Positions 1 through 64,000 of a DNA stretch of 64,000 nt are shown here, one piece after another. Made by a program: the position numbers and the translations under genes. A model generated the notes under the pieces. It had not been told where the DNA came from. It searched no databases and saw nothing but the letters and a program-made list of their open reading frames with translations. Position 1 is the stretch's first letter. Every line of letters begins with the position of its first letter. Source of the stretch: Aurantiacibacter odishensis (GTDB lineage: Bacteria; Pseudomonadota; Alphaproteobacteria; Sphingomonadales; Sphingomonadaceae); the NCBI RefSeq assembly GCF_003605195.1, contig NZ_QYOS01000017.1, forward strand, positions 1-64,000, written 5' to 3'.

Positions 1-1875
1 GACGAGGCCGTCCACATCGGGCCGCCACCTGCCAATGAGAGCTACCTGCTCGCCGACAAGATCATCGCCGCCTGCAAGCAGACCGGGGTCGAGGCGGTGC
101 ATCCGGGCTATGGCTTCCTCTCCGAACGCGCCAGTTTCGTCGAGGCGCTGGAGGCGGAGAACATCGCCTTCATTGGCCCGCCAGCCAGCGCGATTGCCGC
201 GATGGGCGACAAGATCGAGTCCAAGAAGCTGGCCAAGCAGGCGGGCGTCAACACCGTGCCCGGCTCCGAAGATGCCATCGATACGACGCAAGAGGCGCTG
301 AAAGTCTCCAACGAAATCGGCTATCCGGTGATGATGAAGGCCAGCGCAGGCGGCGGCGGCAAGGGCATGCGGCTTGCATGGAACGACAAGGACGTGGAGG
401 AAGGGTTCGAGGCGACCAAGCGCGAGGGCCTCAACTCCTTCGGTGACGACCGCGTGTTCATCGAGAAGTTCATCGAGGACCCGCGCCATATCGAGATACA
501 GGTGCTGGGCGACAAGCACGGCACGGTGCTGTATCTGAATGAGCGCGAGTGCTCTATCCAGCGTCGCCATCAGAAGGTGGTGGAAGAAGCGCCGTCGCCC
601 TTCGTCACGCCCGAAATGCGCCGCAAGATGGGCGAGCAGGCCGTCGCTCTCAGCAAGGCCGTGGGCTATCACTCGGCAGGGACGGTGGAACTGATCGTGT
701 CGGGCGCGGACCCGACGGGGGAGAGCTTCTACTTCCTCGAAATGAATACCCGACTTCAAGTGGAGCATCCCGTCACCGAAGCCATCACCGGTATTGATCT
801 GGTGGAATACATGATCCGCGTGGCGGCGGACGAAAAGCTGCCGATGAGCCAGGACGATATCGGCATCGACGGCTGGGCGATCGAAAACCGCATCTATGCC
901 GAAGACCCCTATCGCGGCTTCTTGCCCAGCACCGGGCGACTGGTGCGCTATGCCACCCCGGTCGAGCCGTGGGCGGGCGACCTTCGCGGTGTGGACGGTG
1001 TGCGGTTCGATTCAGGTGTGCAGGAAGGCGGCGAGGTGTCGATCTTCTACGATCCGATGATCGCCAAGCTGGTGACATGGGGCAGGACGCGCGACGAGGC
1101 GGCAGACCTTCAGATTGCGGCGCTGGACGCGGTGGAACTGGAAGGGCTTGGCCACAACGTCGACTTCCTCTCCGCGCTGATGCAGCACCCGCGGTTCCGC
1201 AGCGGCGAACTCACTACCGGCTTCATCGCCGAGGAATATCCCGAAGGCTTCGAAGGGGCGGCGACCAGCGAAGATCGCCTGCGCCGCATCGCTGCCATCG
1301 GGGCTGGTATCGAGTTTACGCACCAGGCGCGCCAGCGGCAGATCAGCGGCCAATTGAACGGCCCGCAGCCTGTCACACCCGCATGGATCGTGCGTGTCGA
1401 CGGTGTCGATCATTCGGTCACGCTGGGCGAGGGACACGCCATTGTCGACGGGCACACGGTGGAAGGACATTGCGACTGGATGCCCGGCCAGCGCGCCGCC
1501 ACTGCCACGCAGCCCGATGGCCCGACGCTGGGCCTCAGTATCAAGCGCCAGAGGCCGAACTGGGCAATCAACACGCATGGCCGCACCTATACCGTGCGCG
1601 CGCTCCCCGCGCGTCTGGCAAGCCACGCCGGGCACATGATCGAGAAGCAGCCGCCCGACACCTCGAAAATGCTGCTGTGCCCGATGCCGGGCCTGCTGGT
1701 GAAGCTGCACGTGGGCGAGGGGGAGCAGGTGGAAGCCGGACAGCCGCTTGCCACGGTGGAAGCCATGAAAATGGAAAACATCCTGCGCGCCGAAAAGAGC
1801 GGCACTGTCGCCAGCATCAACGCCGAAGAAGGCGAGACCCTGGTGGTCGATGCGGTGATCCTCGAGCTGGAGTAG
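1..1875 (+). CDS. pccA: Propionyl-/acyl-CoA carboxylase alpha subunit, biotin carboxylase plus biotinyl domain (5' truncated by window)
   Basis: Biotin-dependent carboxylase subunit: ATP-driven carboxylation of biotin, which then serves acyl-CoA (probably propionyl-CoA) carboxylation in the cytoplasm. The frame is open from base 1, so the start lies upstream; 624 residues are visible. It opens inside the biotin carboxylase N-domain (VEAVHPGYGFLSE), then shows the glycine-rich ATP-grasp loop (SAGGGGKGMR), the ERECSIQRRHQK and EMNTRLQVEHPVTE signatures of biotin carboxylases, a linker/BT region, and a C-terminal biotinyl domain with the biotin-accepting lysine in EAMKMEN. The fused biotinyl domain separates it from stand-alone AccC and fits PccA; a methylcrotonyl-CoA carboxylase alpha subunit (MccA) is the main alternative. 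The beta subunit is not in the window. Confidence 0.9.
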   Translation, partial: DEAVHIGPPPANESYLLADKIIAACKQTGVEAVHPGYGFLSERASFVEALEAENIAFIGPPASAIAAMGDKIESKKLAKQAGVNTVPGSEDAIDTTQEALKVSNEIGYPVMMKASAGGGGKGMRLAWNDKDVEEGFEATKREGLNSFGDDRVFIEKFIEDPRHIEIQVLGDKHGTVLYLNERECSIQRRHQKVVEEAPSPFVTPEMRRKMGEQAVALSKAVGYHSAGTVELIVSGADPTGESFYFLEMNTRLQVEHPVTEAITGIDLVEYMIRVAADEKLPMSQDDIGIDGWAIENRIYAEDPYRGFLPSTGRLVRYATPVEPWAGDLRGVDGVRFDSGVQEGGEVSIFYDPMIAKLVTWGRTRDEAADLQIAALDAVELEGLGHNVDFLSALMQHPRFRSGELTTGFIAEEYPEGFEGAATSEDRLRRIAAIGAGIEFTHQARQRQISGQLNGPQPVTPAWIVRVDGVDHSVTLGEGHAIVDGHTVEGHCDWMPGQRAATATQPDGPTLGLSIKRQRPNWAINTHGRTYTVRALPARLASHAGHMIEKQPPDTSKMLLCPMPGLLVKLHVGEGEQVEAGQPLATVEAMKMENILRAEKSGTVASINAEEGETLVVDAVILELE

Positions 1876-2059
1876 ACGGGCCTTTGTCATGTATTGAACA
1901 TGGAAGGCATTCGCTCTAGCAAGGCTTCTGCGGATACCGGGCCCCTCTGGCGGGCGGCGCAAGCCACCCGTGATGTCGGACCGCATCGGACAACCGATGC
2001 CGTTCGACGGAGCCAATCTCCTCCAATCGCATCGGTTGATGAGAAGAGGAGTGTATTCA

Positions 2060-2794
2060 ATGACCACACGCAGAAATTTCATCGGCGGCTTGGGAGCCGT
2101 GGGTGCCGCCACGGTTCTGAGCGGCAATACGGCCATGGCGCAGGACAGCGCCGGCGGCATGATCCCGGCGCCGCTGGCCACGGATCTGACGCCGCAGCAG
2201 GCGCTCGATTTGCTTCGGGAAGGCAACGCGGCGTTCCTGCGCGGAGAGCAGACACGGGTGCTTACCAGCGCGCAGCGCCGGTTGGACCTTGCGCGCGGGC
2301 AGTCGCCCTTTGCGGCTTATGTCACTTGTTCGGACAGCCGCGTTCCGCCTGAATTGCTATTTGGTCGGGGATTGGGCGAGCTGTTCATCATCCGCAACGC
2401 CGGGAACACCGTCGATACCGTGGCCCTGGGCTCCATCGAATATGCTGTGGCCCAGTTGAAAACCCCGCTGGTAGTCGTGATGGGGCACGAGAGTTGCGGC
2501 GCGGTGGACGCGGCCACCAAGGTGGTGACCGAAAACGCGACTTTTCCTGGCTCCATCGGGCCTATGGTCGAGCCGATCATTCCCGCAGTGCTGAGCGTTC
2601 GCGACGAACCCGGCGACCTGCTCGACAATTCGGTGCGCGCCAATGTGCGCCGCGTGGTCAACCAACTGCGCAGCCAGACCGATCCGATCATGCTCGATCC
2701 GCAGCGCTCCGGCGATCTCTGGGTGGTGGGCGCATATTACCACCTCGATACAGGCGCGGTGGATTTCTTCGATCTGCCGGAAGGCGCGGCGTAA
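2060..2794 (+). CDS. Beta-class carbonic anhydrase with Tat-type signal peptide
   Basis: Zinc enzyme interconverting CO2 and bicarbonate, 244 aa. Zinc-ligand motifs are CSDSR (C90, D92) and HESCGA (H143, C146), in the order and spacing of beta-carbonic anhydrases. The N-terminus TRRNFIGGLGAVGAATVL followed by AMAQ resembles a twin-arginine signal with a cleavage site, so export to the periplasm is inferred. The start at 2060 was chosen because it puts the RR motif at residues 4-5 and follows AGAGGA about nine bases upstream; the frame is open further upstream, without a comparable site. It is monocistronic, ending at a strong hairpin terminator. Its proximity to a carboxylase may be coincidental. 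Confidence 0.9.
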   Translation: MTTRRNFIGGLGAVGAATVLSGNTAMAQDSAGGMIPAPLATDLTPQQALDLLREGNAAFLRGEQTRVLTSAQRRLDLARGQSPFAAYVTCSDSRVPPELLFGRGLGELFIIRNAGNTVDTVALGSIEYAVAQLKTPLVVVMGHESCGAVDAATKVVTENATFPGSIGPMVEPIIPAVLSVRDEPGDLLDNSVRANVRRVVNQLRSQTDPIMLDPQRSGDLWVVGAYYHLDTGAVDFFDLPEGAA

Positions 2795-2816
2795 GCCTGC
2801 CAGGCGCTAGAAAACC

Positions 2817-2854
2817 AAAGGCCGGCAGAGTCGTTGACGACGCTGCCGGCCTTT
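2817..2854 (+). terminator. Strong, probably bidirectional intrinsic terminator
   Basis: A 12-bp perfect stem (AAAGGCCGGCAG at 2817-2828 with CTGCCGGCCTTT at 2843-2854) with a 14-nt loop, followed by a T-rich run. On the opposite strand the stem is also followed by T-rich sequence. It can therefore end both the carbonic anhydrase transcript and the tRNA-Pro transcript arriving from the right. Confidence 0.85.
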
Positions 2855-2864
2855 TGTCGTCCAC

Positions 2865-2941
2865 TGGTCGGGAAGACAGGATTCGAACCTGCGACCCCCA
2901 CACCCCCAGTGTGATGCGCTACCAGGCTGCGCTACTTCCCG
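2865..2941 (-). tRNA. tRNA-Pro (anticodon GGG)
   Basis: Read on the minus strand, the acceptor stem CGGGAAG pairs with CTTCCCG and is followed by ACCA, so the CCA end is encoded. The D-arm GCGCAGCCTGGTAGCGC is canonical, the anticodon loop is CTGGGGG with GGG at positions 34-36, and the T-loop is GGTTCGAATCC. The length is 77 nt. A GGG anticodon reads the proline codons CCC and CCU. Confidence 0.96.
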
Positions 2942-3117
2942 AGACCAGTGGAGAGCGGCCCTATAGTTGGGCATTTGCGGTATGGCAACCACCTCGATTG
3001 CCACAATTTGCCAATGCTGCTAGGCGCGCCGCCAATGTGTCGGAGAGGGGCGCACCTTGAACCTCGCTGCGGCCTCCCCACTCTAGTAATTCCAACGTTC
3101 GGGATGGACCTCGATTG

Positions 3118-3438
3118 ATGCTTGATATTCTTTCCGCCGCTGCTGCTGGCGATGCCCCTCCGGGATGGCTGCAGTTCCTGCCCATCGTCGGCATGATCCT
3201 GATCTTCTGGTTCCTGCTTTTCCGTCCGCAGATGAAGCGTGCGAAAGAACACCAGCAGAAAGTGGCTGGACTGAAGAAGAACGACCAGGTGGTGACTGCA
3301 GGCGGCATCGTGGGCAAGATCACCAAGGTGGACGAGACCTACGCCGAAGTGGAAATCGCCCAGGGTACGCGAATCAGGGTGGTGAAGAGCACCATCGGCG
3401 ACATTATCCAGCCGGGCGGCAAGCCCGCGAACGACTAA
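3118..3438 (+). CDS. yajC: Preprotein translocase subunit YajC
   Basis: Small inner-membrane accessory of the SecDF complex, 106 aa. One N-terminal transmembrane helix (about residues 19-38, FLPIVGMILIFWFLLFRPQ) is followed by the conserved cytoplasmic part with MKRAKEHQ and VVTAGGIVGKI, the YajC signature. The first in-frame codon is TTG at 3115; ATG at 3118 is preferred, with a GGA-rich stretch upstream. It lies 19 bp upstream of secD, the normal yajC-secD-secF order. Confidence 0.95.
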   Translation: MLDILSAAAAGDAPPGWLQFLPIVGMILIFWFLLFRPQMKRAKEHQQKVAGLKKNDQVVTAGGIVGKITKVDETYAEVEIAQGTRIRVVKSTIGDIIQPGGKPAND

Positions 3439-3457
3439 CCTTTTCCGGCGGATAACC

Positions 3458-5056
3458 ATGCTCGATTTTCCCATCTGGAAGCGCCTTTCGTTCTGGGCCA
3501 TCACGCTGGTGCTGGCCCTGCTTGCGTTCCCATCGATTGCGATGCTTTCCGGCTCCGATGTGCCCGAAGCTTTCGAGGGCTACGAAGTCAATCTCGGCCT
3601 CGACCTTGCCGGCGGCAGTCACATCCTGCTGGAAGGGGAGACGGAAGCCGTCCAGCGTGAACGCCTGGAAACGATGGAAGAATCGGTCCGCGATGCTCTT
3701 GGCGATGCGGAGCCTCCCATTCGAATCGGCGATGTTTCCACGGCTAACGGTCGCCTGTCCTTCATGCTGGCCAATCCGGCCGACGTCGATCGGGCTCGCG
3801 AACTCCTTACCCCGCTGATGAACGGGCAAGGGCTGGTGCGCGAATGGGACCTCTCGGTGCTGGACGGCAACCGCATGGTATTGACGCCGACAGAGGAAGG
3901 GCTGGAAACCGCTGTCGACGACGCGATGGAAGCGACCGTCGACGTTATTCGCCGCCGCATCGACGAACTAGGCACGCGTGAGCCCACCATCCTGCGCCAG
4001 GGGGACGATCGTATCGTCGTCCAGGTGCCGGGTCTGGAAGATCCGGAGCAGCTTAAGAACCTGCTGGGTGAGACAGCGCAGCTCGAATTCAAGCTGGTCG
4101 ATGCCAATGCGCTGCCAAGCGACGTGGCTCAGGGCATCGCCAATCCGGGCAGCGAGATCGTGCCCTATTCGGAAGACAGCGACTTTGCCGGGCAATTCGA
4201 AGCGGTTCGCCGCCTCGGCGGCATTCGCGGTGACAGTCTGACGGGCGCGCAGCAGAGTTTCGATGCGCAGACCAACGAGCCGGTCGTGACCATTCAGTTC
4301 GATCAGGAGGGCGGTCAGCGCTTTGCCGTGCTCTCGACCGAGAACGTAGGTCGCCGCTTTGCCATCATCCTCGACGGCGCGGTGATCTCGGCCCCGAACT
4401 TCAACGAACCAATCCTTTCGGGCAGCGCCCAGATTTCCGGTGGTTTCACCACGGAAACTGCCAACAATCTCGCGATCCAGTTGCGTTCGGGCGCCCTGCA
4501 GGTGCCGCTCACGATCATCGAGGAACGCACCGTCGGACCTGACTTGGGTCGCGATTCCATCGTGGCGGGCGCGATTGCCATGGGCATCGGCTCGCTGCTG
4601 GTTATCGGACTGATGATCGCCTCGTACGGCCGTTTCGGCGTCTATGCCACGATCGCACTGGGTCTCAACGTGCTGATGGTGCTGGGCATCATGGCGTTCA
4701 TGAACACCACGCTGACCCTGCCCGGTATTGCCGGATTCGTGCTGACGGTGGGCGCGGCGGTGGACGCCAACGTGCTGATCAACGAGCGTATCCGCGAGGA
4801 GAGGAGGCGAGGGCGGCGTGTGGTTGCCGCGGTGGAAAACGGCTACAAGGAAGCCAGCCGCGCCATTTACGATGCCAACGTCACCAACTTCATCGCCGGT
4901 GTGCTGCTGTTCCTGTTCGGCTCCGGCCCGGTGCGCGGTTTTGCCGTGGTGCTGATCATCGGCCTGTTCACCAGCGTCTTCACCGCAGTTACGCTTACCC
5001 GCATGTGGGTGGCTGGCTGGCTGCGGGGCAAACGTCCCAGCGACATCAACATTTGA
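3458..5056 (+). CDS. secD: Protein translocase subunit SecD
   Basis: Integral membrane subunit that uses the proton-motive force to pull secreted proteins out of the Sec channel. The protein has 532 aa. It begins with a transmembrane helix, followed by the D1-type motif VNLGLDLAGGSHILLE, a large periplasmic region, and five C-terminal helices starting near residue 360 (IVAGAIAMGIGSLLVIG). The segment GFVLTVGAAVDANVLINER is the conserved SecD TM4 region with the functional aspartate. It is followed 17 bp later by secF in one operon. Confidence 0.97.
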   Translation: MLDFPIWKRLSFWAITLVLALLAFPSIAMLSGSDVPEAFEGYEVNLGLDLAGGSHILLEGETEAVQRERLETMEESVRDALGDAEPPIRIGDVSTANGRLSFMLANPADVDRARELLTPLMNGQGLVREWDLSVLDGNRMVLTPTEEGLETAVDDAMEATVDVIRRRIDELGTREPTILRQGDDRIVVQVPGLEDPEQLKNLLGETAQLEFKLVDANALPSDVAQGIANPGSEIVPYSEDSDFAGQFEAVRRLGGIRGDSLTGAQQSFDAQTNEPVVTIQFDQEGGQRFAVLSTENVGRRFAIILDGAVISAPNFNEPILSGSAQISGGFTTETANNLAIQLRSGALQVPLTIIEERTVGPDLGRDSIVAGAIAMGIGSLLVIGLMIASYGRFGVYATIALGLNVLMVLGIMAFMNTTLTLPGIAGFVLTVGAAVDANVLINERIREERRRGRRVVAAVENGYKEASRAIYDANVTNFIAGVLLFLFGSGPVRGFAVVLIIGLFTSVFTAVTLTRMWVAGWLRGKRPSDINI

Positions 5057-5073
5057 GGGGCGGGGATTAGATC

Positions 5074-6051
5074 ATGAAACTGCTCAAGCTCGTACCCGAG
5101 AACACCAACATCCAATTCCTGAAATGGCGGGTGCCGTTCTATGTCGTCAGCCTGCTGCTGATCGCGGCAAGCTGGGGCCTGGTGATGACCAAGGGGCTCA
5201 ACTACGGCGTCGATTTCGCCGGCGGCCAGGAAATTACCGGCACTTTCCAGGAAGAAGCCGAAGCTCCCATCGGTGAGCTGCGCGATACCGTGGGCACGCT
5301 GGGGCTGGGCGACCCTGTCATCCAGCGCTTCGGTGAGGCAAATCAGGTTTCGATCCGCGTGCGCCTTCCTGAAAGTGCCGAGGGCGATCCGGCTGCGGCC
5401 AATCGTATTTCAGGCCAGATCATCGACACGGTAACTGCGGAGCACCCCGATTTCCGTGTCGATTCGAACAACACCGTGTCGGGCAAGGTCTCTGGCGAAT
5501 TCCGAGAAACGGCGCTCTATGCCCTGCTGTTCGCGATGCTGGCGATTGCAGCCTACATCTGGATTCGTTTCGAGTGGCAGTTCGGCGTCGGCGCCCTTTT
5601 CGCACTGTTCCATGACGTGTCACTGACGCTGGGCATGTTCGCGCTGTTCCAGCTTGAATTCAGCTTGCAGATCATCGCTGCCATCCTGGCGATCATTGGT
5701 TATTCGCTGAACGACACCATCGTGGTCTACGATCGCATCCGCGAGAACCTGAAGAAGTATCGCAAGATGCAACTTCCAGAATTGTTGGACCTGTCGGTGA
5801 ACGAGACGCTGGCGCGTACGGTGATGACCTCGCTCACCCTGCTGATCGCGCTTCTGCCGCTGCTGTTCTTCGGGCCTGCCAGCCTGTTCGGCATGGTCGC
5901 CGCGATCGTGCTGGGCGTGTTCGTAGGCACCTATTCGTCTGTATACATGGCCGCGCCTATCCTGGTGTGGCTGGGCGTGACGAGCGACAGCTTCGTGCCC
6001 GAAGAGACGGTTGCGGAGCAACAGGAGAAGAAGGCGCGCGGGGAAATCTAG
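5074..6051 (+). CDS. secF: Protein translocase subunit SecF
   Basis: Partner of SecD in the SecDF motor, 325 aa. The first helix is followed by GLNYGVDFAGGQEITG, the SecF counterpart of the D1 motif. The C-terminal half carries the export membrane protein domain, including IIGYSLNDTIVVYDRIRE, the conserved SecF TM4 region. It ends by overlapping the last two to three bases of the convergent glycosyltransferase gene, so no room remains for an independent terminator. Confidence 0.97.
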   Translation: MKLLKLVPENTNIQFLKWRVPFYVVSLLLIAASWGLVMTKGLNYGVDFAGGQEITGTFQEEAEAPIGELRDTVGTLGLGDPVIQRFGEANQVSIRVRLPESAEGDPAAANRISGQIIDTVTAEHPDFRVDSNNTVSGKVSGEFRETALYALLFAMLAIAAYIWIRFEWQFGVGALFALFHDVSLTLGMFALFQLEFSLQIIAAILAIIGYSLNDTIVVYDRIRENLKKYRKMQLPELLDLSVNETLARTVMTSLTLLIALLPLLFFGPASLFGMVAAIVLGVFVGTYSSVYMAAPILVWLGVTSDSFVPEETVAEQQEKKARGEI

Positions 6052-7226
6052 GCGATGATCCCCGCGTAGTATTCTGCCAGTGCCGCAGCATTCGCGTCCC
6101 AACTGAACTGCGCGACCATGTTCGTCACGTCTTGCTGCGCATAATCGGCGGCCAGAACTTCACGTACGCCTTCGGCCACGGCTTGGGGATTTCGCGCCAC
6201 GATCCGGCCTGCCACCGGCGCTGTCACCAGTTCGCGGGCACCGCCTGCCTCGGTGACAACCAGCGGGGTCCCGCAGGCCAGTGCCTCGACCCACGCATTC
6301 GCCAACCCCTCGCTGGCGGAGGGTAAGACCATCGCGTCGGCGGCTGACAGCACCACCGGCAGGCTACCGTGATCGAGGCTGCCGAGGAAATGCACGCGGT
6401 TCGGAACACCCAGTTCGATGGCCAGCTGCCGCAGCGCCCCCTCGTCGCCGCCCGTGCCGACGAGTACCAGCTGCGTATCGGGCAGCCGCGCAAGCGCCCG
6501 GATGACGAAGTGCTGGCCCTTTCGGGGAATGAGCGCGCCTACGGTTGCCAGAAGTCGCTCACCGTCTTCCAGCCTGACGTTGAAATCCGCGGCCATCTTG
6601 CGCCGACTCTGCGTGCGATCCAGCGGCCGGAACAGCTCTCGATCCAAGCCGGTGTAATGTACGGTGATCTTGTCCTTGGGTAGGCCCAGTGCTGTCATGT
6701 CATGTTTCAGCGCTCTGCTTACGGCCAATAGGCCTGCCGCTTGCCTGCTGGCTTCCAGCATCTGTTCCAGCGCATATCCCTTGTGGCCCCAGTGCGAGAT
6801 ATCCGCCCCGCGCGCCTTGATGCTGAGCGGCAGGTCCAGCGCCTTCGCAATGGCAGCCGCCGCGGGGCCGTCGGGATAGAAGAATTGCGCATCGATCAGA
6901 TCGAAAGGCGCTTCGGCACGGAGCCGCTGGGCAATGGGCCACACGGCCTTGGCGATCATGCGCGGATTGAAAGGTCCGCCCACCGCGGGGATCAGCGTGA
7001 AGCGCGGACGGCGCACATCGACGCCGCCTTCCTCACCGGATATCGCAGCAGCGGCGAGCGCCCTGTAGCGCCCCATGGGCACGGGTGGCACGCCGATTGG
7101 GTTGATGACCGTCACTTCCCAGTCGCCGCGCGCAGCGAGCGCTTCCATCTGCCGCGCGACGAACGTGCCAAAGCGTGGTATGTGGCTGTTGGGGTAAAGC
7201 GTGGCGATCGAGAGGACGCGGGGCAT
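6048..7226 (-). CDS. GT-B fold glycosyltransferase, family 4 (TuaC-like)
   Basis: Predicted nucleotide-sugar-dependent glycosyltransferase of 392 aa. The N-terminal acceptor domain starts with RVLSIATLYPNSHIPRFGTF. The C-terminal donor-binding domain shows VGALIPRKGQHFVIRALA, the acidic cluster LPSASEGLANAWVEALACG and TPLVVTEAGGARELV, the EX7E-type region of GT4 enzymes. No signal peptide is visible. Cell-surface polysaccharide synthesis is likely, but the acceptor is unknown. It lies 16 bp downstream of the XRE-family gene on the same strand, so the two are probably co-transcribed. No other polysaccharide genes surround it. Confidence 0.85.
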   Translation of the reverse strand: MPRVLSIATLYPNSHIPRFGTFVARQMEALAARGDWEVTVINPIGVPPVPMGRYRALAAAAISGEEGGVDVRRPRFTLIPAVGGPFNPRMIAKAVWPIAQRLRAEAPFDLIDAQFFYPDGPAAAAIAKALDLPLSIKARGADISHWGHKGYALEQMLEASRQAAGLLAVSRALKHDMTALGLPKDKITVHYTGLDRELFRPLDRTQSRRKMAADFNVRLEDGERLLATVGALIPRKGQHFVIRALARLPDTQLVLVGTGGDEGALRQLAIELGVPNRVHFLGSLDHGSLPVVLSAADAMVLPSASEGLANAWVEALACGTPLVVTEAGGARELVTAPVAGRIVARNPQAVAEGVREVLAADYAQQDVTNMVAQFSWDANAAALAEYYAGIIA

Positions 7227-7242
7227 CGTGCGCGCAGGCCTC

Positions 7243-7815
7243 TTACAGTTTCCTCACCAGCATCTCGGCAACGGCTAGCCATGCCGGGCTGTCGATCACG
7301 ATCTGCCGCTGGCCGATGCCGGGGGGCAGCAGGCCAACCAGCGATCCTTGGCGGTCGATCAGCCGACCGAAGGCAAAGCGACCGCCAGAGCGCGGGGCCA
7401 GCACGTCGCGGTTGATGAGGTTCGCGGTTTCATCGGGTGACACCTGCCGCATCCACAACTGGTCTCCGCTGCGGTATTCGCCCTGGCTGGTCTCGATGGA
7501 GAGACAGACGAGCGATCCGCCATCGACAAGTTCGGTCGGCAGAATGGCATCGCGCGGTGTCGAAAGGCTTTCCGCCCCGGCTTCGGTGAGACGGGCAATC
7601 ACCTGTGTCTGCTCCTGCGCTTCGCCCTTAACCAGAGTTTGCGGATCGACGCCCAAAGCCTCACCGATGCGGTTCATCCAGGTGAGCGAGAGGTTGCGCA
7701 TACCAGTTTCGAGCCGCCCGATAGTCTGCGCCGTGGTCGCCGGATTACACGCAGCGGCCACTTCGGCCAGCGTCATGCCCTTCTGCTTGCGAATGTCACG
7801 GATGCGGTTGATCAT
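7243..7815 (-). CDS. XRE-family transcriptional regulator with C-terminal S24-like region
   Basis: A 190-aa predicted DNA-binding protein. The N-terminal helix-turn-helix is clear (MINRIRDIRKQKGMTLAEVA, then TTAQTIGRLETGMRNLSLTW). The C-terminal half (about 105-180, GEYRSGDQLWMRQVSPDE to GIGQRQIVID) resembles the beta-rich S24/LexA-type peptidase fold, but I see no convincing Ser/Lys catalytic dyad. It may therefore be a sensing rather than self-cleaving domain. It is the first gene of a two-gene operon with the glycosyltransferase. Its target genes and signal are unknown. Confidence 0.75.
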   Translation of the reverse strand: MINRIRDIRKQKGMTLAEVAAACNPATTAQTIGRLETGMRNLSLTWMNRIGEALGVDPQTLVKGEAQEQTQVIARLTEAGAESLSTPRDAILPTELVDGGSLVCLSIETSQGEYRSGDQLWMRQVSPDETANLINRDVLAPRSGGRFAFGRLIDRQGSLVGLLPPGIGQRQIVIDSPAWLAVAEMLVRKL

Positions 7816-7915
7816 ACTCTGGGACCCCGAATAACCATATTGGTTGCAAGTTTCTCTTTCCTACACCCGATTCGCTTTTGCAAGGGGTGTTCGGCTCGAA
7901 TGGAAGGGAATCTGC

Positions 7916-8392
7916 ATGAACAATCGCAAGCTCGTGGAACGCGAACTGACATCCGAAGGCCCGCGCCGCCGTGCGGGGGTGGGGCGAAAGCGCCGCAGTG
8001 TGACCGTGAACGTTGCCGAAAGTCCGCTCAGTTGGCTGCATGCACGCGGCCACCTCGATGACCGTTTATACGATGCAAGTGAGCGGCTGCGCGCCGATTA
8101 CGAGCGGGCTCAACTAGGCGCGAACGTCACCATGCGCTGGGATCCGGTGCGAATAAAAGGTACCGGTGAGCAAGGGCTGACACAAACCGAGCGCCAGATT
8201 GCGGCGCGCAGCCGATTCGACGCCGCGCTGCAACAGGCGGGGCGCGGGCTGGAAGATATCCTCTGGCGGGTAGTTTGTGCGGGTGAAACGCTGCCGGTGG
8301 CAGAGAAGGCGCTCGCTTGGCCGGCGCGCAGCGGCAAGCTTGTTCTGAAACTGGCGCTCGACCGCGTGGCGGACTTCTACCGGATCACCTAG
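7916..8392 (+). CDS. Conserved alphaproteobacterial protein, DUF6456-like
   Basis: Protein of 158 aa without signal peptide or membrane segment. The basic N-terminus (RRRAGVGRKRRSVTVN) precedes a helical domain with PLSWLHARGHLDD, DAGERLR-like spacing and LEDILWRVVCAGETL, ending in a helix-turn-helix-like stretch (GKLVLKLALDRVADFY). This pattern matches what I recall of the DUF6456 family, found in alphaproteobacteria and suspected to bind DNA. The ATG at 7916 follows GGAAGGGAA at a good distance and is preferred over upstream in-frame codons. It is divergent from the XRE gene and overlaps the next minus-strand gene end to end by four bases. Confidence 0.65.
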   Translation: MNNRKLVERELTSEGPRRRAGVGRKRRSVTVNVAESPLSWLHARGHLDDRLYDASERLRADYERAQLGANVTMRWDPVRIKGTGEQGLTQTERQIAARSRFDAALQQAGRGLEDILWRVVCAGETLPVAEKALAWPARSGKLVLKLALDRVADFYRIT

Positions 8393-9660
8393 CCGAACAG
8401 GCCGCGCAGCCAGTGGGCGAAGCGTGCGAAGATCGAACGTCGATCCCTGCTTTCTTCCTGAGCGGCTGCATCGGCGCGTTCCTGCAGCAGCTTGGCCCGC
8501 AGCGAATTGCTTTCGCCATCGGCCAGAGCCTGGAGGGTTCGGCCGCGCGGGTTGTGGGCATACATGAAGGCATAGCCGTCGACTGGTTCGTCTTCGATAT
8601 CGGTGTAGCTGCCGTCCTGTTCGCCCGTCTCGTCATGCGCGTACGTCGCGCTCGTGTCTTCTATTTCGGGCTCCAGGCCAAGAGGGGCATCCTCTTCCCA
8701 ATCGTCGTCGACTTCGTACTCGAGCGGCGATGGAGCCTGTGGTGTCTCGCCGCGAACCTGTGCGGGGAAAGGTTGCGGCTCTTCCCGGCGAACGTCTTTG
8801 GCTTCGAAGCGGAGCGGAATGGTGGGGAAATCGAGGAAAGGCTCCTCGCCAAAGGCGCTCGCCGGTTTTGACGTTTGCGCAAGTGAGCCGAGCATGGGTT
8901 CGGGCTCCGCAGACGAGTGCGCAGCCAGCTCAGGTTCCACCGCCTGAGGCTCGATTATCTCGGGCTCCGGGTCAGGCAACGGATTGACGGGGAAGGCACC
9001 GTATCGCGCGATCGGCCCAGTGTTCTGCGGCTCGACAGGTTCCGGTTCGTAAGAAATCGCTATGCTGGCCTCGGGCAAATCGGCTTCGTCCAGAGGCTCT
9101 TGCGATGCCGCGCGCGCATCCAGCGCGGCACGCTCGGCTTCTTCCTCGGCGGCGATTTCCTCTTCGGAGCGCAGCGGCAGACTCGGGAAGATGCGATGAT
9201 CGACATCGAGGTTTTCCAGCTGCCGGGCAATGAAATCGTCCTCGGACGCCTGCATCTCAGGGTCGAGTTCCTGATCCTCCCGCTCGCGTGCGGCCGTTAT
9301 GCGCAGCACTTCTTCGGCGCTGGGGATGGCGTCGTTGTCGTCGCCCGCTTCGGCATCGTCGCTTTCGCCCATATCCTCGGGCGCGGCTTCCTCGTCGTCG
9401 ATCGGGGCGAGGCCGAGCACCGCCTTGGGACGTTCAGGACGTTCCACCTGTTCGCCCAGCATCTCCGCGCTGGCTTCCTGGAACATCATGTGGGCCTTTT
9501 CCAGTTCCTCGGGATCGAGGACCAGGACGGGCTTTTTCTTGAATTTGCGGGGGCCGCCAAGGTTGGCGAGGCTGCCGAAGGCAGGGCCATCGTCACCCGC
9601 GCCTGGCGCAGGCATTACCGGTTGATCGGCACGCAAAGCGGAGCTTATCGCATTCCCCAT
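8389..9660 (-). CDS. Large acidic, mostly disordered protein with a basic amphipathic C-terminal tail
   Basis: A 423-aa protein I do not recognise. Most of it is extremely rich in Glu, Asp, Pro and Ala (for example EPEPVEPQ and PDPEPEIIEP), suggesting intrinsic disorder, with short helical islands (VLDPEELEKAHMMFQEAS near residue 45). The last 17 residues (RRSIFARFAHWLRGLFG) form a basic, aromatic amphipathic helix of the kind that binds a membrane surface. No signal peptide is seen. The ATG at 9660 is chosen, but a TTG at 9702 is also possible and neither has a clear Shine-Dalgarno. The GC skew and codon pattern are normal for the region, and the reverse frames look like shadows of it. Confidence 0.6.
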   Translation of the reverse strand: MGNAISSALRADQPVMPAPGAGDDGPAFGSLANLGGPRKFKKKPVLVLDPEELEKAHMMFQEASAEMLGEQVERPERPKAVLGLAPIDDEEAAPEDMGESDDAEAGDDNDAIPSAEEVLRITAAREREDQELDPEMQASEDDFIARQLENLDVDHRIFPSLPLRSEEEIAAEEEAERAALDARAASQEPLDEADLPEASIAISYEPEPVEPQNTGPIARYGAFPVNPLPDPEPEIIEPQAVEPELAAHSSAEPEPMLGSLAQTSKPASAFGEEPFLDFPTIPLRFEAKDVRREEPQPFPAQVRGETPQAPSPLEYEVDDDWEEDAPLGLEPEIEDTSATYAHDETGEQDGSYTDIEDEPVDGYAFMYAHNPRGRTLQALADGESNSLRAKLLQERADAAAQEESRDRRSIFARFAHWLRGLFG

Positions 9661-9737
9661 GAAAATCGTTTTGCGCCGGTTTGGTGCAAACGCCGTAAGC
9701 AAGCGTGGTTAACGCGGATTTACCTTCGCAGACGGCA

Positions 9738-11552
9738 TCAATCCTCGACCAGAGAGGCAAGGTCGAGCCAGCGCTCCTCGGCCTCGTCCTTTTCCGTGCG
9801 CGCCATTTCCAGCGACTTCGAGATACGCGCGAACTTGTCCGGGTCGCGGGCGTAGAGATCGGGATCGGCAAGCGCTGCTTCGCCCTTCGCGATCAGCGCT
9901 TCCAGTTCCTCGATGCGCGCCGGCAACTGCTCGTAATCGCGCTGGTCCTTGTAGCTCAGCTTGGCAGGGTCTTTTGGCGGCGGTGGAGGGGGCGGCGAGG
10001 GGGCAGCGTTGCTGTCGCTTGCCTTGCCGTCCTTCTTGCCCGGACGTTCCTTGCGCTTGGCCTGCCAGTCCTCGTAGCCGCCTGCGACGATATCCACCGT
10101 GCCGCTGCCGTCGAGGCCAAGCGTCACCGTGACCGTGCGATCGAGGAAGTCACGGTCGTGGCTGACGATCAGCACCGTGCCTTCGTAGTCGGCAATAACC
10201 TCCTGCAGCAGGTCGAGCGTTTCGAGGTCAAGGTCGTTCGTCGGCTCGTCCAGCACGAGGAGATTTGACGTGCGGGAGAATTCGCGGGCCAGGAGCAGGC
10301 GGGAGCGTTCTCCGCCCGAGAATGTGCCAATCTTCGCATCCACAAGCGAGGGATCGAAGAGGAAATCCTTGAGATAGGCCTGCACGTGCTTGCGATGCCC
10401 GCGCACGTCCAGCCAGTCGCCGCCCTCGGCCAGCACCTGCCGCACGGTCATGTCCGGCTTCAGCAGGGCGCGCTGTTGGTCGATCATGACGCCGGACAGG
10501 GTCTTGGCATGTGTCACGGTGCCGGTGTCAGGCGCGATTTCCCTCGTCAGCATCTTGAGCAGCGTGGTCTTGCCAGCACCATTCGCACCCACGATGCCGA
10601 TACGGTCGCCGCGCTGGATGCGCAGGGAAAACGGCTTAATGATCTCGCGCCCGTCGTAAGACTTGGAAATGTCTTCCGCCACGATGACGGACTTCGACTT
10701 GAAGTCGTCGTCGCTCGCCAGCTTCAGCTTGGCCGTGCCGCCGGGCGTTATCATGGCGGCGCGAGCGGCCCGCATTTCCCAGAGCTTTTCGAGGCGACCC
10801 ATGTTGCGCTTGCGCCGTGCGGTCACGCCGCGTTCAAGCCAGTGGGCCTCGATCTTCAGCTTCGCGTCCAGTTTTTCCGCCGCGCGGGCTTCCTCGGCAT
10901 AGACCTGCTCCTCCCACGCCTCGTAACCGCCAAATCCCACGTCCTTGCGGCGCAGGTTGCCCCGATCCAGCCAGAGCGTGGAGCGTGTGAGGCGTTTCAG
11001 GAACGTGCGGTCGTGGCTGATGACGATGAAGGCACCCTTGTATCGCGTCAGCCAGGCTTCCAGCCAGTCGATTGCGGCAAGGTCGAGGTGGTTGGTCGGC
11101 TCGTCCAGCAATAACAGGTCAGGTTGCAGGGCGAGGGCGCGGGCGATGGCCGCGCGGCGACGCTCGCCGCCGCTGGCACCCGCGGCGCCCGTCGTCATGT
11201 CGATACCGAGCTGGCCCGCGATCGACTCGACCTCATGCTCTGCCGGAGGACGGTCACCCGAAAGCGCGAAATCCATCAGCGTCTCGAACCCGGAGAAATC
11301 GGGCTCCTGCTCCAGCCAGACGATATTCGTGTGCGGCTTCACTTTGCGCAGGCCGCGGTCGGCCTCGATCTCGCCGGTGATTAGCTTGAGCAGCGTTGTC
11401 TTGCCCACGCCATTGCGGCCGATCAGCGCGAAGCGATCTCGCGGGCCGATATGAAGGTCCATGCCGGGGCCTTCAGCGGGGTCGCCGAACAGCCAGCGTC
11501 CGCCTTGTTGCAGGCCCAGTCCTTCCCAGCTCAAGATCGGTGGTTCTGCCAT
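9738..11552 (-). CDS. ABC-F family ATPase (Uup-like)
   Basis: Soluble tandem ATPase of the ABC-F type, 604 aa, without membrane segments; relatives act on ribosomes. Domain 1 has Walker A GRNGVGKTTLLK, signature SGGERRRAAIARAL and Walker B LLLLDEPTNHLDL. Domain 2 has GANGAGKTTLLK, SGGERSRLLLAREF and LLVLDEPTNDLDL. After domain 2 come a proline-rich linker and a C-terminal coiled coil (about 530-604), which is the Uup arrangement. The ATG at 11552 places ILSWEGLGLQ at the N-terminus as in homologues; a TTG upstream is less likely. Confidence 0.9.
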   Translation of the reverse strand: MAEPPILSWEGLGLQQGGRWLFGDPAEGPGMDLHIGPRDRFALIGRNGVGKTTLLKLITGEIEADRGLRKVKPHTNIVWLEQEPDFSGFETLMDFALSGDRPPAEHEVESIAGQLGIDMTTGAAGASGGERRRAAIARALALQPDLLLLDEPTNHLDLAAIDWLEAWLTRYKGAFIVISHDRTFLKRLTRSTLWLDRGNLRRKDVGFGGYEAWEEQVYAEEARAAEKLDAKLKIEAHWLERGVTARRKRNMGRLEKLWEMRAARAAMITPGGTAKLKLASDDDFKSKSVIVAEDISKSYDGREIIKPFSLRIQRGDRIGIVGANGAGKTTLLKMLTREIAPDTGTVTHAKTLSGVMIDQQRALLKPDMTVRQVLAEGGDWLDVRGHRKHVQAYLKDFLFDPSLVDAKIGTFSGGERSRLLLAREFSRTSNLLVLDEPTNDLDLETLDLLQEVIADYEGTVLIVSHDRDFLDRTVTVTLGLDGSGTVDIVAGGYEDWQAKRKERPGKKDGKASDSNAAPSPPPPPPPKDPAKLSYKDQRDYEQLPARIEELEALIAKGEAALADPDLYARDPDKFARISKSLEMARTEKDEAEERWLDLASLVED

Positions 11553-11676
11553 GGTGGACGCGCAGGTAGGGGCGATGTGGGCGACTGGCAAGCTGAAGGA
11601 AGGGGAACGGCCCCGTTCAGCCCGGCGTTATGCTGTCTGACGCAGATAACACGCCTGTTTCATTAGGAGCTTTTCG

Positions 11677-12384
11677 ATGATCCGTCCCATTCTTCCCATT
11701 GCTGCCGTCGCCGCCCTGGCCAGTCCCGCCGCCGCCGAAGTGGCCATCGAATCGAGCGGCCCAGTCATCCAGCTTTCCGTCAGCGAGAGCGTGGCGGTCG
11801 ATCCCGACATCGCCAACCTTAGTGCGGGCGTGACGACGGTCGCGCCGACGGCTGTCGAGGCGATGCGCCAGAACGCGCGGCAGATGAATGCGGTGGTCGA
11901 CCGGATCGAGGCGCTGGGTATCGACGAGGACGATATCCAGACAAGCGGCGTCAATCTGAACGCGGAATACGATTACAACCAGCAAACGCGCGAGCAGGAG
12001 TTTCGCGGCTACCGGGTGATGAACCGGGTGAACATCGTTTTGCGCGACATCCAGCGTACGGGCGAGGTGCTGGATGCCCTCGTGGCGGCAGGCGCGACCG
12101 ACCTTGGCGGTATCGGCTGGGCAGTGGACGATCCCGCTCCTGCCGTCGAACAGGCGCGACAGGCAGCTTTCGCGACGGCGCGCCAGCGGGCGCAGAACTA
12201 CGCACGGCTTTCCGGATTTTCCGACATCCGCCTGCTCGAGATAAGCGAGAGCGTCACCAGTCGCCCGATGCCGATGATGCGCCAGATGGCGACGGCCGAC
12301 GTTGCCGAGCAATCCACTCCCGTGCGACCCGGCCAGATCGATGCCGGCATCACGGTAAACTTCAGCTTTGAGATGGTGCAGTAA
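11677..12384 (+). CDS. SIMPL domain (DUF541/YggE-like) periplasmic protein
   Basis: A 235-aa protein with an N-terminal signal peptide (MIRPILPIAAVAALASPAAA, cleavage near residue 20). It is followed by a SIMPL-type domain: an N-terminal strand with VDPDIANLSAGV, a helix EAMRQNARQMNAVVDRIEALGI, and DIQTSGVNLNAEY, motifs typical of YggE relatives. YggE has been linked to oxidative stress tolerance in E. coli; the molecular role is unknown. It is likely transcribed alone, divergent from the ABC-F gene. Confidence 0.85.
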   Translation: MIRPILPIAAVAALASPAAAEVAIESSGPVIQLSVSESVAVDPDIANLSAGVTTVAPTAVEAMRQNARQMNAVVDRIEALGIDEDDIQTSGVNLNAEYDYNQQTREQEFRGYRVMNRVNIVLRDIQRTGEVLDALVAAGATDLGGIGWAVDDPAPAVEQARQAAFATARQRAQNYARLSGFSDIRLLEISESVTSRPMPMMRQMATADVAEQSTPVRPGQIDAGITVNFSFEMVQ

Positions 12385-12468
12385 CGCGAAAGCAACACCT
12401 TGCTGAACGCGGGGCCCTGGCAACATTCACACCTTGTTCAATGCCCCGCGTTTATGCACATTCGCACC

Positions 12469-12777
12469 ATGAAGACGATATCCGCCTTTATTGCCGCAGC
12501 AGCGCTGGCCGCCTCCATTGGCGCGGTGCCCGTACAGGCTCAGCAGGGCCGCGGGGACCAGCAGAGCGCGCGTGCGGAAATGCAGGCGGGCCGCATCCTG
12601 CCCATACGCGATATCGAGCGTCGCATCATACCCCGCATGGAGCAGGGCGACGAGTACATCGGCTTCGAATACGACCCGACGGCGCAGGCCTATCGCCTGA
12701 AGTTCATTCGCAACGGACGGATGATCTGGGTCGATGTCGACGCGCAGACCGCGCGTATCCTGCGCGTATCGCGCTGA
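12469..12777 (+). CDS. Small exported PepSY-like protein
   Basis: Protein of 102 aa with a signal peptide (MKTISAFIAAAALAASIGA then VQAQ). The mature part has a PepSY-like pattern: an amphipathic helix DIERRIIPRMEQGDEYIG followed by two strands AYRLKFIRNGRMIWVDVDAQT and a final ARILRVSR. PepSY-like small proteins often sit beside PhoP/PhoQ-type systems, as here, suggesting a periplasmic modulator; this is inference. ATG at 12454 would add five residues and is possible. Confidence 0.7.
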   Translation: MKTISAFIAAAALAASIGAVPVQAQQGRGDQQSARAEMQAGRILPIRDIERRIIPRMEQGDEYIGFEYDPTAQAYRLKFIRNGRMIWVDVDAQTARILRVSR

Positions 12778-12817
12778 ACCTCTCCACAATTTGGCTCGCG
12801 GGAAACCAGCCCCTTGC

Positions 12818-12847
12818 TTGACGCGTTCATGACAAGCGCCCACTTAT
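12818..12847 (+). promoter_or_regulatory. Possible promoter of the PhoP-like response regulator
   Basis: TTGACG (12818-12823) followed after 18 bases by ACTTAT (12842-12847), 31 bp upstream of the ATG at 12879. The -35 element is near consensus; the -10 is only a 3/6 match. A short CGCCC/GGGCG hairpin (12837-12853) overlaps the predicted start region. Confidence 0.4.
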
Positions 12848-12878
12848 CGGGCGTTATTGCACGGGAGAAGACAGCCAG

Positions 12879-13556
12879 ATGCGCATCCTGATCGTCGAGG
12901 ACGAGCCGACACTCGGCCAGCAGCTTAAATCGACGCTGGAACAGAACGGTTATGCGGTGGATCTTTCCACCGATGGCGAGGACGGCCACTTTCTCGGCAG
13001 CACCGAGGATTACGATGCCGCCGTGCTCGATCTCGGCCTGCCGGAGATCGACGGGCTGACCGTGCTCGGCATGTGGCGCAAGGAAGGCCGCAATTTCCCC
13101 GTGCTGGTGTTGACCGCGCGTGACAGCTGGTCAGACAAGGTCGCCGGTCTGGATGCCGGGGCTGATGATTACCTCGCCAAGCCGTTCCAGACCGAGGAAC
13201 TGATCGCTCGTCTGCGCGCGCTGATCCGCCGTGCATCGGGCAATGCCTCGTCCGAACTGACCGCTGGCGATGTGCGCCTCGATACCCGTTCCGGCCGCGT
13301 CACCCTGGCGGGCGAGCCGGTGAAGCTGACGGCGCAGGAATACAAACTGCTGAGCTACCTCATGCACCACAAGGGCAAGGTGGTCAGCCGCACCGAATTG
13401 ATCGAGCATATCTACGACCAGGATTTTGACCGGGATTCCAACACGATCGAAGTCTTCGTCACCCGCATCCGCAAGAAGCTCGGCGCAGACGTAATCACGA
13501 CAATCCGTGGCCTCGGTTACAGCCTCGACGACCCCGACGATCCCGCCCGAGAGTAG
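12879..13556 (+). CDS. OmpR/PhoP-family response regulator
   Basis: Two-component transcription regulator, 225 aa. The receiver domain (1-115) has the acidic pair VEDEP, phosphoacceptor D51 (AAVLDLGLPEIDG), T79 (VLVLTARD) and K101 (DYLAKPF). The C-terminal winged helix (about 125-220) shows LTAQEYKLLSYLMHH and VFVTRIRKKLG with TIRGLGYSL, the OmpR/PhoB recognition-helix region. The downstream kinase gene overlaps its end, so they form one operon. The kinase type suggests a PhoP-like assignment, but the signal is unknown. Confidence 0.92.
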   Translation: MRILIVEDEPTLGQQLKSTLEQNGYAVDLSTDGEDGHFLGSTEDYDAAVLDLGLPEIDGLTVLGMWRKEGRNFPVLVLTARDSWSDKVAGLDAGADDYLAKPFQTEELIARLRALIRRASGNASSELTAGDVRLDTRSGRVTLAGEPVKLTAQEYKLLSYLMHHKGKVVSRTELIEHIYDQDFDRDSNTIEVFVTRIRKKLGADVITTIRGLGYSLDDPDDPARE

Positions 13557-14967
13557 CACCTCGCCAGCGGCTGACCCGGCGACGCAGAAGAAGAGTGGCA
13601 ACACCGCCGCTCCCCTAGCGCCGCGCCATACAGGCAGCCTTGCGCGGCGCATGATGCTGATCGCGGCGGGCTGGATTTTCGCCCTGCTATTGCTTGGTGG
13701 GCTCGCGCTGGACAGGGCGCTCACCAACCTTGTCTCGAGCCAGTTCGACGATCAGCTTTCCATCGCCCTCAACGCGATGGCGCTCTCGGCAGAGCTGGAC
13801 CCGTTCGGGGAAGTGCGCTTCAACCGCATACTTGGCGACCAGCGCTTTCTGGAGCCGAATTCCGGCTATTACTGGCAGATCAACGGGGAGGGGGTGGAGC
13901 CGCTGCCGTCTCGCTCCCTGTGGGACGAGCGGCTGGATATCCGCGAGGATGCGCAGGCTCTGGAAACCATCTTCTATGATTCACAGCAGCCCGAACTCGG
14001 CTCCCTGCGGCTTGCGCAGCGCACGGTGATCTTGCCAGACAGCGACGTGGAATGGCAGTTCGTCGTTGCGGGAAGCCGCGAGGAACTGGATGCGCAGATC
14101 GCCGACATTCGCTCCATCGTGGCCTGGTCTTTTGCCGTGCTGGGCATTGGCCTGTTCCTGATGGCCATGGCGCAGATCTGGTACGGCCTTGGGCCGCTGC
14201 GCCGCGTGCGCAAGGCGATTGCGCGTATTCGCTCTTCGGGCAGCAATCGAGTGACTGACCCGCTGCCGCTGGAAGTGCAACCGATGGTGGACGAATTGAA
14301 CGCGCTGCTGGAACACTCCGAACTCCAGGCGGAGGAAGCCCGGCGACACGCGGGCAATCTCGCTCATGCGCTGAAAACACCGCTCACCGTCGTCACCAAT
14401 GCCGCGAGCGCCGATGCGCCCGATCTGGGCGAAACCGTGCTGCGGGAGGCGGCCACGATGCGCCGTCAGGTAGATCACCACCTCGCCCGCGCCCGCGCAG
14501 TTGGCAGGCGGGCCGTAGGCCTCAGCCGCGCAAACGTCATGGACAGCGCCGTCGCGGTGGAACGCGCGGTTGCTCGCCTCTATCCGGATGTGCGCTTCGA
14601 TATCGACGGCAACGGCGCGGCTCACGTGGCGGTAGAGAAGCAGGACCTTGAGGAGTTGCTCGGCAACCTGATCGAGAACGCGGCGAAATACGGCGGAGGT
14701 AGTGTCTTTGTCACCGTCGACGCCGAACCGGAAGCGGAACAGTGCGCCGTGCTGATCGAGGACGACGGCATGGGCATTCCGGAAGAAAAACGCATCGAGA
14801 TTTTCGGGCGCGGGGCGCGGCTCGATACGGAGAAGCCCGGCACTGGCCTGGGTCTCGCAATCGTGCGCGACGTGGCCGAAATCTATGGCGGCAGCGTCCA
14901 GCTTGGCGAGAGCGAAGACCTGGGCGGCCTACTCATTGCCCTCAGGCTGCCGCGCAACAGCGAATAG
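13507..14967 (+). CDS. PhoQ-type sensor histidine kinase
   Basis: Membrane sensor kinase of 486 aa. Two transmembrane helices (about 48-70 and 205-225) flank a periplasmic sensor of roughly 135 residues. A HAMP-like linker (LGPLRRVRKAIARIRSG-type) follows, then the H-box NLAHALKTPLTVV with H287, a PhoQ-like form. The N-box is LLGNLIENAAKYGG, and G boxes are DDGMGIPEEK and GTGLGLAIVRD. The GTG at 13507 overlaps the regulator gene by 50 bp; the next in-frame ATG (13654 area, RRMM) would shorten the cytoplasmic tail without losing TM1, so the start is uncertain. It is convergent with the LovR-like gene. Confidence 0.9.
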   Translation: MASVTASTTPTIPPESSTSPAADPATQKKSGNTAAPLAPRHTGSLARRMMLIAAGWIFALLLLGGLALDRALTNLVSSQFDDQLSIALNAMALSAELDPFGEVRFNRILGDQRFLEPNSGYYWQINGEGVEPLPSRSLWDERLDIREDAQALETIFYDSQQPELGSLRLAQRTVILPDSDVEWQFVVAGSREELDAQIADIRSIVAWSFAVLGIGLFLMAMAQIWYGLGPLRRVRKAIARIRSSGSNRVTDPLPLEVQPMVDELNALLEHSELQAEEARRHAGNLAHALKTPLTVVTNAASADAPDLGETVLREAATMRRQVDHHLARARAVGRRAVGLSRANVMDSAVAVERAVARLYPDVRFDIDGNGAAHVAVEKQDLEELLGNLIENAAKYGGGSVFVTVDAEPEAEQCAVLIEDDGMGIPEEKRIEIFGRGARLDTEKPGTGLGLAIVRDVAEIYGGSVQLGESEDLGGLLIALRLPRNSE

Positions 14968-14988
14968 CTTCGCCGATGGTATAAGGCG

Positions 14989-15357
14989 TTACGCCGAGGT
15001 GGTTTCCTTCAGAATGCCGAGTGCGGTTTCGATAACCACGTCGCTGTCTGCCGGCTTCGGCAAGTGCTTCGCGCCGAGGTTGCGCACGGTTTCGTCGGCG
15101 CGATTCAGATCGCCGGAATGCAGGAGATAGGGAATACCGCGTTGATCGAGTTCCTCAGCAACGGGGACACAATTCTCGCGACCCTTCAGCGTCACATCGA
15201 GCACCGCGACATCGATGTCGGCCTCCTTCAGATGCTTCATCGCGGCATCGACGCCAGACGCGCAGTAGGCGCGGCAGCCCTTGTCCTCTGCGGCGAACTC
15301 AAGATCCATAAGGATTAGCGGTTCGTCCTCCAGCAAGAGGATTGAGTGTTCCGGCAT
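14989..15357 (-). CDS. lovR: Single-domain response regulator (LovR-like)
   Basis: Stand-alone receiver of 122 aa without output domain. Visible sites: acidic pocket LLLEDEPLI (E10, D11), phosphoacceptor D54 (VAVLDVTLKG), S81 (LLHSGDL) and K101 (LPKP). It starts 31 bp downstream of the LOV histidine kinase gene on the same strand and is almost certainly its phosphorylation partner. This arrangement is known for LOV-HWE kinases in Erythrobacter litoralis, and for lovK-lovR in Caulobacter, where the pair feeds into the general stress response. The name is by analogy. Confidence 0.8.
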   Translation of the reverse strand: MPEHSILLLEDEPLILMDLEFAAEDKGCRAYCASGVDAAMKHLKEADIDVAVLDVTLKGRENCVPVAEELDQRGIPYLLHSGDLNRADETVRNLGAKHLPKPADSDVVIETALGILKETTSA

Positions 15358-15388
15358 ATTATTGTTTTCCTTGTAAATTATGCTGCGA

Positions 15389-16489
15389 CTACTTGGCGGC
15401 GAACCGGATCGTCACTTCAAGCCCGTCAGGTCTCCATTCGCGCGTAATGGTGCCTTCGGCGTGCTTGATCAGCCTGTCGATGATGGCATTGCCGGAGCCC
15501 GAGTCCGCCGACGGGTGCGAGGCATCGGGACCGCCGCTTTCGGACCAGGTCACGACGAGGTCACGATCGTCGGGCCCTTCAGCCTGCCAGGCAACCTTCA
15601 CGATGCCGTCATCGGTCGACCATGCACCGTGCTTCTCCGCATTGGCGGCCAGTTCGTGCAGGGTGACGCCGACGCCGGAAACGACGTTGAAAGGCACCTT
15701 CAGGCCATTGCCCTGAAGTTGCAGGCGGCCCGTTCCCAGGTCGTATGGCTCGAGGATGGCGCGAATGGCATTGCCGATCTCGATATCGCCCGAAGAAGCC
15801 TCGTCCAGCGTGGTTTCGTAGGCACGGCCCAGCGCCTGCACCCGGTGGTTGATCTCGCGCGCCTCGTCCTCGACGCCGCGCATCCTGCCGGTGATATTCA
15901 CGATGCCGGAAATGACAGCGAACATGTTCTTCATCCGGTGCGAGAGTTCGCGCGCCATTTCCTTGGCATACAGCTCTTCCGCGCGGGCAGCGCGCACGTC
16001 GGACACGTCCCACTGGCTGCCGAAGAAATAAATGAGTTCGCCCCTCTGGTTGTAGATTGGCCCGATGTGCAGCGCGTTCCAGAACGTCTCGCCATTCTTG
16101 CGATAGTTCAACAGCTCGACGACGGTAACGTCCTCGGTTTCCAGCGCCCGCCGAATCTTAGCAACCTCGTTGGGATCGGTGTCCGGCCCTTGCAGGAAGC
16201 GACAATTGCGCCCGACGATCTCGTCCTGATCGTAGCCAGTCAGTTCGCGAAATGCGCGGTTGGCGAAGACGATGGGCATATCCGGCGCATGCGGATCGGA
16301 CAGGCAGATTGCCATGCGCGTCTGCGCCATCGCCTGCTCGAAAAGCACGCCCGATGCACCGACGAATTCGTTGTCGGGATTGGCCTTGCGAAACTCGTCG
16401 GGACTCCGGTCGTAATCAGGCCGGGTATCGTATGCCTGCGACGAACCCGACGACGGCTTCTCGATCTTAGGTGTAACTGGCTTGTCCAT
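15389..16489 (-). CDS. Blue-light LOV-domain sensor histidine kinase, HWE/HisKA_2 type (EL368-like)
   Basis: Soluble photoreceptor kinase, 366 aa from the ATG at 16489 (a TTG 12 bases upstream is in frame). The LOV core (about 50-165) has GRNCRFLQG with the flavin-adduct cysteine C96, NYRKNGETFWNAL, and YFFGSQWDVS with the signalling glutamine Q159. A helix leads to the H-box ELSHRMKNMFAVI (H184). The ATPase domain has the HWE-type N-box LHELAANAEKHGAWS and VTWSESGGP. FMN binding, light-driven Cys adduct formation and kinase activation are known for this family. Length and architecture match the Erythrobacter LOV-HKs of roughly 346-368 aa. It is co-transcribed with the receiver gene. Confidence 0.92.
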   Translation of the reverse strand: MDKPVTPKIEKPSSGSSQAYDTRPDYDRSPDEFRKANPDNEFVGASGVLFEQAMAQTRMAICLSDPHAPDMPIVFANRAFRELTGYDQDEIVGRNCRFLQGPDTDPNEVAKIRRALETEDVTVVELLNYRKNGETFWNALHIGPIYNQRGELIYFFGSQWDVSDVRAARAEELYAKEMARELSHRMKNMFAVISGIVNITGRMRGVEDEAREINHRVQALGRAYETTLDEASSGDIEIGNAIRAILEPYDLGTGRLQLQGNGLKVPFNVVSGVGVTLHELAANAEKHGAWSTDDGIVKVAWQAEGPDDRDLVVTWSESGGPDASHPSADSGSGNAIIDRLIKHAEGTITREWRPDGLEVTIRFAAK

Positions 16490-16499
16490 TGGACAACTC

Positions 16500-16525
16500 A
16501 ACTCTCAAGGTCAGTATCCGGTTCC
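16500..16525 (-). promoter_or_regulatory. Candidate EcfG-type (general stress sigma) promoter for the LOV kinase
   Basis: On the minus strand GGAAC (16525-16521) is followed after 17 bases by AGTT (16503-16500), close to the GGAAC-N16/17-cGTT consensus of alphaproteobacterial EcfG promoters. The predicted transcript would begin only a few bases before the ATG at 16489. The -10 matches three of four positions, so this is tentative. Confidence 0.35.
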
Positions 16526-16565
16526 GGCACAATCTTTCAGTGCCTTAACCTGTCACAACGAGGGC

Positions 16566-16910
16566 TTACCCGCCGCGGGCAATCTCGTGGTGGCGGATCA
16601 CCTCGTCGATCACGAAGCGGATGAATTTCTCGCTGAATTCAGGGTCCAGATCGGCCTCCACGGCCAATTTGCGCAAGCGTTCGATCTGGCGCGCTTCCCG
16701 GTTGGGATCGGCGGGCGGAAGCTGCGTTTTCGCCTTGTACTCGCCCACGGCCTGCGTGATCCGAAACCGTTCGGCCAGCATGTGGATCAGCGCGGCATCG
16801 ATATTGTCGATGCTTTTGCGAAAACCGGTCAGGGTCGGGTCGGGAGCATGGTCGCTTGGGCTATCGGTCATGGCAGTCGAGGGTTCGGGCTGGGGCGATT
16901 GACGGGACAT
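16566..16910 (-). CDS. Chorismate mutase (AroQ type)
   Basis: Converts chorismate to prephenate for phenylalanine and tyrosine synthesis; cytoplasmic, 114 aa. The AroQ helical fold is visible: LTGFRKSIDNIDAALIHMLAERF (helix 1 with the active-site arginine and DxxL pattern), ITQAVGEYKAK, DPNREARQIERLRKLA, and a final helix FIRFVIDEVIRHHEIA. ATG at 16910 is preferred over 16871 because AAGGGG lies about seven bases upstream. It is divergent from the polyprenyl synthase gene, with 64 bp between the starts. Confidence 0.9.
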   Translation of the reverse strand: MSRQSPQPEPSTAMTDSPSDHAPDPTLTGFRKSIDNIDAALIHMLAERFRITQAVGEYKAKTQLPPADPNREARQIERLRKLAVEADLDPEFSEKFIRFVIDEVIRHHEIARGG

Positions 16911-16974
16911 GACTACCCCTTGCGGGAGAAATGCGCGCTTGCCAACACCCCTGTGCATCCCCATGGAGGGCCGC

Positions 16975-17997
16975 ATGAGCGACAACGTCGTACCGATCAA
17001 GCGCGGCCCGGATGCAGCACCTCCCACGCTGACGCCGATTCTGTCGCTGACAGCCACTCCCATGAATGCGGTCAACGCCATCATCCTCGACCGGATGCAG
17101 AGCGAAATCCCGCTAATCCCTGCACTTGCCGGTCATCTGATCGCCGGCGGCGGCAAGCGGATGCGACCGATGCTGACGCTGGCCGGTGCCGAAGTGGTCG
17201 GATACCAGGGCACTCGCCATCACAAGCTAGCCGCTGCTGTCGAGTTCATTCACACCGCCACGCTGCTGCACGACGATGTCGTGGACGGCAGCGAGATGCG
17301 CCGTGGCAAGGAAGCTGCCAACATCGTCTACGGCAATCCCGCCACGGTGCTGGTGGGCGATTTCCTGTTCAGCCGCGCGTTCGAACTGATGGTGGAAGAC
17401 GGTAGCCTGAAGGTGCTGAAAATCCTCTCCGGCGCCAGCGCCATCATCGCGCAGGGCGAGGTCGACCAGCTTACTGCCCAGCGCAAGATCGAGACGAGCG
17501 AGGATCGCTATCTCGATATCATCGGCGCCAAGACGGCCGCGCTGTTCGCTGCTGCCAGCCGCATTGCCGCCGTCGTGGCGGAGTGCGGCGAGGAAGAGGA
17601 ACTGGCACTGGATGCATATGGCCGAAATCTCGGCATCGCTTTCCAGCTGGTCGACGATGCCATCGATTACGATTCCGACGCAGCCGAAATGGGCAAGGAC
17701 CGGGGGGACGACTTCCGCGAAGGTAAGATGACCCTGCCGGTGATCCTCGCCTACGCGCGCGGCAATGCCGAGGAGCGCCGCTTCTGGCAGGACGCCATCG
17801 CCGGGTTCAGCACAGAGGACGAAGACCTCGCGCAAGCAGTGGAGCTCATCCGCAAGCACGACTGCGTCACCGAAACGCGCGAGCGCGCCCGGCACTATGC
17901 TCAGCGTGCCTGCAATGCGCTGTCGATCTTCCCCGATTCCGCTGCCCGCCGCGCCATGGTGGAAGCAGCCCAGTTCGCGGTGGCCCGCGGTTACTAA
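16975..17997 (+). CDS. ispB: Long-chain polyprenyl diphosphate synthase (octa/decaprenyl type)
   Basis: Makes the ubiquinone side chain by head-to-tail condensation of isopentenyl diphosphate, 340 aa. First aspartate-rich motif LLHDDVVDGSEMRRG, second QLVDDAIDYDSD, plus GGGKRMRPML near the N-terminus, all typical of trans-prenyl synthases. The residues before the first motif are small (IHTATLLHDD), consistent with a long product; chain length cannot be read with certainty. The ATG at 16975 follows GGAGGGCCGC. Chorismate mutase lies divergently upstream. Confidence 0.92.
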   Translation: MSDNVVPIKRGPDAAPPTLTPILSLTATPMNAVNAIILDRMQSEIPLIPALAGHLIAGGGKRMRPMLTLAGAEVVGYQGTRHHKLAAAVEFIHTATLLHDDVVDGSEMRRGKEAANIVYGNPATVLVGDFLFSRAFELMVEDGSLKVLKILSGASAIIAQGEVDQLTAQRKIETSEDRYLDIIGAKTAALFAAASRIAAVVAECGEEEELALDAYGRNLGIAFQLVDDAIDYDSDAAEMGKDRGDDFREGKMTLPVILAYARGNAEERRFWQDAIAGFSTEDEDLAQAVELIRKHDCVTETRERARHYAQRACNALSIFPDSAARRAMVEAAQFAVARGY

Positions 17998-18007
17998 ATT
18001 CGGGACA

Positions 18008-18039
18008 CGCTTCGCCCCGTTCGCCGGAGCGGAGCGTTT
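18008..18039 (+). terminator. Weak intrinsic terminator after the polyprenyl synthase
   Basis: An 8-bp stem with one G-T pair (CGCTTCGC at 18008-18015 with GCGGAGCG at 18029-18036) followed by TTTC. It lies between two convergent genes. The short T-run makes it a modest candidate. Confidence 0.4.
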
Positions 18040-18060
18040 CCCTGATCGCGAAGGCCCACC

Positions 18061-18870
18061 TTACTGGCGGGTTGCGGTGTATCGAACTGTGCTGTTGTCC
18101 CGCTGATCCATGCTGACACCCGACATTGTATCGCCATCGACGGTCATTTCGGCAATCGATAGAACCTCGCCATCGCGCGAGTAGGTTTCACGGTAGGAGT
18201 TCGGACCGATCTCTTCGACGGCCACCATCGTGTTGGAATTGCTGCCCTCGATCGGCACCGGTTCACCGCCGATGGTCGCAGCGAAACGGCTGCCATTTCC
18301 GGTGTAGCTGTACTGGTCACCGTCCACCGAGTAGGAGAACCGCAATCCGGCGTCGCTTACGTTTATGTCGCCGGAGTGCGTCCATTGCCCGGAGACGGCA
18401 TGTGCGCCATCGGGACCTGCGCGCGTCCGTGTGTAAGTCTCCGAACCGGTGACAGTCTCGTCACCTGCCGTGTCGGTGAATTCGACGGTAAGCGTTTGCC
18501 CGTCCTCGCTAACGGTCCAGACCGAACTGCCCAGTTCTTCCTCGCCCAGCCTGAACGCGGTGCGGACGGTGTTGTCGTCGACCACTTCGATCATGGCGCC
18601 ATCGGTACCGGGGCGATCGATTGTCTGCCATTCGCCGTCTGCCGTCACCTGGTAAGGCGGCGTGCAACTGCGGCACTCCCAGACTCCATCGGCGATCAGG
18701 TAATCGCGGGTTTCGTTCTCGAACTCGGCGGAGTCCACATTGACCATCCACTGGCCGGTCAGCGTGCCGTCCGAGGTAGCCTCTTCGGTCTCGACTTCGG
18801 CCGAGTCGCCACACGCAGTCAGCCCCGCGCAAAGCGAAGCCGCGACAACGGCTGTCACAATCTTCTTCAT
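18061..18870 (-). CDS. Predicted lipoprotein, unknown function
   Basis: Protein of 269 aa with a lipoprotein signal (MKKIVTAVVAASLCAGLTAC, lipid-accepting C20). The mature part is acidic, rich in Thr, Ser, Asp and Glu, and predicted mostly beta. Two similar segments can be seen, each containing W-x-(V/H)-x-(V/S)-x-D followed by strands (TGQWMVNVDSAEFENE and SGQWTHSGDINVSDAG), suggesting an internal duplication of a lipocalin-like or beta-sandwich unit. GGGGGA precedes the ATG at 18870. I do not recognise a family. Confidence 0.75.
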   Translation of the reverse strand: MKKIVTAVVAASLCAGLTACGDSAEVETEEATSDGTLTGQWMVNVDSAEFENETRDYLIADGVWECRSCTPPYQVTADGEWQTIDRPGTDGAMIEVVDDNTVRTAFRLGEEELGSSVWTVSEDGQTLTVEFTDTAGDETVTGSETYTRTRAGPDGAHAVSGQWTHSGDINVSDAGLRFSYSVDGDQYSYTGNGSRFAATIGGEPVPIEGSNSNTMVAVEEIGPNSYRETYSRDGEVLSIAEMTVDGDTMSGVSMDQRDNSTVRYTATRQ

Positions 18871-19051
18871 TGATTTTCCCCCATTTAGATCTCCGCACCC
18901 CAACCGGATCGTTCGATTGTAGGTGCGACCAGATGTGCGCCCGCTCCTTCGGACCTTACAACGAACCCGCAGCGCGACAAAATTCATCGGCGGGAGCACA
19001 GCTTGCATGGGGGCTGTAACCTGTCGTCGATCGTGTAATGGCGAGCGGATA

Positions 19052-21484
19052 ATGACTAACTTGCCTATCCATGCCGTTTTGCCGGATCTGCTTCGCGCAC
19101 TGCGCGAGCGCAGCGGTGCGGTGCTGGTCGCACCTCCGGGTGCAGGCAAGACCACGGCTGTCGCACCGGCATTGCTGGAAGAGCCGTGGTGCACCGGCCA
19201 GATCATCCTCACCTCGCCGCGCAGGGTGGCAGCTCGCGCCGCGGCGGAGCGGATCGCGGACATGCTGGGCGAGAAGCCTGGCGAACGCGTCGGTTACCTG
19301 ACGCGGCTGGATAGCAAGCAATCGAAAGCCACGCGCATCCTCGTGGTGACGGAGGCGATCCTCGTGAACCGGCTGCTGGAGGATCAGGAGCTGGAAGGCA
19401 TCTCGGCGATCCTGTTCGACGAGGCGCACGAGCGGCAACTCGACAGCGATCTCGGCCTCGCGCTGGCGCTCGAAAGCCAGCAAGTGCTTCGCGAGGATCT
19501 GCGTATCTGCGTCATGTCCGCCACCATCGACGGAGCGCAGTTCGCGCGTCTGATGGGCGAGCAAACGCCGGTCGTGGAAAGCGAGGGCAAGGCGTGGCCG
19601 CTGCGGCTGGAGTGGCTGGGCGCATCGCCTGAAAAGCGCATCGAGGATTCGATGACGTCGGCAATCCTGAAGGCGTGGCGAGAGGAAGAGGGTGACATTC
19701 TCGCCTTCCTTCCCGGCGTGGGCGAGATCGAGCGCACAAGGGAACGCCTTGCCGATCGCCTTCCCGCTGCACCGATCCTGCCGCTTCACGGTCAGGTCCA
19801 GCCGCAAGACCAGCGCGCCGCCATTCGACGCGATCCGGAAGGTCGTCGGCGTATCGTGCTGGCCACGAGTATTGCCGAAACCTCGCTGACGTTGGAGGGT
19901 GTCTCGGTCGTCGTGGATAGCGGTCTCTCCCGCAGTGCCGAATTCGATCGGACGGCTGGCACCACGCACCTGATCACAAAACGCGCAAGTCAGGCCGCCG
20001 CTGCGCAAAGGGCAGGGCGTGCAGCTCGGCAGGGGCCGGGTGTCGCCTATCGTCTATGGGAGGAGGGCGGTCATGCGGGCAGACCCGAATTCGACGCCCC
20101 CGAAATGCTCACGGCAGATCTCGCGCCCCTGGTGATGAGCCTTGCGAAGTGGGGCGTCACCGATCCTGCCAGCCTGCAATGGCTCGACACGCCGCCGGAG
20201 GCATCCGTGTCTTCTGCTCGTGAAAGACTGCGCGCTCTCGGTGCGCTGGACGAAGCAGGAGCGATCACCGCGTGGGGAGAGAAGGTCGCCGCGCTTCCGC
20301 TCGATCCGGAGGGGGCCGCGGCGGTCCTGTTCGGCGCGATGCACGGGCAAGCCGGGGACGCCGCGCGGCTGGTTCTGTTGGCGCAGGAACGCGGCCTTGG
20401 CGGGCGCGGGGAGGACCTGATGACGCGGCTGCAACGCTGGCAGTCGGATCGCGGCAAGCGCGCCGATGCCTCGCGCAAGCTGGCTGAGCGTTGGGCGCGA
20501 ATGGCGGATCGTCTTGTAGGCGATTCGCGGGATGGAGGCACTCTCAATCCTGCGGTGTTCCTCGCAATGGGCAGGCCGGATTTCATTGCCCGGCGGCGCG
20601 ATGTATCAGGCGAGAACTGGGTGTCGGCAGGGGGCAGGGGTTTTGCGCTCGATCCCGCATCGCCGCTGGCGCGGGCCGAATGGCTGGTAATCGCCGATGC
20701 ACAGGGGCAGGCCAAGGCGGCGCGCATCACGGCGGCCGCGGAAATTTCGACTTCCGAAGTGGAGAAACACTTCTCGAACCGAATCGAGAAGCGCACCGTA
20801 GCGCGCTGGAATTCCAGCGAGAACCGGGTCGAGGTCCGGCTTGAAAGGCGGCTGGGCGCGATCACTCTGGCGAGCGGGCCGGACCCCGATCCTGATCCGC
20901 AGGCGATTGTGGACATGCTTGTGGATAAAGCGGTGGAACAGCTGGGGACTTTGCTTCCGGCGTCCTTGCTGGCGCGCGCTCGCTTTGCCGGTATCGAGAC
21001 GCTTTCCGAGGCTGCATTGGCCGAACACAAGGAGGAATGGCTGGTGCCGCTGCTGCAAGGCCGGCGCGACCTCAACCTGCCCCAATCACGCTTCGCCGAG
21101 GCGGCGCTGAACGTGCTTTCGTGGGAAGAACGGCAGCATCTCGACACGGCTGCCCCGCGCGAGTTCACCAGCCCGGCTGGCACGACGCACAAGATCGATT
21201 ACGCGAGTGACGACGCGCCCAGCGTGGAAGTGCGCGTACAGGCGCTCCTCGGCCTCGAACGCCATCCCATGATCGGCACGACGCCGCTGCTGCTTAAGCT
21301 TACCAGTCCGGCGGGTCGCCCCATACAATCCACCCGCGATCTTCCCGCATTCTGGCGCGGTAGCTGGGACGATGTGCGCAAGGACATGAAGGGCCGCTAC
21401 CCGAAGCACCGCTGGCCGGACGAACCGTGGGCGGAAAAACCCAGCCTGAAGACCAAGAACGCCTTTTCAAAAGGCGGCGGTTGA
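19052..21484 (+). CDS. hrpB: ATP-dependent RNA helicase HrpB
   Basis: DEAH-box helicase of 810 aa. Motif I PPGAGKTTAV, Ia SPRRVAARAAAERIA, II DEAHERQLDSD, III SATIDG, V ATSIAETSLTLEGV, VI QRAGRAARQGPGV, then the HA2/winged-helix region and the C-terminal HrpB domain (PVNRRNPV-type segment represented by KEEWLVPLLQGRRDL). The final residues GRYPKHRWPDEPW are the characteristic HrpB terminus. The bacterial function remains poorly defined. Frame continuity extends upstream to 18923, but the family starts near MTNLPIHAVL, preceded by GAGCGGATA. Confidence 0.95.
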   Translation: MTNLPIHAVLPDLLRALRERSGAVLVAPPGAGKTTAVAPALLEEPWCTGQIILTSPRRVAARAAAERIADMLGEKPGERVGYLTRLDSKQSKATRILVVTEAILVNRLLEDQELEGISAILFDEAHERQLDSDLGLALALESQQVLREDLRICVMSATIDGAQFARLMGEQTPVVESEGKAWPLRLEWLGASPEKRIEDSMTSAILKAWREEEGDILAFLPGVGEIERTRERLADRLPAAPILPLHGQVQPQDQRAAIRRDPEGRRRIVLATSIAETSLTLEGVSVVVDSGLSRSAEFDRTAGTTHLITKRASQAAAAQRAGRAARQGPGVAYRLWEEGGHAGRPEFDAPEMLTADLAPLVMSLAKWGVTDPASLQWLDTPPEASVSSARERLRALGALDEAGAITAWGEKVAALPLDPEGAAAVLFGAMHGQAGDAARLVLLAQERGLGGRGEDLMTRLQRWQSDRGKRADASRKLAERWARMADRLVGDSRDGGTLNPAVFLAMGRPDFIARRRDVSGENWVSAGGRGFALDPASPLARAEWLVIADAQGQAKAARITAAAEISTSEVEKHFSNRIEKRTVARWNSSENRVEVRLERRLGAITLASGPDPDPDPQAIVDMLVDKAVEQLGTLLPASLLARARFAGIETLSEAALAEHKEEWLVPLLQGRRDLNLPQSRFAEAALNVLSWEERQHLDTAAPREFTSPAGTTHKIDYASDDAPSVEVRVQALLGLERHPMIGTTPLLLKLTSPAGRPIQSTRDLPAFWRGSWDDVRKDMKGRYPKHRWPDEPWAEKPSLKTKNAFSKGGG

Positions 21485-21493
21485 ATTATCCGC

Positions 21494-21781
21494 ATGCCCA
21501 CTATGGAAGCTCGCATCTACAAACGCCCCAAGAATGCCATGCAGTCAGGCAAGGCGCTCACCGACCAGTGGGTCCTCGACTTCGTGCCTGCTGAAGCGAA
21601 GAAGCCCGATCCCCTGATGGGCTGGGCCGGCAGCGGCGACACGCGCCAGCAGGTGCAGCTGAAGTTTCCGACTTGCGAGGCCGCGCAGGCCTACGCCGAG
21701 AAATACGGCATCGCCGCGCGCGTCCACACGGTTCCGCCCAAGAAGCTGAAGATCCAGGCCTACGCGGATAATTTCAGATGA
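21494..21781 (+). CDS. NDUFS4-like complex I accessory subunit (ETC complex I subunit family)
   Basis: Protein of 95 aa similar to the mitochondrial 18-kDa complex I subunit NDUFS4, found in alphaproteobacteria as an accessory peripheral-arm subunit of NADH:quinone oxidoreductase. Features: MEARIYKRPKNAMQSGKA at the N-terminus, WVLDFVPAEAKKPDPLMGW, the central TRQQVQLKF strand, and AQAYAEKYGIAARVHT. It is separated from any nuo gene cluster in this window. It starts 9 bp after hrpB, so co-transcription is possible. ATG at 21503 (MEARIYK) is an alternative start. Confidence 0.88.
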   Translation: MPTMEARIYKRPKNAMQSGKALTDQWVLDFVPAEAKKPDPLMGWAGSGDTRQQVQLKFPTCEAAQAYAEKYGIAARVHTVPPKKLKIQAYADNFR

Positions 21782-21908
21782 GTTGATTGCGAAGCCGCCT
21801 CCGCAGCTTCGTCCTCGGTGCTAATCGCTCCGCTTCGCTGCGTGGCACCTGCGGGCGCGCATTCGCGCTTGCGGCCCTAAGGGCCGAAACCTCGATCTAC
21901 TTTCCCGG
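21782..21908 (+). other. Hairpin-rich intergenic stretch between the NDUFS4-like gene and the SRP RNA promoter
   Basis: No gene is visible. Three potential hairpins follow one another: GCGAAGC with GCTTCGT near 21788-21815, a GCGCGCATTCGCGC palindrome near 21855-21868, and CGGCCCTAAGGGCCG near 21873-21888. None carries a T-run, so none is a clear intrinsic terminator. Confidence 0.4.
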
Positions 21909-21937
21909 TTGAAAAGTGAGCGCAGCCCCGCCATATG
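21909..21937 (+). promoter_or_regulatory. Promoter of the SRP RNA gene
   Basis: TTGAAA (21909-21914) and CATATG (21932-21937) with exactly 17 bp between them. The predicted start, about seven bases downstream, falls at the first bases of the SRP RNA helix near 21945. Confidence 0.7.
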
Positions 21938-21944
21938 GCGCGCC

Positions 21945-22034
21945 GGGAGTCGGGTGGACGTTCGCGTTTGCTCACCGGGTCAGGTCCGGAAGGAAGCAGC
22001 CCAGGTAAATGGCAGCGGGTCGCTCGGCTCCTTT
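21945..22034 (+). ncRNA. ffs: Signal recognition particle RNA, small bacterial type
   Basis: The 4.5S core is unmistakable: GGTCAGGTCCGGAAGGAAGC at 21979-21998, which forms the domain IV loops bound by Ffh. The terminal helix pairs GGAGTCG (21946-21952) with CGGCTCC (22025-22031) and is followed by TTTT, which also makes it a terminator. The length of about 90 nt fits the short alphaproteobacterial form. It guides membrane proteins together with FtsY, also encoded in this window at 62.4-63.4 kb. Confidence 0.93.
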
Positions 22035-22087
22035 TCCACCACATTGTTGCGATGACATTCGCGCGGGCAGCGCCTACCTTTGCCCGC

Positions 22088-23938
22088 ATGAGTGATTCCC
22101 CGGAAAATCCGGACACCCCTCCGTGGAAGGGTGACGACGAGACAGACGCGCAACCTTCGGCGGCGGAGCTGGAGGCGGCCGGGCAGAATTCGATGTTCGG
22201 CGATCCCGCGCCCGCTCCGGCAGACGAACCCGCTGCGCAAGAGCCGCCAGTGCCGACAACGCCCGCTCCAGAAGAGCCTTCGGCAACGCAGCCGACAGCC
22301 GCCGCCCCGCTGCCCGATCCCGCGCAGCCCTACCGCGTGCTGGCGCGCAAGTATCGGCCGCAGACCTTCAGCGAACTGATCGGGCAGGAGCCCATGGTCC
22401 GCACGCTGGGCAATGCGATCGAGCGCGACCGGCTGGCCCATGCTTTCCTGATGACCGGCGTTCGCGGGGTGGGCAAGACCTCCACCGCGCGCCTTATCGC
22501 CAAGGCGCTGAACTGTGTCGGGCCGGATGGGCAGGGCGGCCCCACTATCGATCCGTGCGGTGTCTGCGAGCCGTGCCGCGCCATCGCCGAGGGGCGCCAT
22601 ATCGACGTGATCGAGATGGACGCCGCCAGCCATACCGGCGTTGACGACGTGCGCGAGATCATCGAGGCAGTGCGCTATTCCGCCGTTTCGGCCCGCTACA
22701 AGATCTACATCATCGACGAAGTCCACATGCTCAGCCGCAATGCGTTCAACGCCCTGCTGAAGACGCTGGAAGAGCCGCCCGCGCATGTGAAGTTCCTGTT
22801 CGCCACCACCGAAGTCGACAAGCTGCCGGTGACGGTGCTCAGCCGCACGCAGCGCTTCGACCTGCGTCGTATCCCACGCGAGATGCTGCAAGAGCATTTT
22901 GCCGCCATCTGCCGCAAGGAAGGTGTCGAGGCAGAGGACGAGGCGCTGGCCATGATCTCCGCTGCTGCCGAAGGTTCGGTCCGCGATGGCCTCTCCATTC
23001 TCGACCAGGCGATTGCCCACGCCGATATGGACGCGGGCACGTCAGGCACCACCGTCAGCGCCGCCAAGGTGCGCGACATGCTGGGCCTTGCCGACAAGGG
23101 CGCACAGCGCCGCCTGTTCCAGCACTTGCTGGAAGGCAATGCCAAGGCGCTGCTGGCGGCTGTCGACCAGCAATACTCGCTTGGCGTGGAGCCGCTGGCG
23201 CTGATGCGCGCGCTGATGGAGTTTTCGCACCGGATCGCGCTGGCGCAGGTCGCCGACGGACAGGCTGACGCGCCGACCGCGGAGGAACGCGAGGCTCTGG
23301 AGGAATGGGCGGAGAAGCTTTCCGCCGGACAGGTTCATCGCCTGTGGCAACTGTTGCTGAAGGGGCACGACGAAGTGCGCACCGCTCCCGACCCGCTGGT
23401 GTCCGCGCAGATGGCACTATTGCGCGTGTTGCACGCCGCAGACATGCCGGACCCCGGCAAGCTGGCGAAGGAAATCAGAAACGCGGCGCTTGCGGGCGGC
23501 ATCGCAAACGGCGGCGGCGCGGCAAGCGCGGGCGGGCCGCAGGCGATCAGCTGGCAGGATCTCGTCGCGCAGGTCGACCACAGCGGCATCGCCAACGCCA
23601 TGTCGATGGCCTCCATCATGTCGCGCCAGGTGCGGGTGATCGAACTTGCGCCCGGCAAGCTCGTCTATACCCAGCCGCATGGCTTCGATGACGATATCAC
23701 CCCCGCCATGCGGCAGGCACTGAACGAGGTCACCGGCCAGCGCTGGGAAGTGGTGAAAGGCGAAGGCGAGGGCGCTCCCAGTCTTTTCGAGCAGGCCGAG
23801 CTTGCCGTGCAGGCAGAGAAGGACCGCATCGAACAGCACCCGCTGATGCAAGCCGTACGACAGCATTTTCCCGATGCGCGCGCCGTGGAAGACGCGGAAC
23901 CCCCGCGCGGCCACAAGAATTGGTCTCGCAGCGCATAA
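22088..23938 (+). CDS. dnaX: DNA polymerase III subunits gamma/tau
   Basis: Clamp-loader ATPase of the replicative polymerase, 616 aa. A variable Pro/Ala-rich N-terminal extension (about 80 residues) precedes YRVLARKYRPQTFSELIGQE, Walker A GVRGVGKTSTARL, a zinc site CGVCEPC, Walker B YIIDEVHMLS, sensor 1 FATTEVDKLP and the arginine finger region SRTQRFDLRR. The tau-specific C-terminus reaches residue 616. ATG at 22088 and ATG at 22052 are both possible; neither has a clear Shine-Dalgarno, and the latter would begin just beyond the SRP RNA terminator. It is followed 18 bp later by the ybaB homologue. Confidence 0.95.
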   Translation: MSDSPENPDTPPWKGDDETDAQPSAAELEAAGQNSMFGDPAPAPADEPAAQEPPVPTTPAPEEPSATQPTAAAPLPDPAQPYRVLARKYRPQTFSELIGQEPMVRTLGNAIERDRLAHAFLMTGVRGVGKTSTARLIAKALNCVGPDGQGGPTIDPCGVCEPCRAIAEGRHIDVIEMDAASHTGVDDVREIIEAVRYSAVSARYKIYIIDEVHMLSRNAFNALLKTLEEPPAHVKFLFATTEVDKLPVTVLSRTQRFDLRRIPREMLQEHFAAICRKEGVEAEDEALAMISAAAEGSVRDGLSILDQAIAHADMDAGTSGTTVSAAKVRDMLGLADKGAQRRLFQHLLEGNAKALLAAVDQQYSLGVEPLALMRALMEFSHRIALAQVADGQADAPTAEEREALEEWAEKLSAGQVHRLWQLLLKGHDEVRTAPDPLVSAQMALLRVLHAADMPDPGKLAKEIRNAALAGGIANGGGAASAGGPQAISWQDLVAQVDHSGIANAMSMASIMSRQVRVIELAPGKLVYTQPHGFDDDITPAMRQALNEVTGQRWEVVKGEGEGAPSLFEQAELAVQAEKDRIEQHPLMQAVRQHFPDARAVEDAEPPRGHKNWSRSA

Positions 23939-23956
23939 CCCCCCAAGGAGCATTAC

Positions 23957-24298
23957 ATGCAGAACATGGAAGAGATGATGAAAGCCGCGCAGGAAGCGGC
24001 GCAGAAAATCCAGCAGCAGATGAACGATGCGCAGGTGAAGCTGGACCAGATCGAGGTCGAAGGCAGCTCCGGTGGCGGCCTTGTGAAAGTCCGCGCCAGC
24101 GCGCGTGGCCGCATTCTTGGTGTGAACATCGACGACAGCCTGTTCAAGGAAGAGGAAAAGGGCATCCTCGAAGACCTCGTGGCCGCCGCTTTCAATGATG
24201 CGCGCGACAAGGCCGACCGCAAGGCGGGCGAGCACATGGCAGAAATGCAGCAGGGCCTCGGCCTGCCGCCGGGCTTCAATCTGCCGGGTATGGGCTAG
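23957..24298 (+). CDS. YbaB/EbfC family nucleoid-associated protein
   Basis: Small DNA-binding protein, 113 aa, normally paired with dnaX as here. The N-terminal helix is NMEEMMKAAQEAAQKIQQQM; the central beta hairpin has VEGSSGGGLVKVRASARGRI, and DLVAAAFNDARDKADRKAGEHM forms the second long helix. The C-terminus GLPPGFNLPGMG is the usual glycine/proline tail. In many genomes recR follows; here it does not. Confidence 0.95.
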   Translation: MQNMEEMMKAAQEAAQKIQQQMNDAQVKLDQIEVEGSSGGGLVKVRASARGRILGVNIDDSLFKEEEKGILEDLVAAAFNDARDKADRKAGEHMAEMQQGLGLPPGFNLPGMG

Positions 24299-24322
24299 GC
24301 GGGACGACGTTTTGCGATAAGA

Positions 24323-25240
24323 ATGCGTTTCATGTCTTTGATTCGGATAGCTTGCATCGTATTCCTGCTCGCTGCTCCGGCATTTATGCCGCTAGCGGCA
24401 AAGAACAACCGCGTTCTACCACCCAGTTCGCACTGGAACCTCAAGTATGACGAGGACAGCTGTGCTCTGCAAAGAGGCTTCGGCGAGGAGGGAGGCGCCA
24501 TATTGCTCGAGTTGCGTCAGTTCGCGCCCGGGCCGGGGTTCCAGTTGCTTTTCGCCAGCGTAGATTTCGATTTACGGAACGAGCGTCCCGAAATTCGCTA
24601 CGGCGGTGATGAGGAAAACCGGCTAATCGAAAATGCCATAATTGCGGATTACGGGGATGACCTTCACGCGGTCATCCTCAGCGACAGTTTCCACACGATC
24701 TCCGAAAAAGAGGAATGGGAAGAACTCGACGCGAACGAGAGGGCGCGCTGGAATTTTCGCTCCCTACAAAATTTGGCTTCCCTGCAGACACGCGAAGAAA
24801 GCATCGAGGCAATCGGTATTGCCGAGACCTTCGGTGAAGAAATCACGCTCCAGACCGGCTCCATGAGAGCGCCGATGGACGCCATGCGACAGTGCATGGA
24901 CGAATTGCTCACACATTGGGGCGTTGACGCCGAAGCGCACCGCTCCCTCATCCGCCCTGCACTCCCGCGCAATTACAATCGGCTCGTCCGCCGCGTGATA
25001 CAAAATTATCCCAGCGCCATGCTGCGACAGGGCAACAATGCCAGATTGCAAGTCCGCCTTTCGGTCAGTGAAGCCGGAGATGTGACGGGATGCTACCTGC
25101 AGTTGCCGATCGAATTCGACGATTTTCGACAGGATGCCTGTCATGCACTGGAGCGCGCACGGTTCGATCCAGCACTGGATGCGCAGGGAAACCCGATTGC
25201 GAGTTACTGGACGAGTACTATCCTCTACTTGATGAATTAG
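24323..25240 (+). CDS. Exported protein with TonB-like C-terminal domain
   Basis: Protein of 305 aa with a signal peptide (MRFMSLIRIACIVFLLAAPAFMPLAA). Residues 30-220 show no domain I recognise. The C-terminal 85 residues look like a TonB C-terminal domain used as a stand-alone module: VIQNYPSAMLRQGNNARLQV, RLSVSEAGDVTGC, then CHALERARFDPALDAQGNP. No TonB-type N-terminal anchor or proline spacer is present, so it is probably not an energy transducer. By eye the gene is more AT-rich than its neighbours. It stands between ybaB and lon. Confidence 0.7.
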   Translation: MRFMSLIRIACIVFLLAAPAFMPLAAKNNRVLPPSSHWNLKYDEDSCALQRGFGEEGGAILLELRQFAPGPGFQLLFASVDFDLRNERPEIRYGGDEENRLIENAIIADYGDDLHAVILSDSFHTISEKEEWEELDANERARWNFRSLQNLASLQTREESIEAIGIAETFGEEITLQTGSMRAPMDAMRQCMDELLTHWGVDAEAHRSLIRPALPRNYNRLVRRVIQNYPSAMLRQGNNARLQVRLSVSEAGDVTGCYLQLPIEFDDFRQDACHALERARFDPALDAQGNPIASYWTSTILYLMN

Positions 25241-25377
25241 CAGCGGATTGCAAATCTTCGGCAAGCAATCGGCATTCTGTCTGTAACTGGCTATCCACCC
25301 CTAAGCCGCACCTCGTCATTGCAGGCGCAGGCGGTCGCCCCCATATTCCTGCCAAAGCCAGAGACCTGGCAAGAAAT

Positions 25378-27780
25378 ATGGACATTGAAATGACTGCATT
25401 CCCCCTTCTTCCCTTGCGCGACATCGTCGTTTTCCCCGGCATGGTCGTCCCCCTGTTCGTGGGGCGCGACAAGTCGGTGGCGGCGCTGGAAGCGGCGATG
25501 GAAAACGGCAAGGATATTTTCCTTGTCGCCCAGCTTGACCCGGCAACCGACGATCCCGAAGCGGAAGATCTCTACGATCTCGGCGTGGTCGCGCAGGTGT
25601 TGCAGATGCTGAAACTGCCCGACGGCACCGTGCGCGTGCTGGTGGAAGGCCAGTACCGCGCCCGGATGACCGAAATGCGCGTTTCCGAAGACTTCGTGAT
25701 GGCGCAGACCGAGCAGGTGGAGGAAACCACCGCCAGCGGCACCGAAGTTTCTGCCATGATGCGCAGCGCGCTGGGCCAGTTCACCGAATATGCCAAGTCG
25801 AACAAGAAGATGTCCGACGAGCTTGAGGAAGAGCTGGAAGCCATCGACGACGCCGGACGGCTGGCCGACGCGATTGCCGCGAACCTCTCCGCGAAGGTCG
25901 ACGCCAAGCAGCAGCTTCTTGCCGAAAGCGACGCGCTGAAGCGGCTGGAAATGGTCTTCTCCGTGATGGAGGGCGAGCTTTCCGTGCTGCAGGTGGAGAA
26001 GAAGATCCGTGGCCGCGTGAAGCGGCAGATGGAGAAGACCCAGCGCGAATATTACCTCAACGAACAGCTGAAGGCGATCCAGAGCGAACTGGGCGGTGAG
26101 GGCGAGGACGGCGACGAGCTGTCCGAACTGGCCCGCCAGATCGAGGAAACGAAGCTTTCCAAGGAAGCCCGCGCCAAGGCGGAAGGCGAGCTCAAGAAGC
26201 TGCGCTCCATGCAGCCGATGAGCGCCGAGGCGACCGTGGTGCGCAACTATCTCGAGGTTCTGCTCGGCCTGCCGTGGGGCAAGAAGAGCAAGCTGAAGAA
26301 GGATATCGGCAAGGCGCAGGACGTGCTGGATGCCGATCACTACGCGCTGGAAAAGGTGAAGGATCGTATCGTCGAATACCTCGCCGTGCAGGCGCGCACC
26401 AACAAGCTGAAGGGGCCGATCCTGTGCCTCGTCGGCCCTCCCGGCGTGGGCAAGACCAGCCTCGGCAAGTCGATCGCCAAAGCGACGGGTCGCGAGTTCA
26501 TTCGCCAGTCGCTGGGGGGCGTGCGTGACGAAGCCGAGATCCGCGGCCACCGCCGCACCTATATCGGCTCGCTGCCGGGCAAGATCGTGTCCAACCTGAA
26601 GAAGGCCGGCACCAGCAATCCGCTGTTCCTGCTCGACGAGATCGACAAGCTCGGTCAGGATTTCCGCGGCGATCCGGCTTCGGCGCTGCTGGAAGTGCTG
26701 GACCCCGAACAGAACAACAAGTTCCAGGATCACTACCTGGAACTGGATATCGACCTTTCGGACATCATGTTCGTGACCACCGCGAACAGCCTCAACCTGC
26801 CGCAACCGCTGCTCGACCGGATGGAGATCATCCGCCTCGAAGGCTACACGGAAGATGAAAAGGTCGAGATCGCCCAGCGTCACCTCATCGCCAAGCAGGT
26901 GAGCGACCACGGCCTGAAGGACGGCGAATTCGAGCTGACCGAAGCGGGCCTGCGCGACCTCATTCGCTACTACACCCGCGAGGCGGGCGTGCGTACGCTG
27001 GAGCGCGAAATCGCCAAGCTGTGCCGCAAGTCCTTGCGCAAGATTCTCGAGAAGGAAGTCGAGAGCGTGACCGTCACGCCGGAAAACCTCGGTGACTTCA
27101 TGGGCGTCCGCAAGTTCAAGCACGGCGTTTCCGAGGAAGAAGCGCAGGTGGGTGCAGTAACGGGCCTCGCCTGGACCTCCGTGGGCGGCGAGTTGCTCAC
27201 AATCGAAAGCGTGACCACGCCTGGCAAGGGCGAGGCAAAGACGACTGGCAAGCTGGGCGACGTGATGAACGAATCCGTTGCCGCCGCTTTCAGCTTCGTA
27301 AAGGCGCGGGCACCTGCCTACGGCATCAAGCCGAGCATCTTCCAGCGCAAGAACATCCACATCCACCTTCCCGAAGGGGCGGTGCCGAAGGATGGGCCGA
27401 GCGCGGGCATTGGCATGGTCACTTCCATCGTCTCCACGCTGACGGGCATTCCTGTCCGTCCCGAAGTGGCGATGACGGGCGAAGTCACGCTGCGCGGCCG
27501 GGTGCTCGCCATCGGCGGCCTGAAGGAAAAGCTGCTGGCGGCGCTGCGCGGTGGCATCAAGACCGTGCTGATCCCGGAAGAGAACGAGAAGGACCTCGCC
27601 GAGATACCGGACAACGTGAAAGAAGGGTTGGAGATCATCCCCGTCAGTCATGTCGACCAGGTGCTGGAACACGCACTCACCGCGCTGCCCGCGCCGATCG
27701 AGTGGACCGAGGCGGACGACATCGCCAGCCAGCCGCACGGTCCTGGCGCCGGTGGAGCCCCGATCACGACTGCACACTGA
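25378..27780 (+). CDS. lon: ATP-dependent protease La (Lon)
   Basis: Cytosolic AAA+ serine protease, 800 aa. The N-terminal LON domain begins [20 protein letters not shown]. Central coiled-coil ([20 protein letters not shown]) leads to Walker [13 protein letters not shown] and Walker [12 protein letters not shown]. The protease domain has the catalytic serine in [11 protein letters not shown] and the lysine in [14 protein letters not shown] at 25378 is used; ATG at 25390 (MTAFPLLP) is nearly as good and matches family starts. Upstream bases 25241-25377 hold no gene; a CCCCATAT at 25340 resembles a heat-shock -10 element but lacks a matching -35. Confidence 0.97.
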
Positions 27781-27924
27781 GTCGCGCGCGGACTCCGGAC
27801 GAGGGTGGCTCGCCGAAAGCGGCAGTTACCCTCGCGAGGGGGGTCTCGGCGCAAGAATCAGGGCGTTGCACGAGATAAAGCTACGTCCTGCCTCAAAAAT
27901 CCCGCCAGTTGAGCGGCTTTGCCT

Positions 27925-27953
27925 TTGACTCGGGCGGGAAAACTCGCTCAATT
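27925..27953 (+). promoter_or_regulatory. Likely promoter of the HU gene
   Basis: TTGACT (27925-27930), a 17-bp spacer, then TCAATT (27948-27953). It lies 70 bp before the HU start, in the 242-bp lon-HU interval, which otherwise shows no gene. Confidence 0.5.
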
Positions 27954-28022
27954 CCCCCGCATCGCAAAGCGATTCAGAATTTTCGTTTTGAGCACAGAAC
28001 AAGTGAGGGGGTTCTCCGAAAC

Positions 28023-28295
28023 ATGAACAAGAATGAACTTATCGGCGCGGTCGCGGACTCCAGTGGCCTTTCGCGCAACGATGCGACGAAGGCTGTCGAA
28101 GCTGTTTTCGATACCATCACCGGCACGCTGTCCAAGGGCGACGAAGTACGCCTGGTAGGCTTCGGCACGTTCTCCGTGGCGAAGCGCAAGGCGTCGACCG
28201 GGCGCAACCCGCGCACCGGCGAGCCGATGACGATCAAGGCATCCACCCAGCCCAAGTTCAAGGCTGGCAAGGGCCTCAAGGACGCCGTCAACTAG
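28023..28295 (+). CDS. hup: HU family DNA-binding protein
   Basis: Histone-like protein of 90 aa that bends and compacts DNA. Features: MNKNELIGAVADSSGLSRND, dimerisation helix ATKAVEAVFDTITGTL, then GDEVRLVGFGTFSVAKRKAS and the DNA-contacting arm GRNPRTGEPMTIKA with the conserved proline, ending FKAGKGLKDAVN. It has its own promoter candidate and a strong terminator. The lon-hup order is common in proteobacteria. Confidence 0.96.
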   Translation: MNKNELIGAVADSSGLSRNDATKAVEAVFDTITGTLSKGDEVRLVGFGTFSVAKRKASTGRNPRTGEPMTIKASTQPKFKAGKGLKDAVN

Positions 28296-28349
28296 GACGC
28301 GAAAACCGGGGTACCGGGGCGCGGACCCGCGCCGAATCTACAGGGGGAG

Positions 28350-28379
28350 AAAGGGCTGTCCGTAAGGGCGGCCCTTTTC
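28350..28379 (+). terminator. Bidirectional terminator after HU
   Basis: A 12-bp stem (AAAGGGCTGTCC at 28350-28361 with GGGCGGCCCTTT at 28366-28377, two G-T pairs), GTAA tetraloop, and a T-rich tail. In the other direction the stem is followed by CTCCC after TTT, so it may also end the convergent lipoprotein transcript. Confidence 0.85.
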
Positions 28380-28392
28380 TCTTTGCCGCTCA

Positions 28393-29226
28393 CTACTCGC
28401 CGAAATCGATCAGGGCCGTCGGAGCGGCAGCGGTGCTGCTGCCGATTTCCCAGACGAGCATCTGGCCGCGCGGATCTGTCTTCGGCCCATCGTCAGTGTT
28501 GTTGGCAAGGATGGGCGCGTCGGTGATGATCCGGAAAGTGCCCTCTGGCTGACGCATGTCGATCTGCGGATTACTTTCGCCGCCCTCCGCGCTTTCTTCT
28601 GCAAAGGCGCCCATCATTCCCATGAACATCGCGCCCATGGGATTTCCACCGGTAGGAGCAAAGCCCGGCGCGGAAATCCTCGCGCGGCCATCCTGGCGCA
28701 GGCGTACCTGCACGAAGGAATTGGACATCGGCATATCCTCAAACGTTGGGAAGTCGAAGTCGTGGCCAAGCGTGCTGGTGATGGAGAAATCGACGACGAA
28801 TGTCCCATCGCCGATGAATTCCACGCTGTTCCAGCCGGCCTGCCGTTGCAGCATGGCGGTCATCTCGGCGACCTGCTCCTCGTCCTCCAGGTCGACGCCG
28901 CCGAGCATCCCTTCCATCATCTGACGGCCCATGGCGTCTTCACGCGCGCGCTCGGCCAGTTCCTCCTCGGTGCAGGGACGCTCCTTGCCGCTGCTCTCGT
29001 TGTAGCAAGGCTGCTGGCCCTCGGCCTCCTGTGCCATGTCTGCCAACTGGTCCATGCCGGCCATCACGATCTCGCCGTCGTAGGTGAAGGTGAACTGTCG
29101 ATCCGCCGCAATGTGGAGCGTGGCATCGAACGTGCCTGGCTGGAACAGACAGCCCGACAGCAGCGCGCTTGACGCCAGCAAAGTCGCCGAGGCGGCAAGG
29201 CGTTTGATACGGATCGGCATGGTCAT
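28393..29226 (-). CDS. Predicted lipoprotein, unknown function
   Basis: Protein of 277 aa with a lipoprotein signal peptide (lipobox LLSGC, C26). The mature part begins with a beta segment TFDATLHIAADRQFTFTYDG, followed by a Met/Glu-rich helical region (DAMGRQMMEGMLGGVDLEDE) and further strands, with a Met/Gly-rich patch NPMGAMFMGMMGAF. Cys residues at CYNESSGKERPC could form a disulfide. GGGGGAA lies before the ATG at 29226; a second ATG follows two codons later. I do not recognise a family. It is convergent with HU and is the last gene after the methyltransferase on this strand. Confidence 0.7.
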   Translation of the reverse strand: MTMPIRIKRLAASATLLASSALLSGCLFQPGTFDATLHIAADRQFTFTYDGEIVMAGMDQLADMAQEAEGQQPCYNESSGKERPCTEEELAERAREDAMGRQMMEGMLGGVDLEDEEQVAEMTAMLQRQAGWNSVEFIGDGTFVVDFSITSTLGHDFDFPTFEDMPMSNSFVQVRLRQDGRARISAPGFAPTGGNPMGAMFMGMMGAFAEESAEGGESNPQIDMRQPEGTFRIITDAPILANNTDDGPKTDPRGQMLVWEIGSSTAAAPTALIDFGE

Positions 29227-29251
29227 GATCGGTTCCCCCAAGAAAGTCTGT

Positions 29252-30043
29252 CTAGCCCAGGTCGCGTGTCGCAATAGCATATAGCGCAATCGCACCCGCA
29301 TTGGACACATTGAGACTTTCCATCGCCTCGCTGATCGGCAGGCGGGCGAGGGCGTCGCAATGCTGGGTGACGTTATGGCGCATGCCTTCGCCTTCGGCGC
29401 CCAGGACCAGAGCGACAGGGCCGGTGGGCAGTGCCTCCGCCAGCGTTGCCTCCGCTTCACCGGCAAGACCGATGCGCCAGTATCCTGCCTCTGCGATTTC
29501 CTCCAGCGCGCGCGACAGGTTGACCACGCGCACCCAGGGCACGATTTCCAGCGCGCCCGATGCGGACTTGCCGATCACCCCGCCTTCGGGCGGCGCATGG
29601 CGATCCTGCGTCACGATGGCGGCCGCGTCGAAAGCGGCGGCGGAGCGCAGCAGCGCGCCAACATTGTGCGGGTCCGTCACTTGGTCCAGCACCACGATGG
29701 GCCGCGTAGGGTCTCCGTCGAGAACATCGCTGAGATGCAGGTCTTCCAGCGGCTCGCATTCCAGCACCAGGCCCTGATGCGGGGCATCCTTGGCTACCAG
29801 GCGGGCGAGATCGCTGACATCGGCATATTCAACGGGGAAATCTGCAGGGAGTTCGCCGTCGAGCGATTCGACGCCTTCACGGGTCGCCCAAAGCTTGCGG
29901 TGCTGGCGGCGCGGGTTCATTAGCGCGGCTTCCACCGCGTGGCGCCCCCACAGGCGCACCGCGCCCTTGCTCGCCCGGCCGGAGCCGCGCCCGCCCTGCA
30001 TGCGCCCGGCGCGTCCGCGCAGCGCTTTCTTGTTCTTGGCCAT
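29252..30043 (-). CDS. rlmB: TrmH/SpoU-family 23S rRNA 2'-O-ribose methyltransferase (RlmB-like)
   Basis: SAM-dependent ribose methyltransferase of 263 aa. A basic Gly/Arg-rich N-terminus (KKALRGRAGRMQGGRGSGR) precedes the substrate-binding domain (RLWGRHAVEAALMNPRR). The SPOUT domain then shows motif 1 VVLDQVTDPHNVGALLRSA, motif 2 LVLGAEGEGMR and motif 3 LPISEAMESLNVSNAGAIAL, the knotted SAM site. RlmB (G2251) is the likely assignment; other TrmH paralogues differ mainly in the N-terminus. The frame is open further upstream, but ATG at 30043 with GAAGTGAA is the natural start. Confidence 0.88.
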   Translation of the reverse strand: MAKNKKALRGRAGRMQGGRGSGRASKGAVRLWGRHAVEAALMNPRRQHRKLWATREGVESLDGELPADFPVEYADVSDLARLVAKDAPHQGLVLECEPLEDLHLSDVLDGDPTRPIVVLDQVTDPHNVGALLRSAAAFDAAAIVTQDRHAPPEGGVIGKSASGALEIVPWVRVVNLSRALEEIAEAGYWRIGLAGEAEATLAEALPTGPVALVLGAEGEGMRHNVTQHCDALARLPISEAMESLNVSNAGAIALYAIATRDLG

Positions 30044-30195
30044 TTCACTTCGCCTTTTTCGAAAGAATGGCGCCTCCTGCCAGCACGCCCATTGACAGGC
30101 AAGCGGCGCTTCGCCATTGGGGCGCCTCTCGGCTGGAAAGCGCACTTTCAGGGCGCCAACCAATGCGGGCCAGCGCCCGCCTCCGGCAACGGTGT

Positions 30196-30281
30196 GGACA
30201 GGTGGCCGAGTGGTTAAAGGCAGCAGACTGTAAATCTGCCCGCGCAAGCGTACGCTGGTTCGAATCCAGCCCTGTCCACCA
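30196..30281 (+). tRNA. tRNA-Tyr (anticodon GTA)
   Basis: Class II tRNA with acceptor stem GGACAGG/CCTGTCC followed by ACCA. The anticodon arm is CAGACTGTAAATCTG with GTA at 34-36, and a long variable arm (CCGCGCAAGCGTACG) separates it from the T-arm GGTTCGAATCC. The length is 86 nt with encoded CCA. Confidence 0.96.
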
Positions 30282-30292
30282 CCGCCGTTACC

Positions 30293-30330
30293 AAGAAAAA
30301 CGACCGCCCCGGCCATGGCCGCGACGGTCG
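30293..30330 (-). terminator. Intrinsic terminator of the glcB transcript
   Basis: Read on the minus strand, CGACCG and CGGTCG (30330-30325 with 30306-30301) enclose an inner GGCC-AT-GGCC helix and are followed by TTTTTC. It lies 21 bp after the glcB stop, between glcB and the convergent tRNA-Tyr. Confidence 0.75.
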
Positions 30331-30350
30331 CTTTCCCTCTCCAGCTCGTG

Positions 30351-32501
30351 TCAGCGCCCTTGCTTCGCCAGCGCTCGTGCGCGGTGCAGAACGGGCTCGG
30401 TATATCCCGACGGTTGCTTCGTCCCCGCAACGATGAGTTCTCGCGCGGCGTTCAGCGCGATCGAGTGGCGCTCGTTCCCGGCCATCGGGCGGTAGGTCGG
30501 GTCGCCATCGTTCTGCGCATCGACCTTTGCCGCCATGCGGTGCAGGGCATCGTCCACCATGAAGCGGCTTACGATCCCGTGGTGCAGCCAGTTGGCGATG
30601 TGCTGGCTGGAAATGCGCAGCGTCGCGCGGTCTTCCATCAGGCCGATATCGTTGATGTCCGGCACCTTGGAGCAGCCGACGCCTGCATCGATCCAGCGCA
30701 CCATGTAGCCGAGGATGCCCTGCACGTTGTTGTCGAGTTCGGTGGCGATCTCGTCCGCGGACCAGTTCGCGTCCTCGGCCAAAGGGACGGTCAGCAATTT
30801 CTCGACCGGCACCGTTTTTTCGTTCGCTCGTGCGCGCTGGCGATCCGCCACATCGCAGTGGTGATAGTGCACCGCGTGAAGAGTGGCCGCCGTAGGCGAG
30901 GGCACCCAGGCGGTGCTCGCGCCGCTCATCGGATGGCCGATCTTTTCCGCCAGCATGGCCTGCATCCTGTCGGGCGCGGCCCACATCCCCTTGCCGATCT
31001 GCGCACGTCCGGCCAAGCCGCAAGCGAGCCCGATCTGCACGTTGCGATCCTCGTAGGCAGCAATCCACTCGGCCTTCTTGATGTCGCCCTTGCGCTGCAT
31101 CGGCCCGGCCAGCATCGAGGTGTGTATCTCGTCGCCCGTGCGATCGAGGAAGCCGGTGTTGATGAAGAACACCCGGTCCTTCACAGCGTGAATGCAGGCG
31201 GCGAGGTTGGCGCTGGTGCGCCGTTCCTCGTCCATCACGCCGATCTTGATGGTGTTGCGGGCAAGGCCGAGCATGTCCTCGACGGCTGCGAACAGGCTGT
31301 CGGCGAAAGCGCACTCTTCCGGTCCGTGCATCTTTGGCTTCACGATATAGATCGAGCCTGTGGCACTGTTTCCGAGACGGCCAAGGCCCTTGAGATCGTG
31401 CAGACCGATCAGGCCGGTGACGGCGGCGTCCAGCACGCCTTCGAAGATCTCCGATCCGTCCGGCAGGTACACGGCGGGGTTCGTCATCAGGTGGCCGACG
31501 TTGCGCACCAGCAGCAGGCTGCGGCTTCGCAAGGTGCGTTCATCGCCGTGCATGTCGCGATAAGTGCGATCGGGGTTGGCCGTGCGGATCACCTTCTCGT
31601 CACCCTTGGTGAAGCTGGCGACAAGATCGCCGCGCAGGGCGCCTAGCCAGTTGCGGTATCCGGCAACCTTGTCGACCGCGTCGACGGCGGCGACTGAGTC
31701 TTCGAGGTCTATGATAGTGGAAAGTGCGGATTCGAGGCGCACGTCGGCGATTCCCGCCGGATCGCCGCTGCCGATAGGGTGGCTGTCGTCGATGACGATC
31801 TCGATATGCAGGCCATTGTGCTTCAGGATGAAGTTGTCGCCGATCGTTCCGACCAGCTGGTCGGGATTGGCGAGGGCGGGTACGCTGCCGGTCCACTCGC
31901 TCCACATCCCTTCGGCGAGCGGGACTACATCATCCAGGAATGCCTTGGCCCAGGCGATCACTCTTGCCCCGCGCCCGGCATCATAGTCCGCGCCTGAGGG
32001 CGTGGAGCCGTCCAGTGCATCGGTGCCGTAAAGCGCGTCGTAAAGACTGCCCCAGCGCGCGTTCACGGCATTGAGGACGAAGCGGGCGTTGAGCGCCGGA
32101 ACCACGAGCTGCGGTCCTGCAATGGTGGCGATTTCGGGATCGACATTCGCCGTGCCGATAGTAAACGCCTCCGGTTCCGGCACGAGGTAGCCCATCTCGC
32201 GCAGCTTGCGCGGAGGAACGCCGATACCGGCATCGGGATTTGCGCGGTGCCAGTCGTCGATCTGGTGCTGCAATTCTTCTCGCCGCTGCAACAGGTCGCG
32301 GTTCTGCGGCGTGAAGCGGTCGGCGAGATCTGCGAGGCCGGACCAGAAGCGCCCGGCCTCAATTCCGGTGCTCGGCAATGCTTCGTGTTCAATAAAATCG
32401 GCCAGCACAGGGTCGACGGCCAATCCCGCGCGCTGGACGGTGCCGGCGCGCGGGGTGTTGGCATCGCTTTGCTGTTGCTGGCGAAGCGATGCGGTGGTCA
32501 T
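30351..32501 (-). CDS. glcB: Malate synthase G
   Basis: Condenses glyoxylate with acetyl-CoA to malate, the second step of the glyoxylate shunt; 716 aa, the size of the monomeric G isoform. Visible features: VVPALNARFVLNAVNARWGSLYDALY, the DLEDSVAAVDAVDK magnesium/catalytic loop, MNGDERTLRSRSLL-type NVGHLM, and the C-terminal cap WLHHGIVSRFMVDDALHRMA. The start ATG overlaps the stop of an upstream 51-codon gene in ATGA, implying translational coupling. It forms an operon with aceA. Confidence 0.97.
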   Translation of the reverse strand: MTTASLRQQQQSDANTPRAGTVQRAGLAVDPVLADFIEHEALPSTGIEAGRFWSGLADLADRFTPQNRDLLQRREELQHQIDDWHRANPDAGIGVPPRKLREMGYLVPEPEAFTIGTANVDPEIATIAGPQLVVPALNARFVLNAVNARWGSLYDALYGTDALDGSTPSGADYDAGRGARVIAWAKAFLDDVVPLAEGMWSEWTGSVPALANPDQLVGTIGDNFILKHNGLHIEIVIDDSHPIGSGDPAGIADVRLESALSTIIDLEDSVAAVDAVDKVAGYRNWLGALRGDLVASFTKGDEKVIRTANPDRTYRDMHGDERTLRSRSLLLVRNVGHLMTNPAVYLPDGSEIFEGVLDAAVTGLIGLHDLKGLGRLGNSATGSIYIVKPKMHGPEECAFADSLFAAVEDMLGLARNTIKIGVMDEERRTSANLAACIHAVKDRVFFINTGFLDRTGDEIHTSMLAGPMQRKGDIKKAEWIAAYEDRNVQIGLACGLAGRAQIGKGMWAAPDRMQAMLAEKIGHPMSGASTAWVPSPTAATLHAVHYHHCDVADRQRARANEKTVPVEKLLTVPLAEDANWSADEIATELDNNVQGILGYMVRWIDAGVGCSKVPDINDIGLMEDRATLRISSQHIANWLHHGIVSRFMVDDALHRMAAKVDAQNDGDPTYRPMAGNERHSIALNAARELIVAGTKQPSGYTEPVLHRARALAKQGR

Positions 32502-32653
32502 CGGCCGAACCGCCCCATGCGGTGATGCAGGTTCACCAGCTTGCGGGTCTCGGCGTTGTCTTCTCCGTTGCGGATGGCGACTGCCAGCGCGTTGCGGATG
32601 AGGCCGAAATCTTCGGTCGAGAAGACCGGGCGGGCCATTGTCGGGTGTGCCAT
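32498..32653 (-). CDS. 51-aa microprotein between aceA and glcB
   Basis: A short gene easily missed by length filters. The protein starts MAHPTMARPVFSTEDFGLIR and ends NLHHRMGRFGR, with a predicted helix in the middle (FGLIRNALAVAIRNGED), no membrane segment and no signal peptide. Support comes from an excellent Shine-Dalgarno, AAGGAG, seven bases before the ATG at 32653, and from a stop codon overlapping the glcB start (ATGA). It is 30 bp downstream of the aceA stop. I do not recognise a family; a role in regulating or coupling the glyoxylate enzymes is only a guess from position. Confidence 0.75.
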   Translation of the reverse strand: MAHPTMARPVFSTEDFGLIRNALAVAIRNGEDNAETRKLVNLHHRMGRFGR

Positions 32654-32683
32654 ATTACTTCTCCTTCTTCGCGTTGCGCCGGC

Positions 32684-34276
32684 TCATGCGGCAAACTGGT
32701 TCATCGTGTTGTGCTCGCCGCCAGCCTTCAGGGCTGCTTCTCCGGCGAATGCTTCCTTGTGATCGTCGCCGATGTCGGAACCGGCCATGTTCTGGTGCCT
32801 GACACAGGCAATCCCTTGGCGGATTTCCTCGCGCTGCACCTGCTTGACGTAGCCGAGCATCCCTTCTTCGCCGAAGTAGCGCTTGGCGAGGTTGTCCGTG
32901 CTCAGCGCTGCCGTGTGGTAGGTCGGCAGCGTGATCAGGTGGTGGAAGATGCCCGCCCGCTTCGCAGCATCGCGCTGGAACGTGCGGATCTTCTCGTCGG
33001 CTTCCTTCGCCAGATCGCTGTCGTCGTAGTGCTGGCTCATCAGCTGCTCGCGTTCGAACATCGACAGGTCGCGGCCCTCGGCTTCCCAGGCGTCGTACAC
33101 CTGCTGGCGGAAGTTCAGCGTCCAGTTGAAGCTGGGCGAATTGTTGTAGACGAGCTTGGCATCGGGAACGACCTCGCGGATGCGATCCACCATGCCGGCG
33201 ATCTGTTCGATGTGCGGCTTCTCCGTCTCGATCCACAGCAGGTCGGCACCGTTTTGCAGCGCAGTGATGCAGTCAAGAACGCAGCGATCCTCTCCCGTGC
33301 CGGGACGGAACTGGAACAGGTTGGACGGCAGACGCTTGGGGCGCATCAGCTTGCCATCGCGGTTCAGCAGCACGTCACCGGGATTGCCCGCGCCGTCCAC
33401 TGCCTCGCAATCGAGGAAGCTGTTGTACTGGTCGCCCAAGTCTCCCGCTTCGCGAGTGAAAGCGATCTGCTTCGTCAGGCCAGCGCCCAGCGAATCGGTG
33501 CGGGCGACGATGATGCCGTCAGGCACACCCAGTTCAAGGAAGGCGTAGCGGATCGCGCGGATCTTCTGGAGGAAGTCCTCGTGCGGAACGGTAACCTTGC
33601 CGTCCTGGTGGCCGCACTGCTTTTCGTCCGAAACCTGGTTCTCGATCTGCAGGGCGCAGGCACCGGCTTCGATCATCTTCTTGGCGAGCAGGTAGGTCGC
33701 CTCGGCATTGCCGAAGCCTGCATCGATATCGGCGATGATCGGCACGACGTGGCTCTCGTGGTTGTCGATCGCCTGCTGCGCCTTTGCGGCAGCGGCTTCG
33801 TCACCGGCCTTGCGAGCTTTGTCGAGATCGCGGAACAGGCCGCCCAGTTCGCGAGCGTCTGCCTGACGCAGGAAGGTGTAGAGCTCCTCGATCAGCGCGG
33901 GAACGCTGGTCTTCTCGTGCATGGACTGGTCGGGCAGGGGGCCGAATTCGCTGCGCAGTGCGGCGACCATCCAGCCCGAAAGGTAGAGGTAGCGGCCCTT
34001 TGTGCTGCCGAAATGCTTCTTGATGGAGATCATCTTCTGCTGGCCGATGAAACCGTGCCAGCAGCCGAGCGACTGCGTGTACTGGGCCGGATCCTTGTCG
34101 TAAGCTTCCATGTCCGCACGCATCACCTTGGCCGTGTGGCGGGCGATATCGAGGCCGGTCTGGAACTTGTTCTGTGCCCGCAGCCGAGCGGCGAATTCGG
34201 GGTCGATACCCTGCCAGTCTGCGCCGTGGCGATGCTTGATACCGGTCTGGCGATGGATTTCTTCGAAGTAAGTCAT
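32684..34276 (-). CDS. aceA: Isocitrate lyase, long (Pseudomonas-type) form
   Basis: Cleaves isocitrate to succinate and glyoxylate, first step of the glyoxylate shunt, 530 aa against about 434 in E. coli; the longer form resembles the roughly 531-aa Pseudomonas enzyme. The catalytic loop is KQCGHQDGKVTVP, with the active cysteine. Other conserved parts are IADIDAGFGNAEATYLL (metal site) and NWIETEKPHIEQI-like WIETEKPHIEQ, plus YNNSPSFNW. AAGGAC precedes the ATG at 34276. It is transcribed divergently from the RamB-like regulator gene. Confidence 0.96.
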   Translation of the reverse strand: MTYFEEIHRQTGIKHRHGADWQGIDPEFAARLRAQNKFQTGLDIARHTAKVMRADMEAYDKDPAQYTQSLGCWHGFIGQQKMISIKKHFGSTKGRYLYLSGWMVAALRSEFGPLPDQSMHEKTSVPALIEELYTFLRQADARELGGLFRDLDKARKAGDEAAAAKAQQAIDNHESHVVPIIADIDAGFGNAEATYLLAKKMIEAGACALQIENQVSDEKQCGHQDGKVTVPHEDFLQKIRAIRYAFLELGVPDGIIVARTDSLGAGLTKQIAFTREAGDLGDQYNSFLDCEAVDGAGNPGDVLLNRDGKLMRPKRLPSNLFQFRPGTGEDRCVLDCITALQNGADLLWIETEKPHIEQIAGMVDRIREVVPDAKLVYNNSPSFNWTLNFRQQVYDAWEAEGRDLSMFEREQLMSQHYDDSDLAKEADEKIRTFQRDAAKRAGIFHHLITLPTYHTAALSTDNLAKRYFGEEGMLGYVKQVQREEIRQGIACVRHQNMAGSDIGDDHKEAFAGEAALKAGGEHNTMNQFAA

Positions 34277-34350
34277 GATGATACGGTCCTTGGCGTTGGT
34301 GTCGCTTGACAGTCATGTGGCACCCGATTTCGTGGCCGTCGCGCATTCCG

Positions 34351-34393
34351 GTGTAATGTTGTCGAACTTTACAAGATTTGCGTGTAATGTTGT
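34351..34393. repeat. Direct repeat GTGTAATGTTGT in the aceA/regulator intergenic region
   Basis: The 12-mer GTGTAATGTTGT occurs at 34351-34362 and again at 34382-34393, 31 bases apart, i.e. nearly three helical turns. The second copy runs into GTTGTAAACAAC, whose arms GTTGT and ACAAC are complementary. The repeats bracket the promoter elements, which suggests an operator pair for the adjacent regulator. Confidence 0.6.
34364..34375 (+). promoter_or_regulatory. RamB-like operator half-site
   Basis: GAACTTTACAAG matches the RamB box described in Corynebacterium glutamicum ((A/G)(A/G)AACTTTGCAAA) at most positions. It sits between the divergent aceA operon and the RamB/ScfR-type regulator gene, exactly where such a site would control both. 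Confidence 0.5.
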
Positions 34394-34396
34394 AAA
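34368..34396. promoter_or_regulatory. Symmetric divergent promoter: TTTACA-N17-TGTAAA
   Basis: TTTACA (34368-34373) and TGTAAA (34391-34396) are exact reverse complements separated by 17 bp. On either strand one copy reads as a -35 and the other as a -10 element with optimal spacing. Predicted starts are near 34403 (plus, about 19 nt before the regulator ATG) and near 34361 (minus, about 85 nt before aceA). Confidence 0.5.
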
Positions 34397-34421
34397 CAAC
34401 CGCACTCGCACCGGAATGACC

Positions 34422-35825
34422 ATGGCTACCAAGACACTCTACCTCGGACCCCGCCTGAAAAAATTGCGCCGCGAACTGGGGCTGACCCAGGCCAACATGG
34501 CGAACGATCTCGATATCTCGCCCAGCTACATCGCGCTGATGGAGCGCAACCAGCGCCCCGTGACGGCGGAGATGCTGCTGAAGCTGGCGACCACCTATCG
34601 CATCAACGTGGCAGACCTGGCGGACGAGGACGCCGACGAAACTGCCGCCCGCCTGCAATCGGCCCTGCGCGATCCGCTGTTCGCGGATATTGCCATCGAA
34701 CCCCTCGATATCGAGGATATCGCCACCAGCTACCCCGGCATGGCCGAGGCGCTGCTGCGCCTGCACACCGCGTTCGGCGAGGAACAACTCGCCCTTGCCG
34801 AGCGCCGTGATGCAGCGGCAACCGAAAGCGCGGGAGTGGCGTCCAGCGATCCGGTGGGCGAGGCGAGGGCGTTTCTCGCTGCGCGGAGAAACTGCTTCCC
34901 CGAACTGGACGACAGCGCCGCCGCGCTATCGAAAAAACTCGATTCCTTTGCCGCAATGAAGGATCATCTTGCCGAGAACCACCAGCTCGACTTGCGCCTG
35001 ACAGATGACGGGCTGCTGCGCGGCGCGCTGCGCTGGCACGACTATCACCGGCGGCGCATCCATGTGTCGGAGCGGATCGACCAGGCCGGGCGGCGGTTTC
35101 AGGCGGCCTTGCAGATCGCCATTCTGGAACAGGAAGAGCCGATCGCGCGCATCGTGGCCGAAAGTCGCCTCACCAGCGAGGATGGCAAGCGGCTGGTCCG
35201 CCGTGCCCTGCAATCATATTGGGCCGCAGCGCTGTTAATGCCTTACCGCGCTTTCGCCAAGGCTGCCGAGAACCTGCGCTATGACGTGGAGGCGCTGTGT
35301 TCGCGCTTCGCCGTCAGTTTCGAGCAGGCGGTGCATCGGCTGACGACCTTGCAGCGTCCCGGCGAGGAAGGCGTGCCATTCTTCTTCCTGCGCGTCGACC
35401 GCGCGGGCAATGTTTCGAAACGGCTGGACGGTGCGGGCTTCCCATTCGCGCGGCATGGCGGCGGGTGTCCGCTGTGGAACGTGCACACGGTGTTCGATCA
35501 GCAGAACGTAGTCGACGCGCAGTTGATCGAACTGCCCGACGGCGAGCGATACGTCTCTATAGCGCGCACGGTGCGAGGCGGTGGCGGTGCTTTCGGTGTT
35601 CCGCGCGTCGTGAGGTCCGTGGCGATTGCCTGCTCGGCTACGCACATGGACAAGCTGGCTTATGGCGACGCGCTGAAACAGAGCGACCCTACTCCGATAG
35701 GCGTTGCCTGCCGCCTGTGTCACCGCCCACGCTGTATTGCGCGATCCGCTCCGCCGATGGGCCGCGAGATCGTGCCCGTTCGCTTCCGCGAAAGCGGCGT
35801 GCCGTTCGACTTTTCCATGGAATAG
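34422..35825 (+). CDS. RamB/ScfR-type transcriptional regulator (XRE domain plus IrrE-N-like and DUF2083-type C-terminus)
   Basis: Regulator of 467 aa. N-terminal helix-turn-helix: LGPRLKKLRRELGLTQANMA and ISPSYIALMERNQRPV. The middle region (about 150-290) fits the IrrE N-terminal-like domain, here LRWHDYHRRRIHVSERID, without an obvious HExxH. The C-terminus holds cysteines CPLWNVHTVF, IACSATHM and GVACRLCHRPRC, the DUF2083-type metal-binding-like segment. RamB in corynebacteria and ScfR in other bacteria regulate acetate and short-chain acyl-CoA metabolism. Divergence from aceA-glcB supports that role. ATG 34422 is preferred over 34416 by GGA spacing. Confidence 0.88.
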   Translation: MATKTLYLGPRLKKLRRELGLTQANMANDLDISPSYIALMERNQRPVTAEMLLKLATTYRINVADLADEDADETAARLQSALRDPLFADIAIEPLDIEDIATSYPGMAEALLRLHTAFGEEQLALAERRDAAATESAGVASSDPVGEARAFLAARRNCFPELDDSAAALSKKLDSFAAMKDHLAENHQLDLRLTDDGLLRGALRWHDYHRRRIHVSERIDQAGRRFQAALQIAILEQEEPIARIVAESRLTSEDGKRLVRRALQSYWAAALLMPYRAFAKAAENLRYDVEALCSRFAVSFEQAVHRLTTLQRPGEEGVPFFFLRVDRAGNVSKRLDGAGFPFARHGGGCPLWNVHTVFDQQNVVDAQLIELPDGERYVSIARTVRGGGGAFGVPRVVRSVAIACSATHMDKLAYGDALKQSDPTPIGVACRLCHRPRCIARSAPPMGREIVPVRFRESGVPFDFSME

Positions 35826-35831
35826 GTCGCG

Positions 35832-37172
35832 CTAACCGGAAGGCAGGCTGGCAAGCTTCGCCTCTACCATTGTCCGAATATCTATCTTTGCCTTCATGCG
35901 AGCAGCCAGCAGGGCAGTGCCGCTGATCTTGCGCTGGGCGAAGAGCATCTCGGCAGGCGGCAAGTGCCATGCAGCCTTGTCCTGCGCGATGGCCATGCCT
36001 TCTTCGCGCACTGTCTTCACGAAGGACCGGTCACCGAAGTCGAAATCGCCGGGCTTGCCGAGCTCCTCGACGATCACCGCGATGATCCTGTCGAGGTTGG
36101 CACGGTGTGCGTCTGCCGTGTGCCGAGAGAGAAAGCCCGCCGCAATCGCGGCTTCGGCAATCGCCTCGTGATCTTCGGCCAGCCCTGCGGCCAGAAGCCG
36201 GCGATAGCTCATGGTAATGTGCGGCGATACTTCGCGCGCGGCGCCGAAATCGAGCAGCACCAGCTTTTCGCCGTCCTCCGAGATCCGGTAATTGGCGAAG
36301 TTCGGATCGGTCTGCATCAGGCCGAAATCGAATAGTTCGCGCAGCACGAGGGCGATCAGCCGCTCCATCATGGCGTCGCGCACTTCCTGCGGCTCGTGCT
36401 CCAGCGTATCGATGGAGCGGCCCGGCACGAAATCCATTGCGAGCACGTTCGTGGTGGTGAGATCGGCGTGAAAGCCGGGGACGATGTATTCGCTCTCCCC
36501 CGCCAGCAATTCGCCGTAAGCCTGCATCTGCCGCGCCTCGCGCTGATAGTCGGCTTCTTCATGCAGTTGCTGCTTGGCCTCTGCCAACAGGGGCGCAATA
36601 TCCATGTGCTTGGGAAGCAGGCCCGAAACGCGCAGCAGCGTTGCCACATTGTCGACATCGGCATCGATCGATTCGCGCACGCCGGGATATTGCACCTTGA
36701 TCGCCAGGTCGCGCCCGTCGCGCGTCTTGGCGCGGTGAACCTGACCGATGGATGCCGCCGCAAGGGGCCGCGGGTTGAAATACTTGAACTCGCGCCGCCA
36801 ACCAATGCCCCAGTCCTTCGCCAGCACGGCCTCAAGCTGCTTGGGCGGCATCGAATGGGCATTTTCCCGTAGTCGCGCCATGATCTGCGCCAGTTCGGGC
36901 GGCAGCACGTCGCCTGCATCCATGGACACCATTTGCCCCAGCTTCATCGCCGCACCGCGCAATTCGGAAAGCCGGTCTGCCACACGGCCCACGTTGCCCG
37001 GTGTCAGGAGCAATTCATTGAGACGAGGGCGCTTTCCTTCCGCCAGTCGGCGGGCGCCTTCGGCCATGACGCCGCCCGCCAAGCCTCCAGCCAGTCGGCC
37101 GAATTGGCCAAGGCGCGCGCTTCGGCTGCCGGGAACGGCGCGCGAGCCGCCATCGTTATCCTTGTCAGACAT
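35832..37172 (-). CDS. ABC1/COQ8 (UbiB) family atypical kinase-like protein
   Basis: Protein of 446 aa of the ADCK/COQ8 family, linked to ubiquinone biosynthesis. Hallmarks: RGAAMKLGQMVSMD (the KxGQ motif), LAAASIGQVHRA (the Ala-rich nucleotide loop), LAIKVQYPGV with the ATP-lysine, EADYQREA, and LLDFGAAREV (metal-binding DFG). The COQ8-like QTDPNFANY segment is present. No membrane span is obvious, unlike UbiB. It is divergent from psd and ends six bases from the convergent regulator gene. Confidence 0.9.
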   Translation of the reverse strand: MSDKDNDGGSRAVPGSRSARLGQFGRLAGGLAGGVMAEGARRLAEGKRPRLNELLLTPGNVGRVADRLSELRGAAMKLGQMVSMDAGDVLPPELAQIMARLRENAHSMPPKQLEAVLAKDWGIGWRREFKYFNPRPLAAASIGQVHRAKTRDGRDLAIKVQYPGVRESIDADVDNVATLLRVSGLLPKHMDIAPLLAEAKQQLHEEADYQREARQMQAYGELLAGESEYIVPGFHADLTTTNVLAMDFVPGRSIDTLEHEPQEVRDAMMERLIALVLRELFDFGLMQTDPNFANYRISEDGEKLVLLDFGAAREVSPHITMSYRRLLAAGLAEDHEAIAEAAIAAGFLSRHTADAHRANLDRIIAVIVEELGKPGDFDFGDRSFVKTVREEGMAIAQDKAAWHLPPAEMLFAQRKISGTALLAARMKAKIDIRTMVEAKLASLPSG

Positions 37173-37265
37173 TCACATTAGCTGGTGTGCGCGGCAGCGA
37201 AACGCCAGCGGGGACAAAAGGCGGTATCGCTTGTGAGCGCAGCAGCAACAGCATAGGTAGAGGCG

Positions 37266-38018
37266 ATGGCTGGTGAACTCAGAGACAATCGCGGTCGCGG
37301 CGATGCCGAGTGGGGCTTACCCCCGGTCCATCCCGAGGGCCGCAAGTTCGGCATGATCGCCACGGCGATTGCGCTGGCGGTGCTGGTTATCTTCGACTGG
37401 GACTGGCTGGGCTGGCCGCTGCTGTTGCTGGCGGTTGGCGTCTTTGCCTTTTTTCGCGATCCCGAGCGTGTCGTGCCGCAGGGCGACAAGCTGATGGTGT
37501 CCCCGGCCGATGGTCTGGTGACGCTGATCTCGCAGGTAACGCCGCCGACGGAACTGCAGAACGCGACCGAGGATGGCGGCCGCGGGCTGGGCAAGGACCC
37601 CGTGACGCGCATATCCATCTTCATGTCTGTCTTCGACGTGCACGTGAACCGATCGCCGATATCGGGCACGATCAGGCGCATCGTCTATATCCCCGGCGCT
37701 TTCATGAATGCCGATCTGGACAAGGCGAGCGAGGAGAACGAGCGCCAGCACGTGCTGATCGAGCGGGGCGACGGGACCGCCATCGGCTTCACGCAAATTG
37801 CCGGGATGGTGGCGCGGCGCATTGTGCCGTTCGTGAAGCCGGGCGATATCGTCGCCGCCGGACAGCGGGTCGGACTGATCCGCTTTGGCAGCCGGGTGGA
37901 TGTCTATCTGCCCGCAGGGACGGAACCCAAAGTGCTGCTGGGGCAGCGCGTTATCGCAGGAGAGACAGTGCTGGCCGAGATCGGGACGGTAGGGCTGCTT
38001 GAAGGAGTAAGCCAGTGA
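37266..38018 (+). CDS. psd: Phosphatidylserine decarboxylase proenzyme, small (PSD-A) type
   Basis: Produces phosphatidylethanolamine from phosphatidylserine; 250 aa. Two hydrophobic helices at the N-terminus (IATAIALAVLVIF and LLLLAVGVFAFF) are followed by FRDPER and SPADGLVT. The self-cleavage/pyruvoyl site is RFGSRVDV, G208-S209. Family conserved parts include IFMSVFDVHVNRSPI and NERQHVLIE. Its stop overlaps the start of pssA, so both enzymes of the same pathway are translationally coupled. Confidence 0.95.
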   Translation: MAGELRDNRGRGDAEWGLPPVHPEGRKFGMIATAIALAVLVIFDWDWLGWPLLLLAVGVFAFFRDPERVVPQGDKLMVSPADGLVTLISQVTPPTELQNATEDGGRGLGKDPVTRISIFMSVFDVHVNRSPISGTIRRIVYIPGAFMNADLDKASEENERQHVLIERGDGTAIGFTQIAGMVARRIVPFVKPGDIVAAGQRVGLIRFGSRVDVYLPAGTEPKVLLGQRVIAGETVLAEIGTVGLLEGVSQ

Positions 38019-38989
38019 GGCCAGGCCAGGACGACACGAAAGACTTTGATGAGGACGAGACAGTAACCGCCGGTCCTGCATGGCTCGGTCCCAAGGCCAG
38101 CGAGCATGAGCGGGTAACGCGGTCGCGTGCGGGGAAGGGACTGTCGCTGCGTGCTGTCTTGCCCAATGCGATCACCGCGGCGGCACTGTGTTCGGGGCTT
38201 ACCAGCATTCTTTTCGCCATCGGCGGGCAGTGGCCGCAGTCGGTCTTCGCCATGATCCTTGCCGGCGTGCTGGACGCGATGGATGGCCGAATTGCTCGCC
38301 TGCTGAAGGCGCAGTCGCGCTTCGGTGCGGAGCTCGATAGCCTCTCGGATTCAGCCAGCTTCGGCATTGCGCCTGCGTTGGTGCTTTACCTGTGGGCGCT
38401 GGTGGATGCGCCGCGTCTCGGCTGGCTCGCGGCGTTGGCTTATGCCATTTGCTGCGCTCTGCGATTGGCCCGCTTCAACGCGCAGATCGATATGGAAGAA
38501 CAGCCGCACAAGTCGGCGGGCTATCTCACGGGTGTTCCTGCGCCAATGGGAGCAGGCTTTGCCTTCATGCCGGTCTATCTCTGGTTGGCGACGGGCGAGC
38601 CGATCTTCCGCGAACCCTTGCTGGTTGGCCCGTGGATCATCCTGGTTGCGGTGCTGATGGTATCCAACATGGCGACGCCCAGCTGGAAGTCCCTCGCGCC
38701 GTCCGGCGATTTCAAGCTCGCTTTCATCGCGGTGGCCGGGCTGCTGGTGGGCGGCCTGCTGATCGAAACCTGGTGGACGCTGGTGCTGATCGGCGTTGTC
38801 TACATGGCGCTGATCGTCTGGTCGGTCAGCGGCTATGCCAAGGTGAAGCGGGAGCGGCGCGCTGCCGCTGCGGGCGACGTGCCGGACAATGGGCCGGACG
38901 ACGAGGAAACCGCTACGCCGCCATCCGGGCGAAAGCCTCTTGCGGTCGACGAAGTGGACGCGGCTCTGCAAGAGAAGCGCGACCGATAG
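38015..38989 (+). CDS. pssA: CDP-diacylglycerol-serine O-phosphatidyltransferase
   Basis: Integral membrane enzyme making phosphatidylserine, 324 aa. The CDP-alcohol phosphotransferase signature is complete: D90-G91, A94-R95, G104, D108 and D112 in AMDGRIARLLKAQSRFGAEL-DSLSD. About eight hydrophobic helices follow. A GTG start overlaps the psd stop (GTGA). The last 77 bases overlap, in antisense, the end of the 66-aa minus-strand gene. Confidence 0.95.
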   Translation: MRPGQDDTKDFDEDETVTAGPAWLGPKASEHERVTRSRAGKGLSLRAVLPNAITAAALCSGLTSILFAIGGQWPQSVFAMILAGVLDAMDGRIARLLKAQSRFGAELDSLSDSASFGIAPALVLYLWALVDAPRLGWLAALAYAICCALRLARFNAQIDMEEQPHKSAGYLTGVPAPMGAGFAFMPVYLWLATGEPIFREPLLVGPWIILVAVLMVSNMATPSWKSLAPSGDFKLAFIAVAGLLVGGLLIETWWTLVLIGVVYMALIVWSVSGYAKVKRERRAAAAGDVPDNGPDDEETATPPSGRKPLAVDEVDAALQEKRDR

Positions 38990-39113
38990 CGGCCAGTTCG
39001 CGGCGCGTCTGGCGCCAGCGGACGACGCCATAACGGATGCAGGCGTGGCAGGAGAGCAGGGCAATCGCTGCCACCAGTCCGAAGAAAATCGAAATCGCCA
39101 GTGCAAATGCCAT
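38913..39113 (-). CDS. 66-aa basic single-span membrane microprotein, predicted SOS (LexA) controlled
   Basis: Residues 2-24 form a hydrophobic helix (AFALAISIFFGLVAAIALLS) with two cysteines just after it (CHAC). A basic tail follows (RWRQTRRELAAIGR, RPLRRPQE), so the N-terminus is likely outside and the tail cytoplasmic. The ATG at 39113 follows AAAGGATC at about nine bases. Upstream lies a TTGACC promoter overlapped by three perfect GTTC-N7-GTTC boxes, oriented to serve this gene. The 3' end overlaps pssA in antisense for 77 bp. No family recognised; the pattern recalls SOS-induced division inhibitors such as SidA of Caulobacter, by analogy only. Confidence 0.7.
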   Translation of the reverse strand: MAFALAISIFFGLVAAIALLSCHACIRYGVVRWRQTRRELAAIGRASLAEPRPLRRPQEAFARMAA

Positions 39114-39175
39114 AAACCGTGATCCTTTGGCTCAAAGCCCCTCCGGCGACCATCGAATGCCGGAACCGCCTGTTT

Positions 39176-39190
39176 GTTCCTGATGCGTTC
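39176..39190. promoter_or_regulatory. LexA-type box 1 (GTTC-N7-GTTC)
   Basis: GTTC at 39176-39179 and 39187-39190 with exactly seven bases between, the alphaproteobacterial LexA direct repeat. It is preceded by TTT. It lies near the predicted transcription start of the minus-strand microprotein gene. Confidence 0.75.
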
Positions 39191-39219
39191 TTTGTTCCAA
39201 TTTCGTTCCTGTCGGTCAA
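39191..39219 (-). promoter_or_regulatory. Promoter of the membrane microprotein gene
   Basis: Minus-strand TTGACC (39219-39214), a 17-bp spacer, then AACAAA (39196-39191). The -35 is near consensus; the -10 matches 3 of 6. Box 3 is just upstream of the -35, box 2 overlaps the spacer and -10, and box 1 covers the start region, an arrangement suited to repression. Confidence 0.5.
39194..39208. promoter_or_regulatory. LexA-type box 2 (GTTC-N7-GTTC)
   Basis: GTTC at 39194-39197 and 39205-39208 with seven bases between, preceded by TTT. It begins four bases after box 1 ends and overlaps the predicted minus-strand -10 and spacer. Confidence 0.75.
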
Positions 39220-39226
39220 GCACTTT

Positions 39227-39241
39227 GTTCCGCTTGTGTTC
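39227..39241. promoter_or_regulatory. LexA-type box 3 (GTTC-N7-GTTC)
   Basis: GTTC at 39227-39230 and 39238-39241 with seven bases between, preceded by TTT. Its first half-site is 33 bases, about three helical turns, from the first half-site of box 2. It lies immediately upstream of the minus-strand TTGACC. Confidence 0.75.
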
Positions 39242-39441
39242 CGCACTTGCAATTTACAGGTGGATTTCCCCATGTTGCTGGGCTAAGGGCCGCCACGCCT
39301 GAAGGGCAGAAGCGATTCCCGTTTCTGCCGAAGAGGGCAAATCCACATGGAAGGCACTGACATACCGGTGCCGCCCGCGGGGCAAGTTCCCAAGGGTCGG
39401 TTCCCCGTCTTCCAGAGGCTCAACCGGAAAGGAATTTACCT
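39242..39441 (+). promoter_or_regulatory. rpsB promoter/leader region
   Basis: Together with the LexA-box stretch this fills the 328-bp interval 39114-39441; no gene is visible in it on the plus strand. A hairpin GGCAGAA (39305-39311) with TTCTGCC (39323-39329) stands in the leader. The rest is GC-rich and structured. AAGGAA precedes the rpsB ATG. Autoregulation by S2 through the leader is known in other bacteria but cannot be shown here. Confidence 0.4.
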
Positions 39442-40215
39442 ATGGCGGCACCTACCGTCACGATGCAGCAATTGATCGAGGCCGGCGCACACTTCGGCCA
39501 CCAGACCCACCGCTGGAACCCGCGGATGAAGCCGTACATCTTCGGCAGCCGCAACGGTGTTCACATCATCGACCTGTCGCAGTCCGTGCCCCTGATGGCG
39601 CGCGCGCTAGACTTCGTGTCCTCCACCGTGCGTGCTGGCGGCAAGGTTCTGTTCGTCGGCACCAAGCGTCAGGCGCAGGAGCCGATCGCACAGGCCGCGC
39701 GTGCCTGCGGCCAGCACTTCGTCAACCACCGCTGGCTGGGCGGCATGCTCACCAACTGGAAGACGATTTCGCAGTCGATCAAGCGCCTGAAGAACCTGGA
39801 AGAGCAGCTTGCCGGCGACACCAGCCTGCTGACCAAGAAGGAAGTCCTGCAGCTGACGCGCGAGCGTGACAAGCTGGAACTTTCGCTCGGCGGCATCCGC
39901 GACATGGGCGGTATTCCGGACGTGATGTTCGTGATCGACGCCAACAAGGAAGACCTGGCCATCAAGGAAGCCGGCGTGCTCGGCATCCCCGTGATCGCCG
40001 TGCTCGACACCAACGTCGACCCGACCGGCATCGCTTTCCCGATCCCCGGTAACGACGACGCAAGCCGCGCCGTGCGCCTGTACTGCGACGCCGTGGCCCA
40101 GGCCGCGACCACCGGCAAGACCGAAGGCGTGGTGGACTCGGGTGCCGACATCGGCGCCATGGAACAGCCGCCCGAAGAGGCTGCCGTTGCCGAAGAAGCC
40201 AAGGCCGACGCCTGA
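39442..40215 (+). CDS. rpsB: 30S ribosomal protein S2
   Basis: Ribosomal protein of 257 aa. Signatures: [52 protein letters not shown] and [19 protein letters not shown]. The C-terminal tail is acidic and Ala-rich ([15 protein letters not shown]), a usual alphaproteobacterial extension. It is followed by tsf across a 110-bp interval with a perfect hairpin. Confidence 0.98.
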
Positions 40216-40271
40216 TCTTCGAAATGTGATCGCCGCCGCGTAAGCCGCGCGTCACAATTCACGCACAATGC

Positions 40272-40298
40272 GCCGGTTCGCTCCCCCAGCGGACCGGC
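40272..40298 (+). other. Perfect hairpin between rpsB and tsf
   Basis: An 11-bp stem (40272-40282 with 40288-40298, one G-T pair) and a five-base CCCCC loop. No T-run follows, so it is more likely an RNA processing, stability or attenuation element than a terminator. It ends 27 bp before the tsf ATG. Confidence 0.55.
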
Positions 40299-40325
40299 AC
40301 AAACCCAATCTGAAGGAATTACGAC

Positions 40326-41252
40326 ATGGCTGCATTTTCCGCATCCGACGTGAAAGCCCTGCGCGAGAAGACCGGCGCGGGCATGATGGACGCCAAAAAG
40401 GCGCTGGAAGCTGCCGACGGCGATATCGAAGCCGCGATCGACGCGCTTCGCGCCAAGGGCCTCGCCACTGCACAGAAGAAGTCCAGCCGCACCGCTGCCG
40501 AAGGTCTCGTCGGCGTTGCCGTCGAAGGCACTAAGGGCGTTGCCGTCGAGGTGAACTCCGAAACCGACTTCGTCGCCAAGAACGAGAAGTTCCAGGATTT
40601 CGTGCGCAAGACCACCGAGGTCGCCCTGTCGCAGGACAGCGACGACGTGGAAGCGCTGAAGGCTGCATCCTACCCGGACGGCGGCACTGTGGCCGACAAG
40701 CTGACCGACAACGTCGCCACCATCGGCGAGAATCAGCAGGTTCGCCGCATGAAGACCGTGTCCGTCTCGAACGGCCTGATCGTGCCCTACATGCACAACG
40801 CGCAGGCCCCGAACCTCGGCAAGATCGGCGTGCTCGTCGCGCTGGAATCCGAAGCCGGCGAAGACGTTCTGGAACCGCTGGGCAAGCAACTGGCCATGCA
40901 CATCGCCGCCGCTTTCCCGCTGGCGCTGACCGCTGAAGACCTCGACCCCGAAGTGATCGAGCGCGAGCGCAAGATCGCTGCCGAGAAGGCTGCCGAAAGC
41001 GGCAAGCCCGAAAACGTGCAGGAAAAGATGGTCGATGGCGCGATCAAGAAGTACGCCAAGGAGAACGCTCTCCTCAGCCAGGTCTACGTGATCGACAACA
41101 AGACGCCGATCGCCGACGTGGTTGCCGCCGCTGGCAAGGAAGCCGGTACGTCTATCGTCCTGAAGGACTACGTCCGCTTCCAGCTTGGTGAAGGCATCGA
41201 GAAGGAAGAAAGCGACTTCGCCGCAGAAGTGGCTGCTGCCGTCGGCGGCTGA
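40326..41252 (+). CDS. tsf: Elongation factor Ts
   Basis: Nucleotide exchange factor for EF-Tu, 308 aa. The N-terminal UBA-like domain has [20 protein letters not shown]; the core has [16 protein letters not shown], the TDFV motif inserted next to EF-Tu's Mg site, and GVLVALES. The C-terminal part includes [31 protein letters not shown] precedes the ATG. It ends at a strong terminator. Confidence 0.98.
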
Positions 41253-41274
41253 TCGCTTTCTCAGCAAAGGCTTG

Positions 41275-41312
41275 AAGGGGCCGCCGGACACGCATGTTCG
41301 GCGGCCCTTTTC
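41275..41312 (+). terminator. Terminator after tsf
   Basis: A long stem of about 15 bp (AAGGGGCCGCCGGACA, 41275-41290, with TGTTCGGCGGCCCTTTT, 41295-41311) and a CGCA tetraloop, ending in TTTTC. It separates rpsB-tsf from pyrH. Confidence 0.85.
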
Positions 41313-41412
41313 GTGTCCTGCGCCCACACAAAACACTGCCGGAACCCTTGGCAGTTTCACCCGCTCGCTCTAGAAGCCCGCAAACCCCGCTTCCTGGAAG
41401 GAATTTCCCCCC

Positions 41413-42132
41413 ATGCTCCTGCCCGACGCCAAACGCATCCTGCTCAAGCTCTCGGGCGAGGTGCTGATGGGGGAACAGGAGTTCGGCATCGACCCCGCCT
41501 ACGTCATGCGCCTTGCCGAAGAGGTGAAGGCCGCGAAGGAAACGGGTCTGGAGATCTGCCTCGTCATTGGCGGCGGCAATATCTTTCGCGGGATGGCAGG
41601 CGCGGCGCAGGGGATGGACCGGGCGCAGGCGGACTACATGGGGATGCTGGCGACGGTGATGAACGCGCTCGCCATGCAGAGCGCGCTGGAGCAACTGGGC
41701 GTCGATACCCGTGTGCAGAGCGCCATCCAGATGGACCAGGTGTGCGAGCCGGTGATCCGTCGCCGTGCCGAACGCCACCTGGCCAAGGGCCGCATCGTGA
41801 TCTTTGCAGCAGGCGTAGGCGCACCCTACTTCACGACCGACAGCGGCGCTGCCCTGCGCGCGGCGGAACTGCGCTGCGATGCGCTGCTGAAGGGCACCAG
41901 CGTGGACGGCGTTTACGACTCCGATCCCAAGCGCAACCCCGATGCCACCCGTTTCGAAACCGTCACCTATGACAAGGTGCTGGCAAATAACTTGAAAGTC
42001 ATGGATGCTTCTGCCGTTGCCCTGTGCCGCGACAACGCCATCCCCATCGTGGTCTTCTCGATCCGCGAACGGGGCAACGTGGCGCGCGTGCTGGCGGGCG
42101 AGGGCGTGCAGACGATTGTGAGGAAGGACTGA
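41413..42132 (+). CDS. pyrH: Uridylate kinase (UMP kinase)
   Basis: Phosphorylates UMP to UDP in pyrimidine synthesis, 239 aa. Amino-acid-kinase fold with [15 protein letters not shown], the [11 protein letters not shown] glycine-rich nucleotide loop, [18 protein letters not shown] and [20 protein letters not shown]. It starts the envelope/translation block pyrH-frr-uppS-cdsA-dxr-rseP-bamA-ompH-fabZ. AAGGAATTTCC precedes the ATG. Confidence 0.98.
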
Positions 42133-42137
42133 AAGCG

Positions 42138-42692
42138 ATGAAATACGACAAGGCCGATATCGAGCGCCGCATGGCCGGCGCCGTCGAGAGCCTGAAGGGA
42201 GATCTTTCGGGCCTGCGCACGGGCCGCGCCAACACCGCGCTGCTCGATCCCGTGGTGGTCGAGGTCTACGGCTCCATGATGCCGCTCAACCAGGTGGCCA
42301 CCGTCTCTGCGCCAGAGCCACGCATGCTGAGCGTGCAGGTGTGGGACAAGGCGAACGTCAGTGCCGTGGAGAAAGGCATCTCCAAGGCCAACCTCGGTCT
42401 CAACCCGATGCAGGATGGCCAGACCATCCGCCTTCCGCTGCCCGACCTCAACGAGGAACGCCGCAAGGAATTGGCAAAGCTGGCCGGCGAATATGGCGAG
42501 AAGGCCAAGATCGCCATCCGCAACGTGCGCCGCGATGCGAACGAGGCGCTGAAGGAAGACGAGAAGAAGAAGGAAATCTCCGAAGACGACCGCAAGCGCC
42601 TCGAAGACGAGGTGCAGAAGCTCACCGACAAGTACGTGAGCGATACCGACGCGGCGGTGGAGAAGAAGGTTCAGGAAATCCTGACCCAGTAA
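42138..42692 (+). CDS. frr: Ribosome recycling factor
   Basis: Splits post-termination ribosomes with EF-G, 184 aa. Features: IERRMAGAVESLKGDLSGLR, TGRANTALLDPVVVEVYG, PEPRMLSVQVWDKANVSAVE, the second-domain LPLPDLNEERRKELAKLA and a long C-terminal helix. It starts 5 bp after pyrH; the frame is open upstream, but ATG at 42138 (MKYDKADIE) fits the family. Confidence 0.97.
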   Translation: MKYDKADIERRMAGAVESLKGDLSGLRTGRANTALLDPVVVEVYGSMMPLNQVATVSAPEPRMLSVQVWDKANVSAVEKGISKANLGLNPMQDGQTIRLPLPDLNEERRKELAKLAGEYGEKAKIAIRNVRRDANEALKEDEKKKEISEDDRKRLEDEVQKLTDKYVSDTDAAVEKKVQEILTQ

Positions 42693-42722
42693 TCGAGGCC
42701 GGATGATACCGGCTGTCTTGTC

Positions 42723-43403
42723 ATGACCAACCCTTCCTACCCCCGCCACGTGGCAATCATCATGGATGGCAATGGCCGCTGGGCGAAGAAGCGCGCCATG
42801 CCGCGCGCCCTGGGCCACAGGCAGGGCGGGGAGGCGGTGCGCCGCACGGTGCAGGCGGCGGAGAACCTCGGGCTGGAATGCCTCACGCTTTACGCGTTCT
42901 CCAGCGAGAACTGGAAGCGAGAGGAAGGCGAGATCTCGGACCTGATGAACCTGATGCGCAGGTTTATCGAGGCCAATCTGGAAGACATGGTTGCGCGCAA
43001 GGTGCGCCTGAAGATCATCGGCGATTACAAGGCCTTCGCGCCCGATATTGTCGAACGGCTTGAAGACGCACTGGAGCGCACAAAAGACGGCGAACGCACG
43101 CTTGCCGTGGCGTTGAACTACGGTGCGCAGCAGGAAATCGCCCGCGCCGCGCGGTTGGCGGCAGAGGAGGGCGATGTGACGCCCGAAGCGATAGACCGTC
43201 ACCTCTACACCGCCGACCTCCCACCGCTGGACCTGCTGATCCGTACCAGCGGCGAGGTTCGCCTGTCGAACTTCTTGCTGTGGCAATCGGCCTATGCCGA
43301 GATGCTGTTCATGGACGTGCTGTGGCCGGATTTTGGCGAGGATCACCTGCGCGAGGCGTGCGAGGAATTCGCGAAGAGGGAGCGCCGCTATGGTGGACGC
43401 TGA
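42723..43403 (+). CDS. uppS: Isoprenyl transferase (undecaprenyl diphosphate synthase)
   Basis: Cis-prenyltransferase supplying the lipid carrier for peptidoglycan and surface polysaccharides, 226 aa. Key motifs: [16 protein letters not shown] with catalytic D15, [26 protein letters not shown], and [20 protein letters not shown]. The final part is [13 protein letters not shown]. It overlaps cdsA by 14 bp. Confidence 0.97.
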
Positions 43404-44175
43404 CCTCGAGAACGAACGCAAGCGCGACAGGCTGAAGCGCTACGCCCGCAAGGCTGTCACCGTACCGCTTTCGGTGCGCACGGGTGACTTGCCGAAACGC
43501 GCCGCCAGCGCGGTGGTGATGCTCGCCATCGTGTCCGGTGCCATCTGGGCCGGGGGCTGGATCTGGTCGATCTTTGCGGGCCTGCTGGGTCTTGGCGTGT
43601 TCTTCGAATGGACTGCGATCGTATGGCGCATCACCGAGAGCTTGATATGGCGCGTAGTCGCCCTCTTGCTTGGCGTCCTCTACATCGGGTTTGGAGCGGC
43701 GGTGATCGGCGCGCTCGGCAACGATGAACTCATGGGGCTATCTGAGGGACGGCTTCCGTGGGCGCTGATCGGCATTGTCGCGATCGTTATCGCGACGGAC
43801 ACCGGCGCCTATTTCAGCGGCCGTACCATCGGCGGCCCGAAGATCGCACCTGCCATCAGCCCATCGAAGACCTGGGCGGGGCTGTTCGGCGGCATGATCT
43901 GCGCAGCGCTTGTCGTGGCCTATATCTCCATTCAGGACACCGGGATGCCGATTCCTCTGGTCGGCGGAATGATCGCCGGCGCACTGCTGGCGGTAGTCGC
44001 GCAGGCTGGCGATTTCCTTGAAAGCTGGATGAAACGCCGCGCCGGGCTGAAGGATTCGGGCAAGCTGATTCCGGGCCACGGAGGTCTATTTGATCGGCTG
44101 GATGGATTGCTGGCGGTTGCAAATGTAACCGGAGCAGTGCTTATCTCTCACCTTATGACAGTGAGTAGTTCATGA
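43390..44175 (+). CDS. cdsA: Phosphatidate cytidylyltransferase
   Basis: Makes CDP-diacylglycerol, the precursor used by PssA; integral membrane protein of 261 aa with about seven helices. The C-terminal CDP-DAG synthase signature is present: [20 protein letters not shown] then GLFDRLDGL. The ATG at 43390 (MVDADLENE) overlaps uppS by 14 bp. It couples to dxr by an ATGA overlap. The hydrophilic N-terminus of about 30 residues is rich in basic residues. Confidence 0.95.
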
Positions 44176-45332
44176 GCGCAGCCCGGTCCATTTCCCTCCT
44201 CGGCGCCACCGGCTCCATCGGCGATTCCACGCTCGACCTGATCCGCAACGATCGCGCCAACTGGACGGTGCGCGCGCTGAGCGCCAATTGCTCGGCGGAA
44301 AAGCTGGCGAAGCTGGCCATCGAATTCGACGCCGAGATCGCGGTGGTTGGTGACGAGGCCTGCCTGCCCGAACTCAGGCAGCACCTCTCAGCTACTGGGA
44401 TCGAAGCGGCTGGCGGCCGCGAGGCGCTCTGCGATGCCGCGGCCCGCCCGGTCGATATTACCGTTGCCGCTATCGTCGGCTGCGCGGGTCTCGCGCCCAC
44501 GATGCGGGCGATAGAACAGGGCAACACCGTCGCCCTGGCCAACAAGGAAGCGCTGGTTTCCGCAGGCGAGGTGATGACCGCGCTGGTCGCGAAGCATGGC
44601 ACCACGCTGCTGCCGGTCGACAGTGAGCACAATGCCATTTTCCAGTGCCTGGAGGGCAACAATCTCGAGGACGTGCGCTGGATCACGCTCACGGCGAGCG
44701 GCGGCCCGTTCCGGACCAAGACATGGGAAGAACTGGACGCTGCCACCCCTTCACAGGCCGTTGCCCACCCCAACTGGTCGATGGGCGCGAAGATCAGCGT
44801 CGATTCCGCCACCATGATGAACAAGGGGCTGGAATTCATCGAGGCGTTCCACCTGTTCCCGGTCGGCCTCGATCGTCTGCGCATCATTGTTCACCCGCAA
44901 AGCGTGATCCACTCGATGGTGGAATACCGCGACGGCTCGACGCTGGCGCAACTCGGCCCCAGCGACATGCGTGTGCCGATTGCCTCCACGCTGGCATACC
45001 CTGCGCGGATGGATACCAATTGCAAGCCGCTGGACCTCGCAACCATCGGGGAACTGAGCTTTTTCGCCCCCGACGAAGAGCGGTTCCCGGCAACCAGGCT
45101 GGCCCGCGAGGCCGCACATGCCGGTGGCGGTACACCCGCCGTTCTCAATGCCGCGAACGAGGTGGCGGTGGCTGCCTTCCTCGCCGGTCAGGTGAAGTTC
45201 ACGCAAATTTCGGCAATCTCTGCCAGAACCCTCGACAATTACGCGCCCCCTGCGCCACAAACGCTCGACGACGTGCTCGCCGTCGATGCGGAGGCGAGGG
45301 CTCGCGCCGGGGAAATGCTGGAGTTAGCCTGA
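44172..45332 (+). CDS. dxr: 1-deoxy-D-xylulose 5-phosphate reductoisomerase
   Basis: MEP-pathway enzyme making 2-C-methylerythritol 4-phosphate, 386 aa. NADPH loop [16 protein letters not shown]; catalytic region [14 protein letters not shown], with [35 protein letters not shown] and the flexible/C-terminal domain. Provides isoprenoid precursors used by UppS and the polyprenyl synthase here. It is preceded by cdsA (ATGA) and followed one base later by rseP. Confidence 0.98.
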
Positions 45333-45333
45333 C

Positions 45334-46458
45334 GTGAATTTCGAAACGCTGCCGTTCTGGGTCTACATCGTCGGCTTCCTGCTGATGCTTGGCCCGCTGG
45401 TCGTGCTGCACGAACTTGGCCACTACCTCGTCGGCCGCTGGTTCGGCGTCGGGGCAGAAGCGTTCTCCGTCGGCTTCGGCAAGGAAATTGCCGGTTATAC
45501 CGACAAGCGGGGCACTCGCTGGAAGCTCTCTGCGCTGCCACTGGGCGGTTACGTACAGTTCCAGGGCGACATGAACCCGGCCAGCCAACCCGACCCGGAC
45601 CAACCCGCGCGCGAAGGCGACTTCCAGAACGCGCCGCTTTGGCAACGGGCGTTGATCGTTGCTGCCGGGCCGGTAGCGAACGTTATTGTCGCCATAGCTA
45701 TCTTCAGCGCCTTCTTCATGATCTTCGGCCAGCCGGTAACCGGCAATGCCGAGCAGGAAAACGTCATCGCGGAATTCGCCGAGAATTCACCGGCGCAGGA
45801 AGCCGGCATTGAAGTCGGTGACCGGATCGTTGCCATTGAAGGCGAGGAAAGGGCGACTTTCCGCGAGGTGCAGCAGGCGATCTGGCTCTATCCGAACGAG
45901 GAACTGGACGTCACCGTCGAGCGCGATGGCTCGCGCATCACCATTCCTGTCACAACGCGCGCGGAAGAGATCACCGACCAGTTCGGCAACGCCTCTGTCA
46001 TTGGCCTGATCGGCGTGCAGGGTCAGCCTGCCGAGCGTGTTTTCGAAACAGTCGGTCCCATCGCCGCTATCGGTCTCGCCTGGCAGCAATGCGTCGAAAC
46101 GGTCGACATGATGCTGGTGGGGATCAAGCAGATCATCGTCGGCGACCGCTCCGTTCAGGAGCTTGGCGGCCCGATCACGATTGCCAAGGTTTCGGGTGAG
46201 CAACTGAGCCTCGGGTGGCTCGAGTTCACCAGCTTTGCCGCTTTGATTTCACTTAATTTGGCATTCATCAACCTGCTGCCAATCCCCGCTCTCGACGGTG
46301 GGCACCTGGCTTTCTACGCGGTCGAGGCGATCCGTCGCAAGCCAGCCAGCCCGCGCAGTCAGGAACTGGCGTTCCGTACCGGCATGGCTCTCGTGCTGGC
46401 CTTGATGCTGTTCGTGACCGTCATCGATATTGCCAAATTGCCGATTTTCGGCAGCTAG
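45334..46458 (+). CDS. rseP: RIP metalloprotease RseP
   Basis: Intramembrane site-2 zinc protease that cleaves anti-sigma factors, 374 aa. HExxH motif VLHELGHYL (H26, E27, H30), one PDZ domain (about 145-210, ENSPAQEAGIEVGDRIVAIE), and the LDG motif PIPALDGGHLAFYA with D321 as third zinc ligand. It starts at GTG 45334, one base after the dxr stop. E. coli RseP has two PDZ domains; alphaproteobacterial homologues often have one. Confidence 0.95.
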   Translation: MNFETLPFWVYIVGFLLMLGPLVVLHELGHYLVGRWFGVGAEAFSVGFGKEIAGYTDKRGTRWKLSALPLGGYVQFQGDMNPASQPDPDQPAREGDFQNAPLWQRALIVAAGPVANVIVAIAIFSAFFMIFGQPVTGNAEQENVIAEFAENSPAQEAGIEVGDRIVAIEGEERATFREVQQAIWLYPNEELDVTVERDGSRITIPVTTRAEEITDQFGNASVIGLIGVQGQPAERVFETVGPIAAIGLAWQQCVETVDMMLVGIKQIIVGDRSVQELGGPITIAKVSGEQLSLGWLEFTSFAALISLNLAFINLLPIPALDGGHLAFYAVEAIRRKPASPRSQELAFRTGMALVLALMLFVTVIDIAKLPIFGS

Positions 46459-46660
46459 GTATCGCGAGGCCCCTAGGTGGGCCGAAGTGGGGATAGAAAG
46501 GCACTTATCGCGCGAAACGGGGCAACTTCGCTTGATTGCCAGACTGGCATCGGGCAAGGGCGCTGTTCGCGACTGAGGCAGGTTACTGATGCTCGCAGGG
46601 GGTGGGCAAAGCAGTTTCCAGCCTCGCCGATGCGATAGTGTCGACAAGAGTGGACGGATA

Positions 46661-49372
46661 ATGGGTTCCAAGGCCAGGACGATAATTTCCCAGCATTACG
46701 CGGCGGCCCTGTTGGGTTGCACCATGCTTGCAGGCATGCCCGCGCAGGCGCTGGCACAGGACGGCGATGCGCCCGAAGCGCAGGAGCCCGCTACGGCGCA
46801 GGAAGAGCAGGCAACGCCGGCTCCAACTCCGGCACCTGTGCAGCAGGAGCAGGGCGAGATCATCCGCTCTATCGCTGTCGCAGGGGCCCAGCGTCTGGAG
46901 CCGGAGACGATCGTTTCCTATATCCAGCTTCGCCCCGGCGACCGTTACACCCCGGCCGCGGCTGACGAGGCGCTGCTGTCGCTATCGCGCACCGAGCTTT
47001 TCTCCGACTTCCAGATCGCCTTCAACGAAGACACCGGCGCGGTGGTGATCACGGTCGAGGAAAACCCGATCATCAACCGCATCATCCTGGAGGGCAACCG
47101 CCGGATTGATAACGACGAGATCCTGCCCGAGATCAATCTCTCGCCGCGCCAGATATTCACTCGCAGCCGCGTGCGCGCCGACGTTGCCCGCATTATCGAG
47201 CTGTACAAGCGCCAGGGCCGCTTCGCCGCAACGGTCGAGCCGCAGATGGTCATGCTCGACCAGAACCGCGTGGACGTGATCTTCGAGATTTCCGAAGGTC
47301 CCAAGTCCAAGGTCCGCCAGATCAACATCATCGGCAACGAGGTGTTCTCCGACGGGGACCTGCGGGACGAGATGGTGACGCGCGAGGACAGTCTCTTCGC
47401 CATATTCAGTTCGAACACCAGTTACGATCCCGATCGCCTGGCGTTCGACCAGCAGAAGTTGCGCCAGTTCTACCTGACTGAAGGCTACGCAGATTTCCGC
47501 GTCGTCTCCGCCGTGGCAGAGCTGACGCCGGACAAGCGCGACTTCATCATCACCTACGTGGTCGAAGAAGGTGAACGCTATAAGTTCGGCGACGTCGAAG
47601 TCGTCAGTCAGCTGCGCGATTTCTCTTCAGAGCGGCTTTCGTCCGGTCTCAGCATGGAAGCGGGCGACTGGTATAACGCGGAGCTCGTCGACAACACGAT
47701 AGAGGGCCTTCAGGAAACTGCCGGGGCGTTCGGTTATGCCTTCGCCGACGTGCGTCCGCGCATCACCCGCAATCCCGAAGATCGCACGATGGACGTGACT
47801 TTCACCGTGGCCGATGCGCCGCGCGTGTATGTCGAGGCGATCGAGATCAACGGCAACACGCTGACGCAGGACAAGGTGATCCGCCGCGAGTTCCGTATCG
47901 CGGAAGGCGACGCTTTCAGCTCGTTGCAGGTCGCGCGTTCGTCTGCCCGCATCAACTCACTGGGTTATTTCCAGGAGAATTTCGAAGTCGAGCAGGTCGA
48001 GGGTTCCAGTCCGGACCGTATCATCCTGCAGGCAAACGTGCAGGAAGAGCCGACTGGCGAACTGTCGCTGTCCGCCGGTTTTTCGTCGCTCGAGAGCTTC
48101 ATCTTCAACGGTTCGATCCGGCAGAACAACTTCCGCGGGCGCGGCCAGACCATCGGTCTTGGTATCAACTATTCGCGCTATTCGCGTTCGGCCAACATCA
48201 GCTTCACCGAACCCAAGGTGTTCGACCGCGACATCGCACTGGGCTTCGATATCTACCGGCAGGATTACAACAACGGCTACTTCGACCGCGACAACGCGAC
48301 CTATGAACAGGCCACCACCGGTATTTCGCTGCGCATGGGCGTGCCGCTTACAGAATACATGAGCCTGCTGGGCAGCTACACGCTGAATTACCAGGAAGTG
48401 ACCGTGGCCGAGCAGCAGTTCTTTGCCGACTTTGACGGTGACGGCGTGGCGCAGTGCGAGCCGCTTCTTGCAGGCCGCTACCTGTGCGATGCGCTGGGTG
48501 ACCGGTTGCAGTCGATCCTCGGTCTCACGCTCAACTACAGCACGCTCGACAGCCGTATCCGCCCGACACGCGGCGAGAACGTGCAGTTGCAGTTCCAGTT
48601 CGCCGGCCTTGGCGGTGACACCCGCTATTTCCGCACACGAGTGAACGCTTCGAAGTTCTGGCCGCTCGGCGCCGGTTTCATCGGTTCGCTGCGTCTTGAG
48701 GGCGGTTACATCAATGGCCTGGGCGACGACGTGCTGCTGACCGACCGTTTCTTCCTTGGTGAAGGACAGATTCGCGGCTTCGATATCCGCGGTGTCGGTC
48801 CGCGTGTCGTGCGCCAGTTCTACGAGCGTGACGAGGACGGCAACCAGGTGCTCATCCCGCTTGACGATCGCCGCAACCAGGATGATGCGCTAGGCGGCGA
48901 GGCCTATTATCTGGCCCGTGCCGAGATCGAGATTCCTCTCGGCTCCGGCGCGCGTGAACTGGGCCTGCGTCCGTCGATCTTCCTCGATGTCGGTTCCGTC
49001 TTCGGCGTCGACACGCCACAGCTGACACAAAGTCCGCTGCCCGATGGCCTGTTCATTCCGCAGCGGGATGGCGATGGCAACCTTCTTTATTCGCAGGCTA
49101 CCCTTGGGGACAACGGCCAGGTGATCGCCCAGGAGATCGTAACGAACCCCGTGGCTCCCGATGGCCGCCTCAACGAACCTATCGGTCGCCAGTTGCCGCC
49201 GTTCTTCGAGGAATTCCTCGGCGATACCCCGTCGCCGCGCGTAACCGCCGGTATCGGCGTGAACTGGAACTCCCCCTTCGGTCCGTTCAGGATCGATGTA
49301 GCTTACGATGTGCTATCGGAGCGCGGGGACGAAACCAAAACCTTCTCCTTCAATGTAGGAACGCAATTCTAA
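46661..49372 (+). CDS. bamA: Outer membrane protein assembly factor BamA
   Basis: Outer-membrane beta-barrel insertase, 903 aa. A signal peptide (about 1-31, ending ALAQ) and a Pro/Glu/Gln-rich linker lead to five POTRA domains (about 60-430; for example IIRSIAVAGAQRLEPETI and VDVIFEISEGPKSKVRQINI). The barrel runs to the C-terminal aromatic residue (FSFNVGTQF). The conserved barrel motif VRGF is represented by IRGFDIRGVG. ATG 46661 follows GGACGGATA. The 202-bp interval before it contains no gene. It is followed by ompH with a TAATG overlap. Confidence 0.97.
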   Translation: MGSKARTIISQHYAAALLGCTMLAGMPAQALAQDGDAPEAQEPATAQEEQATPAPTPAPVQQEQGEIIRSIAVAGAQRLEPETIVSYIQLRPGDRYTPAAADEALLSLSRTELFSDFQIAFNEDTGAVVITVEENPIINRIILEGNRRIDNDEILPEINLSPRQIFTRSRVRADVARIIELYKRQGRFAATVEPQMVMLDQNRVDVIFEISEGPKSKVRQINIIGNEVFSDGDLRDEMVTREDSLFAIFSSNTSYDPDRLAFDQQKLRQFYLTEGYADFRVVSAVAELTPDKRDFIITYVVEEGERYKFGDVEVVSQLRDFSSERLSSGLSMEAGDWYNAELVDNTIEGLQETAGAFGYAFADVRPRITRNPEDRTMDVTFTVADAPRVYVEAIEINGNTLTQDKVIRREFRIAEGDAFSSLQVARSSARINSLGYFQENFEVEQVEGSSPDRIILQANVQEEPTGELSLSAGFSSLESFIFNGSIRQNNFRGRGQTIGLGINYSRYSRSANISFTEPKVFDRDIALGFDIYRQDYNNGYFDRDNATYEQATTGISLRMGVPLTEYMSLLGSYTLNYQEVTVAEQQFFADFDGDGVAQCEPLLAGRYLCDALGDRLQSILGLTLNYSTLDSRIRPTRGENVQLQFQFAGLGGDTRYFRTRVNASKFWPLGAGFIGSLRLEGGYINGLGDDVLLTDRFFLGEGQIRGFDIRGVGPRVVRQFYERDEDGNQVLIPLDDRRNQDDALGGEAYYLARAEIEIPLGSGARELGLRPSIFLDVGSVFGVDTPQLTQSPLPDGLFIPQRDGDGNLLYSQATLGDNGQVIAQEIVTNPVAPDGRLNEPIGRQLPPFFEEFLGDTPSPRVTAGIGVNWNSPFGPFRIDVAYDVLSERGDETKTFSFNVGTQF

Positions 49373-50043
49373 TGAATATTGTCACAAAATCGGCGCTTGG
49401 CGCCGTGCTTGCTGCCGCGAGCGTTGTTGCACCCGCGGTTGTCGCTCCGGCAGCAGCGCAGTCGAACGAGCGCGTCGCTTTCGTGAACGTCCAGGCCGTG
49501 GTGGTAAACTCCACTGCGTATCAGACCGCACAGACTCAGCGCCAGACAACCTATGCCGCGCAGTTGCAGCAGGCCGAAACCCGCCGCGCAGCGATTCAGG
49601 CGCAGCTCGATCCGTTGATCACCGCTTTCAACACCGCACGCCAGCAGCCGAATGCCGATCAGGCCGCGCTGCAGCAGCAGGCTGCACAGATCCAGCAGAT
49701 CCAGCAGACCGGCCAGAACGAACTGCAGCAAATCCTTGCGCCTGTCGCCCTGAGCCAGGCCTATGTCGAAGAGCAGATTCGCGACCAGCTTGGGACTGCC
49801 ATCCAGAATGCCGCGCGCGCGCAGGGCGTCACCCTCGTGATCTCGCCGGACACCATCCTGCACGCCGAAGCCAGCCACAACCTCAATGAAGCCACGCTGG
49901 CGCAGCTCAACTCGCTGCTCCCTTCGGCCCAGATCGTTCCGCCCGATGGCTGGCTGCCGGCTGAAATGCGTGCGCAGCAGGAAGCTGCCGCAGCGGCACA
50001 GGTTCAGGCCGGTGCCCAGCAGCCGGCAACGTCCGGACGCTAA
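49372..50043 (+). CDS. OmpH/Skp-family periplasmic chaperone-like protein
   Basis: Protein of 223 aa with a signal peptide (about 1-29, VAPAAAQ). The mature N-terminus RVAFVNVQAVVVNSTAYQTA is typical of the OmpH family; a Gln/Ala-rich coiled coil follows. The Gln-rich character (for example LQQQAAQIQQIQQTGQ) exceeds that of E. coli Skp and it ends in an Ala/Gln tail. It is expected to guide outer-membrane proteins to BamA, its operon neighbour (one-base overlap). Confidence 0.9.
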   Translation: MNIVTKSALGAVLAAASVVAPAVVAPAAAQSNERVAFVNVQAVVVNSTAYQTAQTQRQTTYAAQLQQAETRRAAIQAQLDPLITAFNTARQQPNADQAALQQQAAQIQQIQQTGQNELQQILAPVALSQAYVEEQIRDQLGTAIQNAARAQGVTLVISPDTILHAEASHNLNEATLAQLNSLLPSAQIVPPDGWLPAEMRAQQEAAAAAQVQAGAQQPATSGR

Positions 50044-50067
50044 GAAGCAAGCGGTAGGGGCAGGGCC

Positions 50068-50523
50068 ATGAGCGAAACACCCGACTACGACGTCGTCAGG
50101 ATCCTCAAGGCCCTGCCGCATCGCTACCCCATGCTGCTGGTCGACAAGGTCGACGAGCTGGTGAAGGGGGAGCGGATCAGCGCGACCAAGGCGGTGACCT
50201 TCAACGAGGGTTTCTTCCAGGGGCACTTCCCCGGTCGTCCGATCATGCCCGGCGTCCTGCAGATCGAGGCGCTGGCGCAGGCCGCCGGCATACTCGGGAT
50301 CGAGACGCTCGATCTCGCCGACAGCGGCAAGCTCGTCTATTTCATGGCGATCGAAAACGCCAAGTTCCGCGCCCCGGTGCTGCCCGGTTGCCTGCTGAAG
50401 CTGGATGTCGCGTTCACACAGCAGCGCGCCAAGATCTGCAAGTTCGAGGGCAAGGCCAGCGTTGACGGCAAGGTGACCTGCGATGTCAGCTTTACCGCCA
50501 TGATCGCAGACCCGCCCGAATAA
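50068..50523 (+). CDS. fabZ: 3-hydroxyacyl-[ACP] dehydratase FabZ
   Basis: Fatty acid and lipid A pathway dehydratase, 151 aa. Hot-dog fold with [20 protein letters not shown], catalytic histidine in [20 protein letters not shown] and the glutamate of the same segment. It is the last gene of the block; 100 bp separates it from rpmE. The usual lpxA/lpxB neighbours are absent. Confidence 0.97.
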
Positions 50524-50623
50524 GGTTGCTTTTGGCGCGATGTGCCGCTAGGCGCGCGCCTTTCCGATTATCCATCCATCTGCAGATCGGTCGGAACCGG
50601 TCGAACGCAAAGGAAACTATGCC

Positions 50624-50851
50624 ATGAAGGCCGATACGCATCCCGATTACCACATGATCACGGTCAAGATGACCGATGGCACCGAATTCCAGACGCGCTC
50701 CACCTGGGGCAGCGAAGGCGATGTCATGAACCTCGAAATCGACCCGACCAGCCACCCGGCCTGGACTGGCGGCCCGCAGCGACTGCAGGACGGTGGCCGC
50801 GTTGCCCAGTTCAACAAGCGTTTCGGCGGTCTCTCGCTCAAGAAGAAGTAA
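50624..50851 (+). CDS. rpmE: 50S ribosomal protein L31
   Basis: Ribosomal protein of 75 aa: [20 protein letters not shown], then [20 protein letters not shown] and [13 protein letters not shown]. It lacks the zinc-binding cysteines, the C-minus form common in alphaproteobacteria. AAGGAAAC precedes the ATG. It is followed by a strong bidirectional terminator. Confidence 0.97.
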
Positions 50852-50883
50852 GCTTTCTTCGCGAGATCGAAGCGAATTTGAGG

Positions 50884-50914
50884 AAAAGGGCGGTCCGCAA
50901 AGGCCGCCTTTTTT
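50884..50914 (+). terminator. Bidirectional terminator between rpmE and the GFA-type gene
   Basis: A 12-bp stem (AAAAGGGCGGTC, 50884-50895, with GGCCGCCTTTTT, 50902-50913; two G-T pairs) and a six-base loop, followed by TC. Read on the minus strand the stem is followed by TTTTCC, so it also ends the convergent transcript. Confidence 0.85.
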
Positions 50915-50918
50915 CGTT

Positions 50919-51332
50919 TCAGTCCACGAGGCGTTCAAAACGCATGGTGCCGATCCTGACCGACTTGCCGGTATCAACCGGATGCTTTTGGCCGTCGAAC
51001 ACCGGGACTTCGGCGAAATCGTAGATCGTCATGCCGTCGATGCAGGCAAGATTTACGCCGCACCTGTCCGGATCGGAGCGAGTCTGGTGGAACGGATGGA
51101 TTCCGCATTTCGAGCAGAACCGGTGTTTCGCTTCACCTGTGCCGAATGTGTAAAGCGTAAGCGCGCTCTCTCCGTCGGTGATCTCCAAGGCAGACCGCGG
51201 CACATCCAGCATCACCACCCCCTTCATGGCGCAGATCGAGCAGTTGCAGCGCCGCACTCTCGGTTCTCCGGGTAGGTTCACCGTGAACCGCACTGTGCCG
51301 CAGTGACATCCGCCTTCGCGCTGCTCGCTCAT
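50919..51332 (-). CDS. GFA/CENP-V family zinc protein
   Basis: Protein of 137 aa of the glutathione-dependent formaldehyde-activating-like family. Zinc ligands: GGCHCGTVRF (C9, C11), RRCNCSICAMKG (C29, C31, C34) and HRFCSKCGIHPF (C73, C76). The fold is otherwise beta. True formaldehyde activation has been doubted for most members, so the substrate is unknown. It is transcribed after the 2-oxoglutarate oxygenase gene (4 bp apart), suggesting a joint function. Confidence 0.88.
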   Translation of the reverse strand: MSEQREGGCHCGTVRFTVNLPGEPRVRRCNCSICAMKGVVMLDVPRSALEITDGESALTLYTFGTGEAKHRFCSKCGIHPFHQTRSDPDRCGVNLACIDGMTIYDFAEVPVFDGQKHPVDTGKSVRIGTMRFERLVD

Positions 51333-51336
51333 CGAA

Positions 51337-51969
51337 TCACCCCCACGGCCTTTCGCGATACCATTTGGTGATCACGTATTTTACGCCGCGACGCACTTTC
51401 ATGCCGTGGTGCAGGGTGGCGGCGTTGCAGCTGCCGTCGGGCCGCTTGTTGTCCCAGCAAACCAGACGTCCGGTTTCGGGCTGGAAGGTCTTGCCGATCA
51501 CCTTGAACCGGGTGCCGCCGCCAGCCTGCACTTCGTTCAGGTAGACCATGAAGGTCCACGTCCTGTTCCCCGCGACGCCGCAGTACTTCTGGAAATCGCC
51601 GCCCTGCGGCTCGAAATAGTCGGTGTGCGCCTTGAATTCCTGCCCTTCGGCGTAACGCTGGCCCTGCACGGGTTCGCCGTGGGCCGGGTCGATGCCGTTC
51701 AACTCGAACAGCTTGTGTTCCAGTTCCTTCACGGCAGGCTCGCCCGGATCGAGATCGCAGGTTTCGCTCGTTCGGAAGTAGTCGTCCCCATTCGCATCGG
51801 CGATGGTCGAGGGGCGGCGGTCCTTGTCGATCAGTTCGATGAGGCTTCCGCAAAGGTCCGGCGCAAGGAAGTTCGCCGCGGTCAGGAGGGTGAGGCGCGG
51901 GGTGGGCACGTGGCGCACCCGCTTGTCGCGCATAAGGAATTCAGCAGAGGTCGTCCCCGGAGTCGTCAT
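51337..51969 (-). CDS. 2-oxoglutarate/Fe(II) dioxygenase, prolyl-4-hydroxylase type
   Basis: Predicted Fe(II) dioxygenase of 210 aa with the P4H fold. The metal triad is H115-x-D117 (FKAHTDYFEP) and a distal histidine (LHHGMKV, H187 or H188), with the 2-oxoglutarate lysine in KYVITKWY (K197 or K202). N-terminal helices and DPNRPS-type segment precede. The ATG at 51969 is chosen; the frame runs further upstream. Substrate unknown, possibly a proline-containing protein or a small molecule. Confidence 0.88.
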   Translation of the reverse strand: MTTPGTTSAEFLMRDKRVRHVPTPRLTLLTAANFLAPDLCGSLIELIDKDRRPSTIADANGDDYFRTSETCDLDPGEPAVKELEHKLFELNGIDPAHGEPVQGQRYAEGQEFKAHTDYFEPQGGDFQKYCGVAGNRTWTFMVYLNEVQAGGGTRFKVIGKTFQPETGRLVCWDNKRPDGSCNAATLHHGMKVRRGVKYVITKWYRERPWG

Positions 51970-52164
51970 GCCGGTGATTCTTAGGCGAGGGCGGGCAGCT
52001 TTCAAACCCGCGAAATTTTCTTGCGCATGTGGGCCAAAAGCGCACTTTTCACTTTGCAGGCGAGACGAATTGTGCAACAGGCTCGCGCCCGCGCCGAATG
52101 CGGGTTGACCGACCGGCGCAGACCCCTAACAGGCCGCCTCTCGGCATGTGTGCCTGGTTCTTGT

Positions 52165-52242
52165 GGCGATCGTAGCTCAGTTGGTTAGAGCGCCGGTTTG
52201 TGGTACCGGAGGTCGGGGGTTCGAGACCCCTCGATCGCCCCA
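52165..52242 (+). tRNA. tRNA-His (anticodon GTG)
   Basis: Acceptor stem GCGATCG pairs with CGATCGC; an extra 5' G (52165) faces C73, the G-1:C73 identity pair of histidine tRNA. The anticodon loop reads TTGTGGT with GTG at 34-36. T-loop GGTTCGAGACC and an encoded CCA end complete it. Confidence 0.96.
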
Positions 52243-52292
52243 TTTTCTCAAGGGCTTGCTTGCCGTTCTTGTAACGAGAGAGGGCAAGGGCC

Positions 52293-53354
52293 ATGCCGGC
52301 ATTCTGGAGCGAACCCGACTGGGACGAACACGAGCGGGTCGAGGTAGTGCACGATCGCGCCAGTGGCCTTACCGCCATCATCGCACTTCATTCGACGCAC
52401 CTTGGTCCGGCCGCAGGCGGTACCCGATTCTGGCATTACGACGAGCCGGCAAAGGCGATGCGCGATGCGCTGCGCCTGTCGCGCGGGATGAGCTACAAGA
52501 ATGCCATGGCGGGCCTACCCATCGGTGGCGGCAAGGCCGTGGTGCTGCTCGACAAGGATGGCACGAAGACCGAGGCCATGCTCCACGCGTTCGGTGACGC
52601 GGTGGAAGCTCTGGGCGGTCGTTATGTTACGGCAGAAGACGTCGGCGCGAGCGAGGCGGACATGGTGGCGATCCACACCCGTACACAGCACGTTTGCGGT
52701 CTGCCTGCCGAAGACGGCGAGGCGGGCGGCGATCCCGGTCCGTTCACGGCGATGGGCATCTACCTCGGCATCAAGGCGGCTGTTGCGCACAAGTTGGGCA
52801 AGTCTTCCATGCAGGGCGTGCACGTGGCGGTGCAGGGCTGCGGATCGGTCGGCGGCGGCGTCGCCCGCCTGCTGGCGAATGACGGCGTGAATCTTACGCT
52901 CTCCGACATCGACCAGAATCGCGCCGCCGCCCTGGCGAGCGAACTGGGCGGAGAGTCCGTTTCCGCTGGCGATGTGATGAGCGTGTCGTGCGACGTTTTC
53001 AGCCCCAACGCTCTTGGCGCGATTATCGATGACGAAAGCATCGCCAAGCTGGATTGCGCAATTGTCGCGGGCGGTGCGAACAACCAGCTAGCGCGGCCTC
53101 ACCATGGCCAGCAGTTGCACGATCGGGGCATTCTCTATGCGCCGGACTACGTGATCAACGCGGGCGGCATCATCAATGTCAGCTACGAATACCTCTGCCG
53201 CCGTGAAGGCAAGCCGTGCAATCTCGACGATGTGAACGCGCGGATTGGGCAGATTCCGGGTCGCCTGCGCGAGATCTGGAAGGAGAGCGATGCCAGCGGA
53301 CGCCCCTCGAACGAGGTGGCCGATGCAATGGCGCAGAGGCTGATCGGGCGCTGA
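52293..53354 (+). CDS. Leucine/valine (Glu/Leu/Phe/Val) dehydrogenase
   Basis: NAD-dependent oxidative deaminase of branched-chain amino acids, 353 aa. The substrate domain has LGPAAGGTRFW, MSYKNAMAGLPIGGGKAV (catalytic lysines K69 and K81) and TAEDVGASEADM. The Rossmann domain has VAVQGCGSVGGGVARLL. C-terminal APDYVINAGGIINV is typical of leucine dehydrogenase. It lies 50 bp downstream of tRNA-His and upstream of the ccm genes, with 111 bp separating it from ccmC. Confidence 0.92.
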   Translation: MPAFWSEPDWDEHERVEVVHDRASGLTAIIALHSTHLGPAAGGTRFWHYDEPAKAMRDALRLSRGMSYKNAMAGLPIGGGKAVVLLDKDGTKTEAMLHAFGDAVEALGGRYVTAEDVGASEADMVAIHTRTQHVCGLPAEDGEAGGDPGPFTAMGIYLGIKAAVAHKLGKSSMQGVHVAVQGCGSVGGGVARLLANDGVNLTLSDIDQNRAAALASELGGESVSAGDVMSVSCDVFSPNALGAIIDDESIAKLDCAIVAGGANNQLARPHHGQQLHDRGILYAPDYVINAGGIINVSYEYLCRREGKPCNLDDVNARIGQIPGRLREIWKESDASGRPSNEVADAMAQRLIGR

Positions 53355-53465
53355 GCGGTAACTGATCGCGCGGGCGTACCAAATCCGGCAGAAACCTCCG
53401 GTTTTGCTTGTCCAAGCGGGCTGTCACTGTAAAAGGCACAGACAAAGAGTGACTTTGTCCGGAAC

Positions 53466-54200
53466 ATGCACGGCTTCGCCAATCCCACCCGCTTCCTGAA
53501 GATCGCCAAATGGCTCACCGTGCCCTTGCTGGTGAGCGGGCTGGTGCTCTCGCTCGGTGCCGTGCTGTGGGGGCTGACGCAGGTTCCGCCCGACCGCCTG
53601 ATGGGTGAGACAGTGCGAATCCTTTTCGTGCATGTGCCTGCCGCCTGGCTGGGCATGGGCGGCTGGACGGCGATTGCCATTGCCAGCCTTATGGAACTTG
53701 TCTGGCGGCACCCGTTGGCGGCCATCGCGGCGCGCGCTGCTGCCGTGCCTGGCGCAGTCTTCACTGCAATCTGCCTTGCCACCGGCTCCATCTGGGGGCG
53801 CCCTACTTGGGGCACTTGGTGGGTCTGGGACGGGCGTCTCACGTCCATGCTCGTGCTGCTGTTCCTCTATTTCGGCTACATCGCCCTGTCCTCCTCGCTG
53901 GCGCGGGAAGGGCAATCCAGCCGCATCGCCGCGATCTTCGGACTGGTGGGCGCGATCAACATCCCGATCATCAACCGTTCAGTCGTATGGTGGAATAGCC
54001 TGCATCAGCCTCCCAGCATCACCATGGGCGAAAGTGCCATTGATCCAGTTTTCCTCTGGCCGCTATTGATCGCAACGCTAGGCTTCTCGCTGCTGTTCGG
54101 CGGTGTGGTGCTGGCGCGAATGCGGGCGATCCTGGCCGATGTCCAAGCCGATGCTCGCTTGCGACGCAAAGCCTTGCAGGCAGAGGAGCTATCCGCGTGA
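53466..54200 (+). CDS. ccmC: Heme exporter/handling protein CcmC
   Basis: Integral membrane protein of 244 aa with six helices that loads heme onto CcmE in cytochrome c maturation. The heme-handling WWD motif is WGTWWVWDGRLT in a periplasmic loop, with flanking histidines in FVHVPAAW and LHQPPSI. The start at 53466 is ATG. The ABC transporter partners ccmA and ccmB are not in this window. Confidence 0.96.
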   Translation: MHGFANPTRFLKIAKWLTVPLLVSGLVLSLGAVLWGLTQVPPDRLMGETVRILFVHVPAAWLGMGGWTAIAIASLMELVWRHPLAAIAARAAAVPGAVFTAICLATGSIWGRPTWGTWWVWDGRLTSMLVLLFLYFGYIALSSSLAREGQSSRIAAIFGLVGAINIPIINRSVVWWNSLHQPPSITMGESAIDPVFLWPLLIATLGFSLLFGGVVLARMRAILADVQADARLRRKALQAEELSA

Positions 54201-54337
54201 GAGAGAGCCTCGACCAATGGCTGTTCGTCTACGCGGCGCTGGGCGTGACGCTTGTTGGCATGCTAGCGCTGGTTATAACTAGCTGGCTCGCCATGCGCCG
54301 AGCGGAAAGGCGGCGTGAGGAGACGCGTAGGAAATGA
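54197..54337 (+). CDS. ccmD: Heme exporter protein CcmD
   Basis: A 46-aa single-span membrane protein: residues RESLDQWLFVYAALGVTLVG then MLALVITSWLAMRRAERRR, ending in a strongly basic cytoplasmic tail. It starts with GTG overlapping the ccmC stop (GTGA) and its stop overlaps the ccmE start (ATGA). CcmD helps release holo-CcmE from CcmABC. Position, size and topology are diagnostic. Confidence 0.9.
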   Translation: MRESLDQWLFVYAALGVTLVGMLALVITSWLAMRRAERRREETRRK

Positions 54338-54807
54338 GCGATAACGCTTCACGAGGGTTGAAGCCCAAGCACCAGCGCCTTGTGTTGGTGGTGATTGCCC
54401 TTGTCGCCATCGTCGGCGCCGGGTTCCTGGCGGCCTACGCGCTGAGCAACCAGGCGAGCTACTTCTACGTTCCTGCCGATATCGAGGCAGATCCACCCGA
54501 GGCAGGGCAGGCCATCCGCCTTGGCGGCATGGTGGAGAACGGCTCGATCAACACCGCCGCCGACGGTGTGACGGTGGAATTCGTTGTGCAGGACGGGCAG
54601 GCACGCGTTCCCGTCAGCTACACCGGCATCGTGCCTGCGCTGTTCGTGGAAGGGTCGGGCGTGGTCGCCGAAGGGGCGATGCGGGCCGATGGCGTCTTCA
54701 TCGCCGATAACCTGCTGGCCAAGCACGACGAGAATTACATGCCGCGCGAACTTGAAGGCATGAGCAGCGCGGAGCTGCGCGAGGAACTGCAAGAGAGCAT
54801 CGAATGA
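54334..54807 (+). CDS. ccmE: Cytochrome c-type biogenesis heme chaperone CcmE
   Basis: Periplasmic heme chaperone of 157 aa, anchored by an N-terminal helix (RLVLVVIALVAIVGAGFLAA). The OB-fold domain has GGMVENGSIN and FVVQDGQARVPVSY. The covalent heme-binding histidine is in LLAKHDENYMP. It is tightly overlapped by ccmD and ccmF. Confidence 0.96.
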   Translation: MSDNASRGLKPKHQRLVLVVIALVAIVGAGFLAAYALSNQASYFYVPADIEADPPEAGQAIRLGGMVENGSINTAADGVTVEFVVQDGQARVPVSYTGIVPALFVEGSGVVAEGAMRADGVFIADNLLAKHDENYMPRELEGMSSAELREELQESIE

Positions 54808-56771
54808 TCGCCGAGATCGGCCTTGCTGCCCTGTGGCTTGCGGCTGCCCTCGCCGTGTTGCAGCTGATCGGCGGTTTCGTTGGCGCGCGTAACGAAAGCA
54901 GCGAGCTGACCGCCCTCGTGCGTCCCGCAGCGGTGTTGCAGGGCCTGCTTTGCGCCGTGTCATTCCTTGCGCTGGTCTATGCCTTTGCCGTCACCGACCT
55001 TTCGGTGAAGCTAGTCGCGACGCATTCCCATTCGATGAAGCCGATGGCGTTCAAGTTGTCGGGCGCATGGGCGAACCATGAAGGTTCCATGCTGCTGTGG
55101 ATCGCCATCATGGCGTTTGCCGGTGGTTTGATTGCCTTTATCGAGCGCCGCTTGCCCGAAAAGACGATGATGGCGACGCTTGGCACGCAGGCATTCGTCG
55201 GCATCGGTTTCTATCTCTTCATCTTGCTGTCCTCGAACCCGTTCGAACGGCTTTCGCCCGTGCCGATGGAGGGCAATGGCCTCAATCCACTGTTGCAGGA
55301 TATGGGCGTCTCCTTCCACCCGCCCACTCTGTACATCGGATACGTCGGGCTTTCGATCGCCTTCAGCTTCGCGCTTGGTGCATTGCTGACGCGCAATGTG
55401 ACGCCCGAGTTCGCGCGCGTGATGCGTCCGTGGGTGCTGGGGGCCTGGATTTTCCTCACCATCGGCATCACCGCCGGGTCCTATTGGGCCTATTACGAGC
55501 TTGGCTGGGGTGGCTGGTGGTTCTGGGACCCGGTGGAGAATGCCTCGCTCATGCCATGGCTGGCGGCAACCGCGCTGCTGCATTCCGCCAGCGTGCTGGC
55601 CGCGCGCGATGCCTTGCGCACGTGGACGATCATGCTGGGCGTCGTCGCCTTTTCCATGAGCATGGTGGGCACGTTCCTCGTGCGTTCGGGCATTCTCACC
55701 TCGGTCCATGCCTTTGCCGTCGATCCGGAGCGCGGCAGTTTCATCCTGGCGCTACTGGCGTTGTATATTGGCGGGGCGCTGATTGTCTTTGCGCTGCGCG
55801 CCAACACCATCGCCGAAGGGGAGCGGTTCTCGCTGCTCAGCCGTGAAGGCGCGCTGGTGGTCAACAACGTCGCGCTTTCCGCCATTCTCGGCATCGTGCT
55901 GCTCGGTACGCTCTATCCGTTGCTGACCGAGGCTTTCGACGTGCGCGTGTCCGTGGGGCCGCCCTATTTCGACCCGGTGAGCGCGATCTTTTTCCTGCCG
56001 ATGCTGGCGATCCTTGCTGTCGGCCCGCTGCTGCGCTGGCGAAAAGACAGTTTTGATCGGATCAGGTTGCCGGTGATTATCATATCCGTTGTGACTGTAG
56101 CCGTACTGGCGCTTGTGCTGGCGCTGTCGGATATTGGAGTCTTGCCGCTGCTCGGGATGGCGATGTCTGTCGGTGTTGCCGTGGCCAGTTTCATGCCGTT
56201 GCGTGGCCGTGCGATCCGCCGCGTGCCGCTGGCCGTGTGGGGCATGTGCATCGCGCACTTCGGCGTCGCCGTCGGTCTGTTCGGGATCGCCGCGGACACG
56301 GCCTACCAGAAGGAACGACTCGTCGCCGCCAGCCCCGGAGACACGGTGGACATCGGCCCCTGGGAAGCGACGCTGGCCTCGATCAGTCCCGTGGCCGGTC
56401 CGAACTGGACCGCTATGCAGGGGGACATCTTCGTGTCCTACGAAGGCGGACCCGCCACGGAAACCTTCCCGCAGGCCCGCAGCTTCTGGGCGCCGCAGGG
56501 CGAAACCAGCGAAGTGGCACTCGTCACGCGCTGGAACGGCCAGCTCTACGTGGCGCTCGGCAACATGGCCGAGGATGGGCGCTGGCAATTGCGGCTGTGG
56601 TGGAAGCCTTTCGTCACCTGGATCTGGTACGGCGGACTGCTGATCGCTCTTGGCGGTGCGCTGGCGCTGGTGGGCCGTGTGGTGGGCGACGTGCGCCGCC
56701 GGTCGGCTACGCAGCGCGGCGAGGAGCGCCGGGCCGAGGAAGCTGCCCTTGTCGCGGAGCCTGCCGAATGA
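54804..56771 (+). CDS. ccmF: Heme lyase CcmF
   Basis: Large membrane subunit of the cytochrome c heme ligation complex, 655 aa, about 14 helices. The WWD domain is WGGWWFWDPVENASLMPW; nearby histidines are in SHSMKPMAFKL and VSFHPPTLYIG. Part of the operon ccmCDEFGHI; start and stop overlap their neighbours. Confidence 0.96.
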   Translation: MIAEIGLAALWLAAALAVLQLIGGFVGARNESSELTALVRPAAVLQGLLCAVSFLALVYAFAVTDLSVKLVATHSHSMKPMAFKLSGAWANHEGSMLLWIAIMAFAGGLIAFIERRLPEKTMMATLGTQAFVGIGFYLFILLSSNPFERLSPVPMEGNGLNPLLQDMGVSFHPPTLYIGYVGLSIAFSFALGALLTRNVTPEFARVMRPWVLGAWIFLTIGITAGSYWAYYELGWGGWWFWDPVENASLMPWLAATALLHSASVLAARDALRTWTIMLGVVAFSMSMVGTFLVRSGILTSVHAFAVDPERGSFILALLALYIGGALIVFALRANTIAEGERFSLLSREGALVVNNVALSAILGIVLLGTLYPLLTEAFDVRVSVGPPYFDPVSAIFFLPMLAILAVGPLLRWRKDSFDRIRLPVIIISVVTVAVLALVLALSDIGVLPLLGMAMSVGVAVASFMPLRGRAIRRVPLAVWGMCIAHFGVAVGLFGIAADTAYQKERLVAASPGDTVDIGPWEATLASISPVAGPNWTAMQGDIFVSYEGGPATETFPQARSFWAPQGETSEVALVTRWNGQLYVALGNMAEDGRWQLRLWWKPFVTWIWYGGLLIALGGALALVGRVVGDVRRRSATQRGEERRAEEAALVAEPAE

Positions 56772-57304
56772 AACGCTTGCGGTATTCACTTTGGATCATT
56801 GTCGGCATTGCCTCCGCGCTGTTCGGCCTGTTCGCTTACCAGTTGACCCAGCCGAAGGACGAGTTCGTCCAGTCCGCCATGGTGGGCGAGCCGATGCCGG
56901 ACTTCGAACTCCCGCCAGCGGTTCCAGCCCGTCCGGGCCTTTCCCGCGCCGACCTTGCCGATGGAGAGGCAAAGCTTCTCAATGTTTTCGCTAGCTGGTG
57001 CATCCCGTGCGCGGCCGAAGCCCCGCAACTCGAAGCGCTGGAGCGCAGCGGGGCGAACATTGTCGCCGTCGCCATTCGTGACCGGCCTGAGGACGTCGAA
57101 CGGTTCCTGTCGGTCTACGGCAATCCCTTCACCCGCATCGGGCGCGACGATATCTCCGAAGTCCAGCTTGCCATTGGTTCGAGCGGTGTGCCGGAAACTT
57201 TCGTGATCGATGGCGACGGCGTCATCACGTATCAGCACATTGGCGACATTCGCGAGAATGACGTGCCCAAGCTGCTCGAAGAATTGCGCAAGGCGCAGTC
57301 CTGA
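56768..57304 (+). CDS. ccmG: Thiol:disulfide interchange protein CcmG/DsbE
   Basis: Membrane-tethered thioredoxin-like protein of 178 aa that keeps apocytochrome CxxCH motifs reduced. An N-terminal anchor (LWIIVGIASALFGLFAY) is followed by the thioredoxin fold with NVFASWCIPCAAEAPQ (CIPC active site) and GVPETFVIDGDG (cis-proline). Its last base overlaps the ccmH start. Confidence 0.95.
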   Translation: MKRLRYSLWIIVGIASALFGLFAYQLTQPKDEFVQSAMVGEPMPDFELPPAVPARPGLSRADLADGEAKLLNVFASWCIPCAAEAPQLEALERSGANIVAVAIRDRPEDVERFLSVYGNPFTRIGRDDISEVQLAIGSSGVPETFVIDGDGVITYQHIGDIRENDVPKLLEELRKAQS

Positions 57305-57738
57305 TGCGTTGGCTTCTCCCCATCCTCGCCGCTTTCGCGCTGTTACAACCCGCTGCCGCGCAGGATCGGATGCCGCCCGCGCCCTATGCCTACACGCAGC
57401 TTGAAGACCCTGCCCTCGAGGAGCAGGCGCGCGAGTTGATGCACACGCTGCGCTGCCTGAAGTGCCAGAGCCAGTCGATTGCCGACAGCGATGCGCCGAT
57501 GGCCGGCGACATGCGCCACCAGGTCCGCAGCCGTATCGCGGCCGGAGAGAGCCCTGATGAGGTCCGCAACTGGCTGGTCTCGCGTTACGGAGACTACGTG
57601 AGTTACGAGCCGCAGGTCAGTTCGACCACCTGGCCGCTGTTCGCTATTCCCATTGTATTGCTGCTGCTGGCCGGAACAGTGTTGCTGCGCCGGATCGGGC
57701 GGCCCACCGATACGGCGGACGAGGGCGAGAGCGCATGA
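57304..57738 (+). CDS. ccmH: Cytochrome c-type biogenesis protein CcmH
   Basis: Protein of 144 aa with signal peptide and one C-terminal membrane helix (WPLFAIPIVLLLLAGTVLL). Active-site motif LRCLKCQSQSIADSDAPMA, with the conserved LRCxxC. It hands apocytochrome to CcmF. It is separate from the TPR part, which is the next gene (alphaproteobacterial split CycL/CycH form). Confidence 0.94.
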   Translation: MRWLLPILAAFALLQPAAAQDRMPPAPYAYTQLEDPALEEQARELMHTLRCLKCQSQSIADSDAPMAGDMRHQVRSRIAAGESPDEVRNWLVSRYGDYVSYEPQVSSTTWPLFAIPIVLLLLAGTVLLRRIGRPTDTADEGESA

Positions 57739-58424
57739 CCTGGCTAGCGGTGATCGCGCTTGCCGTGGCGACTTTCGCCATCGCTGCATTCGGCTTCGGC
57801 CTGTCTAAGGGATTGTGGACCAGTCTTGCCGCCGCACTCGGCTTCGGCTTGGCGGGATATGCCTTGCAAGCCAGCCCGGAAATGGCCGCCGCGCCGAAAT
57901 CTGCCGTCGCCGACCAGGGGGAGCAGGAATTCGATATTGTGGAAGCACGGCGCGAGTTCGTCAGCCTGTCGGACCGGTCCGGCAGTCCCATGCTGGTTAC
58001 GTCGGATGCCATGGCGCGGCGCGGTCGATATGCCGATGCCGCGCAGATGCTGGAGGGCGTGACGCGGCAGAACCCGCAGGATTTCGAAGCCTGGCTGGCG
58101 CAGGCGATTGCCCTTGCTGAACATGCCGACGGTAACCTGTCGCAAGCCTCGCTCTACGCATTTCAGCGCGCCGCGAATGTGAAACCCGAAAACCTCGCGC
58201 CCGGCTATTTCCTTGGGGTCTCGCTGATCCGGCAGGGACGGCTGATGGAAGCGCAACAGGTCTGGCGGGAAACGCTGGAGAATTCGCCGGAAGATGCCGA
58301 GGGCAGGGCCGGTGTGGCAGATCGCCTGGCTCGCCTCGATGTCATGTTGGGGGCGATGCAAGCAGGACAGATGACGATGCCACCGGCAGCCGGCCCCGCC
58401 GCTCCCGCACAGAGCGGCGATTAA
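57735..58424 (+). CDS. CcmI/CycH-like TPR protein of cytochrome c maturation
   Basis: Protein of 229 aa: two N-terminal helices (WLAVIALAVATFAIAAFGFG and LAAALGFGLAGYALQAS) and a periplasmic TPR domain (about 90-205, GRYADAAQMLEGVTRQNPQD, LAPGYFLGVSLIRQGRLMEA). It is expected to chaperone apocytochrome c and present it to CcmF/H. It is shorter than Rhodobacter CcmI. It overlaps ccmH by four bases and ends the operon. Confidence 0.85.
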   Translation: MTWLAVIALAVATFAIAAFGFGLSKGLWTSLAAALGFGLAGYALQASPEMAAAPKSAVADQGEQEFDIVEARREFVSLSDRSGSPMLVTSDAMARRGRYADAAQMLEGVTRQNPQDFEAWLAQAIALAEHADGNLSQASLYAFQRAANVKPENLAPGYFLGVSLIRQGRLMEAQQVWRETLENSPEDAEGRAGVADRLARLDVMLGAMQAGQMTMPPAAGPAAPAQSGD

Positions 58425-58515
58425 TGTTGCACTGCATCATGTTGCCGTGGGCGCGGACTGCTGCTAACGCGCCCGCTTCGCCGTTATAAACGGGTCACAT
58501 GGGCTGAAAATCCAT

Positions 58516-60408
58516 ATGAGCGCTACCGGACAAGACCGGGATTCTGCCAAGCTAAAACTCGCCGCGGGTGCCATTGGCATCGTTTTCGGCGATATCGGCA
58601 CGTCCCCGCTCTACGCTTTCCGCGAAACCTTCCGCGGCGCGCACAGCCTGCCGATCGACGATCTGCACGTGCTTGGCGTGGTCAGCCTGATCTTCTGGTC
58701 GATGACGCTCGTCGTGGCGATCCAGTACGTCACCATCCTGATGCGAGCGGACAACAACGGGCAGGGCGGCAGCCTCGCTCTCGTCGCGCTGCTTTCGCGC
58801 AATATCGGCAAGACCAGTTATGGCTGGCTGGTCGTGTTGCTCGGCGTTTTCGCGACGGCGCTGTTCTATGGCGACTCGATGATCACGCCCGCCATCTCGG
58901 TGCTCTCCGCAGTGGAGGGTCTGACGGTGGTAAACAACGAACTGGACCGGTGGGTCATTCCTATCGCGCTCGTATTGCTGGTTGGCCTGTTCGTGCTCCA
59001 AAAGCGCGGCACAGCCAAGGTCGGCGCGTTGTTTGCGCCGGTGATGATCCTGTATTTCACGACCATTGCGCTGCTCGGTATCGTGCAGATCTTCGACACA
59101 CCGCAAATCCTGTGGGCGCTCAACCCCTGGTACGCGGTCCAGTTCTTTATCGTCGACAAGTGGTTCGCCTTCCTCGCTCTTGGCTCGGTCGTGCTGGCCG
59201 TGACGGGAGCGGAAGCATTGTATTCCGACATGGGCCATTTCGGGCGCGGTCCGATGAAGCTGTCGTGGTTCGGCTTCGTCATGCCCTGCCTGCTGATCAA
59301 CTACTTCGGACAAGGCGCAATGATCATCGGCCTGCCCGACGCGGCGGCGGAAGAGGCGATCATGAGCCCGTTCTTCTTCCTCGCCCCCGAAGCCTACCGC
59401 CTGCCGCTGGTGATCCTGGCCACCTGCGCCACTTTCATCGCCAGCCAGGCGGTGATTTCCGGCGCGTTCTCGATCACGCACCAGGCCATTCAGCTTGGCT
59501 TCGTGCCGCGCCTCTCGATCCGGCATACGAGTGACGAGCATTCCGGCCAGATCTACATTCCCGTCATCAACTGGGCGCTGATGGTGGCCGTGATTCTGCT
59601 GGTCCTCACGTTCCAGAACTCGTCGAACCTGGCCAGTGCCTATGGTATCGCGGTGACGGGCGCAGTGACGATCGACACGCTGCTGATGGCTGTGCTGTTT
59701 ATCGGCGTATGGAAATGGCCCAAGTGGCTTGCCATTCCGGTCGTGCTGCTGTTCCTTATCGTGGACGGCGCCTACTTCGCTGCCAACCTTACGAAGGTGC
59801 CGGACGGCGGGTGGTTCCCGCTGCTGGTGGGCGGTATCGCCTTCACTCTGCTGACAACGTGGGCGAAGGGTCGCCAACTCATGCGGCAGCGTATGACGGA
59901 GGCGGGCCTGCCGCTGGATATCTTCGCCAAGTCCGCCCGCGGCAGCACGGCGCGCGTGCCGGGCACGGCAATTTTCATGAATTCCGGCAGCAAGGGCACG
60001 CCATCGGCGCTGTTACACAACATCAAGCACAACAAGGTGCTGCACGAGCGGGTGATCGTGCTGACCGTCCTGATAGGGGATGTCCCCTATGTGCCCGAGG
60101 AAGAGCGATGTAGCATTGAGGAACTGGGCGACGGGTTCTTCCGTGTCATCCTGCATTACGGTTTCATGCAGGAGACCGATGTCCCGGCGGCGCTCAAGCG
60201 GCGCGAGATGTGCGGCGGCCCGTTCGACATGATGCAAACCAGTTTCTTCCTCAGTCGGCAAACGCTGCTTTCGGCGGACAATCCGGGCATGATGGTCTGG
60301 CGCGAGAAGCTGTTCGCCTGGATGATGCGCAATGCGGCAACGCCGATGGAGTTCTTCCGCCTGCCGACGAACCGCGTGGTGGAGCTGGGCAGCCAGGTCG
60401 AGATTTGA
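58516..60408 (+). CDS. kup: Potassium uptake protein Kup
   Basis: Proton-coupled potassium transporter, 630 aa, with 12 helices and a cytoplasmic C-terminal domain. Motifs: [19 protein letters not shown] at the start, [37 protein letters not shown] and [13 protein letters not shown]-type [15 protein letters not shown] at the end. It lies between the ccm operon and an APC permease. Confidence 0.96.
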
Positions 60409-60482
60409 CGGTTTGTCCGGTCTGACATAGCTTCCGGGCTTCGGCGCCGCTTCTCCGCTGCGCCGGATGCCGGGGGGCAGCC

Positions 60483-61772
60483 ATGAATAGATCTGAACGG
60501 GAGCAACCGCTCGGCTTGCTGATGAGCCTATCGCTCGTCATCGGGACCATGATTGGCGGCGGGATTTACGTCCTGCCGACATCCCTCGCACCGCTTGGAT
60601 GGAACGCGACGCTGGGGTGGCTGATCTGCGGCGCGGGGGCCTTGTGCCTCGCAGCCAGCTTCCGCTTCCTGGTCGACGGAACAGGGGAGGGCATCCAGCA
60701 CAACATAGAGCGCGTGATCGGCGAGATATCGGGTTTCCTTGCCGTCTTTGCCTATTTCGCGGCCGGATTTACTTCGATTGCAGCCTTGGTGATCGCGGGC
60801 GGTTCGATCATCGTCAATCTGACCGGCGTTGGCGATGGTGATTTCTACGGGGTGATCGCGTCGCTGGTGCTGCTGGCGCTAATTACCGGCGTGAACCTGG
60901 TCAGCACGCGTTCGGCCGGGCGGTTGCAGGTGGCCTCGGTGGCAGTCAAGGTCGTGCCTCTCCTGCTCGTGGTCGTCACCGTCGGCGCATTGCTCATGAT
61001 GGACACGCTCGAAACCAAGGCTGTCGCGCCCGCGCCCATCAATTTCGACAATATCGCGGCCGCCGTGGCCCTGACGCTGTTTCCGCTCCTGGGGTTCGAG
61101 GCAGCGACGATTCCGGTCAACAAGATCCGCAATCCTCGGCGCAACATTCCCATCGCGATGATCGGCGGCACGCTTTTCGTCGTGGTGCTTTACCTTCTGG
61201 CGACGACGGGTCTGATGGTGATCATGTCGTCGAACGAGATCGCACAATCCAGCTCACCTGTATCGGATGCTCTGGCCATGATTTACGGGCCGGTTCTGGG
61301 CACCGTTGTCGCACTGTGCATCATGGTGAGCGTGACGGGATGCGCGAACGGATTGGTTCTGATCGGAGCGGATTGCACCTATTCGATGGCCTTGCGCCGC
61401 GAAGTGCCCTTGCTGTTCGCGGATACGAACCAGCACGGCGTTCCTCACTGGGGCGTAATCCTGCAAGCGGCGGGCGCGGCAGTGCTTATCCTTCTTAACT
61501 CCTCTCGCGGGATGTCCGGGATATTCACGTTCCTGGCGCTGCTGACGACGGGAGGGGTGCTGGTTTTCTACATTCTCGGGTTGGTCGCCGTGTTCAAGGA
61601 GAATCGCAGTCCAGCGCACTTGCCGGTGCTGATCGTGGGATTGGCCTTCGCCTGCTTCGCCGTCTACGGCTCCGGGCTGGAAACCAGCCTCTGGGTGCTG
61701 GCCCTGCTGGCAATCGGCCTGCTCACGCGGTGGATGTGCCGCCGCTCGGTGAAAGCAGTGCCAGCAGGCTGA
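60483..61772 (+). CDS. Amino acid/polyamine permease, APC superfamily
   Basis: Membrane transporter of 429 aa with 12 predicted helices. The first helix carries the substrate-binding GTMIGGGIYVLP unwinding motif of APC antiporters. The sequence LFPLLGFEAATIPVNKIRNP (helix 6 region, with F-x-G-F-E-A) is also typical. Substrate and direction are not predictable; AdiC-like antiporters are among relatives. CCGGGGGGCAGCC precedes the ATG. Confidence 0.85.
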   Translation: MNRSEREQPLGLLMSLSLVIGTMIGGGIYVLPTSLAPLGWNATLGWLICGAGALCLAASFRFLVDGTGEGIQHNIERVIGEISGFLAVFAYFAAGFTSIAALVIAGGSIIVNLTGVGDGDFYGVIASLVLLALITGVNLVSTRSAGRLQVASVAVKVVPLLLVVVTVGALLMMDTLETKAVAPAPINFDNIAAAVALTLFPLLGFEAATIPVNKIRNPRRNIPIAMIGGTLFVVVLYLLATTGLMVIMSSNEIAQSSSPVSDALAMIYGPVLGTVVALCIMVSVTGCANGLVLIGADCTYSMALRREVPLLFADTNQHGVPHWGVILQAAGAAVLILLNSSRGMSGIFTFLALLTTGGVLVFYILGLVAVFKENRSPAHLPVLIVGLAFACFAVYGSGLETSLWVLALLAIGLLTRWMCRRSVKAVPAG

Positions 61773-61777
61773 CGCGC

Positions 61778-62449
61778 CTATTCGGTTCTAGGAGGATCCT
61801 GAAGCACTTCTTCCTTGTCTTCCACGTTCAGCCCGTGGCGCATCAGCATCGGCACCTGCGTGAAAGTGAACAGGAACGTGAGTGGCAGGAACAGCCAGAG
61901 CTTCGCGGCCAGCCAAGTCTCGAAGCTGACCATGAAGATGAGCGCCGTGTTCAGCGCCGCCAGCACGATGAAGAAAAGGCCCCAGTTGCGTGAAAGCTTC
62001 AGCCAGCCTTCGTCGGTCAAACCTTCGAAAGCGGCTTCCAGCAGTATCTTCAGCAGCGATTTGCCCTTGGCATAGCCGACGAGCAGCACCGCGGAGAACA
62101 GCACGTAGATGATGGTCGGCTTCCACTGGATGAAGCGCTCGTCCTGGAAATAGATCGTCAGCGCGCCGAAGCCGACGATCATGGCTGTCGACAGCCACAG
62201 CATCGGGCTTACCCTGCCCAGTCGCCACTTGCTGACAGCTAACGCGACGACAGCCGCGATGATGAAGGCGCCGGTGCCGCGAATGACGGCAAAGATTTCC
62301 CCGGCGGTATCGTCGCCGGCGTTCTCGGGCGAATAGAACTTGTAGACCAGGAAGAAGACCAGGAGCGGCCCGTAATCGACGGCGACGTTGAGCCAGCCCG
62401 ACTTGGGCTTTTCCGTTGCAGCGGCCTGTTTGGGTGCTTCGGTCGTCAT
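61778..62449 (-). CDS. yciB: Inner membrane-spanning protein YciB (septation protein A family)
   Basis: Protein of 223 aa with five to six helices: LNVAVDYGPLLVFFLVYKFY, FIIAAVVALAVSKW, WKPTIIYVLFSAVLLVG, NWGLFFIVLAALNTALIFMV and WLFLPLTFLFTFTQVPML. YciB affects envelope and septum function. The ATG overlaps the ftsY stop (ATGA). The mtaB-ftsY-yciB order is the alphaproteobacterial norm. Confidence 0.93.
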   Translation of the reverse strand: MTTEAPKQAAATEKPKSGWLNVAVDYGPLLVFFLVYKFYSPENAGDDTAGEIFAVIRGTGAFIIAAVVALAVSKWRLGRVSPMLWLSTAMIVGFGALTIYFQDERFIQWKPTIIYVLFSAVLLVGYAKGKSLLKILLEAAFEGLTDEGWLKLSRNWGLFFIVLAALNTALIFMVSFETWLAAKLWLFLPLTFLFTFTQVPMLMRHGLNVEDKEEVLQDPPRTE

Positions 62450-63372
62450 CAGGCAACTCCTGCTATCACACGCGCCACCAGGTCCGGATCGAAGGGGCGC
62501 AGGTCGTCCAGCGTCTCGCCCACGCCGATGGCATGGATGGGCAGGCCATACTGCTCTGCCGCCGCGACCAGCACGCCGCCGCGCGCCGTGCCGTCCAGCT
62601 TGGTCATGATCAGGCCGGTAACGCCTGCCACTTCCTTGAATATTTCGATCTGCGAGAGCGCGTTCTGGCCGTTGGTGGCATCCAGCACCAGGACCACGTC
62701 GTGCGGGGCTTCGGGGTTCAGGCGGCCAAGGACCTTCCGGATCTTGGCGAGTTCATCCATCAGTTCGCGCTTGTTCTGCAGTCGGCCGGCGGTATCGACG
62801 ATCAGGGCATCGGTGCCGATCTCGGTTGCCTTCTTCACCGCGTCGAACACGATGGAGGCAGGGTCGCCGCCTTCCGGGCCGGTAACGATGGGAGCACCGA
62901 TACGGTCCGCCCAGATTTTCAACTGGCCGATGGCTGCGGCGCGGAAAGTATCGCCTGCCGCCAGCATGACCTCGTAATCCTCTTCCTGGAACCAGTGGCC
63001 CAGCTTGGCGATGGTTGTGGTCTTGCCGCTCCCGTTCACACCGATGACGAGAATGACCTGCGGGCGGGGGAATGCGGTGACTTCAAGCGGAACGGCTACC
63101 GGGCGCAGGATCGCGGCGATTTCCTCGGCCACGGCTTCCTTCAGTTCGCGCTCCGTGATGCTGAGGCCGAAGCGCTTCTCCGCCAGCTTCGCACGGATGC
63201 GCGCTGCGGCGCTGGGGCCAAGGTCGGACACGATCAGCGCGTCTTCCACGTCGTCCAGCGTGGCGTCGTCCAGTTTCGCCGTGCCGACGACGCCGGTGAG
63301 ATTCTCCGAGAGACGGTCCGACGTTTTGCGGAATCCGCCGAACAGCCTTTCGGACCAGCTGGTTTCGCTCAC
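62449..63372 (-). CDS. ftsY: Signal recognition particle receptor FtsY
   Basis: SRP receptor GTPase of 307 aa, cytosolic and membrane-associated. G domain: GVNGSGKTTTIAKLG (G1), DTFRAAAIGQL, VDTAGRLQNK (G3), DATNGQNALS, and MTKLDGTARGG (G4). The acidic A-domain of E. coli is essentially absent. It starts with GTG at 63372, overlapping the mtaB stop. The SRP RNA gene is in the same window. Confidence 0.97.
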   Translation of the reverse strand: MSETSWSERLFGGFRKTSDRLSENLTGVVGTAKLDDATLDDVEDALIVSDLGPSAAARIRAKLAEKRFGLSITERELKEAVAEEIAAILRPVAVPLEVTAFPRPQVILVIGVNGSGKTTTIAKLGHWFQEEDYEVMLAAGDTFRAAAIGQLKIWADRIGAPIVTGPEGGDPASIVFDAVKKATEIGTDALIVDTAGRLQNKRELMDELAKIRKVLGRLNPEAPHDVVLVLDATNGQNALSQIEIFKEVAGVTGLIMTKLDGTARGGVLVAAAEQYGLPIHAIGVGETLDDLRPFDPDLVARVIAGVA

Positions 63373-64000
63373 TTTAGCAGGCCTTCCTCGATCGATTGCG
63401 GCGTGACAGTCACGATAGTGCCCGGCGCGGTGCCTTCGGGCGGAGCAACGCGGGCGAAGTTCTCGGCATAGCCTGTGCCGTCGCGTTCGGTAAGGACGCT
63501 CAGGCTTTCGCCCACAAGGCTTTGCTGCCAGGTATTGCGCGCTTTCGATACCTCGGCGCGCAGTTCGGCAGCACGCTGCTTGATCACCGCGCGTTCGATT
63601 TGCGGCATCCGGGCCGCCGGCGTGCCCGGTCGCGGCGAATAGGGAAAGGTATGGCCGTGCACGATAGCGAGCTCCGCGATGATGGAGCGGTTGTCCGCAT
63701 GGTGCGCTTCGGTTTCGGTCGGGAAGCCCGCGATCAGGTCCGCCCCGATTGCTACATCGGGCCGCCTGTCTTTCAGCCGTTGCACCAGGTCCACGGCATC
63801 GCGGCGCAGGTGGCGACGCTTCATTCGCTTCAGGATCAGGTCGCTGCCGTGCTGCAGCGAGAGGTGCAGGTGCGGCATCACGCGTGCCTCGCTGGCGAAC
63901 ATCTCGAACAGGGCAGGGTCGATCTCCACCCCGTCGAGCGACGACATGCGCAGGCGTTGCAATTGGGGAAATTCATCGAGCAGCGCGCGAACGAGATCGC
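63369..64000 (-). CDS. mtaB: MtaB-like tRNA (N6-threonylcarbamoyladenosine) methylthiotransferase, C-terminal part (5' beyond window)
   Basis: C-terminal 210 residues of a radical SAM methylthiotransferase, running off the right edge. Visible: LRMSSLDGVEID, PHLHLSLQHGSDLILKRMKR, GADLIAGFPTET, and the HGHTFPYSPRPGTPA segment with the MtaB/MiaB signature, then a C-terminal TRAM-like stretch. The iron-sulfur CxxxCxxC site is outside the window. MtaB adds a methylthio group to t6A37. A MiaB-like paralogue is an alternative, but ftsY linkage favours MtaB. Confidence 0.88.
   Translation of the reverse strand, partial: DLVRALLDEFPQLQRLRMSSLDGVEIDPALFEMFASEARVMPHLHLSLQHGSDLILKRMKRRHLRRDAVDLVQRLKDRRPDVAIGADLIAGFPTETEAHHADNRSIIAELAIVHGHTFPYSPRPGTPAARMPQIERAVIKQRAAELRAEVSKARNTWQQSLVGESLSVLTERDGTGYAENFARVAPPEGTAPGTIVTVTPQSIEEGLLK

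Follow-up and report, generated by a model that had tools for sequence, protein, structure and literature searches.

Small single-pass membrane proteins that are LexA-regulated or otherwise induced by damage are known division inhibitors in other bacteria. SidA of the alphaproteobacterium Caulobacter crescentus is a 29-aa inner-membrane protein, SOS-induced under LexA, which binds FtsW; DidA of the same species (71 aa) acts on FtsN and is induced by DriD independently of SOS (PMC4211646). YneA of Bacillus subtilis is SOS-induced and has, besides a LysM peptidoglycan-binding domain, one membrane helix, which binds FtsW; FtsW has been proposed as a common target of small division inhibitors (PMC13396833). 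SosA of Staphylococcus aureus, an SOS-induced membrane division inhibitor of 77 aa, is under short-lived-protein control at its C terminus, which is extracellular and cut by CtpA (PMC6851548). SulA of Escherichia coli, SOS-induced likewise, is a cytosolic division inhibitor that targets FtsZ and is cleared by Lon (PMC6851548, PMC13396833). The LexA operator motif in Caulobacter is GTTC-N7-GTTC, and ∼97% of SOS promoters there have one box (PMC12700426). The literature searched (most subscription papers apart) contained neither a description of the gene reported below or of a Sphingomonadales division inhibitor, nor an account of how Sphingomonadales halt division after DNA damage.

We analyzed a 64,000-nt stretch of Aurantiacibacter odishensis DNA, ‘the window’ in what follows, which carries three clustered copies of the motif known from Caulobacter; the promoter at which they lie thus differs from the great majority of Caulobacter SOS promoters with their single box (PMC12700426). 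As one box is usual, three on one promoter point to a product kept tightly repressed because its accidental synthesis would be costly. The likely target of the boxes, judged from the sequence of this genome and its relatives, is the divergent gene of a 66-aa single-pass membrane protein and not rpsB; the initial annotation did not name this small gene. The boxes flank and cover what we presume to be its promoter. The features of the locus are as follows, box ranks being those among 88 genomic sites scored by a matrix described below:

38015..38989, plus strand: pssA-like CDP-alcohol phosphatidyltransferase gene (PF01066, 80.5 bits), convergent with the small gene
38913..38989: antisense overlap of the 3′-ends of the small gene and pssA, 77 bp
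38913..39113, minus strand: small gene, stop included, predicted 66-aa single-pass membrane protein (translation, relatives, dN/dS <1, structure model)
39122..39127, minus strand: ribosome-binding site AAGGAT of the small gene, read directly in the sequence
39176..39190, plus strand: LexA-type box 3, GTTCCTGATGCGTTC, exact match, rank 12 of 88, over the presumed transcription start
39191..39196, minus strand: presumed −10 element AACAAA, placed by its 17-nt spacer
39194..39208, plus strand: LexA-type box 2, GTTCCAATTTCGTTC, exact match, rank 7 of 88, in the −35/−10 spacer, 5 nt after TTGACC
39214..39219, minus strand: −35 element TTGACC of the small gene, seen in the sequence
39227..39241, plus strand: LexA-type box 1, GTTCCGCTTGTGTTC, exact match, rank 9 of 88, upstream of the small-gene −35 element
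39442..40215, plus strand: rpsB (PF00318, 307 bits), divergent neighbour, which we do not take for the target

The initial annotation had described three perfect GTTC-N7-GTTC repeats, each part of an 18-nt unit TTTGTTCC-N6-GTTC. Both statements are exact: the repeats occupy 39176–39190, 39194–39208 and 39227–39241, all on the plus strand, and the units start at 39173, 39191 and 39224. The TTGACC promoter that it placed among them on the minus strand was right as to the −35 element, which lies at 39219–39214 between boxes 1 and 2; the consensus −10 element was not found, as a strict sigma-70 consensus scan gave no promoter at the boxes and the presumed −10 element is not of consensus type.

Counts in the window alone are weak evidence (five copies of the core motif, a number reached by 3 of 100 shuffles); therefore, the whole genome and its relatives were used. 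In the 3.19-Mb genome the plain GTTC-N7-GTTC core occurs 88 times (37 + 51 copies on the two strands), while the reversed pattern, taken as a control, occurs 61 times (29 + 32), so many single matches must be due to chance. The extended form TTGTTC-N7-GTTC has nine copies, three of them at 39176–39241. With clusters defined by neighbours <200 bp apart, these three sites form the sole cluster among the 88, and ∼2e-5 triples of such tightness are expected genome-wide; since no other pair of sites comes within 200 bp, the cluster is not a chance event, in agreement with what the initial annotation had held.

The LexA reading, proposed at the outset from the motif, gains support from other sites of the same genome. 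The genome has lexA (E 3.6e-52) with GTTCCTTATTCGTTC ∼35 bp ahead of the match, and recA with GTTCCACTCTTGTTC ∼120 bp ahead of it. From family genomes other than that of A. odishensis we took 84 sites lying upstream of rpsB, derived a position matrix from them and ranked the 88 sites with it; the sites of lexA, recA and uvrA came 2nd, 10th and 11th, those of a PcrA/UvrD-like helicase, RmuC and RadA came 15th, 16th and 17th, and the three boxes of the cluster, scored by a matrix trained elsewhere, were 7th, 9th and 12th. The score falls between rank 19 (13.0) and rank 20 (10.5). Ten open frames adjoining high-ranked sites were compared with NCBIfam: (i) the LexA and RadA frames scored above the curated cut-offs; (ii) the UvrA, PcrA and RmuC frames had strong matches, below the cut-offs, on stretches ending inside the gene; (iii) the ImuA frame had a weak match; (iv) the remaining four, including the frame at the top-ranked site, received no convincing NCBIfam name. 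Some high-scoring sites lie by genes without a clear SOS role (G000:C11:748737, C3:18749, C21:70524, C11:33419 and C11:449523), the first of them ranking above the site of lexA itself. From the motif and its genomic company we infer LexA binding and damage induction at the boxes, and control of the small gene by LexA appears very probable.

To see how far the arrangement extends we read the DNA upstream of rpsB in 90 of the 119 rpsB-bearing genomes of the family (30 loci and 60 stretches, 78 genera; genomes G022 and G012 had short contigs at rpsB). Conservation in relatives, which the initial annotation had named as a check, was borne out: three relatives found through the protein (Aurantiacibacter zhengii, Aurantiacibacter sp. 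and an uncultured Sphingomonadaceae bacterium; loci L040, L041 and L042) have three boxes each, and 69 of the 90 genomes had at least one perfect box in the 700 bp before rpsB, with 0.87 expected by chance. The GTTC was always on the rpsB strand, never reversed. Fifty-four of the 69 genomes had one box, 12 had two and three had three. A small membrane ORF passed an automatic filter in 67 of the 69 box-bearing genomes, and in the remaining two (G066 and G091) the ORF was found by profile search.

Twenty-one genomes had no perfect box at rpsB. Two of them (G070 and G023) have the ORF with a one-mismatch box after TTGAC. The other 19 were read behind pssA, where 17 had a perfect box; a small membrane ORF passed the screen in 15 of these 17, while the ORFs of G113 and G030 were shorter, with 38 aa (read by eye) and 35 aa, respectively. 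No box was present behind pssA in G087; none was seen in G040 either, where the contig ends 587 bp past the match and absence is uncertain. In all, 86 of the 90 genomes and 75 of the 78 genera have a perfect box at the position of the small gene. A distant rpsB does not part the box from the small gene, as seen in G085 (rpsB 11 kb away) and G038 (161 kb). As 17 of the 19 genomes with box-less rpsB have the box behind pssA, we conclude that the box tracks the small gene and not rpsB; at the level of sequence, the pairing of the two is family-wide. Loci L104 and L172 were judged not to hold the small gene and were dropped, and L158 and L165 were excluded from alignment A1.

The promoter geometry points the same way. 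In 62 of the 69 box-bearing genomes TTGAC occurs ≤14 nt before a box when read towards the small gene, the commonest gap being 5 nt (40 of 62), and in none of the 69 when read towards rpsB; judged by sequence, the operator would thus lie over the promoter of the small gene, with the −10 element placed by its spacing.

The small protein evolves fast, with a mean column identity of 19% in an alignment of 70 members; still, profiles made from half of 69 members recovered most of the other half (32 of 35 and 30 of 34). We computed dN/dS over the first 41 codons, which in A. odishensis lie outside the overlap with pssA, and obtained 0.13–0.26 for nine of 10 pairs and 0.56 for the remaining pair. 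As dN/dS is <1 outside the overlap, the small protein itself is under purifying selection. A hydrophobic stretch starts near residue 3, and AlphaFold2 gave one helix over residues 2–47 with high confidence and a weaker tail, so the product is predicted to be a single-helix membrane protein. In 67 of 69 members the tail carries more positive charge than the N terminus (mean net charge +6.9). By the positive-inside rule the positively charged side stays in the cytoplasm, hence the tail is predicted to be cytoplasmic. Among the 70 members, searches of Pfam, NCBIfam and PHROGs gave no family common to more than one member at E 0.01 or better; isolated single-member matches were to two families in Pfam, three in NCBIfam and none in PHROGs. 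Being short, fast-evolving and overlapped by pssA, the gene may be overlooked by annotation.

Compared by description only, the protein would share with SidA its small size, LexA control and a place in the inner membrane of an alphaproteobacterium, and differs from it in length and in having a tail (PMC4211646). DidA is similar in size, has one membrane helix and is likewise encoded in a frame overlapping another annotated frame; it differs in its DriD-driven, SOS-independent induction and in having FtsN as target (PMC4211646). YneA shares the presumed SOS induction and the one helix, whereas its LysM domain has no counterpart here, as none of the 70 members matched the Pfam domain (PMC13396833). 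With SosA the likeness would be in SOS induction and membrane location, the difference in the side on which the C terminus lies; SulA, being cytosolic, would share the SOS induction and the effect on division (PMC6851548, PMC13396833).

One could therefore picture the following course of events. LexA on the three tandem boxes would shut off the divergent small gene; upon DNA damage, self-cleavage of LexA stimulated by RecA would free the promoter. The 66-aa product would insert in the inner membrane, with its N-terminal helix in the membrane and its basic tail in the cytoplasm, and would most likely block septum synthesis through contact of this helix with a late divisome protein, e.g. FtsW or FtsN, making division wait until repair is done. 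Once LexA returns, synthesis of the small protein would end, and the ssrA-like AA end of the A. odishensis protein may hasten its removal by ClpXP. The sequences themselves show the operators, the promoter geometry, a protein-coding gene and conservation across the family; the division block, the divisome target and the degradation are what we infer. By analogy with the small inhibitors described elsewhere, we consider it reasonably probable that the small gene is an SOS-induced division brake; the whole chain, from LexA repression through release upon damage to a SidA-like brake, is the account towards which we lean on balance. If it is right, a further small membrane brake would stand beside SidA, YneA and SosA, with a bearing on the proposal that FtsW is a common target (PMC13396833). 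There is one candidate gene with a mapped operator per genome in 75 of 78 genera; therefore, the question of division arrest in Sphingomonadales becomes a single-gene experiment.

Other readings of the locus have to be weighed. That the cluster is a chance repeat, or a repeat unrelated to LexA, has in its favour the commonness of single core copies (88 versus 61 for the reversed pattern); we regard it as negligible given the uniqueness of the cluster among the 88 sites, the success of a matrix from other genomes in picking out lexA, recA and uvrA, and the excess of boxes in relatives (69 of 90 genomes versus 0.87 expected). Repression of rpsB (and tsf) by LexA, which would slow the making of ribosomes ahead of damage or couple translation to SOS, would agree with the position of the box ≤700 bp upstream of rpsB and with the constant GTTC strand, the boxes of lexA and recA being oriented alike relative to their own genes. 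The uvrA box is oriented oppositely to uvrA, though, so orientation does not decide the target, and with TTGAC facing rpsB in none of 69 genomes and 17 of 19 genomes with box-less rpsB carrying the box behind pssA, this reading is very unlikely.

Tight repression would fit a toxin as well as a division inhibitor. The product could be a TisB-like SOS toxin, lowering membrane potential and bringing about dormancy rather than a divisome block: it is small, hydrophobic and, by its sequence, LexA-controlled, the presence of several boxes suggests a harmful product under tight repression, and two members have just 35 and 38 aa. TisB has about 29 aa and lacks a long basic tail, whereas most members here have such a tail, with the mean net charge given above, and presence in 86 of 90 genomes is more like that of a housekeeping checkpoint; we hold the toxin to be unlikely. 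It is also conceivable that the SOS promoter acts mainly through an antisense transcript into pssA, which would lower phosphatidylserine synthase after damage and make the peptide secondary. In 67 of 69 genomes an automatic test (at times in the wrong frame) had the 3′-end of the small gene overlap the convergent gene in antisense, and pssA and the small gene remain together even where rpsB is elsewhere; on the other hand, the overlap by itself would hold the pair together, the peptide itself is selected outside the overlap (dN/dS <1), and the ORF of G113 stops short of pssA, so we give this reading little credence. The SOS-induced division brake thus remains the favoured account of the small gene.

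Outside the family the arrangement is rare. Reading 29 of 63 rpsB-bearing genomes from other families of the class, we saw no box ≤900 bp upstream of rpsB in 27; the other two, L233 and L234, have one GTTC-N7-GTTC there. Sixty-six genomes of other families were searched for pssA; 48 had it, and ∼1.5 kb or less was read behind it, with no box in 47 of the 48. The exception is G149, which belongs to a different family of the order; some 1 kb past its pssA match lie two boxes and, behind them (L301:2776-2956, minus strand), a single-helix ORF of 60 aa with one hydrophobic stretch, whose product may be an analogous membrane protein under SOS control. The profile of the small protein matched in 22 of 118 genomes of the order, all in this family, and among 24 chosen genomes gave three convincing matches only (G066, G085 and G038). 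The profile is insensitive: 17 of the 19 genomes with box-less rpsB turned out to have the box behind pssA, and of the genomes that the box revealed the profile had matched few, so the most divergent members rest on position and hydrophobicity.

A conserved C-terminal degron was considered and rejected. Forty-eight of 71 ORFs first seemed to end in AAA; the ORF script, however, was biased to ends AA, VA, TA or LA, and the conserved (I/V)-K-R-Q-R codons of pssA read AAA-stop on the opposite strand. In most relatives the AAA-stop of the small ORF lies opposite this KRQR-like motif of pssA, and because the motif explains most AAA ends, a conserved degron is not claimed. An automatic tally, in which 25 of 27 ends ‘not opposite motif’ were AA, is unreliable, several rows being in the wrong antisense frame. 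By eye, ∼6 of 11 lineages with the stop not opposite the motif end in AA: the A. odishensis genus (in which G103 ends in TA), G038, G108, G006, G056 and G101. The A. odishensis protein ends in MAA and three relatives in LAA, opposite another part of pssA. As the tmRNA tag of the genome ends in ALAIAA, which the AA end of the A. odishensis protein resembles, a ClpXP signal at this end is possible.

We observed a further repeat in the leaders of relatives. Of 67 leaders, 35 contain TTATCCACA on the message strand with ≤1 mismatch, versus 0.4 in shuffles, and six have it on the opposite strand; in 24 selected leaders it lies, as read by eye, within direct repeats ∼11 bp apart. In many relatives (e.g. 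L145, L102 and L154) the stretch from LexA box to start codon contains repeats of TTWTCCACA type, and the A. odishensis leader has no such repeat. We take the TTATCCACA repeats, from the DnaA consensus, to be DnaA-like boxes, and DnaA may bind them in these relatives. One could speculate about a checkpoint reading both damage and replication, with LexA on the promoter, DnaA-like boxes in the leaders of relatives and antisense transcription into pssA, so that septum and phospholipid synthesis would be cut together; we find this combination improbable.

Candidate RNA structures were also considered. A leader hairpin suggested by single folds was dropped, as an alignment of 24 leaders (chosen from 66 for carrying the repeat) gave 0 consensus pairs, and a conserved rpsB leader RNA was abandoned; two of 85 stretches ended on the start codon as placed. 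Rfam gave no match around the locus at E up to 1; elsewhere in the window, it matched a terC RNA at 1928–1988 (plus strand, 51.3 bits).
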